Assembly: GCF_003426945.1 (NCBI RefSeq)
Contig: NZ_QURO01000004.1
Location: 372,001-436,000 of the forward strand
Source: Thermus sediminis
Lineage (GTDB): Bacteria > Deinococcota > Deinococci > Deinococcales > Thermaceae
Direction of reading: 5' to 3'
Length of the DNA stretch: 64,000 nucleotides
In this document: in pieces, positions 1 through 64,000 of the stretch
Layout of the letters: each line of letters begins with the position of its first letter
Position numbering within the stretch: the first letter of the stretch is position 1
The notes under the pieces: generated by a model
Databases searched by the model: none
Seen by the model: only the letters and a program-made list of their open reading frames with translations
What the model was told of the DNA's origin: nothing
Made by a program: the position numbers and the translations under genes

Positions 1-639
1 GGCCGCCCCGGTGGCCCCCAGGCGGACATCCTTGAGGGCCTCCCCCTCCTGGAGGACCGCCGCCGCCACGCCCACCACAGCGTAGCCCGAGGCGGGGTGG
101 AGGAACTTCTCGTAGGCGAAGCGGTACCCGGGGAGCTTGGGGACCCTTAGGCCCACGAGGACCTCGCCTGGGGCCAGGGCGGTCTGGAACATCCCCTGGA
201 AGAAGTCCCGGGCGGGGATCCAGCGCTCCCCCCTGGGCCCCCTGGCCAGGATCTCGGCCTCCAGGGCCAGGACCGCCGCCGGGTAGTCCGCCGCGGGGTC
301 GGCGTGGGCCAGGCTCCCCCCAAGGGTGCCCAGGTTGCGCACCATGGGGTCCCCGATCACCCGGGCCACCAGGGGGAGGAGGGGGAGGGAGGAGCGCTCC
401 AGCTCGGCGTGGGTGGTGAGGGCCCCCACGAAGTAGGCCCCGTCCTCCTCGCGGATCCCCTTAAGCTCGGGGAGGCGGCCAATGTCCACGAGGAGAGGAG
501 GGGTGGCCAGGCGGAGCTTCATGGCCGGGATCAGGGAGTGCCCCCCCGCCAGGAGCTTGGCCTCCGGGTTCTCCTCCAGAAGCCGGATGGCCTCGTCCAG
601 GGTCTGCGGCCGGAGGTAGCGGAAGCTTGCCGGGTACAT
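1..639 (-). CDS. coxM: Molybdenum hydroxylase FAD-binding (medium) subunit, CoxM-like, partial
   Basis: The frame starts at the ATG read from 639 and stays open to the window edge, so the C-terminus is missing. The visible part begins MYPASFRYLRPQTLDEA and carries the FAD-binding motifs of the family: AGGHSLIPAMKLR near residue 32 and TLGGSLAHADPAADYP near residue 100. In this family the medium subunit carries electrons from the 2Fe-2S subunit to FAD. It follows coxL by 11 nt and is the last visible gene of the coxG-S-L-M order read on the minus strand. The frame is not split. The substrate cannot be told from this subunit. Confidence 0.9.
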   Translation of the reverse strand, partial: MYPASFRYLRPQTLDEAIRLLEENPEAKLLAGGHSLIPAMKLRLATPPLLVDIGRLPELKGIREEDGAYFVGALTTHAELERSSLPLLPLVARVIGDPMVRNLGTLGGSLAHADPAADYPAAVLALEAEILARGPRGERWIPARDFFQGMFQTALAPGEVLVGLRVPKLPGYRFAYEKFLHPASGYAVVGVAAAVLQEGEALKDVRLGATGAA

Positions 640-650
640 CCCAGACCTCC

Positions 651-3017
651 CTAGTCAGCAGCCACGGGAACCCTGTCCCGAAGGGCCCGCCAGATCTTCT
701 CCGGGGTAAGGGGCATGTCCAGATGCCGGACCCCAAAGGGCCTAAGGGCGTCCATCACCGCGTTGACCACCGCCTGGGCCGCGGCGATGGTCCCCGCCTC
801 CCCAATCCCCTTGACCCCCAGGGGGTTCACCGGGGAGGGCGTCACCGTATGGCCGTGCTCGATCCGGGGGATGTGGGCCGCCCTGGGCATGGCGTACTCC
901 ATGTAGCTCGTGGTCAGGAGCTGGCCGTTCTCGTCGTACACCCCCTCCTCCAGAAGGGCCTGGGCGATGCCCTGGACCACGCCCCCCTCCACCTGCCCCT
1001 TGACCAAGAGGGGGTTGATCTGGGGGCCGCAGTCGTCCACAGCCACGTAGCGGAGGAGCTTGACCTCCCCGGTCTCGGGGAAGACCTCCACCACGGCCAC
1101 GTGGGTGCCGAAGGGGAAGACGAAGTTAGAGGGATCGAAGAAGGCCGTGGCCTCCAGGCCCGGCTCCATCCCCTCAGGCAGGTTGTGGGCCAGGTAGGCC
1201 TGGAGGGCCACCTCCTGGAAGCCCTTGGCCTTCCCCGGCACCCCCTTGACCTCAAACCGCCCCTCCCGGTACTCCAGGTCCTCGGGGGCCACCTCCAAGA
1301 GGTGGGCGGCGATGCGCCTCGCCTTGTCCAGGACCTTCTCCACGGCCCGGACCACGGCGGAAAGCCCCACCGGGGCGCTCCGGGAGCCGTAGGTGCCCAT
1401 GCCGAAGGGGATGCGGCCCGTGTCCCCGTGGACGATCTCCACGTCCTCCAGGGAAACCCCCAAGAGGTCGGCCACCACCTGGCTAAAGGCGGTCTCGTGC
1501 CCCTGGCCGTGGCTGTGGCTGCCCGTGTAGACCTCCACCTTGCCCGTGGGGGCCACCCGCACCAGGGCGCTCTCCCAAAGCCCCGCCTGGGCCCCAAGCT
1601 GGCCCACCACCTTGGAGGGGGCGAGGCCGCAGGCCTCGATGTAGCAGGAGAGGCCGATGCCCAGGTAGCGCCCCTTGGCCCTGAGCTCCGCCTGCTCCTT
1701 GCGGAGGTTCCAGTAGCCCACGAGCTCCAAGGCCTTCTGGAAGGCCTCCTCGTAGTTGCCCGAGTCGTAGACCAGGGCCACGGGGGTGGCGTAGGGGAAG
1801 GCGTCCTTGGGGATGAAGTTCTTCCGCCTGAGGTCCGCGGGGTCCACCCCGAACTCCTCCGCCGCCAGGTCCATGAGGCGCTCCAGGATGTAGGAGGCCT
1901 CGGGCCGGCCCGCCCCCCGGTAGGCGTCCACGGGGGTGGTGTTGGTAAAGACCCCGGTGACGTGGCAGTAGATGGCAGGGATGCGGTACTGGCCGGAGAG
2001 GAGGGTGCCGTAGAGGTAGGTGGGGATGGCGGGGGCGAAGAGGGAGAGGTAGGCCCCCATGTTGGCCAGGGTCCGCACCCGGAGGCCCAGGACCCGTCCC
2101 TCGGCGTCGAAGGCCATCTCGGCCTCGGTCTCGTGGTCCCGGCCGTGGGCGTCCATGAGGAAGCTCTCCGTGCGCCGGGCCGCCCACTTGACCGGCCGGC
2201 CCACCTGGCGGGCCGCCACCAGGACGGCGGCCTCCTCGGGGTAGGGGAAGATCTTGCTCCCAAAGGCGCCTCCCACGTCTGGGGCCACCACCCGGAGCTT
2301 GGGCTCGGGGATGCCTAGGATGAAGGCCGCGTGCATGAGCCGGTGGACGTGGGGGTTCTGGCTGGTGGTGTAGAGGGTGTACTCCCCGGTACCGGGGTTG
2401 TAGGCGGCCAGGGAAGCCCGGGGCTCGATGGCGTTGGGGATGAGGCGCTGCTGCCGGAGGCTTAGGCGCACCACCTTGTGGGCCTTGGCGAAGGCCTCCT
2501 CCACCGCCTTCTCGTCCCCGATCTCCCAGGTGAAGGCCACGTTGCCCGGGGCCTCGGGGTGGAGCTCAGGGGCCCCGGGGGCTAGGGCCTTCCTGAGGTC
2601 CGCCGCCGGAGACAGGGGCTCGTAGTCCACCTCCACCAGTAGAGCGGCGTCCTCCGCCTGGGCCCGGGTCTCCGCCACCACTACGGCCACGATCTCCCCC
2701 ACGTGGTGGACCTCGTCCTTGGCCACTACGGGCCGCGGGGGGATCTTGAGGGTGGGGAGGAGCCAGCCCACGGGCATGGGCTTGACCCCCTCCCGGGCGA
2801 AGTCCTCCCCCGTGAGGACCGCCAGGACCCCGGGGGCCTTGAGGGCCGCCTCGGTGCGGATGGCCCGGATGCGGGCGTGGGCGTAGGGGGAACGGACAAA
2901 GGCCGCGTGGACCATCCCGGGGAGGGTGAGGTCGTCCGTATAGGCCCCGCGCCCCGTGAGGAACCGGTAGTCCTCCTTCCGCTTCACCGCTTGACCAACG
3001 TAGGGCATCTCCCTCAC
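651..3017 (-). CDS. coxL: Molybdenum hydroxylase large subunit, CoxL-like, form II
   Basis: This 788-residue protein has the full length of xanthine dehydrogenase/CODH large subunits, which hold the molybdopterin cofactor. It starts MREMPYVGQAVKRKEDYRFL, then has the ald_Xan_dh_C-type domain followed by the Mo-binding domain with DVGGAFGSKIFPYPEE and GQGHETAF. The active-site loop reads AYRGAGR. True CO dehydrogenases (form I) carry AYxCSFR with a catalytic Cys, so this is a form II enzyme and CO is not a safe substrate guess. The stop lies 11 nt before the coxM start. Function class is firm; the substrate (aldehyde, purine, CO or other) is open. Confidence 0.92.
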   Translation of the reverse strand: MREMPYVGQAVKRKEDYRFLTGRGAYTDDLTLPGMVHAAFVRSPYAHARIRAIRTEAALKAPGVLAVLTGEDFAREGVKPMPVGWLLPTLKIPPRPVVAKDEVHHVGEIVAVVVAETRAQAEDAALLVEVDYEPLSPAADLRKALAPGAPELHPEAPGNVAFTWEIGDEKAVEEAFAKAHKVVRLSLRQQRLIPNAIEPRASLAAYNPGTGEYTLYTTSQNPHVHRLMHAAFILGIPEPKLRVVAPDVGGAFGSKIFPYPEEAAVLVAARQVGRPVKWAARRTESFLMDAHGRDHETEAEMAFDAEGRVLGLRVRTLANMGAYLSLFAPAIPTYLYGTLLSGQYRIPAIYCHVTGVFTNTTPVDAYRGAGRPEASYILERLMDLAAEEFGVDPADLRRKNFIPKDAFPYATPVALVYDSGNYEEAFQKALELVGYWNLRKEQAELRAKGRYLGIGLSCYIEACGLAPSKVVGQLGAQAGLWESALVRVAPTGKVEVYTGSHSHGQGHETAFSQVVADLLGVSLEDVEIVHGDTGRIPFGMGTYGSRSAPVGLSAVVRAVEKVLDKARRIAAHLLEVAPEDLEYREGRFEVKGVPGKAKGFQEVALQAYLAHNLPEGMEPGLEATAFFDPSNFVFPFGTHVAVVEVFPETGEVKLLRYVAVDDCGPQINPLLVKGQVEGGVVQGIAQALLEEGVYDENGQLLTTSYMEYAMPRAAHIPRIEHGHTVTPSPVNPLGVKGIGEAGTIAAAQAVVNAVMDALRPFGVRHLDMPLTPEKIWRALRDRVPVAAD

Positions 3018-3020
3018 CTC

Positions 3021-3506
3021 CTAGTCCGCCGCCTGGGCCGCCCGCATCCTCTCCGCGGCCCAGAAAACCGCCTCCACAATGCCCTGGTACCCCGTGCACC
3101 GGCAGAGGTTGCCCTCCAGGTAGTGGCGGACCTCCTCCTCCGTGGGGTTGGGGTTCTCCTGGAGGAGGGCGTAGGCCGCCATCACCATCCCCGGGGTGCA
3201 GAAGCCGCACTGCAGGCCGTGCTTCTCCCGGAAGCCCTCCTGGACGGGGTGCAGGCCGTCTTGGGAGAGGCCTTCCACGGTGAGGACCTCGCGGCCGTCC
3301 GCCTGCACGGCGAAGAGGGTGCAGCTTTTGACCGCCTTCCCGTCCAGGAGGACGGTGCAGGCCCCGCACTGGGAGGTGTCGCAACCCACGTGGGTCCCGG
3401 TGAGGCCCAGGGTCTCCCGGAGGTAGTGGACCAGGAGGGTCCTGGGCTCCACCTCGTGCCGGTGCTCAACCCCGTTCACCCTGACTTGAATCGCCACCCT
3501 CTCCAT
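3021..3506 (-). CDS. coxS: Molybdenum hydroxylase 2Fe-2S (small) subunit, CoxS-like
   Basis: This 161-residue protein has the two-cluster layout of the family. The plant-type ferredoxin cluster ligands are in [16 protein letters not shown], and the helical second cluster is in CGFCTPGM and GNLCRCTGY. It would pass electrons from the Mo site in CoxL to FAD in CoxM. The stop lies 3 nt before the coxL start and the first 41 nt overlap the end of coxG, which fits one transcript. Confidence 0.95.
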
Positions 3507-3945
3507 ACCGCCTCCTCAGCTCCTGCTCCAGGTTCTGGAAAAACTGCTCCGCCAAACCCTGGGCCGCCCCCTGGAGGAGCCTCGCCCCAAGCCCCGCCAG
3601 GCTGCCCATGAGCCGGGCCTCCCCCTCGTAGCGCACCCGGGTGGCCTCCCCCTCGGGGAAGAGCTCCACCCGGCCCTCCCCCTCGGCCCGGCCCAAGGGG
3701 CTCTGGACCTCCAGGCCCAAGGTGAGGGCCTCAGGGGGCCTGCGGTCCTTGATCAGGACCCGGCCCTGGAAGCGGCCCCGGAGAGGCCCCAGGGCGAGCT
3801 CCAGGACGGCCCGGTAACACCCCTCCCCCTCGGGGACCAGCTCCTTGGCCCCAGGCACCGCCTTGGCGAGGAAATCCGGGTCTTGGAAGATCCGAAAAAG
3901 GGTTTCCCGGTCTGCTGGTATAGTTTTTTCTCCGCCCAAACGCAT
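3466..3945 (-). CDS. coxG: CoxG-like SRPBCC protein
   Basis: This 159-residue protein begins [17 protein letters not shown] and reads [19 protein letters not shown], the pattern of the CoxG/SRPBCC family (helix-grip fold) that accompanies CODH-like enzymes. CoxG proteins help membrane recruitment or maturation in characterised CO oxidisers; its role with a form II enzyme is not established. It is first in the operon, ends 41 nt inside coxS and has a TATAAT box 11 nt before its ATG. The end, [15 protein letters not shown], lies in the overlap with coxS. Confidence 0.85.
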
Positions 3946-3956
3946 CGTTTAGCCCT

Positions 3957-3984
3957 ATTATAAGAGGCCCTGGCCAAAATGAAA
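3957..3984 (-). promoter_or_regulatory. Promoter of the cox operon
   Basis: Read on the minus strand, a perfect TATAAT box at 3957-3962 lies 11 nt before the coxG ATG. A weak -35 (TTTTCA) sits 17 nt upstream. The IS4-type element begins at 3996, only about a dozen bases from the -35, so the promoter core survived that insertion. Confidence 0.6.
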
Positions 3985-3995
3985 AGGGGTTAGAG

Positions 3996-5130
3996 CAGGA
4001 CTTTACCCAAAACTTCCCTCCTCCTCTTCCAAGGCCTCCTTGGTGACCTCGTAGTTGAGCAGGCGGACCAAGCCCCGCAAGAGCAGGTAGGGACCATCCC
4101 GCTCACTGGCTATCCCCAGCTTTCCCCCAAGCCGCAAAAGGAGGCCCTCCAAGGCACCCCCAGACCGCCGCACCTCCCAAAGAAACACCGCCAGCCCCAG
4201 CAAAACAGCCACCACCTTGCGAATCCGGCTAAGCCCCCGCACCGGAAAGCTCTCAAGCCCCAACCCCGCCTTCAGAAGGCGGAAAAACTCCTCCACCCCC
4301 CACCGCCTCCGGTACATCTCCACCACCCGCAGCGCCTCCCTCTCCCCCCTCACCTCCAAGCTGGTCAAAAGCCACCACTCCCCCCGCCTCCCCAAAGCCG
4401 GTATCCAGCTCACCACCAGATGAAGCCTCCGCCCCTCCACCTCCCTCCATCCCAGCCCAAGCTCCACACCCCAGCACCTGCCCAAACACCTTCCGGTCGT
4501 CAAAACCCCGGTCCGCCACGTACACCAGCCGCCGCCCCTCCCCCCCAAGAACCCCCCGCGCCCCCGCAATGGCCCGCTCCACCTCCCGGGGCAGGCTGGC
4601 AAACCCCCGCTCCCCGTAGGCCACCAGGTGGGCGTACCCCAGGGCCAGCCGCCCCTGGACATCCATCCCCAGCGCGGTCAGGAGCTCATACCCGGTCTCC
4701 CGCTTCCTCCCCACCCGGGCTATCCCCTCCAGGGCCCGGGCGTGGGGCTTGCGCACCGGGCTCAGGTCCAGGAAGACCAAAACCTCCTCCCCCTCCAGGG
4801 CCAGGGCGCTCTCCCGGCACACCCTCTCCAGGAGGGCCTCGGCCCCCACCCGGGGGTTGGCCAGGAAGCGGTAGAGGGCTTCGGCCTGGTGGAAGGGGCG
4901 CTGGAGGTGGGAGGGCAGGGTAGCCACCATCTCGCTTACCCGGGCAGAGCCCGCAGCCAAGAGGCCTCGGCTCATCTCCTCCAAACGCCTGAAGAGCCGC
5001 TTATCGGGGGAAAAGGTCGGCCAACCGGGCCGTGAACTCGTGGAGCCTGCTCTCTGCAACCTTGAGCGCCTTCATGGCTCAACTTCGGCTCCGAAATCTA
5101 CCACGCAGGCAGGATGTGGATAAAGTCCTG
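3996..5130 (-). mobile_element. IS4-type insertion sequence, about 1135 bp
   Basis: The two ends match as imperfect inverted repeats: CAGGACTTTACCCA at 3996 and, read inward from 5130, CAGGACTTTATCCA. The element holds one DDE transposase reading toward the left end. No target duplication is visible: the bases before 3996 and after 5130 do not match. The right end lies inside the hmuT reading frame and the left end just upstream of the cox promoter, so DNA next to the element was probably lost. Confidence 0.8.
4003..5059 (-). pseudogene. IS4-type DDE transposase, frameshifted
   Basis: The N-terminal part (5059 to about 4470) reads through LVFLDLSPVRKPHARALEG and VYVADRGFDDRKVFGQVLG, giving the first two catalytic Asp. 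The C-terminal part continues in another frame with YRRRWGVEEFFRLLKAGLG, which holds the catalytic Glu and the Y-(2)-R-(3)-E-(6)-K signature of IS4 transposases. The frames part at a GGGG run near 4465. Dropping one G would restore VLGVELGLGW in frame. So all three catalytic residues exist but not in one frame. No slippery heptamer is evident here, so decay or a base error is more likely than programmed slippage. Confidence 0.8.
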
Positions 5131-5668
5131 GAAGATCCGCACCGTGGCTGCTGCCGTGGGCCAGGTGGGCCGCGGGGAAGAGCTGGTCCGGGCCTTGGAG
5201 CGGGACCTCTTGGCCCTCCGCTCCAAGCTCCTGGTGCGCAGGGGCCCGGAGGCCCGGGTCCTCTACCTCTACCCCCGGGACCCCCGCAACACCTTTGTCT
5301 GCGGGGAGGAGGCCAGCGGGGCTGGCCTGATTGCCCTGGCGGGGGCCCAGAATGCGGTGAGGAGGGTGGCGGCTCCCGGGGCGTTGCGGGGATGCGTGAA
5401 CCTGAGCGCCGAGGCCGTGGTGGCCGCCCGGCCTGACGTCATCCTGGTTCCCGTCTTCCCCGACCAGCCCTTCAGCTTTGAGGCGGTCCTGCGCCTGCCT
5501 GGGGTGGCCGAAACCCCCGCGGGCAGGGCGGGCCGGATTGTGGCCATGGACGTCACCTACCTCTCCGGGTACGGCTACACCGTGGGTAAGGGGGCCCTGG
5601 ACCTCCACGAGGCCATCTACGAGAAGGGCGGGCAGGTCCTCATCCCGCACCCAGACCTCCGGAGGTGA
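5114..5668 (+). pseudogene. hmuT: Heme-type ABC transporter substrate-binding protein, N-terminally truncated
   Basis: The C-terminal lobe of a HmuT-like periplasmic protein is present: NTFVCGEEASGAGLIALAG, NLSAEAVVAARPDVILVPV and RLPGVAETPAGRAGRIVAMD. Proteins of this family are near 280-300 residues with a signal peptide; here only about 180 remain and both signal peptide and N-terminal lobe are absent. The first codons, including the ATG at 5114, come from the end of the IS4-type element, with the junction at 5130/5131. Its stop overlaps the hmuU start (GTGA). Without a signal peptide it is unlikely to serve as an extracytoplasmic binding protein. Confidence 0.85.
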
Positions 5669-6654
5669 GGGAACCCGTCTCGGCCGGGCGGCCCTATGCC
5701 AGGGGTCTGGCCTTTTTGTCCGCCCTCCTCCCCCTGGCCATGCTCCTGGCCGCCTCCCAAGGGGCCTACCCCATCCCTCTCCCCGAGCTTCCCCAGGCCC
5801 TTCGCGAAGGGGGGGAGCGCGCCGCCGTCCTCTGGAACATCCGCTTCCCCCGGGTGGTCCTGGCGGCCTTGGTGGGGGGAGGCTTGGCCATGGCCGCCTC
5901 CGCCCTGCAGGGGGTATTCCGGACCCCCTTGGTGGAGCCCGGGCTCGTGGGGATGGGTGGAGCGGCAGCCTTGGGGGCCCTCCTGGGGTTGGCCCTCTGG
6001 CCCTCCCTCCCCTGGCTCCTCCCCCTCTTCGCCGCCATGGGGGCCCTGGCCCTGGCGGGGTTCCTCTCCCGGTTGGCCCACCGGGAGGGCCCGGTCCTCC
6101 TCCTCGTGGGCGTGGTGGCCGGCCTCACCCTGGGGGGTGTCCTGGGGGTCCTCCAGTTTCTCGTCGAGGATCCCCAGGGGCGGAGCCTTAGCTTTTGGAC
6201 CCTGGGCAGTTTTGCCGGAGCTAGCTGGGAGAGCGCAGCCCTGACTGCTGGGATGCTCCTCCTGAGCGGGCTTGCCCTCCTCCGCCTGGCCCCCTTCCTG
6301 AACGCCCTGGCCCTGGGGGAGGAGGAGGCCTTTCACCTGGGGGTGCCCGTGCGGGCCCTTAGGAGGTGGGCGCTGGCCTGGTCCAGCCTGGCGGTGGGGG
6401 CCGCGGTGGCCGCGGGGGGCAACGTCGCCTTTGTGGGCCTCCTCGTGCCCTGGTTCTTGCGGCGGTGGGTCGGGTCAGACCACCGTTTCCTCCTCCCGGG
6501 GGCCTTCCTAGGGGGGGCGAGCCTTGCGGTGCTGGCGGACTTGGCGGCGCGGACCCTCTTCGTCCCGGCGGAGCTCCCCGTGGGGCTCCTGACCACGGTC
6601 CTAGGGGGTCCCCTGTTCCTCTATCTGGTCCTGGGGGAGGGGAGGCATGCTTGA
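5665..6654 (+). CDS. hmuU: FecCD-family heme/iron ABC transporter permease
   Basis: This 329-residue membrane protein of the FecCD/BtuC family starts at GTG 5665, overlapping the hmuT stop by 4 nt. Family landmarks are RFPRVVLAALVGGGLAMAAS with the following LQGVFRTPLVEPGLVGMGG, and the late G-rich stretch GNVAFVGLLVPWFLRRWVG. It would form the channel of an importer for heme, iron-siderophore or cobalamin; the HmuT-like fragment and the HmuV-like ATPase favour heme. It overlaps hmuV by 8 nt. The gene looks intact although its binding protein is broken. Confidence 0.9.
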   Translation: MREPVSAGRPYARGLAFLSALLPLAMLLAASQGAYPIPLPELPQALREGGERAAVLWNIRFPRVVLAALVGGGLAMAASALQGVFRTPLVEPGLVGMGGAAALGALLGLALWPSLPWLLPLFAAMGALALAGFLSRLAHREGPVLLLVGVVAGLTLGGVLGVLQFLVEDPQGRSLSFWTLGSFAGASWESAALTAGMLLLSGLALLRLAPFLNALALGEEEAFHLGVPVRALRRWALAWSSLAVGAAVAAGGNVAFVGLLVPWFLRRWVGSDHRFLLPGAFLGGASLAVLADLAARTLFVPAELPVGLLTTVLGGPLFLYLVLGEGRHA

Positions 6655-7396
6655 GGCCCGGGCCTTGGGGCATGCCCGCAACGGGCGCTGGCTGGTGGAG
6701 GGGGTGGACCTGAAGCTTCCCGCCGGGTCCCTGGTGGTCCTCCTGGGCCCCAACGGGGCGGGGAAGAGCACCCTCCTGCGCCTCCTGGGCGGGGAGTGGG
6801 CGCCCTCAAAGGGGGAGGTCCGGCTGGGGGAGAAGTCCCTCCGGGCCTACACGCCCCGCGAGCTCGCCCTCATGCGGGCCTTTTTGCCCCAGCACCGGGG
6901 GGTGGCCTTTCCCTACACCGCTTGGGAGGTGGTGGCCCTGGGGCGGCTTCCCCACGGAAGGGGGCCCAAAGAGGCGGAGCGCGTGGCCTGGGCCTTGGCC
7001 CAGACCGGGGCCCTGCACCTGGCGCACCGGCCCTACCCCTCCCTCTCTGGGGGCGAGCGGGCCCGGGTGGACCTGGCCCGCGTCCTGGCCCAGGACACCC
7101 CCGTTCTCCTCCTGGACGAACCCACCAACCACCTGGACCCCAAGCAGCAGTTGGAGGTTATGGCCCTCTGCCGCCGCCTGGCCCGGGGAGGGCGCCTGGT
7201 CCTCTCCGCCCTCCACGACCTCAGCCTAGCCGCCCTTTTCGCGGACTGGCTGGTTTTCCTCAAGGGAGGACGGCTTTTGGCCCATGGGCCCCCTTCGGAG
7301 CTCCTGCGCCCCGAGCTCCTGCAGGAGGTCTACGAGGTGCCCTTTGAGGTGCTTTGGCACCGGGGGCGGCCCCTGGCCTTTCCCAGGGAAGGGTGA
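6647..7396 (+). CDS. hmuV: Heme/iron ABC transporter ATP-binding protein
   Basis: This 249-residue ATPase has Walker A (LLGPNGAGKSTLL), the signature LSGGERARVDLARVL, Walker B with VLLLDEPTNHLD and the switch His in SALHDLSLA. The motif spacing fits the FecE/HmuV subfamily that pairs with FecCD permeases. It starts inside the end of hmuU. The stop at 7396 abuts a TnpB remnant on the other strand, so anything that once followed in the operon is gone. Confidence 0.9.
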   Translation: MLEARALGHARNGRWLVEGVDLKLPAGSLVVLLGPNGAGKSTLLRLLGGEWAPSKGEVRLGEKSLRAYTPRELALMRAFLPQHRGVAFPYTAWEVVALGRLPHGRGPKEAERVAWALAQTGALHLAHRPYPSLSGGERARVDLARVLAQDTPVLLLDEPTNHLDPKQQLEVMALCRRLARGGRLVLSALHDLSLAALFADWLVFLKGGRLLAHGPPSELLRPELLQEVYEVPFEVLWHRGRPLAFPREG

Positions 7397-7700
7397 GCCC
7401 TTCTCTTTGCGAGCGAGCTGCCTGGACCTCCGCCTGAGGAGCCTTAGTGCCTTCGCCAACGGCTTGGGCGCCTCTATCCAGGTGCCGTCGGAGAGGACGG
7501 CGAAGGAGGACAGGCCGAGGTCTATGCCCACGACATCCTCAGGCCCCTTCACCTCCTTCCTCCCAGGTTCGGGCCGCCCCACCTCGCAGGTAAGGCTCAT
7601 GTAGGGCCGGTCCACCTCCCGGGAGAGGGTGGCAGAGAGAATCCCGGCCTTCCCCTCCCCTAGAAGCACCTCAGGGAAGGAGGAAACCGCCGCTTTGGGG
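7394..7700 (-). pseudogene. TnpB (IS200/IS605 OrfB) internal fragment
   Basis: Read on the minus strand, this encodes GKAGILSATLSREVDRPYMS, then VVGIDLGLSSFAVLSDG and RRRSRQLARKEKGS. This is the segment around the first RuvC Asp (GIDLG) of TnpB/OrfB, the RNA-guided nuclease family of IS605-like elements. The N-terminal third and everything after KEKGS (the second RuvC motif, zinc finger and third motif) are missing. The fragment is fused in frame to a DDE transposase fragment on its N-terminal side. It ends at the hmuV stop. It cannot be active. Confidence 0.75.
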
Positions 7701-8025
7701 CCCCTGCCCCAAATGAACCGCAGCACCTCCCCCCCAAGCCAGGGATCCGGGGCGTAGCCCTCCCCGGCCACCCCACCCCAGGGCCACAAGAGCCGCCTCC
7801 CCCTATCCCACCGCCTCATGGCCAGAAGCCGCGCGTGCCCCCGCAGCCGCCGCACCTCTTTCCCCCGACGAAAGCGGAGGGGCCGGTCCTTGCTCCGGTA
7901 GGCCAGCCCCGTGGTGTCCATAAGGTAGAGGGGGGAGGCGCCGGCACCTGACCGGAAGGAGCTACCTCCTCCGGCGAGGCGAGGTGGGCCTCCAGTTCCC
8001 GGGCAAGCCTCTCCAGGAGGGTTTC
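7701..8025 (-). pseudogene. DDE transposase fragment cut by the IS630 element
   Basis: The reading DTTGLAYRSKDRPLRFRRGK followed by RGHARLLA resembles the first catalytic Asp region of IS4/IS5-group transposases. Just upstream, in a shifted frame, is ETLLERLARELEAHLASPEE, so the fragment also carries a frameshift near 7925. The IS630-type element begins at 8026 and cuts it. On the other side it runs without a stop into the TnpB fragment, with a junction between about 7645 and 7710. The family assignment is tentative. Confidence 0.5.
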
Positions 8026-8055
8026 TAATACCCTTTCTTGCTGTATCCTTCGTCC

Positions 8056-9098
8056 ATGACCGTAGCCGACCACCTGACCCTGAACGAGCTTTGGCGAAGG
8101 GTCAAGAAGGCCAAGGACCCTATAGACAAGCACCGCTTCCTGGCCGTCTACCATGCCAAACGGGGCCTCACCGCCAAGAAGATCGCCAAGATCACCCTCA
8201 ACACCCCCCGCTGGGTCCAGGAGACGGTGCGCCGCTACAACCAGGGCGGCCCTGCGGCCCTGGGGGACAGGCGGCACCAGAACCCGGGGCAGAAGCCCAA
8301 GCTCACCCCGGAGGAACGGGAGAGGGTGCTTGGAGCTCTACAGGGCCCCCCACCCGACGGAGGCTTGTGGACGGGGCCCAAGCTGAGGGACTGGGTGGAA
8401 AGGGATCTGGGAAAGAGGCTTTCCCTCTACCCCATCTACCGGCTCCTACACGAGATGGGGTTTGCCCTGCGGGTGCCCCGCCCCCGGCACGCCAAGGCGG
8501 ATGAGGCGGCGGGGGAGTTGTTCAAAAAAACCTCCTCGCCCAGGTCCAAGAGGCGAGGGCCCAGGGGAGGAGGGTGAGGCTTTTGGCCTATGATGAGCAC
8601 CGCTTGGGGCTGAGGCCGGTGTACCGGCGGGTATGGGCCCGGCGAGGGGATAGGCCCTTGGCGGTGGGGGCGCACCGGTACCGGTGGTTTTACGTGTGCA
8701 CCTTTGTGGAGCCGGAGACGGGGGAGAGCCTGAGCCTCCCCTTGGACGGGGTGGACACGGAGGTCATGGGCTGGGTTCTGAGGGAGCTCCGGGATTGGTT
8801 GGGAGAGGGGGAGGAGGGGTGGGTGGTCCTGGACCGGGCTGGGTGGCACGTGTCGGGGCGGGTGGAGGTGCCGGAGGGGGTGCGGCTGGTCTTCCTGCCC
8901 CCCTACAGTCCGGAGCTGCAACCTGTGGAGAGGGTGTGGCCCTTGGTGAACGAGGCGGTGGCCAACCGGTACTTCCGGGACCTTGAGGAGATGATGGAGG
9001 TGGTGGCGGAGCGATGCCGGGTTCTCGCGCAGGACCCAGAGACCCTCAGGCGGCACACCCTGTTCCACTGGTGCCCTGGGATGAAGGAATCAGCATAA
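8056..9098 (+). CDS. IS630 transposase, two frames joined by a -1 frameshift
   Basis: The first frame (ATG 8056 to 8577) holds the helix-turn-helix part (LTAKKIAKITLNTPRWVQET) and a winged-helix region. The second frame (to 9098) holds the catalytic core: YDEHRLGL with the first Asp, VVLDRAGWH with the second, and PPYSPELQPVERVWPLV with the Glu. The two join smoothly if the ribosome slips back one base on the A7 run at 8524-8530, giving FKKNLLAQVQEARAQGRRVR. IS630-family elements often use this device. The product would be about 347 residues, the normal family length, so the element may be active. Confidence 0.85.
8524..8530 (+). other. A7 slippery sequence for -1 frameshifting
   Basis: Seven A residues sit as TTC AAA AAA ACC in the first frame. 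After a -1 slip the next codons read AAC CTC CTC GCC, which continues the transposase. Thermus ribosomes and RNA polymerase are known to slip on A runs, as in dnaX of T. thermophilus. A stop in the first frame follows at 8577. Confidence 0.7.
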
Positions 9099-9121
9099 AG
9101 TGGTATTATTACACAAAAGTC

Positions 9122-9172
9122 TTGACACGACCTCTCCCCCTGGTTTGTTCTATATTGTTCTGTACGGAGAAC
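9122..9172 (+). promoter_or_regulatory. Promoter region with palindrome GTTCT-N6-AGAAC
   Basis: A consensus -35 TTGACA lies at 9122-9127 and a TATATT at 9151-9156. The 23 bp between them is longer than ideal, so one of the two may not be used. A perfect inverted repeat GTTCT/AGAAC with a 6 bp centre sits at 9157-9172, directly before the start codon, where a repressor would block transcription. It is a natural candidate for self-regulation by the XRE protein that follows. Confidence 0.5.
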
Positions 9173-9175
9173 GAT

Positions 9176-10876
9176 TTGTCCTACGAAGTGGGTCAAAACC
9201 TCCGTCGCCTGCGCCAGGCGCGGGGGCTTACCCTTTCTGGCTTGGCAGCCAAGGCCGGGGTGGCGAAATCCCTTCTCCATGCTTTGGAAGCGGGACACGC
9301 TAACCCTACCTTGGCCACCCTTTGGGCCTTGGCCCAGGCCCTGGAAGTGCCCTTTGGCGAGCTGGTCCAGGCCCATCCCGTGGGGGAGGAAGGTGCGATA
9401 GTTCAGCTTATTGAACAAACCCAGGGGCGGGCAGGGGAGAGGCTGGAGGTGTACCGCATGGATCTCCTACCCCGTTCCGAGCGTTGGGCGGAGGCACATG
9501 AGCCTGGCCTCCGTGAGCGGGTCATCGGTTTAAAGGGCAGAGCCCGGGTGGGACCACCTCCGGGTAGGGAGGTGGGCCCCGGAGAGGAGGTGGAGTTTTC
9601 CGGGGACGAACCCCATGTGTACGCCAGTGAAGAAGGGGCCAGCCTCTTGGTCTTTCTGCACTACCCCCCGCTTCCCCGACCCAAAGGGGAAGCTGGAAGC
9701 CCAGAGAAGGCCTCCTTGGCCCTTCGGGAGGTGAGCTTGGGGGTGGGAGGGTTGGCCTTGGAGGGTCGCTGGCTTGCCCCGGGGTTTCAGGAGGGGGTTT
9801 TTGTGCGTTGGAGCGGGAACGGCACCTACTTTTTCGGCCTTCCTTTGGCGCCTCTTCCCCGTCTGGAAGGCCGAGGGCTTTTGGGCGAGGCCCTGGCCCT
9901 TCTTCACGCACCCGTAGAAGACCTGAGGCCTTATCGGCAAAGCCCAAGCCTTCTTCTACGGACCTTGGCCTGGGAGGGGTTGCTCCTTAAGGGAGAGGTG
10001 GCCGACCCAGCGCCTCTTCTCCTCAAAACTGCGCACTTTCCTGCCAGCTCAGAGGAGGGGGAATGGGAGAGCCGTATCTCTGTGGACCGCTACGCCCAGG
10101 TGGAGCTCCTCCACCCCGGTTACGCCAGGCAGCCTCTTTTTCTGGCCTATTATCTGCAGGCCGCAGGCCTGGAAGGGGGGAGGTTCTTGAACGTGGGTAC
10201 GGGGCCAGGGCATCATCTTCTTCTCCTCTTGGAGCTTCTGCCCCATTTGGAGCCGGTAGCGGTGGAACCCAACCCGGCCTCGAGGCAGGCCTTGGCACAG
10301 CTTCTCCCAGGCGTGGAAGTATGGCCCGAAGATTTCACCCTTTTGTCCACGGAGGAAACCTTTCCCTTGATGGTCTGCGTGGGTGCCAGCCACCACATGT
10401 CCACGTGGCGCCTTTTGGAGAAGGCCTACCGGCTTCTACGCCCCGGGGGCCTTTTGGCGGTGGTAGATGAGTTTTTGAGCCCCTTCGCCACCCAGGAGGA
10501 ACGGGCCCGGAACCTGGTGCTTCACCACACGGCCTACCTGCTCCCCTTTCCCCTGGAAGAACCCGAGGCCCTTTGGGCTTTGCGTCTCCTCGCCCTCCAG
10601 GGAGAGCCCCGGGGCCTTAAGAGATTGGCGGAAGAGGCGTTGCAGGGCCTTAGGGCGCGGTCCGACCCTCTGGCCGCCTTCGCTCGGTTAGAGCTTCAAG
10701 CCCTAGTAGCCGGGCTGGACTACGAGGCGGAGACCAAGACCTACCCCCGCCGTTTTTTGGAGCTTGCCTTTGCCGTGGGCTTTGAGCTGGAGCGCCACCA
10801 GCGCCTGTTCGCCACCCATGGAAGCCGCTCCTGGGACGGGGGCACGCACCTCTTCCTTCTCAGGAGACCTAGATGA
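9176..10876 (+). CDS. XRE-cupin regulator fused to a SAM-dependent methyltransferase
   Basis: The protein has about 566 residues if the TTG at 9176 is the start; a GTG 12 nt later is an alternative. Residues 1-60 are a Cro/XRE helix-turn-helix (GQNLRRLRQARGLTLSGLAA, then SLLHALEAGHANPTLATLWA). Residues 75-175 resemble the small cupin domain of XRE-cupin regulators (GREVGPGEEVEFSGDEPHVY). A middle stretch is unassigned. Residues from about 340 carry a class I methyltransferase fold: FLNVGTGPGHHLLLLL as motif I, EPVAVEPNPASRQAL as the acidic loop and YRLLRPGGLLAVVDEF later. The stop overlaps azlC by 4 nt, so it is translationally coupled to an amino acid exporter. The fusion suggests a regulator that also modifies a small molecule or protein; that is inference. 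Confidence 0.75.
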   Translation: MSYEVGQNLRRLRQARGLTLSGLAAKAGVAKSLLHALEAGHANPTLATLWALAQALEVPFGELVQAHPVGEEGAIVQLIEQTQGRAGERLEVYRMDLLPRSERWAEAHEPGLRERVIGLKGRARVGPPPGREVGPGEEVEFSGDEPHVYASEEGASLLVFLHYPPLPRPKGEAGSPEKASLALREVSLGVGGLALEGRWLAPGFQEGVFVRWSGNGTYFFGLPLAPLPRLEGRGLLGEALALLHAPVEDLRPYRQSPSLLLRTLAWEGLLLKGEVADPAPLLLKTAHFPASSEEGEWESRISVDRYAQVELLHPGYARQPLFLAYYLQAAGLEGGRFLNVGTGPGHHLLLLLELLPHLEPVAVEPNPASRQALAQLLPGVEVWPEDFTLLSTEETFPLMVCVGASHHMSTWRLLEKAYRLLRPGGLLAVVDEFLSPFATQEERARNLVLHHTAYLLPFPLEEPEALWALRLLALQGEPRGLKRLAEEALQGLRARSDPLAAFARLELQALVAGLDYEAETKTYPRRFLELAFAVGFELERHQRLFATHGSRSWDGGTHLFLLRRPR

Positions 10877-11511
10877 TGCGGGGACTCCGTGCAGCTTGGC
10901 CCATCGCCCTAGGGTATTTCCCCGTGGCCATAGCCTTCGGCGCTTTGGGGGTCCAAGCGGGGCTCAGTCCCCTTTGGGTTCAGCTTACCTCCCTCTTGGT
11001 CTTTGCTGGGGCCAGCCAGTTCGCTCTGGTGGGTCTTCTGGCCCAGGGGGTGCCGCCTTTGCTGGCCGCTCTTTTGGGCCTTCTCCTCAACCTGCGCCAC
11101 GCCTTCTACGGCCCAGCCCTGAGGCCCTACCTGAAGGGGAGTCCCCTGGAAGCCTTCTTTCTCACCGACGAGGTCTTCGCCTTGGCCCTGAGGGCCCTCC
11201 CGGGCCTTCCCCCAGGGGAAAGACGGGGCTACTTTCTGGGCTTGGGCCTGGGAGCCTACCTTTCCTGGAACCTAGGCACCGCCTTTGGGGCCTTGTGGGC
11301 CCGTGGGCTCCTGGCTTGGCCGGGCTTGAGGGAGGCCCTTGCCTTCTCCCTTCCGGCCCTCTTCTTTCTCCTGGCCCTCCCTCATCTAAGAAACCCTGTG
11401 GCTCTTCTAGCGGGCGGGGTGGCCCTAGCCTTCCACCTCCTGGGCCAGACGGCCTGGGGCCTCTTCTTGGCAGGGGTTGTAGGGCTTCTTGGGGAAAGGA
11501 GGCAGCCGTGA
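10873..11511 (+). CDS. azlC: AzlC-family branched-chain amino acid exporter subunit
   Basis: This 212-residue membrane protein has the AzlC hallmark in its first third: PIALGYFPVAIAFGALGVQA followed by SLLVFAGASQFALVGLLAQG and LLLNLRHAFYGPALRPYL. AzlC pairs with the small AzlD to export branched-chain amino acids or analogues such as azaleucine. It overlaps the regulator-methyltransferase gene (ATGA) and azlD (GTGA), so all three form a tight operon. Confidence 0.92.
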   Translation: MMRGLRAAWPIALGYFPVAIAFGALGVQAGLSPLWVQLTSLLVFAGASQFALVGLLAQGVPPLLAALLGLLLNLRHAFYGPALRPYLKGSPLEAFFLTDEVFALALRALPGLPPGERRGYFLGLGLGAYLSWNLGTAFGALWARGLLAWPGLREALAFSLPALFFLLALPHLRNPVALLAGGVALAFHLLGQTAWGLFLAGVVGLLGERRQP

Positions 11512-11780
11512 CCCTGGCTCTCTTCCTCCTGGCCCTGGCCACCTTCCTCCTCCGCTTCCTTCCCTGGCGGGCGGAGAAGAATTTGAGGGCAGGCCAGGCA
11601 GGGCCTGCCCTGGTGGTGGCCCTCTTTTTGGTTTCCGCCTTCGGCCCCCCTCCCTCTTCCGAGTGGCTCCGCGCCCTCCTGGCCCTTTTTGGCACCTACT
11701 TGGGTACCCGCCTTACGGGAAACCTCGGCATCGCCGTTTTCCTAGGGGTGGGGCTTTACGGGCTTTTGGGCCTTCTTTAG
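11508..11780 (+). CDS. azlD: AzlD-family branched-chain amino acid exporter subunit
   Basis: The GTG at 11508 overlaps the azlC stop. The product is 90 residues with three or four hydrophobic segments and the family pattern TFLLRFLPW near the N-terminus and GTYLGTRLTGNLGIAV late in the protein. It is the small partner of AzlC. After its stop the sequence turns into IS256-type remnants on the other strand. Confidence 0.88.
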   Translation: MTLALFLLALATFLLRFLPWRAEKNLRAGQAGPALVVALFLVSAFGPPPSSEWLRALLALFGTYLGTRLTGNLGIAVFLGVGLYGLLGLL

Positions 11781-11789
11781 CGGCTCAGG

Positions 11790-12204
11790 ATATGAAGAGC
11801 TGCACCTGCTGCCCCAGGGCGCTCTCCGCCGGCAAGAGCCAGTAGCCCAGGAACCGCCGATCCCCAGGGCCACATGCACCCCCTTCCTGACCACACCTTC
11901 CCCTTCTCTTAAGACCTTTAGGTACAGGCTGTCCAGGTAGACGAAGGCCATCTCCTCGGTCACGGCGCCGGGGGTCTCGTGGGCGTAGCAGTGGCCCAGG
12001 AGGAGGCTTCCTGGGGTAGTGGGCGTTCTTGCGGCCTCCGTGTATCCGCGGGAAGGCTGTCCGGTTCAGCTCCGGTCACCGTCTCCCGCACCGCTTCCCT
12101 CAGCAAGCTCCGCAAGGTATTTTGATCCACGGGGCACCTCCTCGTTCCAAGGTGTGCCCCCCTATTAAACACGGACCCTTACACAGAATTCCTTACACAA
12201 CCGA
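11790..12204 (-). pseudogene. IS256-family (mutator-type) transposase remnant
   Basis: Minus-strand frames give VDQNTLRSLLREAVRETVTG near the start and VYLDSLYLKVLREGEGVVRK followed by GVHVALGIG further in, a region with the first catalytic Asp of IS256 transposases. The stretch between them is largely gone and the frame changes. A putative element end with GTGTAAGGAATTCTGTGTAA lies near 12180-12200. This is a different IS256 type from the copies at 13448 and 55415. It fills the spacer between azlD and cas2. Confidence 0.65.
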
Positions 12205-12259
12205 CATCCAGGGCTCCACGCCGAGGGCCCGCAACTTGGCGAAAGCCGCTGTGGGGCGC

Positions 12260-12544
12260 CTAGACGAAGTCGGGATCTTCTAGTCGTTTCAACCCTTCGT
12301 GCCCGATCCGCCAGGTACGCTCCACTGCCTCAGGGGGCAGGAAATACACCGCCAAAACATCCTCCTCTTTGTTCGCCAAGGCCTCGATCTTGCCCCTGAG
12401 GTAGGCCCACTGTTCCCGGGTCACGCGGGCCTCAAACACGGAGTACTGCCGCCTCTCGCCGAATCCCTTGAGCAGCTTGGCGAGCCGCGCTCGCCGCCGG
12501 TCATCCGGGGTATCGTAAGCGATGACCAGGTAAAGCTCCCTCAT
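12260..12544 (-). CDS. cas2: CRISPR-associated endonuclease Cas2
   Basis: The 94-residue product begins MRELYLVIAYDTPDDRRRAR, the Cas2 ferredoxin-fold signature with the conserved Asp after the first strand, and continues FGERRQYSVFEARVTREQW. The length is usual for Cas2. The start overlaps the cas1 stop by 4 nt. Cas2 forms the spacer-acquisition complex with Cas1. No array, effector or other cas gene is visible within the window, so this is an orphan adaptation pair. Confidence 0.95.
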   Translation of the reverse strand: MRELYLVIAYDTPDDRRRARLAKLLKGFGERRQYSVFEARVTREQWAYLRGKIEALANKEEDVLAVYFLPPEAVERTWRIGHEGLKRLEDPDFV

Positions 12545-13447
12545 CGCACCAAGAACGGTTCGTATCGGGGAAGTTCTCCCAAGAGGTGCTTGGCTAGGAT
12601 TCGCGCTTGGGCCAGGAGGATCTCCCGGTAGGCCAGACGTTTTCCCAGAATAGGGTGTCGTACCCGCTCGTTGAGCCTCTCTCCCCAAGCCCTCAAGAAC
12701 TTGGGCCAGGCATCCTTCCGCAGCCGGGGGAAACCTTCGCTTTCATCGAAGTCCTCAAAGGTCACCCGGCGGTTGTTGAGGAGGCTTAGGACCACCGAGT
12801 CGGCAAGGATGCTCCGGAACTCCTCCATCAGGTCCAGGGCTAGCGAGGGACGACCGTACCGCACCTCATGGAGGTAGCCCACGTAAGGGTCAAGCCCGGC
12901 TACGAGGAGGGCGCTTTCGCATTCCTTGGCAAGGAGAGCGTAAGCCAACGAAAGGAGGCTGTTGGCTGGGTCCCGGGGCGGCCGACGGCTCCGTTCCCCG
13001 AAGGCTAGACCTTCCGGCAGGAGCCCGGCAAAAGCCCGGAAGTAGAGGTCGGCGGCCCGGCCTTCCACGCCTCTTAGAGCCTCTTCGTCTGGGGCCCGCT
13101 CCGTTTCCTGGAGGGCTCCCTTCAGTCCTTCCCAGCCCTCAGCCCCGTTGCGCCTTAAGAAGACGAGGCCATTCTTGATCTTCCCTAAAACGAAGCGCCG
13201 AGCCAAGGTAAGCTTCCAAGCAGGGTCCAGGTGGGCCCGGAACTGGGCCACCCGGGCCGGGGCGTTTTTAGCGGGTGTGCGGGTCAAGCCTGCGTAATAA
13301 GTCCCGGTAGGGGAGAGGTAGTGAATCCCGATGCCCTCCAGGGCGCAGTGCTTGAGGAGGGCAGGGGTTACCACCGCGTTCCCCAGGATCACGATCTCTT
13401 CCACCGCGATAACAGGTTTTTGTAGAAGCACCTCGCGCCCGGCTCGG
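12541..13447 (-). pseudogene. cas1: CRISPR-associated integrase Cas1, N-terminally truncated by IS256
   Basis: The C-terminal catalytic domain is complete: LLSLAYALLAKECESALLVA with the first Glu, DPYVGYLHEVRYGRPSLALD with the His, and DLMEEFRSILADSVVLSLLN with the last acidic pair. The N-terminal domain starts only at GREVLLQKPVIAVEEIVILG; about 25-35 residues that normally precede it are missing. The frame runs open into the IS256 element at 13448. A start at the ATG at 13431 would give 296 residues, but inside a beta strand. Sequence on the far side of the IS does not encode the missing part. Probably non-functional, though partial function is not excluded. Confidence 0.88.
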
Positions 13448-14585
13448 TCAAGTAGCGATTTTTGTGGGTTTCTCTTCCGCGGCCCAAAGCGGGGCCATGT
13501 CCAGGTAACGCCTGAGCGCCCAGTCCTCCGTGGCTCTCAGCATCACCACCGTGGCCAGATTCCCTAGGCTCCCCTCGCTGGGGAAAACCCCAACCACCCT
13601 GGTCCGCCGCTTCACCTCCCGGAAAAGCCGCTCCAGCGCATTCGTGCCCTTGATGTGCTTCTGGTGGCCGCTGGGAAAGTCCAGGTGGATCAGAGCTTCC
13701 CCCAAACCCTGGGCAAACACCTCCACCCCTCGCCTGTACCGGTCCCGGTAGCGTTCAACAAACTCTCGGGCCAGAGATTCCGCCGTGCCCCGCCGCCGCG
13801 CCACAAACACCTCCTGGAGCTCCGCACCGCTGCCAGCTGGCCCCAGGAAGCTCGGCCCTCGCCGCCTGGCGGATGGAAGGGGGGTCGTCGGAAATGACCA
13901 GCCTCACCCCACGAAGCCCCCGCTCCACCAGACCCTTCCGGAGGTTCCTCCAGGCCTCCTTCCGCTCCCCGCCCGCCGGTTCCACCGCCAGCAGCAAAAG
14001 GTACGGGCTGCGCCCGTGACCTCGGTAGCCTTTCTCGTTCACCCCCACCGCCACCAGAAGGGCCAGGTCCACCACCCGCCCGCCCCGGTTCGCCTTGAAG
14101 TAGGCCGCGTCCAGGCAGAGGTAGGGGTAAGCCAGCCCCAAGGGCCGGCCCCGCCAGGCAGAGGGCGCCTCCTCCAGGCGCTGGGCTACCCTGGAGACCG
14201 CGTCCTTACCAATCCGCACTCGGGACAGACCTTCGGTGATGGCCGCCACCTTGCGGGTGGAGACCCCTTGCAGGTCCATCTCCAGGACGGCCTCTTCCAC
14301 CTCCCCGGTCATCCGCTTGTAGCGCTCCAACACCTCGGTCAGGAAAGTCCCCTCCCGGTCCCGGGGTACCCGGAGCTGCGCGATCTTGCCCGCCGGCGTG
14401 ATGAGGTCCCGGGTGTAGTGGCCGTTCCGCTCCCCGCGGCGGCTCGGGGTGCGCTCACGGTGACCCGCAGCCAGGTGCTCGGTCATCTCTTCTTCCAACA
14501 CCTGCTCGATGATGGCCTTGACCCCTTCCCGGATGCGCCGGCTGATCTCCTCCTTGGTCAACCTCTTGAACCCCTCTTGGTTCAT
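13448..14585 (-). pseudogene. IS256 transposase, internally deleted and frameshifted (copy 1)
   Basis: The first frame (start 14585) begins MNQEGFKRLTKEEISRRIRE and carries YLCLDAAYFKANRGGRVVD (first Asp) and VRLVISDDPPSIRQAAR (second Asp). It then breaks after GASWQRCG. The second frame resumes at VFVARRRGTAESLAREFVER and holds HIKGTNALERLFREVKRRTR with the catalytic Glu. About 20-25 residues that usually link WQRC to EVFVA are absent and the frame changes there. The same lesion is in the copy at 55454, so this defective version has itself moved. Confidence 0.82.
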
Positions 14586-14624
14586 TCAGCCCTCCATGCT
14601 TAACCCACAAAATAAGCGACACTA
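13448..14624 (-). mobile_element. IS256-family insertion sequence, copy 1 (1177 bp)
   Basis: The outer ends form imperfect inverted repeats whose inner parts share TTTTGTGGGTT. The second copy at 55415-56591 has the same length and near-identical sequence in the opposite orientation. No convincing target duplication is visible. It truncates cas1 on its left and borders the bioY control region on its right. Confidence 0.85.
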
Positions 14625-14774
14625 CCACAGCCCGGTCAGAAATCCCGAGGGGCCAAACCACCCGGGAGCATAGAGGGTCCTCGCCGGCCGGGGCGGTTAG
14701 GGTAGGCCTCCAGCTCTCCCCAGAACCCCGGGAACGGGTGTAGAGCCCCTCCCTAAAGACAGGAGGACTTGAAA

Positions 14775-14807
14775 CTGTAAACCAAAGCTCCCTAATTTGG
14801 TTGACGA
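14775..14807 (+). promoter_or_regulatory. BirA-like operator upstream of bioY
   Basis: CTGTAAACC and GGTTGACGA form an inverted repeat with a 15 bp spacer. This matches the known BirA box TTGTAAACC-N14-16-GGTTTACAA at most positions. It lies 29 bp before the bioY ATG, the right place for biotin-dependent repression by a BirA with an N-terminal DNA-binding domain. Confidence 0.7.
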
Positions 14808-14836
14808 ACCCCACGAGGGTTCAAGAGGAGGTCCTT

Positions 14837-15445
14837 ATGAAGGAAACCCAATCCCTGCCCTACGTGCCCCTGGCCAAGACCCTCTGGCCCGCTAGGTCCT
14901 TGGGCCGCGACCTGGGCCTTATCCTTTTGGGAAGCCTCCTGGTGGCCCTCCTGGCCCAGATCGCCATCCCCCTCCCCTTCACCCCCGTGCCCATCACCGG
15001 GCAGACCCTGGGGGTCCTCCTGGTGGGGGCCGCCCTGGGGAGCCGCCTGGGCTTCCTGGCCCTCCTGGCCTACCTCTTGGAAGGGGCCATGGGCCTTCCC
15101 GTCTTCGCCGGGGGAACGGGCGGCCTGGCCAAGGTCCTGGGGCCCACGGGGGGCTTCCTCCTGGCCTTCCCTCTGGCGGCTGGGCTCGTGGGCCTTTTGG
15201 TGGAGCGCTTGGGCCTGGACCGGGGCCCCCTAGGTACCCTCCTCGCCATGCTCCTGGGGAACGCCCTCCTCTACCTGCTGGGCCTCCCCTGGCTCTGGGC
15301 CTGGCTCGCAGGAGCAGGCCAGGCTTTGGACCTAGGCCGTCTTCTCGCCATGGGCCTCTTCCCCTTCATCCCCGGCGACCTGGTGAAGGCAGCCCTGGCC
15401 GCGGTCCTCCTGCCCTCCGCTTGGCGGTTCCTAGGGAAGCGGTAA
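14837..15445 (+). CDS. bioY: Biotin transporter BioY
   Basis: The ATG at 14837 follows a clear ribosome site (AGAGGAGGT). The product has 202 residues and six hydrophobic segments with the BioY core: AIPLPFTPVPITGQTLGVLL, then LEGAMGLPVFAGGTGG and LGPTGGFLLAFPLAAGLVG. It is the S-component for biotin uptake by ECF transporters, and it may also work alone. A BirA-type box precedes it and a strong terminator follows, so it is a single-gene unit. Confidence 0.93.
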   Translation: MKETQSLPYVPLAKTLWPARSLGRDLGLILLGSLLVALLAQIAIPLPFTPVPITGQTLGVLLVGAALGSRLGFLALLAYLLEGAMGLPVFAGGTGGLAKVLGPTGGFLLAFPLAAGLVGLLVERLGLDRGPLGTLLAMLLGNALLYLLGLPWLWAWLAGAGQALDLGRLLAMGLFPFIPGDLVKAALAAVLLPSAWRFLGKR

Positions 15446-15461
15446 AGGCAAGGTTCCTGGC

Positions 15462-15487
15462 CCTCGGCCCCTTGGGGCCGGGGTTTT
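15462..15487 (+). terminator. Rho-independent terminator after bioY
   Basis: CCTCGGCCCC and GGGGCCGGGG form a 10 bp stem with a TT loop, followed directly by TTTTATT. It lies 17 nt past the bioY stop. Confidence 0.8.
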
Positions 15488-15499
15488 ATTCCTCGGTCT

Positions 15500-15513
15500 T
15501 GCAAGCGGTTTCA
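15500..15513 (+). promoter_or_regulatory. LacI-family operator before the lacI-type gene
   Basis: TGCAAGCGGTTTCA matches the LacI/GalR-family consensus TGNAANCGNTTNCA at every fixed position. It lies 26 bp before the start of the LacI-family gene, which suggests autoregulation. Confidence 0.65.
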
Positions 15514-15539
15514 CCAGGTGCCATACTCTCGGCTAAGGC

Positions 15540-16532
15540 ATGACCAGGTCTCGCCCCACCATCCAGGAGGTGGCCCGCGCCGCTGGGGTTTCCCCGGCCA
15601 CGGTTTCCCGGGTCTTGAACGGCACCGCCCGGGTTTCCCGGGAGAAGGTGCGGGCGGTCCTTAGGGCGGTGGAGGAGCTGGGCTACACGCCAAGCCCCCT
15701 GGCCCAGAGCCTGGCCACGGGCCGCTCCTACGCCGTGGGCATCCTGGTCCCAAGCCTCTCCAGCCCCTTCTACGGGCCCATCCTCGAGGCCATCACCCAG
15801 GAGCTTCTCACCTCCGAGTACCGCCCCATCGCCGTGCCCACGCACTGGAGCCTCATCGAGGAGCTAGAGGCCCTGGAGTTCTTGCGCATGCACCGGGTGG
15901 AGGCCCTGATCGTCCTGGGCACCCGTTTGGACGCCAAGGCCTTCCAAAGGTGCGGCGTGCCCATCCTCGCCTACGGCCAGCCCCTGGAGGGCCACGAGGC
16001 CTATACCCTGGAGGTGAACAACCTCGAGGCCGCCCATCGGGCCACCTGCTACCTCCTTGCCAAGGGCCACCGCCAGATCGTCCACATCACCAGCCACCAG
16101 GGGGGGCGGGACATCCAGGAGCGCTACCTGGGCTACCGAAAGGCCATGCGGGAGGCAGGGCTTCCCACTCGGGTCCTCTACGGCAACCTCCAAGAAGACG
16201 GGGGCTACAAGGTGGCCGACGAGCTCCTGGAGCGTTTTCCCAAAGCCACCGCCGTCTTCGCCGCCAACGATCAGACCGCCATTGGCCTCCGCCTCCGCCT
16301 GTGGGAAAGGGGGGTGCGGGTACCTGAGGACCTCTCCCTGGTGGGCTTTGACGACATAGACCTGGCCGCCTACCAGACCCCACCCCTCACCACGGTGCGC
16401 CAACCTACCCGGGTCATCGGCCAGACCCTGGCGGCCGCGGCCAAGGCCATCCTACAGGGCCAAAAGCCCTCCCTTCCCCCCACTCACCTGCAGGTTATAG
16501 AACGGCATTCGGTGAAGGAGGTGAGAGCCTGA
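15540..16532 (+). CDS. LacI/GalR-family transcriptional regulator
   Basis: This 330-residue protein has the N-terminal helix-turn-helix TIQEVARAAGVSPATVSRVL and hinge helix SPLAQSLATGRSYAVGILVP, followed by a periplasmic-binding-like sensor domain ending in DDIDLAAYQTPPLTTVRQPT. It would respond to a sugar or derivative. The next gene, 75 bp downstream, encodes a sugar-binding protein with a similar operator at its start, so sugar-uptake control is likely. No permease genes remain nearby, so the target operon may be partly lost. Confidence 0.9.
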   Translation: MTRSRPTIQEVARAAGVSPATVSRVLNGTARVSREKVRAVLRAVEELGYTPSPLAQSLATGRSYAVGILVPSLSSPFYGPILEAITQELLTSEYRPIAVPTHWSLIEELEALEFLRMHRVEALIVLGTRLDAKAFQRCGVPILAYGQPLEGHEAYTLEVNNLEAAHRATCYLLAKGHRQIVHITSHQGGRDIQERYLGYRKAMREAGLPTRVLYGNLQEDGGYKVADELLERFPKATAVFAANDQTAIGLRLRLWERGVRVPEDLSLVGFDDIDLAAYQTPPLTTVRQPTRVIGQTLAAAAKAILQGQKPSLPPTHLQVIERHSVKEVRA

Positions 16533-16607
16533 AGGAAGACGTAGGTCCATAGGCCCAAGGCCTTCTGGACCGCCCCCTAGGGCGGATGTGCCGCAAAGGG
16601 GGTTTGG

Positions 16608-17333
16608 ATGCTTAAGAAAGCGCTTTCAGGATTGGCGATCCTTGCCCTCTCCATGGGTCTTGCCCAAAGGACCCTGGAGATCTGGATCATGCCCAATAGC
16701 CCCAGGCCCCTCGAGGACCTGAAGGCCTTGGTGGCCCCCTTTGAGAGGGCCAACAACGTGGAGGTCAAGGTCACCGTCCTAGACTGGGGCGTGGCCTGGA
16801 CCCGCATCACCACCGCTGCTACCAGCGGCGTGGGCCCGGATATCGTTCAGCTGGGCACCACCTGGGTGGGGGCCATCTCGGCCATGAACGTGCTGGAGCC
16901 CTTGGACGATGTCCTCCAGGCCCTGGGCGGCCCCAGGGCCTACCTCCCGGCGGTGTGGAACACCACCCGCCTCGAGGGCTCCCCCACCGCCACCGCCCTC
17001 CCTTGGTTCTCCGAGCTCAGGGCCTTTTACTACCGCACGGATGCCTTAAAGGCTGCCGGGGTGAACCCCGACAAGATGTTCGCCACCTGGCAGGACTTCG
17101 AGGCGGGCCTCGCCCAGCTGGCCAAGTCCACCTTCACCGACCCCGTCACCAAGAGGCCCCTCTTCCCCCTCTGCGCCCCCGGCAAGAACACCTGGGACGT
17201 GCTCCACAACGCTGCCCCTTGGATCTGGGGCAACGGGGGCGAGATCGTGAGAAGGTCGAGCCCGTGCGCCTCTAAAGGGCAAAAGGGGTTGTCCTTATGC
17301 CCGAGAAAGGGCTTTCATAACGCTCGGCCCTAG
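16608..17333 (+). pseudogene. Sugar ABC transporter substrate-binding protein, C-terminally truncated
   Basis: The frame begins with a signal peptide (MLKKALSGLAILALSMGLAQ) and continues as a MalE/UgpB-type binding protein (VGPDIVQLGTTWVGAISAMN, ELRAFYYRTDALKAAGVNPD). Homology stops at APWIWGNGGEIV near 17250, about half the usual 400-430 residues. The remaining codons in this frame look unrelated. Another frame there reads EKVEPVRL and stop, which could be the authentic C-terminus after an internal deletion. No membrane components follow; smpB does. Confidence 0.8.
16615..16628 (+). promoter_or_regulatory. LacI-type operator inside the start of the sugar-binding gene
   Basis: AGAAAGCGCTTTCA contains the perfect 12 bp palindrome GAAAGCGCTTTC and differs from TGNAANCGNTTNCA at the first position. 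It covers codons 3-7 of the gene at 16608. A repressor bound here would act as a roadblock or cover a leaderless start. Confidence 0.55.
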
Positions 17334-17469
17334 GGGCCCTAACGGTGAGCCACCCCTCCCCTGAGGCCTACCGAAGGTGGGGTACTTAAATCCAGGGAAA
17401 GCCGCTCAGGGAGCGAGCCCCCTTGGGCCTAGCTTCGGCGAGGCTACCCTATCGGGTAAGATAGGTCCT

Positions 17470-17904
17470 GTGCGGCCTACGCTGGAGAACCGCCGCGCTC
17501 GCCACGATTACGAGGTCCTGGAGACCCACGAGGCCGGGATCGCCCTTAAGGGTACGGAGGTCAAGTCCCTCCGGGAGGGTAGGGTGGACTTCACGGGGAG
17601 CTTCGCCCGCTTCCGGGGTGGGGAGATCTATCTGGAAAATCTCTATATTGCTCCCTACGAGAAGGGCTCCTACATGAACGTGGACCCCAGGAGGCCCAGG
17701 AAGCTCCTCCTCCACAGGCACGAGCTGAGGCGCCTCCTGGGCAAGGTGGAGCAGAAGGGCCTGGCCCTGGTGCCCCTCAAGATCTACTTCAACGAGCGGG
17801 GCTATGCCAAAGTTCTCCTGGGCCTGGCCCGGGGCAAGAAGGCCTACGAGAAGAAGGCGGATGACAAGAGGCGGGCCGTGCGCCAGGCTCTGGAGGAACT
17901 ATGA
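17470..17904 (+). CDS. smpB: SsrA-binding protein SmpB
   Basis: The GTG at 17470 gives 144 residues, the length of the Thermus protein. The sequence NRRARHDYEVLETHEAGIAL, KGTEVKSLREGRVDF and the basic tail RGKKAYEKKADDKRRAVRQA are diagnostic. SmpB carries tmRNA to stalled ribosomes in trans-translation. The frame is open further upstream but the homology begins here. No tmRNA gene is seen nearby. It overlaps the amidase gene by 4 nt. Confidence 0.95.
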   Translation: MRPTLENRRARHDYEVLETHEAGIALKGTEVKSLREGRVDFTGSFARFRGGEIYLENLYIAPYEKGSYMNVDPRRPRKLLLHRHELRRLLGKVEQKGLALVPLKIYFNERGYAKVLLGLARGKKAYEKKADDKRRAVRQALEEL

Positions 17905-19052
17905 GAACCCCTGTTCTGCTGCTCGTCCTCGGGGCGGCCCTGGCGCAAGCCCCCAGGCCCCTCCAGGTGGGAGCCCTCAGCGGGGAGGCCATCTACCCTG
18001 GGGGGCGGGGGGTGGCCTACGGGGAGGCCCGCTTGGTGGCCCAGGGCCTGGGGCTCAGCCTTTGGCAGGGGGAGAAGGAGGTGGCCCTTGGTTTGGGGAG
18101 CCGCTACCGGAACTTCCCCATAGCGGAAGAGGAGCGGCAGGCAGCGGCGACCGGGTCCGCCTGGAGGAGGGGGCGTGAGGTCTGGGTGCCCCTCCGCCCC
18201 TTGGCGGAGGCCCTGGGCCTGGAGTACCAGGTGCAAGAGGGGATTGTCCTCAACCTCCCTTGGGCCAGGCTCCTAGGGGCAGAGCGGGGCCAAGGACGCC
18301 TCCTCCTCCGTTTCTCCCGAGAGGTGAACGCCGTGCTCCAGGAGGGCGGGGTCCTCTTCCTCCTGGCCCAGGGGGAGGAGCCGGGATTCCGCCAGGAGGC
18401 CCTCGGCCTCTTCCTGCCCCTAGAGGCCCCTCCCGACCGCCTCTACTACCCTGGGGGCAACCGGGTGGCCCTGGAGTGGGGCCCCCTTCCCCGGCCTAGC
18501 CCCTTGGTCCTCCTGGACCCGGGGCACGGGGGGGAGGACCCTGGCCTCCTCTTTGGGGACCTCAAGGAAAAGGACCTTACCCTGGACCTGGCCCGCAGGA
18601 CGGCCGCCCGCCTCCCAGGAAGCCGCCTGACGCGAACCGGAGACGAGACCCTGCCCCTCGAGGCCCGCCTGCGCCTGGCCCAAGGCGCAAGCGTCCTGGT
18701 CTCCTTCCATGTGACCCAGGGGAGCGCGGTGAACCTCTTCCTCCCCGAGGCCCGCTCCGCCCCTCTGGGGCGGAACGCGGAGGCCCTCCTGGCCTCAGCC
18801 CCTAGGGAGCGGGCCGCCCTCCTGAGGGCCCATGCAGGGGACCCGCGCCGCCTCGCCGAGGCTTTGGAGAGGACCCTTTCCGCCCTGGGCCTGGTGGTGG
18901 CCAGGGCGGAGGGCCCCTACGCCCTCACGGACATTCCCGGTGCCGCGGTGATCCTGGAGGTGGGGGTGGAGCGGCTGCAGACCGAGGAGTCTAGAAACGC
19001 CCTGGCCGAGGCCGTGGCCCAGGCGATCCGAACCTATCTGGGGGGACCGTGA
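17901..19052 (+). CDS. N-acetylmuramoyl-L-alanine amidase (Amidase_3)
   Basis: This 383-residue protein has a signal peptide (RTPVLLLVLGAALAQA), an N-terminal region of about 185 residues that resembles copper-amine-oxidase-like or AMIN-type wall-targeting modules, and a C-terminal Amidase_3 domain. The zinc site is visible as LLDPGHGGEDPG with the His, a Glu in DLKEKDLTLDLA, the His in VSFHVTQGS and the catalytic Glu in AAVILEVGVE. It would cut the amide bond between MurNAc and the stem peptide. It overlaps both smpB and the GerMN gene by 4 nt. Confidence 0.88.
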   Translation: MRTPVLLLVLGAALAQAPRPLQVGALSGEAIYPGGRGVAYGEARLVAQGLGLSLWQGEKEVALGLGSRYRNFPIAEEERQAAATGSAWRRGREVWVPLRPLAEALGLEYQVQEGIVLNLPWARLLGAERGQGRLLLRFSREVNAVLQEGGVLFLLAQGEEPGFRQEALGLFLPLEAPPDRLYYPGGNRVALEWGPLPRPSPLVLLDPGHGGEDPGLLFGDLKEKDLTLDLARRTAARLPGSRLTRTGDETLPLEARLRLAQGASVLVSFHVTQGSAVNLFLPEARSAPLGRNAEALLASAPRERAALLRAHAGDPRRLAEALERTLSALGLVVARAEGPYALTDIPGAAVILEVGVERLQTEESRNALAEAVAQAIRTYLGGP

Positions 19053-19540
19053 GGAGGCTTTTGACCTTCTGGAATCTCTTTGGGCTTTTGGCCTTTCTGG
19101 CGGGAAGCCTCCTCTACGCCCAAAGCCAGGGGGAGCGCACCCCCCTAGCCCTACCCCTCCCCGCAGAGGAGGCCTCCAAGGACGCCCTGACCCTGGTCCT
19201 CTACCGCCCGAGCCCGCCCCAAGGCTTCCTCAAGGAGAGCTTGACCTTGGACCTAGGTCCGGGGGAGACCCCGGGGGGCGCGGCCCTTTCCGCCTGGGCC
19301 CAGGCGGTGGGCGCCCCTAGGCCTTTGGCCCTCTTCTTCAAGGAGAGGCGCTTGGTGGTGGACCTACCCCCAGGCTTTGCCCTGGGGCTGGACGCCACCC
19401 TCGAGGCCTTCCGCCTCTACAGCCTGGCCTACACCCTGCTCGCCACGTTTCAGGCCGAGGAGGTGCGCTTCCTGGTGGAGGGGAAACCAAGCGCCGGCCT
19501 GGCCCACCTGGACCTCAGCCGGCCCATCCGCCTGCCTTGA
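19049..19540 (+). CDS. GerMN-domain protein
   Basis: This 163-residue protein has one N-terminal hydrophobic segment (LFGLLAFLAGSLLYAQS) and a GerMN-like domain: LTLVLYRPSP, RRLVVDLPPGFALGLDATLE and SLAYTLLATFQAEEVRFLVE. GerMN domains are found in cell-wall or spore-germination lipoproteins, often next to amidases, and their ligand is unknown. The 4 nt overlap with the amidase gene suggests a shared envelope role. Confidence 0.75.
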   Translation: MRRLLTFWNLFGLLAFLAGSLLYAQSQGERTPLALPLPAEEASKDALTLVLYRPSPPQGFLKESLTLDLGPGETPGGAALSAWAQAVGAPRPLALFFKERRLVVDLPPGFALGLDATLEAFRLYSLAYTLLATFQAEEVRFLVEGKPSAGLAHLDLSRPIRLP

Positions 19541-19723
19541 AGCTTGGGGCCTTGACTCCCTGTCCCCCGGAGGCCCAAGCCCTTCGCCAAGCGGGAACCC
19601 TGGGCTTCCCCAGCCCCACCGCCGGCCGTGCCGGCATCGACCTAGCCAGGGCTGCGCAGGCCCGCTTGGCGGGACGTTAGTAGGCCCCACCCCATGGGAC
19701 GCCGGGGCAATGGGGCGAAACCC

Positions 19724-20404
19724 CTACTCCTCCCGCCGGAAAAGGCCAAGAAGGCTGGCGTAGTAGAGGATGGTGGCCAAGGAGCTCGCCAAAGCCGCCA
19801 CGTAGGTAAGGGCCGCCCAGGTGAGGACCTGGCGGGCGGGGCCCGTCTCCCGGTCGCTGAGGAAGCCCATGCGCTTCAGGAACCCCATGGCCCTACGCGA
19901 AGCGTCAAACTCCACCGGCAGGGTGATGAGCTGGAAGAAGGCCACCGCAAGGTAGAGGTAGATCCCCAACTTGGCCAAGCCCAAGGCTCCCAAGGCCAGA
20001 CCAGCAAGGACCAGGATAGGCCCCCAGGTGCTCCCCAGGCTGGCCACGGGCCAGAGGTTGGCCCTGACCCTAAGCCAGGCGTAGCCCTGAGCGTCCTGGA
20101 CGGCATGCCCCACCTCATGGGCGGCCACCGCCAGGGCCGCCAGGCTGGGCGAGGCGTAGTTGGGCTCAGAGAGCCGCACCGCTTTGGCCTGAGGGTCGTA
20201 GTGGTCGGTGAGGTGGCCGGGCACCGGCTCCACCCGCACCTGGGAAAGCCCATGGGCGTCCAGGATGGCTCGGGCCACCTGGGCCCCGGTGAGCCCCCGC
20301 GTGTTGCCCACCCGGCTGTGACGGGCGAAGGTGGCTTGCAGGCCCCACTGGATCCCCAGGCTGGCCACAAAAACCGCGATCATGAGCAAAAGGGCCAAGT
20401 CCAT
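19724..20404 (-). CDS. Membrane zinc metallopeptidase, YugP type (Zn_peptidase_2)
   Basis: This 226-residue protein has an N-terminal membrane segment, the zinc motif AAHEVGHAVQDAQGYAWL (HExxH) after SEPNYASPSLAALAVAA, and further membrane segments, in the order of the YugP family. Substrates are not known. A good ribosome site (AAAGGAGG) precedes the ATG. A possible promoter lies about 180 bp upstream, leaving a long leader. The 183 bp between it and the GerMN gene holds no feature I can name. Confidence 0.88.
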   Translation of the reverse strand: MDLALLLMIAVFVASLGIQWGLQATFARHSRVGNTRGLTGAQVARAILDAHGLSQVRVEPVPGHLTDHYDPQAKAVRLSEPNYASPSLAALAVAAHEVGHAVQDAQGYAWLRVRANLWPVASLGSTWGPILVLAGLALGALGLAKLGIYLYLAVAFFQLITLPVEFDASRRAMGFLKRMGFLSDRETGPARQVLTWAALTYVAALASSLATILYYASLLGLFRREE

Positions 20405-20580
20405 CTCTCTTACCTCCTTTCGGGAGTAGCATAGCCCCTAAGGCCACCCGTCTGGGTGGTCTTGGCTTGGGCCTGCGGGCGCTCCAGTCAGAGGGAGAGG
20501 CTTCTTTCGGACCACCACCCCGGATGGACCCTCCGCGCCCACAGCTGGCCCCTTTTGGGGGCGACTACTCCCCAGGGGTC

Positions 20581-20609
20581 TTTATACCAAAAACCCCCTC
20601 CCCGCACAA
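20581..20609 (-). promoter_or_regulatory. Possible promoter of the YugP-type protease gene
   Basis: On the minus strand TTGTGC (20604-20609) and TATAAA (20581-20586) are exactly 17 bp apart. Use of this promoter would give a leader of about 170 nt with several G/C-rich hairpins before the ATG at 20404. Confidence 0.4.
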
Positions 20610-20639
20610 GGGCTCCTTGCCAAATGTGAGCCCGCTTCC

Positions 20640-20667
20640 TTGTTCTGAACACGCTCAGGGGTATAGT
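20640..20667 (+). promoter_or_regulatory. Promoter of the thiosulfate sulfurtransferase gene
   Basis: TTGTTC (20640-20645) and TATAGT (20662-20667) are 16 bp apart. The ATG follows 19 nt later behind the ribosome site GGAGG. Confidence 0.5.
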
Positions 20668-20686
20668 GGGGACCGGAGGTGGCAGC

Positions 20687-21547
20687 ATGGGTTACGCCCA
20701 TCCGGAAGTCTTAGTGAGCACGGCCTGGGTAGAGGAGCACCTGCAGGACCCCGCGGTGCGCATCCTGGAGGTGGACGAGGACATCCTCCTCTACGACACC
20801 GGCCACATCCCCGGAGCGCAAAAGATCGACTGGCAGCGGGACTTCTGGGACCCGGTGGTGCGGGACTTCGTGGACGAGGAGGGCTTCGCACGGCTTATGG
20901 AGCGGCTTGGCATCTCCAACGATACCACCGTGGTCCTCTATGGGGACAAGAACAACTGGTGGGCGGCCTACGCCTTCTGGTTCCTCAAGTACAACGGCCA
21001 CGGGGACGTGCGCCTCATGAACGGGGGAAGGCAGAAGTGGGTAGAGGAGGGCCGGCCCCTCACCACCGAGGTCCCCTCCTACCCTCCCGGCCGCTACCAG
21101 GTCCCCTACCGGGACGAGTCCATCCGCGCCTACCGGGACGAGGTCTTAAAGCAAATCCTCAAGGTCAAGGAAGGGAAGGGGGCCCTGGTGGACGTGCGGA
21201 GCCCCGAGGAGTACCGGGGCGAGCTCACCCACATGCCGAACTACCCCCAGGAGGGAGCCCTTAGGGCGGGGCATATCCCCGGGGCCAGGAATATCCCCTG
21301 GGCCAAGGCGGTGAACCCCGACGGCACCTTCAAAAGCGCCGAGGAGCTCAGGACCCTCTACGAGCCCCTGGGTGTGACCCCGGACAAGGACATCGTGGTC
21401 TACTGCCGCATCGCCGAGCGCTCCAGCCACTCCTGGTTCGTCCTCAAGTACCTCCTGGGCTACCCCCACGTGAAGAACTACGATGGCTCCTGGACGGAGT
21501 GGGGGAACCTGGTGGGGGTGCCCATCGCCAAGGGGGAGGAGGGCTAG
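20687..21547 (+). CDS. Thiosulfate sulfurtransferase (two-domain rhodanese)
   Basis: This 286-residue protein has an inactive N-terminal rhodanese domain ([20 protein letters not shown]) and a C-terminal catalytic domain with the active Cys in [20 protein letters not shown]. Such enzymes move sulfane sulfur from thiosulfate to thiol acceptors or cyanide. The ATG is chosen for its GGAGG ribosome site. The TAG stop is the first three bases of the 104 bp repeat element at 21545. Confidence 0.9.
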
Positions 21548-21648
21548 GTACCCCACCGGGGCTTTCGCCGCGGCGGGGATCCCAGGAGAAACCCGCTCAG
21601 GGGCCAAGGGCGGTGCGCCCCACCCCGAAGTTTCCATGGGGGCACCTA
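21545..21648. repeat. Stop-anchored repeat element, copy C (104 bp, diverged)
   Basis: The left end TAGGTACCC and the right end GGGCACCTA are imperfect inverted repeats. The first 35 bases match copy A closely, including the core CTTTCGCCGCGGCGGGG; the rest has diverged. It fills the whole gap between two convergent genes: its first three bases are the rhodanese stop and its last three, on the other strand, are the sdaA stop. Confidence 0.6.
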
Positions 21649-22506
21649 GGGCCCCCTCCCCTTTAGGGCCTCCTCCGAAAGCCTCCGCCCTGTGGGGGTG
21701 TCCGCCAGGCCCCCGAGGCCTGTCTCCTTGAGCTCTAAGGGCAGGAGGCGGCCGATGCCCGCCATGGCCAGCACCACCTCGTCCGGGGGGATGACGCTCC
21801 TTATCCCCGCCAGGGCCATGGAGGCGGCGCTCACGGCGTGGACGGCGTAGAAGCCATTGCGCATCACGCAGGGCACCTCCACGAAACCCCCCACGGGGTC
21901 GCAGACCAGCCCCAGGGTGTTCTGCAGGGCCAGGGCAGCGGCGTGGGCGGCCGCTTCGGGGCTACCCTCTAGGAGTTCCGTCACCGCAGCGGCGGCCATG
22001 GCGGCGCTGGCGCCGATCTCCGCCTGGCACCCCCCGCTGGCCCCGGCGATGTGGATGACCCGGCTGATCATCTTGGCCACCCCCGCCGCCAGGACCATAG
22101 GCATGAGGAGGCGCTCGTCGGGAATCCCCAGGTGGTCGGCCACGCCCAGGAGGGCCCCCGGAAGGGTTCCCGCGCTCCCTGCGGTGGGCGCGACCACGAT
22201 GCGCCCCATGCGGGCGTTCTCCTCGTTGACGGCCATGGCGTAGGCCTGGACCCGCTTGAGGAGGGGGTCCTTGAGGGGATCAGGGGCCTCCCAGAGGGTC
22301 TTGGCGTTTCTCCCCACCATCCCCGCCACACTAGGGGCCTCCGAGGCCAGGCCCCTCTGGATGGAGGCCCGCATGACGGCCATGCGCTCCCGCATCTTGG
22401 CCAGGACGACCTCGCGGGGGATGCCGGTCTCCTCTTCCTCCTCCCGCAAAACGTGCTCCGAAGCCAGGCCGGAAAGCTCCGCCAAGGCGTTCAGGGTCAA
22501 GGGCAT
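21646..22506 (-). CDS. sdaAA: L-serine dehydratase, iron-sulfur type, alpha subunit
   Basis: This 286-residue protein has the SdaAA signatures: [18 protein letters not shown] and the cluster Cys residues in [32 protein letters not shown]. It deaminates serine to pyruvate with a 4Fe-4S cluster acting as Lewis acid. The beta subunit is not next to it. It stands alone and its stop codon lies in repeat copy C. Confidence 0.92.
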
Positions 22507-22562
22507 GCCCCCAGTATAGGCTTTGGCATGGTTTTCACAGGGGGAAGCTAGGCTAAGAGGGG

Positions 22563-23141
22563 ATGCGGGTCCTCATTGCCGACGATCACCCCCTCTTCCG
22601 CTTGGGGTTGAGGGCGGGTCTCGAGGCCCAGGGCCTCACGGTGGTGGCGGAGGTGGGAAACGGGGAGGAGGCCATAGAAAGGGCCCTGACCCTTAGGCCA
22701 GACGCTGTCCTCCTGGACCTGCGCATGCCTGGCATGGACGGCCTTACCTGCGCCAGGAAGCTCCGGGAGGCAGGTTACAGGGGCCTCATCGCCTTGCTCA
22801 CCACCTATCAGGAGCCCGCCCTCCTCCGCGAGGCGGCTTTGGCAGGAGCAGACGCCTACTTTTCCAAGGAACTCTCCGCCCCCGAGCTAAAACGGCGGCT
22901 TCTAAGGGTCCTTGCGGGAGAAGAGCACCTCCTCCCCCCCGACCTCCCTACCCTTACGCCCAGGGAGGAGGAGGTGCTCAAGCTGTTGGCCCTGGGGCTT
23001 TCCGTGAAGGAGATGGCGCGATTCCTAGGCGTCTCCCCCGACACGGTCAAAGATCATTTGGAGCATCTCTATATGAAACTGGAAGCCCATAATCGGGTGC
23101 AGGCCCTGGAACGGGCCCGGAACCTGGGCTTCCTAAAGTGA
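22563..23141 (+). CDS. NarL/FixJ-family response regulator, orphan
   Basis: This 192-residue protein has a receiver domain ([20 protein letters not shown] with the acidic pair, [14 protein letters not shown] with the phosphoacceptor Asp, [10 protein letters not shown] with the Lys) and a C-terminal LuxR-type helix-turn-helix ([20 protein letters not shown]). No sensor kinase is nearby. A TAGGCT box lies 8 nt before the start codon, suggesting a leaderless or near-leaderless mRNA. Its target genes cannot be inferred. Confidence 0.9.
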
Positions 23142-23180
23142 GCGAGGACTGGGTTTCCTGCCTCCGGAAGGAGGCCCGGG

Positions 23181-23621
23181 CTATTCCTGGGCCTCGCCTT
23201 GGGAAGCGGTCTCGGCCTGAGCCTCCGCAGGGGCCTTGGCCCTCTCCTGGTCCTGGCCGATGCGCTTACGGTCTGCCCGGAGCTTGCGGCGGATCTCCCG
23301 CTCGGAAAGCTCGCGGATGAAGTAGAGCTTGGCGCGGCGAGCCCGGACCCGCTGGACGACCTCCACCTTCTCGATGAGGGGGGAGTGGAAGGGAAAGATG
23401 CGCTCCACCCCCACCCCGTAGCTCACCTTGCGCACGGTGAAGCTGGAATTGTAGCCGTTTCGCCGGATCCTGATGACGATGCCCTCGAAGTTCTGGATGC
23501 GGGTGCGGTTACCCTCCCTCACCCGGTAGGCCACCCGCACCGTGTCCCCCGGGCGGAACTCGGGCAGGTCCGTGCGGGCGTAGCGGGACTCCACCACCTT
23601 CAGAAGCGCGCCTCGGTTCAT
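23181..23621 (-). CDS. rplS: 50S ribosomal protein L19
   Basis: The ATG at 23621 gives 146 residues beginning [20 protein letters not shown], the Thermus L19 start and length. The core [20 protein letters not shown] is typical. The acidic and glutamine-rich tail ([13 protein letters not shown]) is variable in Thermus. It is the last gene of the ffh-rpsP-khpA-rimM-trmD-rplS operon. Confidence 0.97.
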
Positions 23622-23677
23622 CCTTAGCCTCCCGTCCCAGAGGAACCCTGGAGGGTTCGTGGGCAACAGCCTCCAGT

Positions 23678-24397
23678 CTAGCCTTCCCAGTCGGTTTCCG
23701 CAAGCCACCTGGCCTCAAGGGCCCCCATCCTGGCCCGGGAGAGGAGATCGGGCCTCAGCTCCAGGGTGCGCCTCAAGGCCTCCTTGAGGCGGAAGCGGGC
23801 CACCTCCTGGTGGTCCCCAGAGAGGAGGACCTCCGGGACCTTTAGGCCCCGGAACTCGGGGGGCCTGGTGTAGTGGGGATAGTCCAGAAGGCCCCGCACG
23901 AAGGAGTCCTGAAGGTAGCTCTCTGGGTCCCCGATGACCCCGGGCACCAGGCGGGCCGTGGCCTCGAGGACCGCCAGGGCCGCCACCTCCCCCCCCATGA
24001 GCACGTAGTCCCCGATGGAGAGGGTCCGGGTCACGAAGGCCTCCACCCGGGCGTCAAACCCCTCGTACCGCCCACAGAGGAGGACCAGGTGGCGCTTGCG
24101 GGAAAGCTCCTCGGCCACCTCTTGGGTGAAGGGCTTGCCTGCCGGGGAGAGGAGGACGATCTCGTCGGCCGGCAGGACGGACTCTATGGCCGCCACCGCC
24201 ACGTCGGCGCGGATCACCATCCCCGCCCCGCCGCCATAGGGGGTGTCGTCCACGCTGCGGTGCCGCCCCAGGCCGAAGGCCCGGAGGTCCACCACCTCCG
24301 CCGAAAGAAGCCCCCTCTCCAGGGCCTTGGCGATAAGGGACTCCTCCAGCCAGGGGCGGATGAGCTCGGGAAAAAGGGTAAGGAAGGTGTAGCGCAT
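23678..24397 (-). CDS. trmD: tRNA (guanine-37-N1)-methyltransferase TrmD
   Basis: This 239-residue SPOUT enzyme begins [20 protein letters not shown] and carries the trefoil-knot SAM site [20 protein letters not shown] and the catalytic region [16 protein letters not shown]. It methylates G37 of tRNAs reading CUN, CCN and CGG. Its start codon directly follows the rimM stop. Confidence 0.97.
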
Positions 24398-24886
24398 CTA
24401 GTCCAATAGGCCGGGGATGGGCTCCACATGGATACCCTCCCTCTCCACCCGCACGTAGGGGGCCTGGAGGGGGACGAGGCGCTCCATCCGGTCCCTAAGC
24501 CGCTCCCCCACCCCCCGGATCACCAGCACGTCCTGGGCCCCGGCGTCCAGGATGTCCACCACCTCCCCCACCTTCTGCCCCGCCACATAGACGGGAAGGC
24601 CCATCAGGGCGAAGTAGTAGTACCGCCCTTCCTCCAAAGGGGGAAGGGCGGCAACCTCGGCGTAGACGCGTAGGCCCACCAAGGCCTCGGCCAGCTCCCG
24701 GGTGGAAACGCCCGCCAGGTGGACCACCAGCTCGTCTCCCACAGGGTAGAGGTCCTCCACCGCACGCCAGCCGTGCCCCTCTACGTATATGCGCTCCAGG
24801 TGGGCCACCACCGGCTCCCCCCGGAACCTGAGCCCCCCCTGGAGGGCGTAGGGCGCACCAAACCGGCCAATCTCCACTAGGCGCAT
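24398..24886 (-). CDS. rimM: Ribosome maturation factor RimM
   Basis: This 162-residue protein has the RimM N-domain (VEIGRFGAPYALQGGLRF) and PRC-barrel domain (PVYVAGQKVGEVVDILDAGA). It assists 30S head assembly and binds S19. It lies between khpA and trmD without gaps, the usual order. Confidence 0.95.
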   Translation of the reverse strand: MRLVEIGRFGAPYALQGGLRFRGEPVVAHLERIYVEGHGWRAVEDLYPVGDELVVHLAGVSTRELAEALVGLRVYAEVAALPPLEEGRYYYFALMGLPVYVAGQKVGEVVDILDAGAQDVLVIRGVGERLRDRMERLVPLQAPYVRVEREGIHVEPIPGLLD

Positions 24887-24894
24887 ACCCTTAA

Positions 24895-25122
24895 TTATCG
24901 CACCTCCACGCCCACCTTGCGCTTGGCGTAGGCCCGCACCAGGGTGCGGATGGCCTCGATGACCCGTCCGCCTTTACCGATGATGCGGCCCTTGTCCTCG
25001 GGGGCCACCTCCAGCAGGTAAACGGGGCCGTCCCGCCCCCGCCGCTCCAGCACCCGAACCGCCTCGGCGTGGTCCACCACGCTCCGTGCCAGGTACTCCA
25101 CCAGGTCCTTCATGGGGTCCAT
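24895..25122 (-). CDS. khpA: KH-domain RNA-binding protein KhpA
   Basis: This 75-residue protein is a single KH domain with the GRIIGKGGRVIEAI motif (GxxG loop). An in-frame ATG nine bases further in, giving MKDLVEYLARSVVDHAEAV, is the more usual family start. It sits between rpsP and rimM as in most bacteria. Confidence 0.93.
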   Translation of the reverse strand: MDPMKDLVEYLARSVVDHAEAVRVLERRGRDGPVYLLEVAPEDKGRIIGKGGRVIEAIRTLVRAYAKRKVGVEVR

Positions 25123-25169
25123 GCTAAAGGAAGGACACCCGGGGGTGCCCCGGGCGCGGGAACGAGGGC

Positions 25170-25427
25170 CTAGGCGCTCTCCTGCCGGAAGACCCCGGCC
25201 TGGCGCAGGAGCCTCCTGGTGGTGTCCGTGGGCTTTGCCCCCACAGAGAGCCAGTACCGGGCCCGCTCCACGTCCACCTTGAGCCAGTCCGGGGTGGTCT
25301 TGCGGGGGTCGTAGTAGCCGATCTTTTCGATGTAGGCCCCGTCCCGCTTCCTGCGGGCATCCGTAACCACGATGCGGTAATGGGGGTTGTGCCTGGAGCC
25401 AAACCGGGAGAGTCGGATCTTGACCAT
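25170..25427 (-). CDS. rpsP: 30S ribosomal protein S16
   Basis: The 85-residue product begins [20 protein letters not shown] and contains [20 protein letters not shown], both diagnostic of S16. It follows ffh by 7 nt in the conserved operon. Confidence 0.97.
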
Positions 25428-25434
25428 CGCTCGT

Positions 25435-26727
25435 TCACCTCCTAAACATTCCCATGAGTCCCCGGCCCTTCCTCTTTTCCAGGGTCTTCATCAGGACCTT
25501 GGCCTCCTCAAAGGACTTGAGGAAGCGGTTGACCTCCTGCACCGAGGTACCGCTTCCTTTGGCGATGCGCTTGCGCCGCGAGCCGTTGAGAACCCGGGGG
25601 TCCTTGCGCTCCTCGGGGGTCATGGATAGGACGATGGCCTCGAGGCGCTTCAGAGCCCGGTCGTCCACCTGAAACCCCTTGGGCACACCGGGGAGGAGGC
25701 CTAGGACCTCGGAGAAGGAGCCCAGGCGCTTGAGGTTCTGCATCTGCTTGAGGAAGTCCTCTAGGGAAAGCTCCTTAGCGGACTTGGGCACCTCCTCCTC
25801 CAGCCCCAAAGCCCGCACCCTCTCCGCCAAGCTGGCCACGTCCCCCATGCCCAGGATGCGGCTCGCCAGGCGGTCGGGGTGGAAGGGCTCCAGGCCCTCG
25901 GGCTTCTCCGAGACCCCGGCGAAGTAGATGGGCTTCCCCGTCACCCGCCGGGCAGAGAGGGCCGCCCCGCCCCGGGCATCCCCGTCTAGCTTGGTGAGGA
26001 CCAGGCCCGTGACCCCCACCTTCTCGTCAAAGGCCTGGGCCACGGCGAGGGCCTCCTGGCCGGTCATGGCGTCTAGGACCAGGAGGACCTCCTGGGGGCC
26101 CATGGCCCTCTTGAGGTGGGCGAGTTCAGCCATGAGGGCCTCGTCGATCTGCAGGCGGCCGGCGGTGTCCACCAGGACTAGGTCCCGGGCCTCGAGGCGG
26201 GCCTTCTCCTCCACCCGGCGGCGGATGGACTCCGGGGGTTCGCCGTCCATCACCTCCAGCACAGGCACCCCCACCTTCTCCCCCAGGAGGCGAAGCTGCT
26301 CCCTGGCGGCGGGCCTCCGGGTGTCCGCGGCTACCAGGAGGGGCCTCCGCCCCTTGCTCTTGTAGTGGAGGGCCAGCTTGGCGGCGGTGGTGGTCTTGCC
26401 GGAGCCCTGGAGGCCTACCAGGAACCAGAGGTTCTTGTCCTGGAGGGCGGGGAGCCTGGTCTCGCCCCCTAAAGCCTCCTTGAGGGCCTCGTACACGGTG
26501 GCCAGGATGACCTCGGCCGGGGTGAGGCTCTCCAGGACCTTCTTGCCCAGGGCCTCTTCCCGCACCTTCTCCACGAAGTCCCGGGCCACCTCCAGGTTCA
26601 CGTCGGCATCTATGAGGGCCCGGCGGATCTCCCGTAGGGTCCCCTTCAGGTCCTCCTCAGTGATCCGACCCCGGCCCCGAAGGCGGCCGATGGCCTCCCC
26701 TAGTCGCGCCGAAAGCTGCCCAAACAT
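25435..26727 (-). CDS. ffh: Signal recognition particle GTPase Ffh
   Basis: This 430-residue protein has the N-domain, the GTPase G-domain ([44 protein letters not shown]) and the methionine-rich M-domain that binds SRP RNA ([19 protein letters not shown]). It directs ribosomes making membrane proteins to FtsY. It is first in the operon that continues to rplS. Confidence 0.97.
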
Positions 26728-26819
26728 GCCCCTCCTGGCCCCAGAGGCCGGGCCTTAGGATAGGACACCCCCCTTGAGCGTGTCAACCGCAATTTTTCGC
26801 ACATCTCTAGCGGGTCCAG

Positions 26820-26848
26820 TTGACGGAAGGGAAGCCCCTACCTAGGCT
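26820..26848 (+). promoter_or_regulatory. Promoter of mgtE
   Basis: TTGACG (26820-26825) and TAGGCT (26843-26848) are 17 bp apart. About 70 nt of leader with short G/C hairpins follow before the GTG at 26925. I see no M-box-type magnesium riboswitch motif in it. Confidence 0.55.
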
Positions 26849-26924
26849 GGAAAGGGCATTTCGGAGGCCTGGCCCTCGAGTCCCCCTTGGGGGCCGCTAA
26901 CGAGAGCCGCACGGGAGGCCATCC

Positions 26925-28271
26925 GTGGAGAAGAGCCTTTCCCCCATCCTCGAGGCCCTGGAAGGGGGCGACACCCTGGCCCTCAAGCGCCTTTTGGAGG
27001 AAACCCATCCCCAGGACCTCCTCCTGCTTTGGGATGACCTCAACGGGGAGCACCGCTACGTCCTCCTCACCCTCCTCTCCAAAGAAAAGGCGGCGGAGGT
27101 CTTCGCCAACCTCGCCCCCGAGGAGCAGGCGGAGTACCTGAAGACCCTCCCTCCCTGGCGGGTGCAGGAACTCCTCACCGAGCTCTCCCTGGACGACCTG
27201 GCCGATGCCCTGCAGGCGGTGGAGGAGGAGGACGAGGCCCTGGCCAAAAGGCTCAAGGAGGCCCTGGACCCAAAGACCCGGGCCGAGGTGGAGGAGCTCA
27301 CCCAGTACGAGGAGGACGAGGCCGGTGGCCTCATGACCCCGGAGTACGTGGCCGTGCGGGCCACCATGACCGTGGACGAGGTGCTCCGCTTCCTGCGCCG
27401 GGCCGCCCCCGACGCCGAGACCATCTACTACCTCTACGTGGTGGACGAGGAGGGCCGCCTCCAAGGGGTACTCTCCCTACGGGACCTGATCGTGGCCGAC
27501 CCCAGGACCAAGGTGGCGGAGATCATGAACCCCAAGGTGGTCCACGTGCGCACGGACACGGACCAGGAGGAGGTGGCCCGCCTCATGGCCGACTACGACT
27601 TCACCGTGCTCCCTGTGGTGGACGAGGAGGGGTACCTCGTGGGCATCGTCACCGTGGACGACGTCCTGGACGTCCTGGAGGAGGAGGCCACCGAGGACAT
27701 CCATAGGCTCGCCGCCGTGGACGTGCCCGACCTGGTCTACAGCCAGGCCTCCCCAGTGGGGCTTTGGCTCGCCCGGGTGCGCTGGCTCATCATCCTGATC
27801 CTCACGGGAATGGTGACGAGTTCCATCCTCCAGGGGTTTGAGAGCGTCTTGGAAGCGGTGACCGCCCTGGCCTTCTACGTGCCCGTCCTCATAGGCACCG
27901 GGGGGAATACGGGCAACCAGTCCGCCACCCTCATCATCCGGGCCCTGGCTACCCGGGACCTGGACCTCAGGGACTGGCGGCGGGTCCTCCTCAAGGAAAC
28001 CGTGGTGGGAAGCCTCTTAGGCCTCACCCTGGCCTCCGTCCTCCTCGTCAAGGTGGGGCTGGACGGCTACGGCCCCCTCATCCCCGTGGTGGGCCTGTCC
28101 CTCTTCCTCCTGGTCCTCTTCGCCAACCTGGTGGGCTCCATGCTCCCCATGGCCCTGAGGCGGCTTGGGGTAGACCCGGCCCTGGTCTCCAACCCCTTCA
28201 TCGCCACCCTCTCCGATGTGATCGGCCTCCTCATCTACCTGAGCGTGGCCCGCCTGATCCTGGGCCTCTAA
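26925..28271 (+). CDS. mgtE: Magnesium transporter MgtE
   Basis: The 448-residue product closely follows T. thermophilus MgtE. It has a cytosolic N-domain (HPQDLLLLWDDLNGEHRYVL), two CBS domains (GLMTPEYVAVRATMTVDEVL; AEIMNPKVVHVRTDTDQEEV) and five membrane helices with the pore motif GTGGNTGNQSATLI. In the family, Mg2+ bound between the CBS and N-domains closes the channel. The GTG start is supported by homology. The TAA stop is the first three bases of repeat copy A. Confidence 0.97.
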   Translation: MEKSLSPILEALEGGDTLALKRLLEETHPQDLLLLWDDLNGEHRYVLLTLLSKEKAAEVFANLAPEEQAEYLKTLPPWRVQELLTELSLDDLADALQAVEEEDEALAKRLKEALDPKTRAEVEELTQYEEDEAGGLMTPEYVAVRATMTVDEVLRFLRRAAPDAETIYYLYVVDEEGRLQGVLSLRDLIVADPRTKVAEIMNPKVVHVRTDTDQEEVARLMADYDFTVLPVVDEEGYLVGIVTVDDVLDVLEEEATEDIHRLAAVDVPDLVYSQASPVGLWLARVRWLIILILTGMVTSSILQGFESVLEAVTALAFYVPVLIGTGGNTGNQSATLIIRALATRDLDLRDWRRVLLKETVVGSLLGLTLASVLLVKVGLDGYGPLIPVVGLSLFLLVLFANLVGSMLPMALRRLGVDPALVSNPFIATLSDVIGLLIYLSVARLILGL

Positions 28272-28371
28272 GTACCCCACCGCGGCTTTCGCCGCGGCGG
28301 GGGCCCCAAAAGGCCTTGCCAGATTTCCCGCCTGGATATCCTATGTTGCGAAACCAACGTACGGGCACTTA
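28269..28371. repeat. Stop-anchored repeat element, copy A (103 bp)
   Basis: Ends TAAGTACCC and GGGCACTTA are inverted repeats differing at one base. The body matches copy B (inverted, 38852-38951) over its whole length. A strong hairpin CCGCGGC-TTTC-GCCGCGG lies near the left end. The first three bases are the mgtE stop; the next gene starts 3 bp after the right end. Confidence 0.75.
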
Positions 28372-28374
28372 GCC

Positions 28375-28770
28375 ATGCGCCTGCGGATGATCGTGGAGTG
28401 GACCAAAGGAAGCCCCCTTCGGCACGCCTGGAAGGAGGGGCGGCTCCTCCCCCTGGCTGAGGACCGGCCCGCCCCGGTGAACTACGGCCTCCTCCCCGGC
28501 CTCCTGAACCCTTTAGACGGGGAGGAGGTGGACGCCGTCCTCCTAGGCCCCCCGCACCCCTTGGGGGAGGCGGAGGGGGAGGTGGTGGGCCTCCTCCACC
28601 TCCTGGACGGGGACCACAAGGTCCTCCTAGCCCTAGAGGGCCCCACCCCGGAGGAGGACCTGGCCGCCCTCCTCGCCTGGTTCGCCCCGGAAAGAAGGCC
28701 CACCCTGCTCCCCAGGGAGGCCGCCCTGGCCTTCCTTCAGAGGATCAGCATGGCGTCGCCCAAGGAGTAG
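28375..28770 (+). CDS. Inorganic pyrophosphatase-like protein of unknown function
   Basis: This 131-residue protein resembles the core of family I pyrophosphatases: PVNYGLLPGLLNPLDGEEVD followed by AVLLGPPHPLGEAEGEVVGL and a D-x-K motif in DGDHKVLLAL. True enzymes have a DxDPxD metal motif; here it reads DGEEVD, so the middle Asp is Glu and the Pro is lost. It is also shorter than the usual 170 residues. It may be a divergent hydrolase or a non-catalytic relative. Its end overlaps the end of queA by 34 bp, tail to tail. Confidence 0.6.
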   Translation: MRLRMIVEWTKGSPLRHAWKEGRLLPLAEDRPAPVNYGLLPGLLNPLDGEEVDAVLLGPPHPLGEAEGEVVGLLHLLDGDHKVLLALEGPTPEEDLAALLAWFAPERRPTLLPREAALAFLQRISMASPKE

Positions 28771-29774
28771 AAACGGTAGCCCTCGGCCACGGCCAGGCGG
28801 TAGGCCTCCAGGGTGCGCTCGCGCCCCAGGAAGGCCGCCACCAGCATGAGGAGGGTGGAGCGGGGCAGGTGGAAGTTGGTGAAAAGGCCGTCTATGACCC
28901 GGAAGGCGTAGGGGGGGCGGATGAAGAGCCGGGTCTCCCCCTCCCCCGGCACCACCCCCTCCCCTTCCCGGTAGGCGCTCTCCAGGGCCCGCACCACCGT
29001 GGTGCCCACGGCGACGACCCGCCTCCCCTCCCCCCTGGCCCGGTTCACCGCCAAGGCGGTGGCCTCGGGGATCTCGTAGGGCTCGGGGTGCATCTCGTGC
29101 CCCTCTGGGTCCCCCTTCACGGGGCGGAAGGTGCCGGGGCCCACGTGGAGGGTGAGGAAGTGGAGCTCCACCCCCATCCCCCGAAGCCTTGCCAAAAGCT
29201 CCGGGGTGAAGTGGAGGCCCGCCGTGGGGGCGGCCACGGAGCCCGGGCGCTTGGCGTAGACCGTCTGGTAGCGCTCCAAGGGAATCTGGGCCTTGATGTA
29301 AGGGGGAAGGGGCACCTCCCCCACCTCCTCCAGGTGGGCCAGGAGGTCCCCCTGGAAGCGGAGGAGGCGGACCCCATCCTCCTCCACCCCCACCACCTCC
29401 GCCTTCAGGCCGGGAACGGGCTCCAGGTCCTTTGGGGAGAGGAAGAGGAGCTCCGTGCCCACGGGGGCCCTCCGGGCGGGGCCCAGAAGGGCCTCCCAGA
29501 GCCCCGGGGCCTTTTCCCGCACCAGGAGGACCTCCACCCTGCCCCCCGTGGGCTTCCTCGCCAGGAGGCGGGCGGGGATCACCTTGCTCTCGTTGAAGAC
29601 CAGGAGGTCCCCCGGGCGCAGGAACTCGGGGAGGTCCCGCACCCTCCTATGCTCCACCCGGAAAGGGCCTTCCCTAGGGACCACCAGCATCCGGGCCAGG
29701 TCCCGGGGCTCCACCCCTTCCTGGGCGATGAGCTCCGGGGGCAGGTAGTAGTCGTAAGCCTCCAGGCCCTCCAT
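28737..29774 (-). CDS. queA: S-adenosylmethionine:tRNA ribosyltransferase-isomerase QueA
   Basis: This 345-residue protein begins YDYYLPPELIAQEGVEPRDL and has SVAAPTAGLHFTPELLARLR and LTLHVGPGTFRPVKGDPEGH, the QueA hallmarks. It moves the ribosyl group of SAM to preQ1 in tRNA to make epoxyqueuosine. It is followed upstream (at 29778) by the NYN gene on the same strand. Confidence 0.96.
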   Translation of the reverse strand: MEGLEAYDYYLPPELIAQEGVEPRDLARMLVVPREGPFRVEHRRVRDLPEFLRPGDLLVFNESKVIPARLLARKPTGGRVEVLLVREKAPGLWEALLGPARRAPVGTELLFLSPKDLEPVPGLKAEVVGVEEDGVRLLRFQGDLLAHLEEVGEVPLPPYIKAQIPLERYQTVYAKRPGSVAAPTAGLHFTPELLARLRGMGVELHFLTLHVGPGTFRPVKGDPEGHEMHPEPYEIPEATALAVNRARGEGRRVVAVGTTVVRALESAYREGEGVVPGEGETRLFIRPPYAFRVIDGLFTNFHLPRSTLLMLVAAFLGRERTLEAYRLAVAEGYRFYSLGDAMLIL

Positions 29775-29777
29775 GGT

Positions 29778-30326
29778 CTAGCGCTCCGCGCTTTTGGGCT
29801 CCATGAAGGGGCTCGGAATCTCGGGGAGGTGGACGAAGCGGTCCACGGCGTCGATGAGCCTTTGGGAGGTGGTCTCCCGGAAGGCGATGACCTCCACCCG
29901 GATACCCCTTTCCATGAGGACCTCGAGGATCTCCACGAAGTCCCCGTCCCCGCTTCCCAGGACCACCACGTCCAGGTAGGGCATGAGGCGGACCATGTCC
30001 GCGGCGATGCCCATGTCCCAGTTGCCCTCGTAGATGGGCTTGCCCCCCTCCCCTACCTCCTTCACCGTGAGGTACATACGCCGCACCCGGTAGCCGATGG
30101 TGGAAAGCTTGTAAATGAAGGGCCAGGCGGAGGTGTCCCCCTCCCTTTCCACCACGTAGGCCGTGGCCCTCACGAGCCGCCTACCCCCTACGGCGAAGCG
30201 GAGGAGGCTCTCAAAGTTGACGTTCCGCTCATAGTAGTCCCGGGCGGAGTGGTAGAGGTTCTGGGTGTCCACGAACACCCCCACCCGCTGGTCCTGGTGG
30301 TGGCCTATGGACGCCATCGGCCCCAT
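29778..30326 (-). CDS. NYN-domain (DUF88/LabA-type) putative ribonuclease
   Basis: This 182-residue protein has the PIN-like NYN fold: GVFVDTQNLYHSARDYYERN with the first Asp, WDMGIAADMVRLMPYLDVVV with the second, and LGSGDGDFVEILEVLMERGI with the third acidic cluster. NYN proteins are predicted metal-dependent RNases. Its stop lies 3 nt before the queA start, so coupling with tRNA modification is possible. Confidence 0.88.
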   Translation of the reverse strand: MGPMASIGHHQDQRVGVFVDTQNLYHSARDYYERNVNFESLLRFAVGGRRLVRATAYVVEREGDTSAWPFIYKLSTIGYRVRRMYLTVKEVGEGGKPIYEGNWDMGIAADMVRLMPYLDVVVLGSGDGDFVEILEVLMERGIRVEVIAFRETTSQRLIDAVDRFVHLPEIPSPFMEPKSAER

Positions 30327-30327
30327 C

Positions 30328-32900
30328 TTACCCCGCGTTCCTCAGGCCCGCCGCCACCCCCAGGAGGGAGAGGAGAAGGGCCTTCCTTAAGCCCTCGTCC
30401 TCCCGTCCGCCAGGGGAGCGGTACCGCCTCAAGAGCTCCACCTGGACGGTGTTGATGGGGTCCACGTAGGGGTTCCTGAGGGCGGTCTGCCTCTCCAGGG
30501 TCTTCTGGTTGTGGAGGAGGGGGGCCTGGAAGATGGCCTCCAGGAGCCTTCGGGTGCGGAGGTACTCCTCGGCGATCCAGTGGAAGAGGGGGTGCAGGCT
30601 TTCCGGCACCAGGCGCAGGTAGAGCCTCGCCACCCCCAGGTCCGCCTTGGCCAGGGCCATGGCGGCGCTCTCCAAGGTGGTGGCGAAGAAGGGCCAGTCC
30701 CGGTACATCTCCCGCAAAAGGTCCAAGGGAAGGTCTTCCAAGGCGGAAAGGCCGTACCACCCGGGGAGGAGAAGCCGCACCTGGGTCCAGGCCATGACCC
30801 AGGGGATGGCCCTTAGGTCCCGGATGTCCCTGACCCGGCCGTGGCGGTAGACGGGGCGGCTGGCGATGGGAAGCTCCCCGATCTCCCGGATGGGGGTGAG
30901 GGCCTCAAAGAAGGGGAAGAAGCCCTCCTCGGCAAGGAGGGCCCGGTAGCGGGCCACGCTCTCCTCCCCCGCCCCCCTCAGGGCCTCCCACCAGAGGGGC
31001 TTGGGCTCCACCCCGTCCCCCAAGGCGGCCTGGGCGAAGTGGAAGAGGAGCTGCTCCAGGTGGCGCACCGCCAGCTCGGGGTGGCTGTAGCGGTCCGCCA
31101 GGGCCTCCCCCTGCTCCGTGAGGCGGAGGCGGCGGCCCACGCTCCTCGGGGGTAGGCTGGCGATGGCCCGGCCCGCGGGGCCGCCCCCCGGGCGGTGGAG
31201 GTGCCCCGGCCGTGGAAGAAGTGGACGGGAAGCCCCTTCTCCTCCCCCACCCGGCCCAGGGCTTCCTGGGCCTCATAGAGGGCCAGGTTGGCCATGAGGA
31301 AGCCCGCATCCTTGTTGGAGTCGGAGTAGCCGATCATGACCTCCACCCCGCCCCGGCCCCGGGCGTGGGCCAGGAAGACGGGGTTCTCCAGGAGGCGGCG
31401 GAGGACCAGAGGGGCCCGCCTTAGGTCCTCCAGGGTCTCAAAGAGGGGGACCACGTCAAAGGGAAGGGGCTTCCCGGGGCGGTAAAGCCCCACCTCCCGG
31501 GCCAGGAGGAAGACGGAGAGGAGATCGGCGGGATGGTGGGTCATGGAGACCACCTGGGCCCCCCTGTCCCGCCAGGCCCGGAAGGCCTCCAGGGCCACCC
31601 TTAGGGCCTCCTCCTTGGGCTCCTCCCCCACGGGAAGGAGGGGCCTCGCTGTCCTCAGCTCCTCGGTGAGGAGGGCCTCCTTGGCCTCGGGGGAGAGGGC
31701 GAGGAAGTCCGGGTGGACCCCGCCCACCCTTAGGAGCTCGGCCGCCCCCAGGAGGAGCTTCCCCGACTCCTCCCTGAGGTCCAAGGGGGCGAGCTCCAGG
31801 CCGAAGGCGGTGAGGCGGGCCTCGAGGGGCCTCAGGAGGCTTTCTCCCACCTCCCCTAGCCCCACCGCCCGAAGCCCCCCTTCCGCCATCTTGAGGGCGG
31901 AAAGGAGCTCCTCCGTAGTGGCCTCGCCCTGGGAAAGCTTGCGGTAGAGCCGGGCGAAGAAGCGGCGGTAGGGCTCCCCGGGAAAGCGCTCTATTCCCTC
32001 GCCCCCCTGGCGCACCTCCCAGGGCGCGGGCACCCTGGCCTCGGAGAGGGAGAGGTCCCGCACCAGGGCCTCTAGCTCCTCCAAGAACTTCCCCTTGGCC
32101 ACCTCACGGGCGTACCGGGCGGCGAAAAGGGTGACCTCGGGGGTCACGAAGGGGTTTCCATCTCGGTCCCCGCCGATCCAGCTGCGGAAGCGCACGGGGC
32201 TCTTGAGGCGGGGCCTTTTGCCATAGACCCGTTCCAAGGCCAGTTCAAGCCCCTCCACCACCTTGGGGATGGCCCGCCAGAGGGTGGTGGGCAGGTAGTA
32301 AAGCCCCCCCTTGATCTCGTCCTCCACGCTGGGCCGGGCCTTCCTCACCTCCTCGGTGGTGTAAAGGAGGGCCACCCGGGCGAGGAGGCGGGCCCTGTCC
32401 CCCTCCTCCAGCTCCCGCTCCAGGGCCTCGAGGTGGTGGCGCAGGGTGCGGCGGCGGGTCTCCGTGGGGTGGGCGGTGAAGGTGAGGAGGAGCTCCAGGC
32501 GGTTCAGGTGGGCCTCCGCCTCCTCCAGGGAAAGCCCCCGGGCCCTCATGGCCTGGGCCAAGGCCAGGAAGCCCTCGGGCCTGGGGTTCTCGGGGGTTTC
32601 TTCCTGGGCCCTCGCCCGGTTCACCCGCACCCGGTGGCGCTCCTCCGCCAGGTTCACCAGGTGGAAGTAGTGGGTGAAGGCCCGGACCAAAGCCTCGGCC
32701 TCGAGGGCCGAAAGCCCCTCCACCCGGGAAAGCAACGCCTCCCCGGCGGCCTCGTCCCCCTGGCGGCGGGCCTTGGCGAGAAGGCGCACCTCCTCCACCA
32801 GGGCGAAGAACCTCTCCCCGGAAACCCTCTTGATGGCCTCCCCTAGGAGACGGCCCAGAAGGTCCACCTCCGCCTTCAAAAGCTCAAAGAGGTCGGTCAT
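30328..32900 (-). pseudogene. ppc: Phosphoenolpyruvate carboxylase, single-base frameshift
   Basis: The first frame (32900 to about 31180) holds [40 protein letters not shown] and [20 protein letters not shown], then [13 protein letters not shown]. There the frame breaks at a run of six G (minus strand, near 31178-31190). Adding one G restores [20 protein letters not shown] and the second frame continues [20 protein letters not shown] to the normal C-terminus at 30328. All else is full length (about 857 residues), so this is a base error, fresh mutation or slippage site. PEPC fixes bicarbonate on PEP to supply oxaloacetate. Confidence 0.88.
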
Positions 32901-33652
32901 GGTTCTTCCCAGACATAAGGGCTTATGGAAACGGGCTTTCCCCCCTCAAACACCAGCTCCGTGGCGTGGAGGCGGGCCCTGCCCTGGGCAGGGCGGAAGG
33001 GCTGGGGTCGGCCCGTGAGGAAGCGGGCGAGGAAGGCCTCCACCTCCCCGCCGATGATGGACTGGTAGGTGCCCGTCATGCCCACGTCGGTCTGGTAAAG
33101 GGTGCCCTTGGGCAGGCGGGTGGCGTCCAGGGTGGGCACATGGGTGTGGGTACCGAGGACGGCGGCTACCCGCCCATCCAAGTAGTGGGCCAGGGCCATC
33201 TTCTCGCTGGTGGCCTCAGCGTGGACCTCCACCAGGACGTAGCCCGCCTTCTCCCTCTCCAGAAGGGCGTCCAGGGCCCGGAAGGGGTCATCCAGAGGGT
33301 CCATGAAGATGCGGCCCATCACCTGGACGAAGAGGAGGCCCTCCCCGGCCCCCAAGCGCCAAAACCCCTTCCCCGGCGTCCCCGGGGGATAGTTGAGGGC
33401 CCGCACCACAGGCTCCCGCTCCAGAAGCTCGTAGACTTCCTTGTGGTCCCAGGCGTGGTTGCCCAGGGAAATGAGGTCCACCCCCGCATCCCGGAGGATG
33501 CGGTAGCTCCTTTTGTCCAAGCCCTTTCCCCGGGCGGCGTTCTCCCCGTTGGCGATCACCAGGTCGTAGCGGTCCCGGATGTCCGGCAGGTGAAGGCCCA
33601 CCGCCCTAAGGCCCGGCTCCGCCATCACGTCCCCGATGAAAAGAAGGCGCAT
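32897..33652 (-). CDS. ymdB: YmdB-family metallophosphoesterase (2',3'-cyclic nucleotide phosphodiesterase type)
   Basis: This 251-residue protein begins [20 protein letters not shown] and has [24 protein letters not shown] and [20 protein letters not shown], the dinuclear metal-site motifs of the YmdB family. Characterised members hydrolyse cyclic nucleotides. It overlaps ppc by 4 nt. A short 5' gap separates it from the ASCH pseudogene. Confidence 0.9.
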
Positions 33653-33764
33653 AGGGGCATTATAGGCCCAGGCGACGCACCCTCAAACCGCGCTGGAAAA
33701 ACATGCTCCCTTCCCGCCCCGCCTGCTGGGGAACTATTTGGAAAAGCTTTAGGGGCCTAGCGGC

Positions 33765-34186
33765 ACACCGCTGGTTATCCCCTTTCGCCGGAAGCACATG
33801 GAGGCCGTGCTACGTGGTGAACAAACGCCCACCGTGCGCATCTGGCGACGACCACCTACGGTCAGACTGGGTACAGCTACCGTTTGGGCCGCACCCCCCA
33901 TGGCGTACGTGGACGCGGAGGTCATAGCGGTCTAAACCCACCGCCTCCCCGACGAGGTGGCCGTGCGCAGGCCATCCTGGCCGCGCCATGGGACGAGGAC
34001 GCAGAGGCGCTAGCCCCAGAGCAGGAGGGCCTGGGCCACACCGGGTGGTGGCCAGGGCGGGCGGACCTCCAGGCCGCGGGGATGGATGCGGAGGGCCACC
34101 CCTTCCTCCTCGCCGAGATGGCTCCCCCACGCACCGTGGCTAGTCGCGATACCTTTATAAAGCAAAGGGGTTTTAGAAGCAGCTAG
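33765..34186 (+). pseudogene. ASCH-domain protein, degraded
   Basis: The first frame reads LVIPFRRKHMEAVLRGEQTP followed by TVRIWRRPPTVRLGT, the RNA-binding-like ASCH pattern (K..E.vL.GeKT.T.R.w). It meets a TAA near 33936. Coding character resumes in another frame as AILAAPWDEDAEALAPEQEG then GRADLQAAGMDAEGHPFLLA. So it has at least one stop and one frameshift. ASCH proteins act as RNA-binding or nucleotide hydrolase modules. It fills most of the 620 bp between ymdB and the small membrane protein; the final 90 bp hold nothing I recognise. Confidence 0.6.
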
Positions 34187-34275
34187 CTAGGTTGTTTAAG
34201 CCCCCTCCAGGCTTTGCCAAGGCCCGCTCTCTGCGCAAGGGCAGGTTTCTAGGGTTCGCATCGCTTCTGCCTAGA

Positions 34276-34515
34276 TCAGGACGGACTGGAAGAACGCTTC
34301 TGCAGGAAGTAGACCACCCCGTAGCCAATGGCGGCCAAGATGAGGATAGGGATGGCGTAGGTGAGGAGCGTCCAGATCAGGCCGGAAAGGGCCAGGAGGA
34401 CCCTGCCCAAGAAGGTGAAGACCCAGCCCCCCACCCAAAGGATCAGGAGCACCCCCACGACCACCAAAAGGCCCAGGACCACCCATTCCAGGATGTCGCG
34501 CAAGGTCCGTTCCAT
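34276..34515 (-). CDS. Small membrane protein, 79 residues
   Basis: The product MERTLRDILEWVVLGLLVVV and onward has two hydrophobic segments (about 12-35 and 42-68) and ends in the basic tail FLQKRSSSPS. I do not recognise a family. The start ATG lies in a CCATGG shared with the divergent recO region, so the two genes start back to back. Third-position GC supports coding. Confidence 0.65.
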   Translation of the reverse strand: MERTLRDILEWVVLGLLVVVGVLLILWVGGWVFTFLGRVLLALSGLIWTLLTYAIPILILAAIGYGVVYFLQKRSSSPS

Positions 34516-34537
34516 GGCCCCAGCATACACTGAAGGG

Positions 34538-35203
34538 GTGGAGCGGTACCGCCTCGAGGAGGGCATCGTGGTGGGAAGGAAACCCCTCCCCCAGGGAGAC
34601 CTCCTCCTCCGCTTCCTCACCCCCAGGGGGAGCCTCGAGGCGGTAGCCCGCAGGGGCCAGAGGCCCACGGGGCGCACGGGGAGGCTCTCCCTCTTCCACC
34701 ACGTGCGCTTCCAGCTTTACGCCAAGGAAGAGAGGCTTCCTACCCTGACCCAGGCCGAGCTTTTGGGCAGGCTTCACGGCCTGGAGGAGCCTGGGCGCTT
34801 TCTCCTGGCCTCCTTCCTGGCCGAATTGGCCTACCGCCTGGCCTCCCCTGAGGCGGCCCCCAAAGTCTACCCAGTTTTCGTCTCCGGCCTCCGGGGGATC
34901 GCCAAGCAGGAAAACCCCCTCCTGCCCCTGGTCTGGGCGGGTTGGCGGGTGGTGAAGGCGGGTGGGCTTTCCCCAAGCCTCCTGGGGCCCGGTCTGCACC
35001 TCAAAGGGGGGCGCTTGGGAGAGGGAGGGGTGTTCCTTGGGGAAAAGGGGGTGGAGGCCCTGAGGGCCGTCCTCCACCTTCCCGGGGGCGAAGCCCTCCC
35101 CTACCTGGAGGAAGCCCCCCTGGGCCGCCTCCTCCTGGCCCTGAAGGCCCACGTGGAGGAGCACCTGGGCCCCTTGCGTTCAGCGGAGGCTATAGGGGTT
35201 TGA
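34538..35203 (+). CDS. recO: DNA repair protein RecO
   Basis: The 221-residue product begins MERYRLEEGIVVGRKPLPQG, has the OB-fold N-domain (LLLRFLTPRGSLEAVARRGQ) and a helical C-domain. RecO loads RecA with RecR. The GTG at 34538 matches the family start and lies 7 nt after a TACACT box, so it is probably leaderless. An in-frame ATG at 34514 is the alternative. It ends 14 bp inside the end of greA, tail to tail. Confidence 0.85.
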   Translation: MERYRLEEGIVVGRKPLPQGDLLLRFLTPRGSLEAVARRGQRPTGRTGRLSLFHHVRFQLYAKEERLPTLTQAELLGRLHGLEEPGRFLLASFLAELAYRLASPEAAPKVYPVFVSGLRGIAKQENPLLPLVWAGWRVVKAGGLSPSLLGPGLHLKGGRLGEGGVFLGEKGVEALRAVLHLPGGEALPYLEEAPLGRLLLALKAHVEEHLGPLRSAEAIGV

Positions 35204-35660
35204 TCTCCAGGATGGTGTAGACCTGGGCCCCCTTCTTGCCCCTTATCTCCACCACGTCTCCCACCTTCTTGCCCAAGAGGGCCTGGCCCAGGGGGGACTC
35301 GTTGGAGATCTTCCCGCTGAAGATGTCCGCCTCGTGGCTCCCCACGATGGAGAGGGAAAGCCTTTCCCCACTTTCCATCTCCAGCTCCACCTGGCAGCCC
35401 AAGGCCACCTGGTCGTAGGAGCCGTTCCCCTCCACGATGACCGCTCGGGCGAGGAGGTCCTCCAGCTGGGCGATGCGGGCCTCGTTCTGCCACATGGCCC
35501 GCCGGGCCTCATCGTAGCCAGCGTTCTCCCGGAGGTCCCCCTCCTCCAGGGCCTGCTCAAAGTCGGTGGAGATCTCCTGCCTCTTGGTGGTCTTCAGGTG
35601 GTTCAGCTCCTCCTGAAGGCGGCGAAAGCCTTCGGGGGTGAGGTAGACCGGCTTCTTCAT
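35190..35660 (-). CDS. greA: Transcription elongation factor GreA
   Basis: This 156-residue protein begins MKKPVYLTPEGFRRLQEELN. The coiled-coil tip reads EEGDLRENAGYDEA, with the Asp and Glu that activate cleavage by RNA polymerase. Gfh1, the Thermus anti-GreA paralogue, has a different acidic tip (DDYDD), so this is GreA. The C-terminal domain ends KKGAQVYTILEIKPL. Confidence 0.94.
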   Translation of the reverse strand: MKKPVYLTPEGFRRLQEELNHLKTTKRQEISTDFEQALEEGDLRENAGYDEARRAMWQNEARIAQLEDLLARAVIVEGNGSYDQVALGCQVELEMESGERLSLSIVGSHEADIFSGKISNESPLGQALLGKKVGDVVEIRGKKGAQVYTILEIKPL

Positions 35661-35716
35661 GCGTCCTCCCGTGCAAAAAGGGCTACCAGCCCAAAGCCCT
35701 CGGGCTGGCGGTACCG

Positions 35717-36463
35717 CTACTCAGTATAGCAAGCGGGGAGGAAGCGCTCTATGAGGGGAAGGAGGGCCTCCGGTGGCCTGCCCACGGGGAGGAGGCCCAC
35801 CCCGCTTCCCGCTAGAAGAAGCGTCCCCTCAAGCTCCTCAGGGCGCAAAAGAGCCCGCTCCACCCTTAGCCCCAGCTCCCGGGCCGCCTGGGCCACCTTC
35901 TCCCGGGTGAGGCCCTCGAGGCCCCCCTCCAGGAGGTAAAGGGTCCCTTCTCGGAAGAGCAGGGGGCTGGTGCGGCTTCCGTCCACCACGTGCCCTTCCC
36001 CGTCCAGGAGGAGGCCCTCAAAGGCGCCCCGCCCTTCCGCCTCCCTGAGGGCCAGGCGGTAGGGGAGGTAGTTCCCCGTCTTGTAGCGGAAAAGGTCCGG
36101 GTGGACCCGGTAAGGGGTCAGGTGGACCCGCACCCCCTCCCGGTAGAGGGCGGGGGGCGGGGGGGTGTAGGGCCGGGCCTCGGAAAGCCACACCCCTTCC
36201 CCCCCGGTGAGGCGGAGGCGGAGGCAGGGGAACTCGGGGAAAGCGGCGAGGAGGACCTCTAGGTCCTTCAGGAAGGCCTCGTCCCCGGGGTAGGCGAGGC
36301 CCAGGGCCTCCGCGTGGCGGCGGAGGCGGGCGAGGTGGTCCTCAAGCCAAAGGGGCCTCCCTCCCTCAGCCCTCAAGGTGGTGAAGACGGTATGCCCATG
36401 GTAGAGGAACCCCTCGGGAAGGGGCTCGGCGAAGGGCTTTCCAGAGAGAAGGACCCGCTTCAT
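35717..36463 (-). CDS. pabC: Class IV aminotransferase, probable aminodeoxychorismate lyase
   Basis: The ATG at 36463 gives 248 residues: MKRVLLSGKPFAEPLPEGFL, then HTVFTTLRAEGGRPLWLEDH. The PLP Lys is in RYKTGNYLPYRLALREAE and the cofactor region in GLTREKVAQAARELGLRVER. It directly follows pabA (4 nt overlap), so it is most likely the lyase that makes 4-aminobenzoate, rather than a branched-chain or D-amino acid aminotransferase. Confidence 0.85.
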   Translation of the reverse strand: MKRVLLSGKPFAEPLPEGFLYHGHTVFTTLRAEGGRPLWLEDHLARLRRHAEALGLAYPGDEAFLKDLEVLLAAFPEFPCLRLRLTGGEGVWLSEARPYTPPPPALYREGVRVHLTPYRVHPDLFRYKTGNYLPYRLALREAEGRGAFEGLLLDGEGHVVDGSRTSPLLFREGTLYLLEGGLEGLTREKVAQAARELGLRVERALLRPEELEGTLLLAGSGVGLLPVGRPPEALLPLIERFLPACYTE

Positions 36464-37053
36464 CCCACCTCCAAAAAGCGGGCGAGGAGCTCCATGCCCC
36501 AGGGGGAAAGGATGCTCTCCGGATGGAACTGCACCCCAAAGGCCGCCCTCCCGTCCCATATGGCCATGGGCACCCCTTCCCTCGTCCAGGCCAGGAGGCG
36601 GAGGCTAGGGGGAAGCCCCTTGAGGGCCAGGGAGTGGTAGCGGGCGAAGGGCAGGGGGTTGGGAAGGCCCTGGAAGAGGGCCTCCCCCGAGTGGTGGATG
36701 GGGTGGGCCTCCCCGTGCACCGGGGCCTCCCGGTAGAGCTCCGCCCCCAGGACCACCCCCAGGGCCTGGTGGCCCAGGCAGACCCCCAGGAAGGGGATGC
36801 CCTCCCTGAGGGCCTCTTCCGTCCACTCCAAGACCCTGCCGGCGGTGAAGGGGTCCTTGGGCCCGGGGCCCACCAGGAGGTGGGTGAAGCCCCGGAACCC
36901 AGGGGCCTCCTCCTGGTCCACCACGGCCACCTCCGCCCCCAGGACCCTGAGGTAGTCCACCAGGTTGTGGCTGAAGGAGTCCCGGTTCTCCAGGAAGAGG
37001 ACCCGGGCCTTAAGCCGCCTGGGCGGGGGCGGGGGGCCCAGAAGGCGGCGGGC
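36460..37053 (-). CDS. pabA: Glutamine amidotransferase PabA/TrpG, no proper start codon
   Basis: The conserved N-terminus ARVLFLENRDSFSHNLVDYL is in this frame but no ATG, GTG or TTG lies before it; the first GTG is inside LVDYL and would remove about 15 conserved residues. Downstream come VGPGPKDPFTAGRVLEWTEE, the active Cys in FLGVCLGHQALGVVLG and the His-Glu in GVQFHPESILSPWG. The simplest reading is that it is the C-terminal half of a PabB-PabA fusion that lost one base. It supplies ammonia for aminodeoxychorismate. Confidence 0.85.
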   Translation of the reverse strand, partial: ARRLLGPPPPPRRLKARVLFLENRDSFSHNLVDYLRVLGAEVAVVDQEEAPGFRGFTHLLVGPGPKDPFTAGRVLEWTEEALREGIPFLGVCLGHQALGVVLGAELYREAPVHGEAHPIHHSGEALFQGLPNPLPFARYHSLALKGLPPSLRLLAWTREGVPMAIWDGRAAFGVQFHPESILSPWGMELLARFLEVG

Positions 37054-38309
37054 TTAGGGGGAGCGAGGGGGCTTCCTGGACGCCCCCCCTTTAGGGCCCT
37101 CAGGAGCCCCTCTGCCTTGTGGAGGGTCTCCCGGTACTCCGCCTCAGGGGAGGAGGCGATGACCACCCCGGCCCCCGCGGAGAAGTGGAGGACCTCCCCC
37201 ACCTGGTAGAAGGAGCGGATGAGGATGTTGAAGTCCGCCCCCCGGCCCGAAACGTACCCCAGGCTCCCCGTGTAGGCCCCCCGGGGCACGGGCTCCAGGT
37301 CCCGGATGGCCTCCATCACCGTCCCCTTGGGGGCCCCGGTGATGGTCCCCCCGGGGAAGAGGGCGCGGAAGACCTCCCCCAAGGAAGCCCGGGTGTACCC
37401 CTCCACCTCCGAGACCAGGTGCATCACGTGGGCGTAGCGCTCCACGGTGAAGAGCTCCCGCACCCGCACCGACCCGGGGAGGGCCACCTTGGCCAGGTCG
37501 TTCCGCAGGAGGTCCACCAGCATGGCGTGCTCCGCCCGCTCCTTGGGGGAGGCGAGGAGCTCCCTCTCCAGGAGGAGGTCCTCGGCCCCGTCCCGCCCCC
37601 GGGGCCGGGTGCCCGCGATGGGCCGGGTGGACACCTTGGCCCCCACCTTCTGGAAAAGCCTTTCCGGGCTCCCCGAGATCACCGCCCACCCCTCCCCCTC
37701 CAGAAGCCCCATGAAGGGGGAGGGGTTATGGGCCCGGAGGCGGGCGTAGAGGGCCAGAGGGTCCAAAGGGCCTTGGGCTCGGAAGCGGTGGGAGAGGTTC
37801 ACCTGGTAGACCACCCCGGCCCGGATCCGCTCCTGCACCTCCCTCACCCCCTCCAGGAAGCGGGCCTCGGGGTAGTCGCTCAGAAGGCCCATGGGGGGAA
37901 AGGGGGGCGGGAGGTAGGGGGTGGGCCTGAGAGGGAAGGAGGGCCTTTCCACAAGCCGCCCCTCCAGGAAGGCGAAGCCCTCGGGGTAGTAGAAGAAGGC
38001 GGCCTCGGGGAGGCCGGGGATAGGGGGATGGGTGGGAAGCCTCAGGTGGCGGGCGAACTCGTAGGCGAAAAAGCCCACCCAGGCGGGGAAGTGGCCTGGT
38101 CCTAGTCCCCTTTCCAGGTAGCGGAAGAGGTCCAGGGCCTCCCCCACCCGGCGCCCGTCCAGGTAGAGCCGCCTCTCCAGGACCTCGAGGCGGTGCGCCG
38201 GCCTCAGGCCCAGGAGGGAGAGCCGGGAAAAGGGGGTCCTTGGCCCCAAGGACTCCAGAAGGGCAGGGCGAAGCCCCAGGAGGCGGGCGGCGTGGTAGAG
38301 GCCCAGCAC
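37031..38309 (-). CDS. pabB: Aminodeoxychorismate synthase PabB, frameshifted at its fusion to PabA
   Basis: From GTG 38309 the protein follows chorismate-binding enzymes: VYQVNLSHRFRAQGPLDPLA, STRPIAGTRPRGRDGAEDLL, LFPGGTITGAPKGTVMEAIR and YTGSLGYVSGRGADFNILIR. After the linker GSPLAPPKPAAFWAP the frame meets a run of six C (37031-37036 on the plus strand as G). From there PabA continues in another frame, while the PabB frame runs on without a stop into non-coding sense. Adding one C gives WAPPPPRRLKARVLFLENRD, a smooth fusion. TrpE is less likely given the pabC neighbour. Confidence 0.8.
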
Positions 38310-38316
38310 GGCCAGA

Positions 38317-38324
38317 AGTATACT
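38317..38324. promoter_or_regulatory. Palindromic -10 box AGTATACT shared by divergent genes
   Basis: AGTATACT reads TATACT on both strands. On the plus strand it ends 8 nt before the uma2 ATG; on the minus strand 7 nt before the pabB GTG. Both spacings fit leaderless transcripts, so one box may serve both genes. No good -35 is seen for either. Confidence 0.5.
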
Positions 38325-38332
38325 CAGGGGAG

Positions 38333-38854
38333 ATGGTCAAGCACCGCTTCACGGTGGAGGCCTACCACAAGGCCTACGAGGCGGGGGCCCTCCCCGAACG
38401 GGTGGAGCTCCTGGAGGGGGAGGTGTACGCCGTGTCGCCCATGGGGAAAAAGCACCGGCTTTACGTAATGCACCTGGACAAGGTCTTCCAAGAGGCTTTC
38501 GGGGATGAGGCCGTGGTCATGGTCCAGTGCCCCCTAGGCTTGTCTACCGACTCGGAGCCCACACCGGACCTGGCCCTCCTCCGCCCCCCCCTAGAGGCTT
38601 ACCGGGAGCGGGACCCGGGGCCTGGGGATACCCTTCTCCTGGTGGAGATCTCCGACACCACCCTGGTCCAGGACCGCACCCTGAAGCTCCCCCTCTACCA
38701 GAAGGCGGGCATCCCCGAGGTCTGGCTGGTGAACCTGGTGGAGGGGGTCCTCGAGGTCTACGCCTTCCCCCACTACGCCATGGAGCGCCACCCCAAGGGG
38801 GAGGCCGTGGCCCCCAGGGCCTTCCCCACCCGGCCCGTGGCCTGGTGGGTCTAA
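38333..38854 (+). CDS. Uma2-family (DUF820) putative endonuclease
   Basis: This 173-residue protein begins MVKHRFTVEAYHKAYEAGAL. It has the PD-(D/E)xK-like pattern of Uma2 proteins: ELLEGEVYAVSPMGKKHRLY, EPTPDLALLRPP with the Asp, LLLVEISDTTLVQDRTLKLP with Glu and Lys, and YQKAGIPEVWLVNLVEGVLE. The family is widespread in cyanobacteria and Thermus and its role is unclear; a link to mobile elements has been suggested. Its TAA stop is the first codon of repeat copy B. Confidence 0.85.
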   Translation: MVKHRFTVEAYHKAYEAGALPERVELLEGEVYAVSPMGKKHRLYVMHLDKVFQEAFGDEAVVMVQCPLGLSTDSEPTPDLALLRPPLEAYRERDPGPGDTLLLVEISDTTLVQDRTLKLPLYQKAGIPEVWLVNLVEGVLEVYAFPHYAMERHPKGEAVAPRAFPTRPVAWWV

Positions 38855-38951
38855 GTGCCCGTACGTTGGTTTCGCAACAAGGGATGTCCAGGTGGTCTGG
38901 CAAGGCCTTTTTGGGGCTCCCGCCGCGGCTTTCGCCGCGGCGGGGTGCTTA
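38852..38951. repeat. Stop-anchored repeat element, copy B (100 bp)
   Basis: The ends are TAAGTGCCC and GGGTGCTTA. The sequence is the inverse of copy A with roughly 85 percent identity by eye. It fills exactly the gap between convergent uma2 and metH: its first three bases are the uma2 stop and its last three, on the minus strand, are the metH stop. The hairpin CCGCGGC-TTTC-GCCGCGG is intact. Confidence 0.78.
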
Positions 38952-41900
38952 GTCCACGCTGAAGTAGCGTGCCTCGGGATGGTGGGCCACGAGGGCGCTG
39001 GTGGCGTGTTCGGGCACGAGCTGGTAGCTCTCCGTGAGGCCCACCCCGATCCGGGAAAAGCCCATGAGGCGGTCCAGCTTGGCCTGGTCGGCGAGGTCAG
39101 GGCAGGCGGGGTAGCCGAAGGAGTAGCGGGCCCCCTGGTAGCCCCCCTGGAAGAGCTTGCGGATGTCGGTGGCGTCCCGGTGGGCGATCCCCCACATCTG
39201 CCGCATCCTCTTGTGCCAGTACTCCGCCAAGGCCTCGGTCATCTCCACGCTGAAGCCGTGGACGAAGAGGTAGTCCTGGTAGGCCCCGCTCTCAAAGAGG
39301 ACCTTGGCCCTCAGGGAGGGCTCCTCGCCCATGGTGACGAGCTGGACCCCGAGGACGTCCCGCGCCCCTGCCCGGAAGGCGGCCTCCGGCATCCAGGCCT
39401 CCTCGTCCCCCAGAGGAGGGGCGAAGCGGGGACGGAAGTAGTCCACGAGGGATAGCCCCCCGCCCTTTTGCCGGGGAAAGCAGAAGCGCTCCAGGACCTC
39501 TCCCGTTTCGGGGCTGAACACCAAAAGCTCCTCCCCCTCCCGGGCCACGGGGAAGAAGCCGTAAAGGACCCGAGGGATGAGCCATCCCTCCTCCCTAGCC
39601 TCCTTGAGAAGGCGCCGGAAGACGGGCTCCGCCTCCCTTTCCACTAGGGCCTGCCACGCCTCCCGGGAAAGCCCCTTGCGGCTGTAGCCCCACTGCCCCC
39701 GGAAGAGGGCGAGCTTGTTCACGTAGCGGGCGATGGTGGGGAGGTCCAAGCCCTCCTCCACCCGAACCCCGAAAAAGGGGGGGCGGGGGATGGCGGGGGC
39801 CTCCCCCACGGGCTTGGCCCTGGCTTCTACCTGGGGGAGGGGCCTTGCAGGCTTTTTGGCCTCTTTCCGAGTGAGTTCCAGAGGGGCGTGCCCTGTGAGC
39901 TCTTCCATGAGCCTCAGGCCCTCAAAGGCGTCCTCGGCGTAGTAGACGTTGGGGTAGATGGCCTTTAGCTCCTCCACGTAAGCGCGGGTGAGGGCAGCCC
40001 CCCCCAGGATCACGGGGAGGGTGTAGCCCCTTTCCGCCATGTACTCCAGGTTTTCCTTCATGACCAGGGTGCTCTTCACCAGGAGGCCGGACATCCCCAG
40101 GGCATCAGGTTTGTGCTCCTCCACCGCCCTCAGCATCTCCTCAATGGGGACCTTGATGCCCAGGTTCACCACCTGGTAGCCGTTGTTGGTGAGGATGATA
40201 TCCACTAGGTTCTTGCCGATGTCGTGGACGTCGCCCTTCACCGTGGCCAGGACCATCTTCCCCTTGCCCGCCCCCCGCCTCTCCATGTGGGGCTCCAGGA
40301 AGGCCACGGCCCGCTTCATGACCTCGGCTGCCTGGAGGACGAAGGGAAGCTGCATCTTCCCCGCCCCGAAGAGCTCCCCCACCTCCTTCATCCCGTCAAG
40401 AAGGGGCCCGTTGATGAGGTCCAGGGGCCTGTGCCCCGCCTTCAGGGCCTCCTCCAGGTCCCCCTCGAGGCCCCCCTTCCTCCCCTCCACGATGCGCCGC
40501 CTGAGCCTTTCCAAGAGGGGGAGGGCTTGAAAGGCATCCTCCTTGGTTCCCAGCTCCTCCTTGTGGGCCTCAAAGTAGGCCATGAAGGCGAAGAGGGGGT
40601 CATACCCCTCCCGCCTCCGGTCGTGGATGAGGTCCAAGGCCAGGGCGTAGGCCTCCTCGGGGATCTGGCCCATGGGGAGGATCTTCCCCGCGTCCACGAT
40701 GGCGGCGGTGAGGCCCCGCTTCCTGGCCTCGTCCAGAAAGACCGAGTTCAGGACCCGCCTGGCCCGGGGCTTGAGGCCGAAGGAGACGTTGGAAACCCCC
40801 AGGATGAACCCCACCCCGGGAAGCCTCTCCCTTAGCTCCTCTAGGGCGAGAAGGGTCTCCCGGGCCAAGGGGCGGCTCTCCTCGTCCCCCTGGGTGATGG
40901 GGAAGGTGAGGAGGTCAAAGAGGAGGTCCTCGGGGCGGAAGCCGTGGTGAAGGGTGAGGCGCTCGTACATCCTCAGGGCCACCCGGACCTTCTCCTCCCG
41001 GGTCTTGGCCATGCCCTTTTCGTCTATGGCCAGGGCCACCAGGGCCGCCCCATGGGCCTTGGCCAGGGAGGCCACGCGGTCAAACCGCTCCAGGCCCTCC
41101 TCCAGGTTCACGGAGTTGAGGAGGACCCGGCCCGGGAGGTGCTTGAGGGCGAGCTCCATGGCCTCGGGGCTGGTGGAGTCCACCATGAAGGGCACGGTGA
41201 CCGCCGTGGCCAGGTGTGGAAGAAGCCACTCCAGGTCCTCTAGCTCGTTCCGGCCCGTCCAGGCCACGCTTAGGTCCAGGGCATGGGCCCCCTCCTCCAC
41301 CTGCTCCCGGGCCAGGGCCAGGATGCCCTCGAGGTCCCTCGCAAAGAGCATCTCCCGAAAGCGCCTGCTCCCCGTGGCGTTCAGCCTCTCCCCCACCAAG
41401 AGCAGGCTCGCCTCCTGCCTCAGGGGGACCGCCTGGTACAAGGAGGCCACCTGCGGGGGAAAGACCCGGGGGCGAGGAGGGGCGGGAAGCCCCCGCACCG
41501 CCTCCGCCACCTTGCGGATGTGCTCCGGCCCCGTGCCGCAACACCCCCCTACGGCGTTCACCCCGTACTCGGCCACGAACTTGCGGTGCCAGCGGGCGAG
41601 CTCCTCCGGGGTGAGGTCATAGACCACCCTCCCCCCCTCGTTCCGGGGCAGGCCCGCGTTGGGAAGGCAGGAGACGAAGCGGGTACTGTGGTGGGCGAAG
41701 TAGCGGATCTTGCTATCCATGAGGTCGGGGCCGGTGGCACAGTTCATCCCCACCACGTCTATGGGGAGGCTCTCCAGGGCGGCCAAAGCCGCCTGCTCGT
41801 CCGTGCCCAGGAGCATGGTGCCCGTGGCCTCCATGGTCACCTGGACCTGGAGGGGCACCTCCCGCCCCACCTCGGCCATGGCCTGCCGGGCCGCAAGGGC

Positions 41901-42506
41901 AGCGCACCGCACCTGGAGGATGTCCTGGGCGGTCTCCAGGAGGATGAGGTCCACCCCGCCCCTAAGAAGCCCCCGCACCGCCTCCCTGTAGGCCCCGTAG
42001 AGCTCCTCCCAGGAGATCTGGCCCAGGGAGATGAGCCTGGTCCCCGGGCCCAGGGCCCCGGCCACGAAGGCCCCAAAGGCATCGGCGGCCTCCCGGGCGA
42101 TCCTGGCCCCCAGGTAGGCGAGCTCCTCCGCCCTCTCCCCAAGGCCATACTCCGCCAGGACGTGGCGGAGGGCCCCGAAGGTGTTGGTCTCGATGACCTC
42201 CGCCCCCACCTCCAGGTAGGCCAGGTGGATCTCCTGGATCACCCCGGGCCGGGTGGCGTTGAGGACCTCCGGGCACCCGTAGTAGGCCTCCCCCCCGAAA
42301 TCCTCGGGGGCTAGGTCCCTCTTCTGGAGCTCCGTGCCCATGGCCCCGTCAAAGACCAGGGGTCTTTGCAGTAGGGCCTTCAGGTAGGGGAACTTCCTGG
42401 CCCGGGCCTCCTTGTTGTAGCCCAGACGCACCAGGGGAGCCTCCCCCCACCCCACCCCCCCCAGGTGGTGGCGGCAGCCGGGGCTACAGGTGTGGACCTC
42501 CACCAT
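38949..42506 (-). CDS. metH: Cobalamin-dependent methionine synthase MetH
   Basis: This 1185-residue protein has all four modules. The homocysteine domain reads VFDGAMGTELQKRDLAPEDF with zinc Cys in GMNCATGPD and VGGCCGTGPEH. A pterin-binding domain starts near residue 370 (GERLNATGSRRFREML). The cobalamin domain has KGDVHDIGKNLVDII, with the His that binds cobalt. The activation domain has RYSFGYPACPDLADQAKLDR. The spacer to divergent pncB is only about 42 bp, so no cobalamin riboswitch fits before it. Confidence 0.97.
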   Translation of the reverse strand: MVEVHTCSPGCRHHLGGVGWGEAPLVRLGYNKEARARKFPYLKALLQRPLVFDGAMGTELQKRDLAPEDFGGEAYYGCPEVLNATRPGVIQEIHLAYLEVGAEVIETNTFGALRHVLAEYGLGERAEELAYLGARIAREAADAFGAFVAGALGPGTRLISLGQISWEELYGAYREAVRGLLRGGVDLILLETAQDILQVRCAALAARQAMAEVGREVPLQVQVTMEATGTMLLGTDEQAALAALESLPIDVVGMNCATGPDLMDSKIRYFAHHSTRFVSCLPNAGLPRNEGGRVVYDLTPEELARWHRKFVAEYGVNAVGGCCGTGPEHIRKVAEAVRGLPAPPRPRVFPPQVASLYQAVPLRQEASLLLVGERLNATGSRRFREMLFARDLEGILALAREQVEEGAHALDLSVAWTGRNELEDLEWLLPHLATAVTVPFMVDSTSPEAMELALKHLPGRVLLNSVNLEEGLERFDRVASLAKAHGAALVALAIDEKGMAKTREEKVRVALRMYERLTLHHGFRPEDLLFDLLTFPITQGDEESRPLARETLLALEELRERLPGVGFILGVSNVSFGLKPRARRVLNSVFLDEARKRGLTAAIVDAGKILPMGQIPEEAYALALDLIHDRRREGYDPLFAFMAYFEAHKEELGTKEDAFQALPLLERLRRRIVEGRKGGLEGDLEEALKAGHRPLDLINGPLLDGMKEVGELFGAGKMQLPFVLQAAEVMKRAVAFLEPHMERRGAGKGKMVLATVKGDVHDIGKNLVDIILTNNGYQVVNLGIKVPIEEMLRAVEEHKPDALGMSGLLVKSTLVMKENLEYMAERGYTLPVILGGAALTRAYVEELKAIYPNVYYAEDAFEGLRLMEELTGHAPLELTRKEAKKPARPLPQVEARAKPVGEAPAIPRPPFFGVRVEEGLDLPTIARYVNKLALFRGQWGYSRKGLSREAWQALVEREAEPVFRRLLKEAREEGWLIPRVLYGFFPVAREGEELLVFSPETGEVLERFCFPRQKGGGLSLVDYFRPRFAPPLGDEEAWMPEAAFRAGARDVLGVQLVTMGEEPSLRAKVLFESGAYQDYLFVHGFSVEMTEALAEYWHKRMRQMWGIAHRDATDIRKLFQGGYQGARYSFGYPACPDLADQAKLDRLMGFSRIGVGLTESYQLVPEHATSALVAHHPEARYFSVD

Positions 42507-42548
42507 ATCCCGCTAGTGTAGCGGGAAAGGAGGGGCTATGCTACCCCC

Positions 42549-44072
42549 ATGGACCCCTTCGGCATCCTCTACACCGACCTCTACCAGCTCACCATGGGCC
42601 AGGTCTACTTCCGGATGGGGCTCCACGAACGCGAAGCCCTCTTTGAGGCCTTTTACCGCAAGAACCCCGACTACGGGGCCCACCAGGCGGGCTACACCGT
42701 CTTTGCCGGGCTGGACCCCCTCCTCTCCTGGATGGAGGAGGCCCGCTTCGGCGAGGCGGAGCTCGCCGCCCTGAGGGCCCTCAAAAGCCGCTCCGGCAAA
42801 CCCCTCTTCGCTGAGGACTACCTGGCCTACCTAAAGGAGATGGGAGGCTTCTCCGGCCTCACCCTGAGGGCCATCCCAGAGGGCCGGGTAGCCCACCCCC
42901 AGGTCCCCCTCATCACCGTGGAGGGGCCCCTCCTCCAGGCCCAGCTCCTGGAAACGGCCCTCTTAAACCGCATCAACCACGAAACCCTCATCGCCACCAA
43001 GGCTAGCCGGGTGCGGGAGGCGGCGGGGGAGGCGGTGGTCCTGGAGTTCGGCCTGCGCCGGGCCCCCGCCAAGGGGGGGGAGAGCGCCACCCGAGCAAGC
43101 CTCATCGGGGGGGCGAACCGGAGTAGCGCCGTCTCCCTATCCCACCTCCTGGGCCTCCCCTCTTCCGGCACCCACGCCCACAGCCTGGTCCAGGCCTTCT
43201 TGGCCTTGGGCCACTCGGAGGAGGAGGCCTTCTTCGCCTTCGCCGAGGTCTTCCCCGACGACACCATCCTCCTCCTGGACACCGTGGACACCCTCCACTC
43301 GGGCCTTCCCCACGCCATCAAGGTCTTTGAAGCCTTGCGCAGAAAGGGGCACAGGCCCCTGGGGGTGCGGATCGATTCGGGGGACCTGGCCTACCTGGCC
43401 ATCCAGGCGGCCCGGGAACTGGATAGGGCGGGCTTCCCCGAGACCCTGATCGTCCTCTCCGGGGACCTGGACGAGCTCGTCATCTGGCAGATCAAGAGCC
43501 AGATCCTCGAGGAGGCCCCCCGCTACGGAGTGGACCCGGAGGAGCTTTTAAAGCGCCTGGTCTATGGGGTGGGCACCCGGATGGTGGTCTCCTGGGGCTA
43601 CCCGGCCCTGGGGGGGGTGTACAAGCTGGTGGCCATCCGCAGAGAGGGCGCCTGGGCCCCCGCCATCAAGATCTCGGACTCCCTGGAGAAGGTCCTGAAC
43701 CCCGGGCACAAGGGGGTCTACCGGGTCTACGACGGGCGGGGCCTGGCCACCGCCGATCTCCTAGCCCTGGCCGAGGAGGAGGTGCAGGGGGACAGGCCCC
43801 TCACCCTCCGCCACCCCACGGACCCCACCAAGAGGCGGACCCTGAGCCCCGGAAGCTTCACCCTGGAACCCCTCCTGGTGGAGGCCTTCCAGGGAGGAAG
43901 GCGCCTCTTCCCACCCCTCCCCATAGAAACCTTGAGGAGGAGGCGGGACGAGGACGTGGCCCGGCTGGACCCGGGGGTCCGGCGCCTGGTGAACCCCCAC
44001 ATCTACCACGTATCCCTCACGGAGAGGCTCTTCGCCCTCAAGGAGGAGCTGGTGAGGAGGCTTGGGAGCTAG
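42549..44072 (+). CDS. pncB: Nicotinate phosphoribosyltransferase
   Basis: This 507-residue protein begins [20 protein letters not shown] and contains [40 protein letters not shown] and [20 protein letters not shown], the NAPRTase active-site motifs. It makes nicotinate mononucleotide in NAD salvage. A TATGCT box 6 nt before the ATG suggests a leaderless mRNA. It ends 4 bp inside the clpX end. Confidence 0.95.
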
Positions 44073-45259
44073 GAGGCCTGCTTGAGCCTGGCCTCCTCCA
44101 AGGCCTTCAAGGGCTGGTCCAGGTGGGGAAGGTCTAGGACGAGCTCCCGCACCCCGCTGCCCGGGGCCTCAAACATCAGGTCCACCATGGCCTTCTCCAG
44201 GATGGCCCTAAGGCCCCGGGCCCCCGTGCCCCGCTTCAGGGCCCGGCGGGCCACCTCCCTCAAGGCGGCCTGGGTGAAGCGGAGCTCAATCCCCTCCATG
44301 CGCAAAAGCTCCTGGTACTGCTTCACCAAGGCGTTCCTGGGCTCGGTGAGGATGCGCACCAGGTCGTCCTCGGTCAGGGGGTGGAGCTGGACGATCAGGG
44401 GGGCCCGGCCCACGAACTCGGGGATGAGGCCAAACTTCACCAGGTCCTCGGGGATGACCTCCAGGGGCTCCTCCTTGGCCTTGGCCCGGGTGAAGCCGAT
44501 GGACGTGCGCTCGGTGCGGGCCTTGACGATGTTCTCCAGGCCCTCAAAGGCCCCGCCCAGGATGAAGAGGATGTTCTTGGTGTTCACCGGGATGAACTCC
44601 TGGTGGGGGTGCTTCCTGCCCCCCTGGGGAGGGACGTTGGCGATGGTGCCCTCAATGATCTTGAGGAGGGCCTGCTGCACCCCCTCCCCGGAGACGTCCC
44701 GGGTGAGGGAGGGGTTTTCCGACTTGCGGGCGATCTTGTCGATCTCGTCAATGTAGACGATGCCCATCTCCGCCCGCTCCACGTCAAAGTCGGCGTTCTG
44801 GAGGAGGCGCAGGATGACGTTCTCCACGTCCTCCCCCACGTACCCCGCCTCGGTGAGGGTGGTGGCGTCGGCGATGGCGAAGGGGACCTCGAGGAAACGG
44901 GCCAGGGTTTCCGCCAGGAGGGTCTTCCCGGTCCCCGTGGGGCCGATGAGGAGGATGTTGGCCTTGCCGATCTCCGCCTCGGGGTGGAGGAGGCGCTTGT
45001 AGTGGTTGTAGACGGCCACGGAGAGGGCCCTTTTGGCCGCCTCCTGTCCCACCACGTACCCGTCCAGGTGGGCCTTGATCTCCTGGGGCTTGGGCAAACG
45101 GGTGGGACCCTTGGGCCTTGCCCCCTGGCGGAAGATCCCCTGGGCCCGCTCCACGCAGTCCTCGCAGATATAGACCTCGTCTATGGGGCTTTCCAGGAGC
45201 CGCCCGGTTTCTGGGGGGCGGAGACCGCAAAAGCTGCAGCGGGGCCTAGGCCTCTTCAC
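44069..45259 (-). CDS. clpX: ATP-dependent protease ATPase subunit ClpX
   Basis: This 396-residue protein has the N-terminal zinc finger ([10 protein letters not shown] and CEDCVERA), Walker [19 protein letters not shown], Walker [15 protein letters not shown], and the IGF-type loop region needed to dock ClpP ([12 protein letters not shown]). It unfolds substrates for ClpP. It overlaps clpP by 14 nt in the usual tig-clpP-clpX order. Confidence 0.97.
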
Positions 45260-45830
45260 GGGTCACCACCTGGTCGATGAGGCCGTACTCCAGGGCCTCC
45301 CGGGCGGAGAGGTAGTAGTCCCGGTCGGTATCCCTTTCCACCTTCTCCAGAGGCTGGCCGGTGTGTTTGGCCAGGATCTCGTTCAGGAGTTTCTTGGCCT
45401 TGAGGATCTCCTGGGCCTGGATGGCGATGTCGCTGGCCGTGCCCCGGGCCCCGCCCCAGGGCTGATGAATCATCACCTTGGAGTGGGGCAGGGCGTAGCG
45501 GCGGCCCTTCTCCCCCGCCGCCAGGATCACCGCTGCCATGCTGGCGGCCATGCCGATCACGATGGTGGACACAGGGGCCCGGACGAACTGCATGGTGTCG
45601 TAGATGGCCAGCCCCGCGTCCACCTCCCCCCCAGGCGAGTTGATGTAGAGGCGAATCTCCTGGTTGGAGTTCTGGGCATCCAGGAAAAGGAGCTGGGCCA
45701 CAATGGTGTTGGCCACCTGGGCGTCTATGGGGGTACCCAGGAAGATGATCCGGTCTTTGAGGAGCCGGGAGTAGATGTCGTAAACCCGCTCCCCACGGGC
45801 GGTCTGCTCTATGACGTAGGGGATGACCAT
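45246..45830 (-). CDS. clpP: ATP-dependent Clp protease proteolytic subunit ClpP
   Basis: This 194-residue protein begins [20 protein letters not shown]. The catalytic Ser is in [20 protein letters not shown] and the His in [19 protein letters not shown]. The length is typical. It lies between tig (50 nt gap) and clpX (overlapping). Confidence 0.97.
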
Positions 45831-45880
45831 ACTTCTCTCATTTTAGCAGCGGCCCTAGGGGAAACCCCCTCCTAGGCCAC

Positions 45881-47101
45881 TTAGGGGATTTTTAGCTGGG
45901 CAACCGCTTCCCGGACCGCCTTGTCCTGGAGGTAGACGGCCCTGAGGCGGGCAAGGCCCCCTTCCCCTAACCGCCGCCTCAGCTCCTGCAGGCCCACGCC
46001 CTGGGAGCGGGCCACCCTTTGGAGGTAGGCCTGCCACTCCTCCTCCGTCACCTGGGGGTTCAGCTCCTCGGCCAACCTCCCCTTGGCCAAGGAGCGCCTC
46101 ACCCGTTTCAGGGCCTCTCCTCTGAGCTCCTCCTTGAACTTCTGGAGCTCCCCCCTCTCTTCCAGGGCCTTCAGGTAGGCCTCTAGGGGGATGCCCTGTT
46201 GGTAGAGGTCCTCCGCCAAACGCTCCAGGAGGTGGCCCTCCTCCCTCTCCACCATGGAAGGGGGAATATCCGCCTCCAGGCCCTCGGAAAGCTTTTCCAG
46301 AAAAGCCCGCTCCCTGGCCTCCTGGTACTCCCTTTCCGCCTGGCGCCGGAGGCTTTCCCGCACCCTGGCCTTGAGGTCCTCCAGGCTCTCTGCCTCCAGG
46401 GTCTTGGCGAACTCCTCGTCTAACTCGGGGAGCTCCAGGGCCTTGACCTCGAGGACCTCGGTGCGCGCCTCCCGCACCTTCTCGCCCTTCTCGCTCAGGA
46501 CGGGGACCATAAGCACGTCCCCCGCCCTCTTGCCCAAGAGGGCCTCCCGCACGTGGGGCAGGGCCTTGGAGAGGTCAATGGGGAACTCCGCCCCCTCCTC
46601 GGTGCGGACGAAGACGTGATCCCCTTCCCTGGCTTCCCGGTCCACGGGGGAAAGCTCGGCGTAACGGTGGCGGAGCTCTTCTAGGGCCTTCTCCACCATC
46701 TCCTCGGTGATCTCCAGGGGAGGTACCTCCAAGGTGAAGCTCCGCCAGTCGGGGAGCCTCACCTCGGGATAGTTCTCCACCTCGGCCACGTAGCGGAAGC
46801 CCCCCCCCTCCTTGAGCTCCTCCTCCACCACCCGGGCGGCCACGGGCAGAAGGCCCAGCTCCCGCACGGCCTCGGGGTAGGTCTCCTCCACCAGGCGCTC
46901 CTTGAGGTCGCTCAATAGCTCCTGCCGGCCCAGGCGGGCCTCCACCACCTTCAGGGGGGCCTTGCCGGGGCGGAAGCCGGGGATCTTGACCCTCCGAGCC
47001 AGGTCCTTCAGCATGGCCTGGTAGCTGGCCTCCACCCTCTCCGCCGGGACCTCAACCCGGACCCTCACCAGATAGCCGGAACGCTCCACGATTTCCGCCA
47101 C
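45881..47101 (-). CDS. tig: Trigger factor
   Basis: The GTG at 47101 gives 406 residues: VAEIVERSGYLVRVRVEVPA, with the ribosome-docking motif KIPGFRPGKAPLKVVEARLG, a PPIase domain (AREGDHVFVRTEEGAEFPID) and a long helical C-domain. It is the ribosome-bound folding chaperone. The frame stays open upstream through two tRNA genes, but homology begins at this GTG. Confidence 0.95.
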   Translation of the reverse strand: MAEIVERSGYLVRVRVEVPAERVEASYQAMLKDLARRVKIPGFRPGKAPLKVVEARLGRQELLSDLKERLVEETYPEAVRELGLLPVAARVVEEELKEGGGFRYVAEVENYPEVRLPDWRSFTLEVPPLEITEEMVEKALEELRHRYAELSPVDREAREGDHVFVRTEEGAEFPIDLSKALPHVREALLGKRAGDVLMVPVLSEKGEKVREARTEVLEVKALELPELDEEFAKTLEAESLEDLKARVRESLRRQAEREYQEARERAFLEKLSEGLEADIPPSMVEREEGHLLERLAEDLYQQGIPLEAYLKALEERGELQKFKEELRGEALKRVRRSLAKGRLAEELNPQVTEEEWQAYLQRVARSQGVGLQELRRRLGEGGLARLRAVYLQDKAVREAVAQLKIP

Positions 47102-47135
47102 GCCCCACCTCGCCAAAAGGGGGGCCTCGCCCCTT

Positions 47136-47220
47136 TGGTGCGAGGAGCGGGACTTGAACCCGCACGGGTTACCCCACCGGATCCTAAGTCCGGCGCGTCT
47201 ACCGGTTCCGCCATCCTCGC
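47136..47220 (-). tRNA. tRNA-Leu (anticodon UAG)
   Basis: On the minus strand GCGAGGA pairs with TCCTCGC. The anticodon stem-loop CCGGA-CTTAGGA-TCCGG carries TAG. A long variable arm (TGGGGTAACCCG) marks a class II tRNA, and CCA is encoded. It lies 35 nt upstream of tig. Confidence 0.93.
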
Positions 47221-47272
47221 AAGGAGGGCGAGGCCCTCCCCCAAAAGACCGCCCCCCACAGGGTGAGGGGAT

Positions 47273-47350
47273 TGGGGTGAGCGATGGGACTTGAACCCAC
47301 GACCCCCGGATCCACAGTCCGGTGCTCTGACCAGCTGAGCTACGCTCACC
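47273..47350 (-). tRNA. tRNA-His (anticodon GUG)
   Basis: On the minus strand the acceptor GTGAGCG pairs with CGCTCAC. An extra G at the 5' end faces C73, the tRNA-His hallmark. The anticodon arm CCGGA-CTGTGGA-TCCGG carries GTG. CCA is encoded. Confidence 0.94.
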
Positions 47351-47377
47351 ACGCTCAGCACCCGCCATTCTACGGGG

Positions 47378-47662
47378 CTATCTGCCCCCCGTCAAGGCCT
47401 CCAAGCCCCCTTCCAGGCTCATGGCCTCGTACCCCTCCGCCTCCAGGTAGAGGGCAGCCACCTGGCTCAAAAGCCCCCTCTCGCAGACTAAGAGGAGGGG
47501 AACCTTGGGCAGGCCGTGCTCTCCCTTCTGGATCTTATCCAGGGAAACCCGCTCGGCGGGGAAGGGCAAAGGGGTGGTCCCCCTATCCGGGGGGCGGACG
47601 TCCACCACCTTCACCCCCCTTTCCAGAAGGGCGGGAATCTCCTCCGGGCGCACCCTACGCAC
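47378..47662 (-). CDS. Single-domain rhodanese-like protein
   Basis: The GTG at 47662 gives 94 residues: RRVRPEEIPALLERGVKVVD, then VDVRPPDRGTTPLPF and LLLVCERGLLSQVAALYLEA with the active Cys. It would carry sulfane sulfur. A TATACT box lies 6 nt before the GTG, so the mRNA is probably leaderless. Longer starts are possible but lack homology. Confidence 0.8.
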   Translation of the reverse strand: MRRVRPEEIPALLERGVKVVDVRPPDRGTTPLPFPAERVSLDKIQKGEHGLPKVPLLLVCERGLLSQVAALYLEAEGYEAMSLEGGLEALTGGR

Positions 47663-47759
47663 AAGACCAGTATACCCCTGCCTGGGGCGGGAGGCCGGAA
47701 GCATAGGCGAACCTATGCACATTAGCCGGGCAAAAGCGCATAAGTTTGCAATCCACCCC

Positions 47760-47788
47760 TTGGCCCACGCTCCCCCTTGTGCTAAGCT
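47760..47788 (+). promoter_or_regulatory. Promoter of carB
   Basis: TTGGCC (47760-47765) and TAAGCT (47783-47788) are 17 bp apart, and the carB ATG follows 17 nt later. I see no terminator-antiterminator structure for pyrimidine attenuation. Confidence 0.45.
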
Positions 47789-47805
47789 TGTCCCTCGGGT
47801 GCGCG

Positions 47806-50800
47806 ATGCCGCCGAGAAGAGACCTCAGGAAAATCCTCATCATCGGCTCCGGGCCCATCACCATAGGCCAGGCCGCGGAGTTTGACTACTCGGGCACCCA
47901 GGCGGTGAAAGCCCTGAGGGGAGCGGGGTACGAGGCCATCCTGGTCAACTCCAACCCCGCCACCATCATGACCGACCCGGAGCTTGCGGAAAGGACCTAT
48001 GTTGAGCCCCTCACCCTGGAGGCCCTGGAGAAGGTCATCGCCAAGGAGGCCCCGGACGCCCTCCTCCCCACCCTGGGGGGGCAGACGGCCTTGAACCTCG
48101 CCATGGCCCTCCACGAGGAGGGGATTTTGGACCGCTACGGGGTGGAGCTCATCGGGGCCAAGGCGGAGGCCATCCGGAAGGGGGAGGACCGGGAAGCATT
48201 CCAGAAGGCCATGCGGAAGATCGGCCTCGAGGTGCCCCGGGGCCAGATGGTGGGGAGCGTGGAGGAAGGCCTCCACTTCGCCCGGGAGGTGGGCTACCCG
48301 GTGGTGGTCCGCCCCTCCTTCACCCTGGGGGGCACCGGGGGCGGCATCGCCAGGAGCGAGGCCGAGCTCAAAGAGGTCCTCGCCCGGGGCCTGGCCCTCT
48401 CCCCCGTCCACACCGCCTTGGTGGAGGAGTCGGTGCTGGGCTGGAAGGAGTTTGAGCTGGAGGTGATGCGGGACCACGCGGACACCGTGGTCATCATCAC
48501 CAGCATCGAGAACCTGGACCCCATGGGGGTCCACACCGGGGACTCCATCACCGTGGCCCCCGCCCAGACCCTCTCCGACCTCGAGTACCAACGCATGCGG
48601 GACGCCGCCAAGGCGGTGATCCGGGAGATCGGGGTGGACACCGGGGGGTCCAACATCCAGTTCGCCGTGGACCCCAAAACAGGCCGCCAGGTGGTCATCG
48701 AGATGAACCCCCGGGTCTCCCGCTCCTCGGCCCTCGCCTCCAAGGCCACGGGCTTCCCCATCGCCAAGATCGCCGCCCTCCTGGCGGTGGGCTACCGCCT
48801 GGACGAGCTCCCCAACGACATCACCCGCAAGACCCCCGCCTCCTTTGAGCCCACCATCGACTACGTGGTGGTCAAGATCCCCCGCTTCGCCTTTGAGAAG
48901 TTTAAGGACCTCCCCAACACCCTGGGGGAGCTTGGGGACGAGCTTGGGACCCAGATGAAGTCCGTGGGGGAGGTGATGGCCATGGGCCGCACCTTCAAGG
49001 AGGCCCTCATGAAGGCCCTGAGGGGCCTGGAGAGGGACGTAAGGGCCCTGGCGGGGGTGAGGACAGAGGACCTGGAGCGGAAGCTCTACCCCAACCCCGA
49101 CCGCATCTACGCCGTCTTGGAGCTTCTAAGACGGGGGATGCCCGTGGAGGCGCTCCATCAGGCCACCCGCATAGACCCCTGGTTCCTCCATCAGATGCAG
49201 GAGATCGTGGAGGCGGAGGCCTGGCTCAAGGACGACCCCCCCAAGGACCGGGAGACCTGGCGCTTCTACAAGGGGCTGGGGCTTTCCGATGCCTGGATGG
49301 GAGAGCTTTTGGGGAGGGGGGAGGGGGAGGTGCGGAAGGCGCGCCAGGCCCTGGGGGTGGCCCCCGTGTACAAGACCGTGGACACCTGCGCCGCCGAGTT
49401 TGAGGCCTACACCCCCTACCACTACTCCACCTACGAGCTGGAGGACGAGGTCTGGCCCACGGGGAAGCCCAAGGTGGTCATCCTGGGCTCGGGGCCCATA
49501 AGGATCAGCCAGGGGGTGGAGTTCGACTACGCCACGGTGCACGCCGTCTGGGCCCTGAAGGAGGCGGGCTTTGAGACCATCATGGTGAACTCCAACCCCG
49601 AGACCGTCTCCACCGACTACGACACCGCGGACCGCCTCTACTTTGAACCCCTCACCCTGGAGGACGTCCTCAACCTGGTGGAGCACGAGAAGCCCCTGGG
49701 GGTCATCGCCACCTTGGGGGGGCAGACCCCCTTGAAGCTGGCGAAGGGCCTCGAGGAGGCAGGGGTCAGGCTCCTCGGCACCCCCTTCCAGGCCATCCAC
49801 CAGGCGGAGGACCGGGAGGCCTTCCACCGCCTCTGCCAACGCCTCGGCATCCCCCAGCCCGAAGGAAGGGTGGCGAGGAGCCCGGAAGAAGCCCTGAGGC
49901 TTGCGGAGGAGGTGGGCTTCCCCCTTCTGGCCCGGCCCAGCTATGTGCTGGGGGGGCGGGCCATGCGGGTCCTGAGGAGCCAAGAGGAGCTCAGGCGCTA
50001 CCTGGAGGAGGTCTACGAGCCCCTGCAGGAAAAGCCCTCCATCCTCCTGGACCGCTACCTGGAAGGGGCCTTGGAGCTAGACGTGGACGCCCTCTCCGAC
50101 GGGGAGGAGGTCATGGTGGCCGGGGTGATGGAGCACGTGGAGCGGGCCGGGGTCCACTCCGGGGACTCGGCCACGGTGCTTCCCCCGGTCCACCTCTCCG
50201 AGGCCGCCTTGAACAAGGTCCGGGACTACACCCGCCGCCTGGCCCTAGCCCTCGGGGTCAAGGGGCTTTTGAACGTCCAGTACGCCGTCCTCAGGGAGGA
50301 GGTCTACGTCCTCGAGGCCAACCCCCGGGCCAGCCGCACCGTCCCCTTCGTCTCCAAGGCCATCGGCCTGCCCCTGGCCAAGCTGGCGGCCCTCATCGCC
50401 GTGGGCAAGACCCTAAGGGAGCTCGGCGTGCGGGACCTGGACCCCGTCCCCCCCCACTACGCGGTGAAGGAGGTGGTCATCCCCTGGCTCAAGTTCCCCG
50501 GGGTGATCCCCGTCCTCGGGCCGGAGATGCGCTCCACCGGGGAGAGCATGGGGATAGACGAGGACCCCTACCTGGCCTACTACAAAGCCCAGCTCGGGGC
50601 GGGGCAAAGGCTTCCCCTCTTTGGGCGGGTGCGCTTCCTCGGCGAGGGAGAGGCGTTGGAAGAGGTGAAGCGGGCCTACCTGGAGGCGGGCTTTACCTTG
50701 AGCGAGGGGGAGTACGACCTCCTCATCAGCCTCCTCCCCCACCCTGAGCTGAGGCGGGCCGTGGAGGGGGGGCTTCCCTTCATCACCACCCTCGAGGGGG

Positions 50801-50898
50801 CCTTCTGGAGCCTGAAGGCCATCCTCCGGGCCCGGCAAAAACCCCTAGGGGTGCGGAGCCTCCAGGGGTGGCACCGGTTGTACAATAGGGTGCAATGA
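47806..50898 (+). CDS. carB: Carbamoyl-phosphate synthase large subunit
   Basis: The ATG at 47806 gives 1030 residues. The two halves each hold an ATP-grasp domain: first [20 protein letters not shown] and [14 protein letters not shown]; second [20 protein letters not shown] and [21 protein letters not shown] short C-terminal MGS-type domain ([20 protein letters not shown]) may bind regulators. It makes carbamoyl phosphate for arginine and pyrimidines. carA is not adjacent. Its stop overlaps the darA start (ATGA). Confidence 0.97.
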
Positions 50899-51224
50899 AG
50901 CTCGTCATTGCCATTGTGCAGGACACGGACGCCCCTGGGCTCACCAAGGCCCTTCTGGAACGGGGGCTCCAGTCCACCAAGCTGGCCTCCACCGGGGGGT
51001 TTCTCAGGGAAGGGAACACCACCCTCCTCATCGGCCTGGAGGACGATAGGGTCCCCGAGGTCCTGGAGCTGATCCGGGAGAAGTGCCGCACCCGCACCCG
51101 CCTGGTTACCCGCGCCCTCCCCCTCTCCGAGGCCCCCGACCCCTTCCTGCAAAACCCTGTAGAGGTCCAGGTGGGTGGGGCTGTGGTCTTCGTAGTGCCG
51201 GTGGAGGGATTTTTCAAGGTGTGA
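50895..51224 (+). CDS. darA: PII-like cyclic-di-AMP receptor DarA/PstA (DUF970)
   Basis: This 109-residue protein reads [40 protein letters not shown] and [18 protein letters not shown], the signature of the DUF970 family whose Firmicute members bind c-di-AMP. Translational coupling to carB suggests it may sense nitrogen or pyrimidine status; that is inference. The stop is followed within 5 nt by an IS4-type end. Confidence 0.88.
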
Positions 51225-51228
51225 TACG

Positions 51229-51253
51229 CAGGACTTTACCCACGACTTCCCCC
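51229..51253. mobile_element. Solo IS4-type element end
   Basis: CAGGACTTTACCCACGACTT matches the left end of the element at 3996 except two bases. No transposase follows. The next 150 bp contain a short frame ending HLNNLLPKDFVLDAKNAKDL that I cannot assign. This is a scar of a lost element or of imprecise excision. Confidence 0.6.
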
Positions 51254-51408
51254 ATTCCCTTTCTACGCGTTGCCAAGTGCCCTGAGGAGTAGTGGGCGGT
51301 AGTGGCCTACATGCTCCACCTCAACAACCTCCTCCCCAAGGACTTTGTCCTAGATGCCAAGAACGCCAAGGACCTCACCCTGACGCCTTCCCGATAGGGA
51401 ACAAAGGC

Positions 51409-51438
51409 CCCCCGGCCCCTCAAGGGCCGGGGGTTTTT
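51409..51438 (+). terminator. Terminator between darA and the acyl-CoA cluster
   Basis: CCCCCGGCCC and GGGCCGGGGG form a 10 bp stem with a CTCAA loop and five T follow. It serves carB-darA. The stop codon of the convergent CoA-transferase gene lies in the loop, and a TTTT tract on the other side could let it act both ways. Confidence 0.8.
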
Positions 51439-52268
51439 CCCTTCACCCTGCGCAAGGGAAGCCCCTCTGCCCGGGCCCAGGCCTCCCACTCCAGGGCGGT
51501 GCGCTCCAGGAGGCGGGCGCGAAGCCTCTGGTAGGCGGGGTTCCCCTCCCAGGCGGGGCTGAAGGCGAGGTGGAGGAGGTCGGGAAGGCCCGCCCTCTCG
51601 CAGAAGCGGGCCCAGAGGTGGGGTTCAAGGGCCGCCAGGGCCACCTCCCCCTCCTCGGCGGGGTAGACCCCGTAGCAGAGGGCGGAGCCGTCCAGGAAAG
51701 GGACGGGGGGGTAGGCCATGGCCTTCACCGCCTCGGAGAGGGCCACCTCGTAAAACCCTCCCCCCAGGAGGAGGCCCTTCAGGGCCGTGAGGGCCAGGGC
51801 GTAGGCCCCCGCCAGATCGGCGAACTGGAAAGATTGCCAGGGAAAGCGGCCGAGAAGCCCCGCCTCCGCCAGGTAGGTGAGGTCATGGCCGGGGTCGGGG
51901 GTGTCCGGATACCCCCGGAGGCGCACGTAGACCAGCCCGGGGTTCTGGCCGAGGAGCGCCTCCGGCCCCAGGCCCAGCCGCTCCATGACCCCAGGGCGGT
52001 TGGACTCCAGGAGGAGGGCGCTCTCCCGCACCAGGGCCATGAGCCGCTCCCGGCCCTCCGCGGCCTTCAGGTCCAGGCTCAGGATCTCCTTGCCTGCGTT
52101 TAGGAAGGCGTAGGCCTCGGGGGCCAGGGCCTCCAGGGGGTCCCCCCCGGGGGGCTCCACCTTGAGGACGGGAAAGCCCATCTCCAAAAGGAGCTTCCCC
52201 GCCAGGGGCCCGGGAAGAAGGCGGGTCAGGTCCAGGACCCTACCGGGGGGCCATGCGGAGGGCGCCAT
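51420..52268 (-). CDS. CaiB/BaiF-family CoA-transferase or acyl-CoA racemase, short
   Basis: This 282-residue protein begins [20 protein letters not shown] and has [20 protein letters not shown], then [20 protein letters not shown] with the likely catalytic Asp. Family III CoA-transferases and methylacyl-CoA racemases are 360-400 residues; this is short mainly in the second half, though the end looks natural ([20 protein letters not shown]). It overlaps the SDR gene by 29 nt. It probably handles branched acyl-CoAs. Confidence 0.82.
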
Positions 52269-52968
52269 CCAGCCGGATCACCTCCCCATTTAGCATGGGG
52301 TTTTCCAGGATGTGGAGCACTAAGGAGGCGTACTCCTCGGGGCGGCCCAGGCGCCGGGGAAAGGGCACCTGCTCCGCCAAGGAGGCCTTGGCCTTCTCGG
52401 GAAGCCCCTGGAGGAGGGGGGTGTCAAAGAGGCCCGGGGCGAGGGTCACCACCCGGATGCCCCACTCGGCGAGCTCCCGGGCCGCGGGCAGGGTGAGGGC
52501 CACCACGCCCCCCTTGCTGGCGGCGTAGGCCGCCTGGCCGATCTGCCCCTCGTAGGCGGCCACGCTGGCGGTGTTCACGATGACCCCCCGCCCTCCCTCC
52601 CCGTCCGGGGGGTTCTCCCGCATGGCCCAAGCAGCGAGGCGCAGGACGTTGAAGGTGCCCACCAGGTTGACCTCAATGACCTTCCGGAAGCCCTCCAGGT
52701 CGTGGGGCCCCTCCCGTCCCAGGATCTTCCTGGCCAGGCCCACCCCCGCAGCGTTCACCACGGCGAAGAGGGGCCCTTGGGCCACGGCCTCCGCCACCGC
52801 CCGCTCCACATCCCCTTCCCGGGCCACATCCCCCTCCACGTAGAGGAGGCTCTCCTCCCCCCGCCTGAGGTCCAGGACCACCACCTTGTACCCCTTGGCC
52901 CTAAGGGCCAAAGCCGCCGCCCGGCCCAGGCCCGAGGCCCCGCCCGTCACCAAAGCGCTCCTTTCCAT
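52240..52968 (-). CDS. SDR-family 3-hydroxyacyl-CoA dehydrogenase
   Basis: This 242-residue protein has the NAD motif [20 protein letters not shown], an Asp after the second strand ([11 protein letters not shown]) favouring [17 protein letters not shown] and the catalytic [20 protein letters not shown]. It resembles the type II (HSD10) 3-hydroxyacyl-CoA dehydrogenases that oxidise short and branched substrates. It starts 10 nt after the thiolase stop. Confidence 0.88.
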
Positions 52969-52977
52969 AGACTCCTC

Positions 52978-54132
52978 CTAAATCCTCTGGATGACCGTGG
53001 CCGTGGCCTGGCCGTGGCCGATGCACATCACCTGGAGGCCGAACTCCCCACCGGTCCGCTCCAGCTCGTGGAGGAGCTTGGTCATGAGGACGGCCCCCGT
53101 GGCCCCCAGGGGGTGGCCGTGGGCGATGGCCCCGCCGTTTGGGTTAAGCCTTTCCGGGTCTGGGCCAAGCTCCCTTAAGAAGGCCAGGACCACGCTGGCG
53201 AAGGCCTCGTTGACCTCTATGACGTCCACGTCCCGGATGGAGCGCCTGGCCTTTTCCAGGGCCCTCTTGGCCGCGGGGATCACCTCCAGAAGCTGCAGGG
53301 TAGGGTCCCCCGCCACCACCACCCGGGCCAGGAAGCGGGCCCTAGGCCTCAGGCCCAAGGCCAGGGCCTTTTCCCTATCCCCCAGGAGAACCGCCGCCGC
53401 CCCGTCGGAGATCTGGCTGGAGTTACCGGCGGTGACCACCCCGTTCTCCCGGAAGACGGGCTTGAGGGAGAGCATCCTCTCGTAGTCCACGTCGGGCCGC
53501 ACCCCCTCGTCCCGGGCGAGGAGAAAGGGCCTCCCCTCCGCATCCAGCCCCTCTACCGGCACCAGCTGCCCCAGGAAGCGCCCCTCCCGCTCCGCCTGGG
53601 CCGCCCGCTTATGGGAGAGATAGCCCCACTCGTCCAGTTCCTCCCGGCAGAACCCGTACCGCTCGGCGATGCGCTCGGCGCTCTCCCCCTGGTGAACAAG
53701 CTCATACCGCTGGAAGAGGGCGGGGTTAAGGGTCGAAAACCCCCCGCCGATGTCCGAGAACATGGGCACCCGGGTCATGCTCTCCACCCCCCCGGCGATG
53801 GCGAAGTCCAGGTCGCCGGCGGCGATGGCCTGGGCGGCGAAGTGGACCGCCTGCTGGCTAGAGCCGCACATCCGGTTTAGGGTGACGGCGGGGACCTCCT
53901 GGGGAAGCCGGGAGAGGAGGACGGCGAGCCGCCCCACGTTGGCCCCCTGCTCCCCCACCTGGGTCACACAGCCCGTGACCACGTCCCCGATGAGGCCTGG
54001 GTCCACTCCCGTGCGTTCAAGAAGGGCGTCCAAGACCCGGGCGTAGAGGGCATCGGGCCGCCACGCCCTCAGGGCCCCGTTCCGCCTGCCGATGGGGGTG
54101 CGCGCCGCCTCGAGGATCACCGGCTCTCCCAT
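52978..54132 (-). CDS. Acetyl-CoA acetyltransferase (thiolase)
   Basis: This 384-residue protein has the acyl-accepting Cys in [20 protein letters not shown], the His in [20 protein letters not shown] and the second Cys in [19 protein letters not shown]. The last motif is CIGHGQ where most thiolases have CIGGGQ. It overlaps the dehydrogenase gene by 16 nt. It would do the final cleavage in fatty or branched acid oxidation. Confidence 0.93.
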
Positions 54133-55247
54133 CTTTCCCTCCTAAGGAGCTCCCTAAGCACAATAACCCGCTGGATCTCCGAGGTGCCCTCGTAGATCTG
54201 GAGCACCTTGGCGTCCCGGTAAAGCTTGGCCATGGGGTAGTCCTCCGAGTAGCCGTTGCCCCCAAAGACCTGGAGGGCCTCGGAAACCCCCCGCACCGCG
54301 GCGTCCGCGGCGAAGGCCTTGGCCATGGCCGCCTCTAAGGCGTTGGCCTCCCCCCTCTCCGCCAGGTCCGCGGCCCGGTGGGCGAGGAGGCGGGCGGCCT
54401 CAAGGTCCATGGCCATCTCCGCCAGCTTGAACCCCACCCCCTGGTGCTCAAAAAGGGGCCTGCCAAAGGCCTCCCGCACCCTGGCGTAGGCTAGGGCCTC
54501 GTCCAAGGCCCGGCGCAGGAGGCCCACGGCCATGGCCGCCACCATGGGCCGGGAGCGGTCAAAGACCCGCATGGCCAGGCGGAAGCCCTCCCGGGCGATG
54601 AGGGCCTCCTCGGGGACGAAGACCCCCTCCAGGGCCACCTCGGCGGCGGAAGAGGCCTTCTGCCCCATCTTAGGCAGGGGCGGGCCCACCTCCACCCCCT
54701 CCTTCCGCTCCACCAAGAAGGCGGCGATCCCCTCCCGCCCCTCGGCCACCTTGGCGAAGACCACGAAAAAGCCCGCCTCGGGGGCGTGGCTGATCCAGGT
54801 CTTGCGGCCATAAAGCCGATAGCCTCCCGGAACCCGCTCCGCCCAGGTGCGGATGGCGGCCACGTCCGAGCCCGCGTGGGGCTCGGTCAGGGCGTAGGAG
54901 GCCACCTCCGCCTTCAGGCGGGGCAGGAAGGCCTGGGCGTACCGGCTTTCGGAGAGGAGAAGGGCGTCGGCCACCAGGTTGTTGAGGAGGAGGGCCGCCG
55001 CCACCCCAGGGCAGGCGTAGGCGAGCTCCTCCGCCACCAGGGCCAGGGCCCTGGGCCCAAGCCCTGCACCCCCAAAGGCCTCGGGCACCACCAGGGTAGG
55101 AAAGCCCAAGGCCGCGGCCTCCCGGAAAAGCTCCCAGGGAAACCGGGCCTCCCGGTCCAGCCTAGCCGCCTGGGGGAGAACCCTTTCCCGGGCGAAGCGC
55201 CGGGCCAGGTCCCGCACCGCCTCGAGGGTTTCCACGGGCACCTTCAC
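54117..55247 (-). CDS. Acyl-CoA dehydrogenase
   Basis: This 376-residue flavoprotein has [20 protein letters not shown] and [20 protein letters not shown] around [23 protein letters not shown], and [20 protein letters not shown] with the catalytic Glu in [20 protein letters not shown]. It starts the four-gene run to the CoA-transferase. The 170 bp upstream hold no gene and border the tRNA-Arg island remnant. Confidence 0.94.
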
Positions 55248-55384
55248 CCCAAGCTTACCCTACCCTCCCCCGGGCAAGCAAGGCCTAGCGACACGCAAGG
55301 CCGGCCCCTCAGCCCCCCGGCCAGGGGTCAACCGTGGGAATCGGAGACTTCTCCACCTGACTACGAAGGCAGTAGCGCCATGTT

Positions 55385-55412
55385 CCCATCGTGGCGGGTC
55401 CGGAGGGGTTTG
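55385..55412. repeat. attL-like copy of the tRNA-Arg 3' end
   Basis: This 28 bp stretch matches the tRNA-Arg 3' end at 57608-57635 at 26 of 28 positions, starting CCCATCGTGGCGGG. It ends 2 bp before the IS256 copy. It marks the far end of an island inserted into the tRNA gene. Confidence 0.7.
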
Positions 55413-55414
55413 GG

Positions 55415-56591
55415 TAGTGTCACTTATTTTGTGGGTTAAGCATGGAGGGCTGAATGAACCAAGAGGGGTTCAAGAGGTTGACCAAGGAGGAGATCAGCCG
55501 GCGCATCCGGGAAGGGGTCAAGGCCATCATCGAGCAGGTGTTGGAAGAAGAGATGACCGAGCACCTGGCTGCGGGTTACCGTGAGCGCACCCCGAGCCGC
55601 CGCGGGGAGCGGAACGGCCACTACACCCGGGACCTCATCACGCCGGCAGGCAAGATCGCGCAGCTCCGGGTACCCCGGGACCGGGAGGGGACTTTCCTGA
55701 CCGAGGTGTTGGAGCGCTACAAGCGGATGACCGGGGAGGTGGAAGAGGCCGTCCTGGAGATGGACCTGCAAGGGGTCTCCACCCGCAAGGTGGCGGCCAT
55801 CACCGAAGGTCTGTCCCGAGTGCGGATTGCTAAGGACGCGGTCTCCAGGGTAGCCCAGCGCCTGGAGGAGGCGCCCTCTGCCTGGCGGGGCCGGCCCTTG
55901 GAGCTGGCTTACCCCTACCTCTACCTGGACGCGGCCTACTTCAAGGTGAACCGGGGCGGGCGGGTGGTGGACCTGGCCCTGCTGGTGGCGGTGGGGGTGA
56001 ACGAGAAAGGCTACCGAGGTCACGGGCGCAGCCCGTACCTTTTGCTGCTGGCGGTGGAACCGGCGGGCGGGGAGCGGAAGGAGGCCTGGAGGAACCTCCG
56101 GAAGGGTCTGGTGGAGCGGGGGCTTCGTGGGGTGAGGCTGGTCATTTCCGACGACCCCCCTTCCATCCGCCAGGCGGCGAGGGCCGAGCTTCCTGGGGCC
56201 AGCTGGCAGCGGTGCGGAGCTCCAGGAGGTGTTTGTGGCGCGGCGGCGGGGCACGGCGGAATCTCTGGCCCGAGAGTTTGTTGAACGCTACCGGGACCGG
56301 TACAGGCGAGGGGTGGAGGTGTTTGCCCAGGGTTTGGGGGAAGCTCTGATCCACCTGGACTTTCCCAGCGGCCACCAGAAGCACATCAAGGGCACGAATG
56401 CGCTGGAGCGGCTTTTCCGGGAGGTGAAGCGGCGGACCAGGGCGGTTGGGGTTTTCCCCAGCGAGGGGAGCCTAGGGAATCTGGCCACGGTGGTGATGCT
56501 GAGAGCCACGGAGGACTGGGCGCTCAGGCGTTACCTGGACATGGCCCCGCTTTGGGCCGCGGAAGAGAAACCCACAAAAATCGCTACTTGA
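55415..56591 (+). mobile_element. IS256-family insertion sequence, copy 2 (1177 bp)
   Basis: Same length and ends as copy 1 at 13448-14624, opposite orientation, with only a few base differences. The left end abuts the attL-like sequence and the right end cuts the integrase frame. No target duplication is visible. Confidence 0.85.
55454..56591 (+). pseudogene. IS256 transposase, internally deleted and frameshifted (copy 2)
   Basis: The first frame reads to GASWQRCG at about 56217 and the second resumes at VFVARRRGTAESLAREFVER from 56229, exactly the lesion of copy 1. Differences from copy 1 are few, for example AAGYRER for AAGHRER, LELAYPYLYLDAAYFKVNRG for LGLAYPYLCLDAAYFKANRG, and RTRAVG for RTRVVG. 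Both catalytic Asp and the Glu remain, but not in one frame. Confidence 0.82.
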
Positions 56592-57491
56592 CTCCCCAAG
56601 ACCCTGGCCAACTACCGCCGGGAGTTGGGCTACCTCCTCCCCTACCTGGGCCCTAAGCGGCTACAAGACATCAAGCCCATGGACATCCGCCAAGCCTTAG
56701 ACCGCATGGCCGCCCAGGGGTTGGGTACTTGGGCCAGGAGCAAGGCCCTCACCCACCTCCGGGCCATCTTCAAGGAGGCCCTGGCCCTGGAGCTGGTGCA
56801 CCGGGACCCCACCGCCGCCATCCGGCTGGAGGGGAGCACGAGGGCTAGGGCTGGGAGGACCCTGGAACCTGGGGAGGCCACCCTTCTCCTGCGGGCGTTT
56901 GACTCCTGGCCTACCTGGGAGGTGGGCATGGCCCTTCGGCTGTGTCTAGCTATGGAGCTCAGGGTTGGGGAAGCCCTGGGGCTCAGGTGGGAGGACGTGG
57001 ACCTGGTGGAGGGCACCCTCATCGTGCGCCGGGCATGGACCGCCCTAGGGGGCAAGGGCATCCTCACCGAGCCCAAGACCCCGCACTCTCGGAGGACCCT
57101 GCCCCTACCCAAGGCCACCCTGGAACGGCTAAAGGCCAGGTGGGAGGAGCTGGTGGCCAAGGGGGCGCGCCCCAGGGACCTGAGGGAGGCATGGCTATTC
57201 CCTAGCCCCAAGGACCCTGGTCAGCCCCTCAACCCCCACACCCTGGCCCACGCCCTGAGGAAGATGGTCGCCCGGCTAGGCATCCCACCCCTCCGGGTCC
57301 ATGACCTCCGGCACTCCTACGGGTCCCTGCTCCTGGCCAACGGGGCCCCCCTAGAGCTGGTGAGTGAGCGGCTGGGCCACGCTAACCCCAGCATCACCCT
57401 CAACGTCTACCGCCACCTCCTGGCCCGCGAGAGGGCGGCGTGGGTGGTGGACCCCGAAGACCTCATCCACCGCCCCACGGCCCAGGCGTAG
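56592..57491 (+). pseudogene. Tyrosine recombinase (phage/island integrase), N-terminally truncated
   Basis: The C-terminal catalytic domain is complete: LRVGEALGLRWEDVDLVEGT with the first Arg, PKTPHSRRTLPLPKATLERL, HDLRHSYGSLLLANGAPLEL with His-x-x-Arg, and LGHANPSITLNVYRHLLARE with the His and Tyr nucleophile. The core-binding domain begins abruptly at TLANYRRELGYLLPYLG right after the IS256 end. The N-terminal arm-binding part is missing. It reads toward the tRNA-Arg, as expected for a tRNA-targeting island. Confidence 0.85.
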
Positions 57492-57607
57492 AGGTCAAAG
57501 GACGACCCCTGGCCTACAAGGGCCGGGGGTCAGGCTTTCCTATGGGGGTCAAACATGGGGGTCAAGGGGCTTTCTCCCCTCACTACCGGGGAGCGAAGTT
57601 TTGCCTC

Positions 57608-57635
57608 CCCATCGTGGCGGGCCCGGAGGGATTTG
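57608..57635. repeat. attR-like site in tRNA-Arg
   Basis: This covers the 3' end of tRNA-Arg (CCA, acceptor strand and T-arm) plus 7 bp beyond. It matches the copy at 55385 at 26 of 28 positions. The integrase stop is 117 bp away. Confidence 0.7.
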
Positions 57636-57690
57636 AACCCCCGTCCTACCGCTTAGAAGGCGGCTGCTCTGTCCCCTGAGCTACGGGCCC
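57615..57690 (-). tRNA. tRNA-Arg (anticodon UCU)
   Basis: On the minus strand GGGCCCG pairs with CGGGCCC. The anticodon arm GCCGC-CTTCTAA-GCGGT carries TCT. CCA is encoded. Its 3' end is the attachment site of the eroded island to its left. Confidence 0.92.
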
Positions 57691-57723
57691 AAGCGAAGGG
57701 CCGGAGAGGGGCCCCGGCCAAGT

Positions 57724-57798
57724 GGAGCGGGAGACGGGACTCGAACCCGCGACCCTCGGCTTGGAAGGCCGATGCTCTACCAACTGAGCTACTCCCGC
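57724..57798 (-). tRNA. tRNA-Gly (anticodon UCC)
   Basis: On the minus strand GCGGGAG pairs with CTCCCGC. The anticodon arm TCGGC-CTTCCAA-GCCGA carries TCC. CCA is encoded. It lies between tRNA-Arg and tRNA-Pro on the same strand. Confidence 0.93.
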
Positions 57799-57799
57799 G

Positions 57800-57876
57800 T
57801 GGTCGGGGCGGCCCGATTTGAACGGGCGACCCCCTGCTCCCAAAGCAGGTGCGCTACCGGCCTGCGCTACGCCCCG
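57800..57876 (-). tRNA. tRNA-Pro (anticodon UGG)
   Basis: On the minus strand CGGGGCG pairs with CGCCCCG. The anticodon arm CCTGC-TTTGGGA-GCAGG carries TGG. CCA is encoded. It is first in the Pro-Gly-Arg run. Confidence 0.93.
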
Positions 57877-57946
57877 GGGCCGTGGCCACCCTCAGGCCAC
57901 GATAGCACCTCACCAAAAGGGGGTCAAGGCATGCTACCATGAACCC

Positions 57947-58117
57947 ATGCGCTTAGGACTACCAGAGATCCTCCTCATCCTCCTGGTCATCCTCCTCCTC
58001 TTTGGCGCCAGAAAACTACCCGAGCTAGCCCGCGGCATCGGCCAGTCGGCCCGGGAGTTCAGGAAGGGCCTCCAGGAGGGGGAGGAAAAAAAGGAAAAGG
58101 AGGAGCCCAAGGCTTAG
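57947..58117 (+). CDS. tatA: Sec-independent translocase protein TatA
   Basis: The ATG at 57947 gives 56 residues: [20 protein letters not shown], then [20 protein letters not shown] and a charged tail [11 protein letters not shown]. One membrane helix, the FG hinge and an amphipathic helix are the TatA pattern. It helps export folded proteins. A TACCAT box 6 nt before the ATG suggests a leaderless mRNA. tatC is not adjacent. Confidence 0.93.
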
Positions 58118-58608
58118 GCACCCCGGGCAGAACTCCCCCAGCGGCGTATGCGATAACCCCCGGGGGGCACACAGGCGGCCATAGGCAAGCCACCGTCTTG
58201 GACGCCCCGGGTCTGGAGATAATGCTGGGCCCGAAGCCTCTCCAATGGGCGTATGGGAAGGTCGGGGTCTAGGGAAACCCGGGGAAGGGGGTTGCGCCTG
58301 GGCCCCATAGCGGAGCCCGGCGGCGCAACCGCTACCCCGCACCCCAAGGCCCCCCTCCAGGGACCCCATCGAGCCCCTCCAAGACCCCCCTCAGGAAGAG
58401 ATAGCCTGGGCCAGGTAGGCCTCCCCACCAGGGGCATAGCTCAAGGTGACCCAGGGGCACCGTTCACCGACGAAACCGGACTGCCTCCTCTGGAAGGGGG
58501 GAAGGCCTAGAGTAAAGCGCCCCCCCCTGGCGCCGTTACATGAACCTATTCATCTCTGCTCAAGCGCCAACCCTAGGGAAAGCATCTGGGGCATACCCGA
58601 TGGGCCCC
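58118..58608. other. Spacer of 491 bp with no recognised gene
   Basis: Between tatA and the TPR gene both strands have open stretches, the longest on the minus strand (58114-58437) with LDPDLPIRPLERLRAQHYLQ near its end. Base composition drifts from the coding pattern around it and I recognise no family, tRNA or terminator. It may be a decayed gene. I checked for RNase P and tmRNA cores and saw neither. Confidence 0.5.
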
Positions 58609-59673
58609 CTAGAGGCGCCTCAGGACCTCCTCCGCCTCCTTGTAGCCAGGCTTCAGCTTGAGGGCCTCTTGGCACTGGTAGCGGGCCCCCTCCTTGTCCC
58701 CCAGCCTCTCGTTGGCCAGGCAGAGGAGGTAGCGGTACTCTGCCCTCCTAGGCTCGAGGCGCACCGCCACCGTCAGGCGGTTCTTAGCCCTGGCGGGCTC
58801 TTGCAGGGCCAGGTAGGCCTGCCCCAAGTAGTAGTAGGCAGCGGGGAAGCGCAGGGGAGCCAGGGCCACGGCGTTCTCCAGGGCCACCCCCGCTTCCCTG
58901 GGGCGCCCTAGGGCCAAGTAGGCCTGCCCGAGGGTGTACCAGCCCTCTGCGTCCAGGGGCCTGAGCCTATGCCCTTCCTCCAGGACCCGGGCAGCCTCCT
59001 CGGACCTACCCTTAAGGAGGAGAGCCGAGGCGTAGCGTACCCGCAGATCGGCGTTCCTTGGGGCAAGGCCCACCGCCCTGGCGTACTGATCCAAGGCCTC
59101 GTCCAGCCTTCCCGAAGCCAGGTAGACCTCGGCCAAGGCGGAGCGCACCTCGGGGGTGTCCTGGAGGGCCAGGGCCCGCTTTAAGGCCTCCTCGGCCCTG
59201 TCCATCTGGCCCAGCAGAGCATGGACCAAGCCCCTCTGGGCGAAGAGGGGCGCGTAGCGGGGATTGATCCTCTCCGCATCCCGCAAGACGGAAAGGGCCT
59301 GCTCCAGATGAACCCTCCCCTTCTCCCGGTCCTCCGAGGCCCGGAAGAAAGCCACGTAAGCCTCGGAGAGGACCATATATCCCCCGATATAGCGTGGATT
59401 TCGGGCCACCAAGCCCCTGGCGTTTTCCAGGGCAGGGTTCAGAAGGCCCATCTTGAGCTGGGCCCGGGCTAACCAGTAGAGGGCGTCGGGGTCCTGAGGG
59501 TTCTCCCTCACCGCCCTTTCAAAGAGGGAGAGGGCCGCCTCGTACCGCCCCAGGGTGTAGAGCTGTACCCCTATCCTCAAGGGGTCCTGCTGCACCTGCG
59601 CTGCGGGAGGCGGGGAGGTCTGGGCCAGGACAGGCACGGTCAGCAAACCCAAGGTCAAGAGCAACCAGCGCAT
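58609..59673 (-). CDS. TPR-repeat protein with signal peptide
   Basis: This 354-residue protein starts with a signal peptide (MRWLLLTLGLLTVPVLAQTS) and then has about eight tetratricopeptide repeats, for example LGRYEAALSLFERAVRENPQ, SGRLDEALDQYARAVGLAPR and LGRPREAGVALENAVALAPL. It is probably exported or periplasmic and acts as a protein-binding scaffold. It ends the run hslV-hslU-TPR with an 11 nt gap from hslU, so it may be co-transcribed. Confidence 0.88.
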   Translation of the reverse strand: MRWLLLTLGLLTVPVLAQTSPPPAAQVQQDPLRIGVQLYTLGRYEAALSLFERAVRENPQDPDALYWLARAQLKMGLLNPALENARGLVARNPRYIGGYMVLSEAYVAFFRASEDREKGRVHLEQALSVLRDAERINPRYAPLFAQRGLVHALLGQMDRAEEALKRALALQDTPEVRSALAEVYLASGRLDEALDQYARAVGLAPRNADLRVRYASALLLKGRSEEAARVLEEGHRLRPLDAEGWYTLGQAYLALGRPREAGVALENAVALAPLRFPAAYYYLGQAYLALQEPARAKNRLTVAVRLEPRRAEYRYLLCLANERLGDKEGARYQCQEALKLKPGYKEAEEVLRRL

Positions 59674-59684
59674 ACCTTATCCTC

Positions 59685-60935
59685 CTATAGGACAAACCTC
59701 GTCAAGTCTGGCGAAGCGAGAACCGCTTCGAGCCGCTTCTCCACGTAGGCCCGGGTGATCTCCACCCGGCCCAGGTCAGTTTGGAAGCTGACCTCTTCCA
59801 GAACCCTCTCTAGCACCGTAGAAAGTCTCCTGGCCCCGATGTCCTCCAGCTCCTGGTTGGCCCGGTGGGCCGCTTGGGCGATGGCCCAAAGGGCCTCCTC
59901 CTCAAAGAAAAGCTCCGTGCCGTCCGCCTTCAGGAGCTCCGTGTACTGGCGGATGAGGGAGTTCTCCGGCTCCTTCAGGATGCGGTAAAACTCCTCGGGG
60001 CCCAAGGGGGAGAGCTCCACCCGGATGGGAAACCGCCCCTGGAGCTCGGGGATCAGGTCTGAGGGCTTGGCCACGTGGAAGGCCCCGGCAGCGATGAAAA
60101 GGACGTGCTCCGTGGAGATCGGGCCGATGCGGGTGGAAACCACCGTACCCTCCACGATGGGAAGCAGGTCCCGCTGCACCCCCTCCCCGGAGACGTCGGG
60201 CCCCACGGCCCCCTCCCGGCGGGCGATCTTGTCTATTTCGTCAATGAACACGATGCCCTCCTCCTGAGCCCGCCGCCTGGACTCCTCCTTGAGCTCCTCC
60301 TTGTCTATGAGGCGCTCCGCGTGCTGGTTCTTGAGAGTTTCCCGCGCCTCCTTCACGGTCATACGCCTGCGCACTGGCCGCTTGGGAAGGAGGCCTTTTA
60401 GCATGTCCCCCATACCGCCAAAGGCCTCGCCCCCTAGGACCCCCATGAAGGGTAGGCCCACCTCCTCCTCCACCTGCACCTCCACGGAGAGGTTGTCCAG
60501 GCGGCCGGAGCGCACCTCGGCCACCGAGGTGCGGAGGAGGGTGGCCAGCTCCTCCTCGGCGTAGGCCAGGGCCTTCTCCTCCACCCTCTTTTTCATCTCC
60601 TCCATGACCAGTTGCTGGCTGGCCTCGGCCAGGTCCCGCACGATGGCGTCCACGTCCCGGCCCACATAGCCCACCTCGGTGAACTTGGTGGCCTCCACCT
60701 TCACGAAGGGAGCCCCGGCCAGGCGGGCCAGGCGCCGGGCGATCTCCGTCTTCCCCACCCCCGTAGGCCCGATCATAAGGATGTTCTTGGGGGTCACCTC
60801 TCGGGCCACCTCGGGGGGAAGCTTCTTGCGGCGGTAGCGGTTGCGAAGGGCCACGGCCACCGCCTTCTTGGCGGCCTCCTGGCCCACGATGTGCTTGGAA
60901 AGCTCCCGGACGATCTCGGCGGGCGTCAGGTTCAT
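59685..60935 (-). CDS. hslU: ATP-dependent protease ATPase subunit HslU
   Basis: This 416-residue AAA protein begins MNLTPAEIVRELSKHIVGQE and has Walker A MIGPTGVGKTEIARRLARLA, Walker [18 protein letters not shown], the variable I-domain (SEVEV-type insertion, residues about 110-220) and the C-terminal HslV-docking tail ending DLTRFVL. It unfolds substrates for HslV. It overlaps hslV by 4 nt. Confidence 0.96.
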   Translation of the reverse strand: MNLTPAEIVRELSKHIVGQEAAKKAVAVALRNRYRRKKLPPEVAREVTPKNILMIGPTGVGKTEIARRLARLAGAPFVKVEATKFTEVGYVGRDVDAIVRDLAEASQQLVMEEMKKRVEEKALAYAEEELATLLRTSVAEVRSGRLDNLSVEVQVEEEVGLPFMGVLGGEAFGGMGDMLKGLLPKRPVRRRMTVKEARETLKNQHAERLIDKEELKEESRRRAQEEGIVFIDEIDKIARREGAVGPDVSGEGVQRDLLPIVEGTVVSTRIGPISTEHVLFIAAGAFHVAKPSDLIPELQGRFPIRVELSPLGPEEFYRILKEPENSLIRQYTELLKADGTELFFEEEALWAIAQAAHRANQELEDIGARRLSTVLERVLEEVSFQTDLGRVEITRAYVEKRLEAVLASPDLTRFVL

Positions 60936-61474
60936 GCTTCCCCCAGGGTGAGGACGGTGACCTGGCCAGAGGTGTAGAGGTCCACCTCAGCAGCGATCCT
61001 AAGGGCCTCCTCGACGATCTCCCGTGCACCTAGGGCCGAGTGGCGGTAAAGGGCCTTGGCCGCAGCCAGGGCGTAGGGGCCACCGCTCCCCACGGCCAAG
61101 AGGGGTTCCTCGGGGGCGATGACCTCCCCGGTTCCCGAGAGGAGGACCAGGTTCTCCCGGTCGGCAGCCACGATCATGGCCTGGAGGTGGCGCAGGACCC
61201 GGTCGGTACGCCAGAGCTTAGCCGTCTCCACCGCGCCCCTAAGGAGGCTCCCCCTGGCCTCTTGCAGCTTCTCCTCAAAGCGCTCCAAAAGGGCCAGGGC
61301 ATCGGCCACACCCCCGGCGAAACCCACCAGGACCCCCTCCCCCACCTCTAGGCGGCGCACCTTCACCGCGGCTCGCTTGAGGACCGTCTGGCCCAAGGTG
61401 ATCTGCCCGTCCCCTGCCAAGGCGGTGACCCCGTCCTTGCGCACGGCCAGAATGGTGGTGCCGTGAAACTCCAC
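60932..61474 (-). CDS. hslV: ATP-dependent protease peptidase subunit HslV
   Basis: The GTG at 61474 gives 180 residues: MEFHGTTILAVRKDGVTALA. The nucleophilic Thr is exposed by cutting before TTILAV. Other marks are GDGQITLGQTVLKRAAVKVR and GSGGPYALAAAKALYRHSAL. A longer frame exists upstream but the short propeptide is the family norm, and a TATCTT box lies 6 nt before this GTG. Confidence 0.93.
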   Translation of the reverse strand: MEFHGTTILAVRKDGVTALAGDGQITLGQTVLKRAAVKVRRLEVGEGVLVGFAGGVADALALLERFEEKLQEARGSLLRGAVETAKLWRTDRVLRHLQAMIVAADRENLVLLSGTGEVIAPEEPLLAVGSGGPYALAAAKALYRHSALGAREIVEEALRIAAEVDLYTSGQVTVLTLGEA

Positions 61475-61625
61475 GCCGCCAAGATACCACCTTGGAATGA
61501 GAGGGGCGTTAGGCATCCTCGGGAGGACCCTGGGGATGGCAGGGGCCTCGCCAAGCCAGCCCCAGGCCGGGGCTTAGCTACCCAGGGCACACACCCTACC
61601 CCACTTCTCCCCTAGACTGGTAAAG

Positions 61626-63017
61626 GTGAAGGCCAAGACCCTAGGCGAGCTTAAAAGAACCTACCCCTTGGAAAAACTGAAGCGCTCCGTAAAGGGTGAA
61701 GCCAGGGCAAACCTTCTGGAGAAGCTTGGCCGAAAGGAGCCCCTTTTCCCCGGCATCCACGGCTACGAGGACACGGTGATCCCCGCCCTAGTCCAGGCCA
61801 TTATGGCCAAGCAGAACTTCATCCTCTTGGGCACGCGGGGGCAGGCCAAAAGCCGCATCCTCCGTAGCCTCACCGCCCTCCTGGACGAGGCCATCCCCGC
61901 CCTGGCCACGGAGCTCAGGGATAACCCCCTAAACCCTATCTCTCCGGAAGGGAAGAGGCTTCTCCTGGAGGCTGGGGATGAGGCCCCCATCGTCTGGGTA
62001 GAGCGGGAGGAGCGGTACGTGGAGAAGCTAGCCACCCCCGACACCACCGTGGCCGACCTCCTAGGGGACATGGACCCCATCAAGGCTGCCCGCAAGGGGA
62101 TGGGGATGGCGGACTTGGAGAGCATCCACTACGGCCTTCTGCCCCGGGCCAACCGGGGAATCTTCGCCGTCAACGAGCTCGCCGACCTAGCCCCAAAGGT
62201 CCAGGTGGCCCTCTTCAACATCCTCGAGGAGGGGGACATCCAGATCCGAGGCTACCCCCTCCGCCTTCCCTTGGACGTCTGGCTGGTCTTCACCGCCAAC
62301 CCCCAGGACTACACCGCCCGGGGCCGGATCGTCACCCCCCTCAAGGACCGCATCGGCAGCGAGATCCGTACCCACTACCCCCGCTCCCTGGAGGAGGGGG
62401 CCAGGATCAGCGCCCAGGAGGCCTTCCTGCCCCAGGGGGTGGAGGTGCCGGAGTGGGTCCGGCTCTCCGTGGAGGCCGTGGCCTTCGCCGCCCGGGAGGA
62501 CCGGCGGGTGGACCAGACGGCAGGGGTCAGCCAGCGCCTGGCCATAAGCCTCCTGGAGGTGGTGGCGGCGAGCGCCGAGAAGAGGGCCCTCCTCCTGGGC
62601 GGGAGGCCCGTGGCCCGGCCCCTGGACCTCTACGGAGGGCTTCCCGCCATCACCGGGAAGCTGGAGCTGGAGTACGAGGGGGAGCTCCAGGGAGCGGAGC
62701 GGGTGGCCAAGGACCTGGTGCAGCGGGCCTTCGGCATGGTCCTCCCCCGCTACCGTCTGAAGACCGAGCCCATCGTGGCCCACTTTGAGGCGGGGAACCT
62801 CCTCACCCTGCCCGAGGACCCCAAGGAAGCCCTCTCGGCCATGGCCGAGGTGCCGGGGCTTCTGGAGGCGGCCCGAGCCTTGGCGGGGGCGGAAGCCCCG
62901 GAGGTCCTCCTCTCCGCGGGGGAGTTCGTCCTCGAGGGCCTGGTGGGCCGGAGGAAGCTCTCCCGGGGGGAGACGAGCTACCAGGCGGCGGAAAAGGCGA
63001 GGGGGTATGGGAACTAA
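61626..63017 (+). CDS. AAA+ ATPase of the Mg-chelatase/MoxR group
   Basis: This 463-residue protein has [20 protein letters not shown], a variant Walker A ([20 protein letters not shown]), Walker B in [20 protein letters not shown] and sensor 1 in [20 protein letters not shown]. The P-loop GTRGQAKS differs from GxxGxGKS: the third Gly is Ala. Proteins of this type pair with VWA partners and remodel or insert metal into enzymes. A TAGACT box lies 7 nt before the GTG. The next gene, a VWA protein, overlaps by 11 nt. Confidence 0.88.
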
Positions 63018-64000
63018 GGGCGTCCGCTACAGCCGCTACGAGGGAGGCCTGGAGGACCTCTCCCCCGAGGAGATCCTCTCCCTCCTGGAGGACTTCCTCC
63101 TGGACTCGGGGTTTAGCGACCCCTTTCAGCGCTATGATCCCGACCCGAACCGCGCCCCTACCCTGGAGGATCTCTACGATGCCCTCCTCCAGGCCCTCCT
63201 CAAGAACGAGCTGGTCCCCGAGGACTGGCTGAGGGAGGCCCGCTTCGCCGACCGCAAGGAGGAAACGAGGCTGTACCAGGCCATCCAGGGGATGATGCGG
63301 AAGCTGGAGGAGGCGGGCTACCTCCGCGTTCCTGGCCAAGACCCCACGGAGCCCGCCCAGAAGGGGTATAGGGGGGAGGCCCAAGAGGTGCGCCTGGAAC
63401 TTACGGAAAAGGCCTCGGACTTCCTCGGCCTAAAGAGCCTGCGGGAGCTTCTAGGGGCCCTGGGCCGCAACCCCCCAGGCCTCCACCCCACCCCTCACCA
63501 CGCCCCCGGGGTGGAGAAGACCGGGGAGGTCAAGCCCTGGGAATGGGGGGAACCCTTGGAGCTGAACGTCCCCGAAACCTTGAAAAAGGCAGCGGCCAAG
63601 GGCCTGGAGAACCTGGACCAGGGGGATTTGGTCATCGACCTCGCCGAGTACACCGCCAGCATGAGCACTGCGGTCCTGCTGGACTGCTCCCACTCCATGA
63701 TCCTCTATGGGGAGGACCGCTTCACCCCCGCCAAGCGGGTGGCCCTGGCCCTGGCCCACCTCATCCGCACCCAGTTCCCCGGGGACCGGGTGCGCTTCAT
63801 CCTCTTCCACGACAAGGCGGAGGAGATCCCCCTCTCCAAGCTCCCCCTGGCCCAGGTGGGCCCCTACCACACCAACACCAAGGCGGGGCTGGAGTTGGCC
63901 CGCAGCCTCCTCAGGAAGATGGGGGGGGAGATGAAGCAGATCATCCTCATCACCGACGGCAAACCCTCGGCCCTCACCCTCAAAAGCGGGGAGGTCTACA
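63007..64000 (+). CDS. VWA-domain protein, partial at window end
   Basis: The ATG at 63007 overlaps the AAA gene. The visible 331 residues have a helical N-terminal region ([20 protein letters not shown]) and then a von Willebrand A domain with the MIDAS motif [16 protein letters not shown] (DxSxS) and [20 protein letters not shown]. It is the likely co-chaperone of the AAA protein, as in CoxD/E, NorQ/D and GvpN-type pairs. The C-terminus lies outside the window. Confidence 0.9.

Follow-up and report, generated by a model that had tools for sequence, protein, structure and literature searches.

Insertion sequences of the IS630 family target the dinucleotide TA and duplicate it on insertion. 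Preferential transposition of IS630 to a TA within CTAG is mentioned, by reference to Tenzen and Ohtsubo 1991, in a passage of PMC2170065. In Thermus, the family is represented by ISTth6, an element with 2-bp repeats included in a survey of the Thermus mobilome, the text of which mentions MITEs only within the name of a search program (PMC6352166). RUP of pneumococcus is a non-coding element of 107 bp with 9-bp terminal repeats starting with TA, a TA duplication, and ends like those of the resident IS630-Spn1 (PMC2229807). Correia/NEMIS (~107-155 bp) and ERIC (127 bp) are intergenic, MITE-like units with TA termini and stable RNA folding (PMC2229807). BOX, also of pneumococcus, comprises small repeats that give neighboring genes their stop codon (36 CDS), and SPRITE is a small pneumococcal hairpin repeat enriched near gene 3′ ends (PMC3049150).

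On the basis of sequence comparisons, an element of 100 bp from Thermus sediminis is very probably a non-autonomous, IS630/Tc1-mariner-type MITE that relies on IS630 transposases acting in trans and for which stop codons would serve as safe sites. No earlier description of this repeat or of any Thermus MITE was found in a search of the openly accessible literature, ISfinder excluded.

The element between uma2 and metH

The window is the whole 64,000-nucleotide stretch of T. sediminis DNA that was analyzed. It harbors two complete copies of the element (A and B) and a decayed one.

38240..38854, plus strand: host gene 1 of copy B, Uma2 family (Pfam Uma2, 6e-25); its 3′ end lies within copy B
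38852..38951, plus strand: copy B, complete element, 100 bp, in the reference orientation (IS630-like end left, hairpin right)
38852..38860, plus strand: left terminal repeat TAAGTGCCC, which contains one copy of the duplicated target TA and, as TAA, the uma2 stop
38852..38880, plus strand: ~29 bp resembling IS630-family insertion sequence ends, from the end comparison
38919..38944, no strand assigned: GC-rich hairpin with an 11-bp stem and a TTTC loop; throughout the family the pairing is conserved, with compensatory changes
38943..38951, minus strand: right terminal repeat TAAGCACCC; its TAA is the metH stop
38949..42506, minus strand: host gene 2 of copy B, metH (B12-dependent methionine synthase); its 3′ end lies within copy B
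28269..28371, minus strand: copy A, complete element, 103 bp, inverted relative to B; its right end gives the mgtE stop TAA (28269-28271)
26925..28271, plus strand: mgtE, host gene of copy A, which ends in the copy
21545..21591, minus strand: third copy, decayed and reduced to the hairpin end; the rhodanese gene 20666-21547 has its stop in the outer TAG of this copy

Copy B, TAAGTGCCC...GGGTGCTTA, occupies all of the convergent gap between uma2 and metH, from stop to stop, such that its first TAA is the uma2 stop and its last TTA is the metH stop on the minus strand. The terminal repeats are imperfect, with 8 of 9 bases pairing between TAAGTGCCC and TAAGCACCC, while the stem of the hairpin, CCCGCCGCGGC-TTTC-GCCGCGGCGGG, is perfect over 11 bp. 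The initial annotation had described a stop-to-stop element with terminal inverted repeats, a hairpin with a TTTC loop, and a body matching copy A in inverted orientation, and each of these features is present. The loop is exempt from the inversion; it reads TTTC on the plus strand in both copies and is thus flipped relative to the body, and both loop orientations (TTTC and GAAA) are found throughout the family. RNA folding z values for the two strands of copy B are −4.2 and −5.1, and an Rfam scan returned chance-level matches only.

Elsewhere in the window, two inverted copies of an IS256-family element (13447-14633 and 55406-56592; 1187 bp, 99% identical) are present. A phosphoenolpyruvate carboxylase-like gene (30328-32900) is split over two frames (30978-32900 and 30328-31140), in what appears to be a frameshift or a sequencing error.

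Distribution and mobility of the family

The initial annotation had proposed searching Thermus genomes with the 100-bp sequence, and copies proved to be common. The T. sediminis genome itself carries ~15-20 (best non-self match 3e-31), a count that is approximate because one region is repeated at the two contig ends of the assembly; with so many matches, the likeness of A and B is not due to chance. The family is present in 19 of 27 Thermus genomes, with at least 40 places in several of them and 40-60 copies in some. In Thermaceae outside Thermus, no clear full copy was found, and a single partial match occurs in one other genus. Members are 100-104 bp long, have no coding capacity, and are dispersed at ~15-60 copies per genome, as is characteristic of MITEs. 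Sub-families are species specific.

Copies are also carried by plasmids of T. thermophilus and T. aquaticus and by the Thermus phages phiMa and phiLo. In phiMa, two convergent genes finish at the two ends of the copy according to the depositors' annotation, like those at copy B, and in plasmids TF19 and SNM7-6 the final three bases of the element likewise hold the end of a gene annotated by the depositors. One copy (L215:17300-17402) is chimeric, with its left half from one sub-family and its hairpin from another, which suggests recombination between sub-families. Separately, a 1.8-kb segment that includes one copy is nearly identical (98.7%) in four Thermus species (loci L037-L040; genomes G017, G018, G013, and G004), suggesting recent horizontal transfer.

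Empty sites were sought by joining the flanks of copies from the T. sediminis genome (G000). Four exact empty sites were found in related species, each with one TA in place of the two that border the filled site. Thermus genome G005 is empty at the sites of copy A, C4:2026071, and C4:1075722, and genome G026 is empty at the site of copy B, where it reads GTT-TAG-TCC. At the copy B site of G005 (L089), a different hairpin repeat occupies the same uma2 stop codon. In T. thermophilus, a copy found in six TF19-type plasmid records is missing from pTMY at the exact TA, and HB27 pTT27 likewise does not have it, with small differences adjoining the site. In G026, identical copies are found at different sites, and back-to-back copies have one TA in common. 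The family thus combines the terminal inverted repeats and target-site duplication of a MITE with insertion into a duplicated TA, as in IS630/Tc1-mariner elements. The suggestion in the initial annotation of a small mobile, MITE-like unit is strongly supported by the dispersed copies, the exact single-TA empty sites, the IS630-like ends, the presence or absence of copies among strains, and the phage copy.

Relation to IS630 insertion sequences

IS630-family elements (NF033545, PF13358) with ends TAAGTGCC and a TA flank are found in several Thermus genomes. An IS relict of T. arciformis (G006, assigned by a 100% match of its transposase to the named record) ends TAAGTGCCCGCGCATAGACTTTGCAACA, and Meiothermus hypogaeus carries close relatives. 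The left end of the MITE, TAAGTGCCCGCACTTTGGTTTCGCAACA, is similar to IS630 ends over ~29 bp, well past the terminal repeat. The similarity was assessed with the terminal repeat left out and with window positions as the null, which replaced a null of whole TAAG sites contaminated by IS copies. Over inner positions 10-29, the T. arciformis and Meiothermus IS ends outscore all window positions (0 of 126,794 as high), and a third IS end gives p = 2.4e-5. The right end has only the terminal ~9 bp in common with IS ends. The MITE therefore shares its ends with autonomous IS over ~29 bp on the left and only ~9 bp on the right. In G026, an IS630 and a MITE adjoin with a shared TA.

A complete IS630 that matches the MITE at both ends was not found, either within the same genome or elsewhere in the set; Meiothermus hypogaeus has broken copies and T. 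arciformis a 5′-truncated one, and these come nearest. In G005, which carries 40-60 copies of the MITE, no DDE_3 transposase was matched, so movement in this genome must be past. The one IS630 of the T. sediminis genome lies in the window (8026-9108, with ORFs 8038-8577 and 8574-9098) and is a different member of the family, flanked by TA; with ends that read TAATACC, it was rejected as the parent. IS5-type (DDE_Tnp_1) parents were likewise set aside, as in no retrieved locus is the gene bounded on both sides by TAAG..CCC ends.

Two origins other than an IS630-type MITE were considered. Copies A and B lie 10 kb apart in inverted orientation, as they might if they were one segmental duplication or a gene-conversion pair rather than a mobile element, yet their flanks are unrelated, the flanking genes are not duplicated, the empty sites are precise, and tens of copies exist in other species, which leaves this reading a negligible probability. 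The strong hairpin, the intergenic placement, and the flipped loops would also suit a single-strand palindromic repeat of the REP/BIME or IS200/IS605 type, mobilized by a Y1 transposase, and the phiLo copy adjoins an IS605 OrfB gene. However, the element has true terminal inverted repeats and an exact TA duplication, both absent from Y1 elements, and its ends match IS630, making such an origin very improbable. An IS630-type MITE remains the preferred reading.

Other repeats occur alongside the family. A second small repeat, with a hairpin CCCCATGCTGGC-4-GCCAGCATGGGG and one end TAATACCACC (L017, L018, and L019), occupies ~25 places in the T. sediminis genome and is the repeat seen at the uma2 stop of G005; certain copies of the first family have it inserted within them. 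The IS630 of the window is a possible driver of this second repeat. A ~0.9-kb repeat bounded by inverted TTTACRACAGCCTC, probably an IS, has ends that directly abut copies of the element (L160, L163, L173, L184, L201, and L202), as if it and the MITE share the same TA sites.

Stop codons, the hairpin, and comparison with known systems

Placement was counted for 75 full copies from three genomes, with genes in unannotated genomes called approximately by a simple codon model. The target tetranucleotide is CTAG in 35 of 75 copies, CTAA in 20, and TTAG in 9 (64/75 together), and it conforms to YTAR in 66/75. C precedes the site in 58/72 and G or A follows in 60/65, so that the element exhibits the CTAG-type preference reported for IS630. 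Stop codons harbor 39 of the 75 copies (52%), nine of them in the stops of two convergent genes; another 22 are intergenic, 12 are in called genes (some perhaps false calls), and 2 are near gene ends. Of background YTAR sites, 69% fall in coding sequence, 10% in stop codons, and 20% between genes. When sites are matched by tetranucleotide and coding sites are left out, 36 stop-codon copies are observed versus 19.6 expected (p = 5e-6). Convergent gene pairs flank 24 of 64 copies versus 91 of 546 gene pairs at large. The stop is supplied by the left end in 14 copies, by the right in 16, and by both in 9; with the two ends used equally often, no direction is preferred.

Copies are therefore strongly non-random relative to genes, and the view of the initial annotation that the element settles at gene ends is upheld. 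Its further claim, that the element donates stop codons, has to be corrected. For stop-codon copies of G005, the orthologous empty site in G000 still reads TAG or TAA in 11 of 23 cases; therefore, the stop predates the insertion and is not donated, but it is regenerated as TAA and in this sense replaced.

The preferred mechanism begins with an IS630-family transposase that would act in trans and bind the ends, recognizing TAAG-T/C-A/G-CCC and, at the left end, ~20 inner bases. The transposase would excise the element and reinsert it at a TA with TA duplication, preferring CTAG, CTAA, or TTAG. In a GC-rich, compact genome, such sites would lie in genes, in intergenic DNA, and in the stop codons TAG and TAA, and in-gene insertions would mostly be purged. 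We infer the transposase, its action in trans, and selection as the filter. Because both ends read TAAG, an interrupted TAG or TAA becomes an in-frame TAA, and where a CTAG or TTAG is common to two convergent genes, the same end sequence rebuilds both stops. Stop codons would thus be safe sites in which copies pile up, since insertion there restores TAA. The silence of the insertion follows directly from the end sequence, with no additional function required.

The hairpin is intact at all eight stem pairs in 56 of 65 copies. Among 30 diverse copies, four pairs show compensatory changes in 29 cells, a level that 0 of 500 shuffles reached, and pairing is lost when the stem partners are slid against each other. 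The hairpin is therefore maintained, either for transposition or as RNA. A terminator scan found none at the hairpin; its sole result was a weak stem of 5 pairs that precedes TTTTT on one of the strands.

Two further readings concern why copies collect at gene ends. Insertion itself could be aimed at stop codons or 3′ ends, guided by transcription termination complexes, by DNA structure, or by a longer target motif, instead of being filtered by selection; the stop-codon share above that of equivalent non-coding YTAR sites and the occurrence of stop-codon copies among the young ones of G026 fit this. However, every stop-codon site is also a TA, usually within YTAR, and an additional motif is thus unnecessary; selection also acts against insertion into intergenic DNA close to promoters and thereby reduces the intergenic share; and the choice of TA by IS630 is already known. 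Aimed insertion is accordingly judged quite unlikely. Somewhat less so, although still doubtful, is a domesticated bidirectional terminator or mRNA 3′-end stabilizer, spread by its usefulness at gene ends, with the hairpin as its working part. The GC-rich hairpin of 11-12 bp, its covarying pairs and retention in most copies, and the excess of copies in stop codons and between convergent genes are consistent with such a role. In contrast, a U-tract is lacking after the hairpin in both directions, the ends serve as stop without a favored direction, about half of the copies lie away from gene ends, transposition could be the reason why the hairpin is retained, and repair or conversion also makes palindromes covary. 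The two-way terminator of the initial annotation, with no U-tract either way and its ends used evenly, is not supported by the consensus and is best regarded as possible but unproven. A further picture can be offered tentatively, in which the MITE, with ends that make stop-codon insertion silent on both strands, has its main harbor in stop codons and later provides the 3′ ends of many Thermus genes with a conserved RNA hairpin.

For Thermus, a MITE family probably driven by IS630 is thus described, and it clearly illustrates how a mobile element can be steered harmlessly into stop codons by its choice of target (TA/CTAG), by GC-rich coding DNA, and by its TAAG ends. Annotators should be aware that the sequence of the element forms many Thermus gene ends. 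The natural pairs of filled and empty sites are suited to testing the effect of a 3′-end hairpin at 70 °C.

Among the known systems, ISTth6 shares with the Thermus MITE its host genus, the IS630 family, and, by its published description, 2-bp duplications; it differs in being an autonomous IS of 1.0-1.4 kb. Correia/NEMIS and ERIC reside in other hosts, and similarity to IS630 ends is not described for them in PMC2229807. SPRITE has a long T-tract like a terminator, whereas the Thermus element has none. BOX is likewise a small repeat that supplies stop codons; however, it is modular, is tied to ISSpn2 rather than IS630, and has different ends. RUP is AT-rich, contains stops in all frames, is not reported at stop codons, and belongs to another host, whereas the Thermus element is GC-rich, has a covarying hairpin, and is found in stop codons in about half of its copies. 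Both are nonetheless small non-coding elements with TA-starting ends of ~9 bp, a TA duplication, and IS630-like ends, and the two are analogous in kind.
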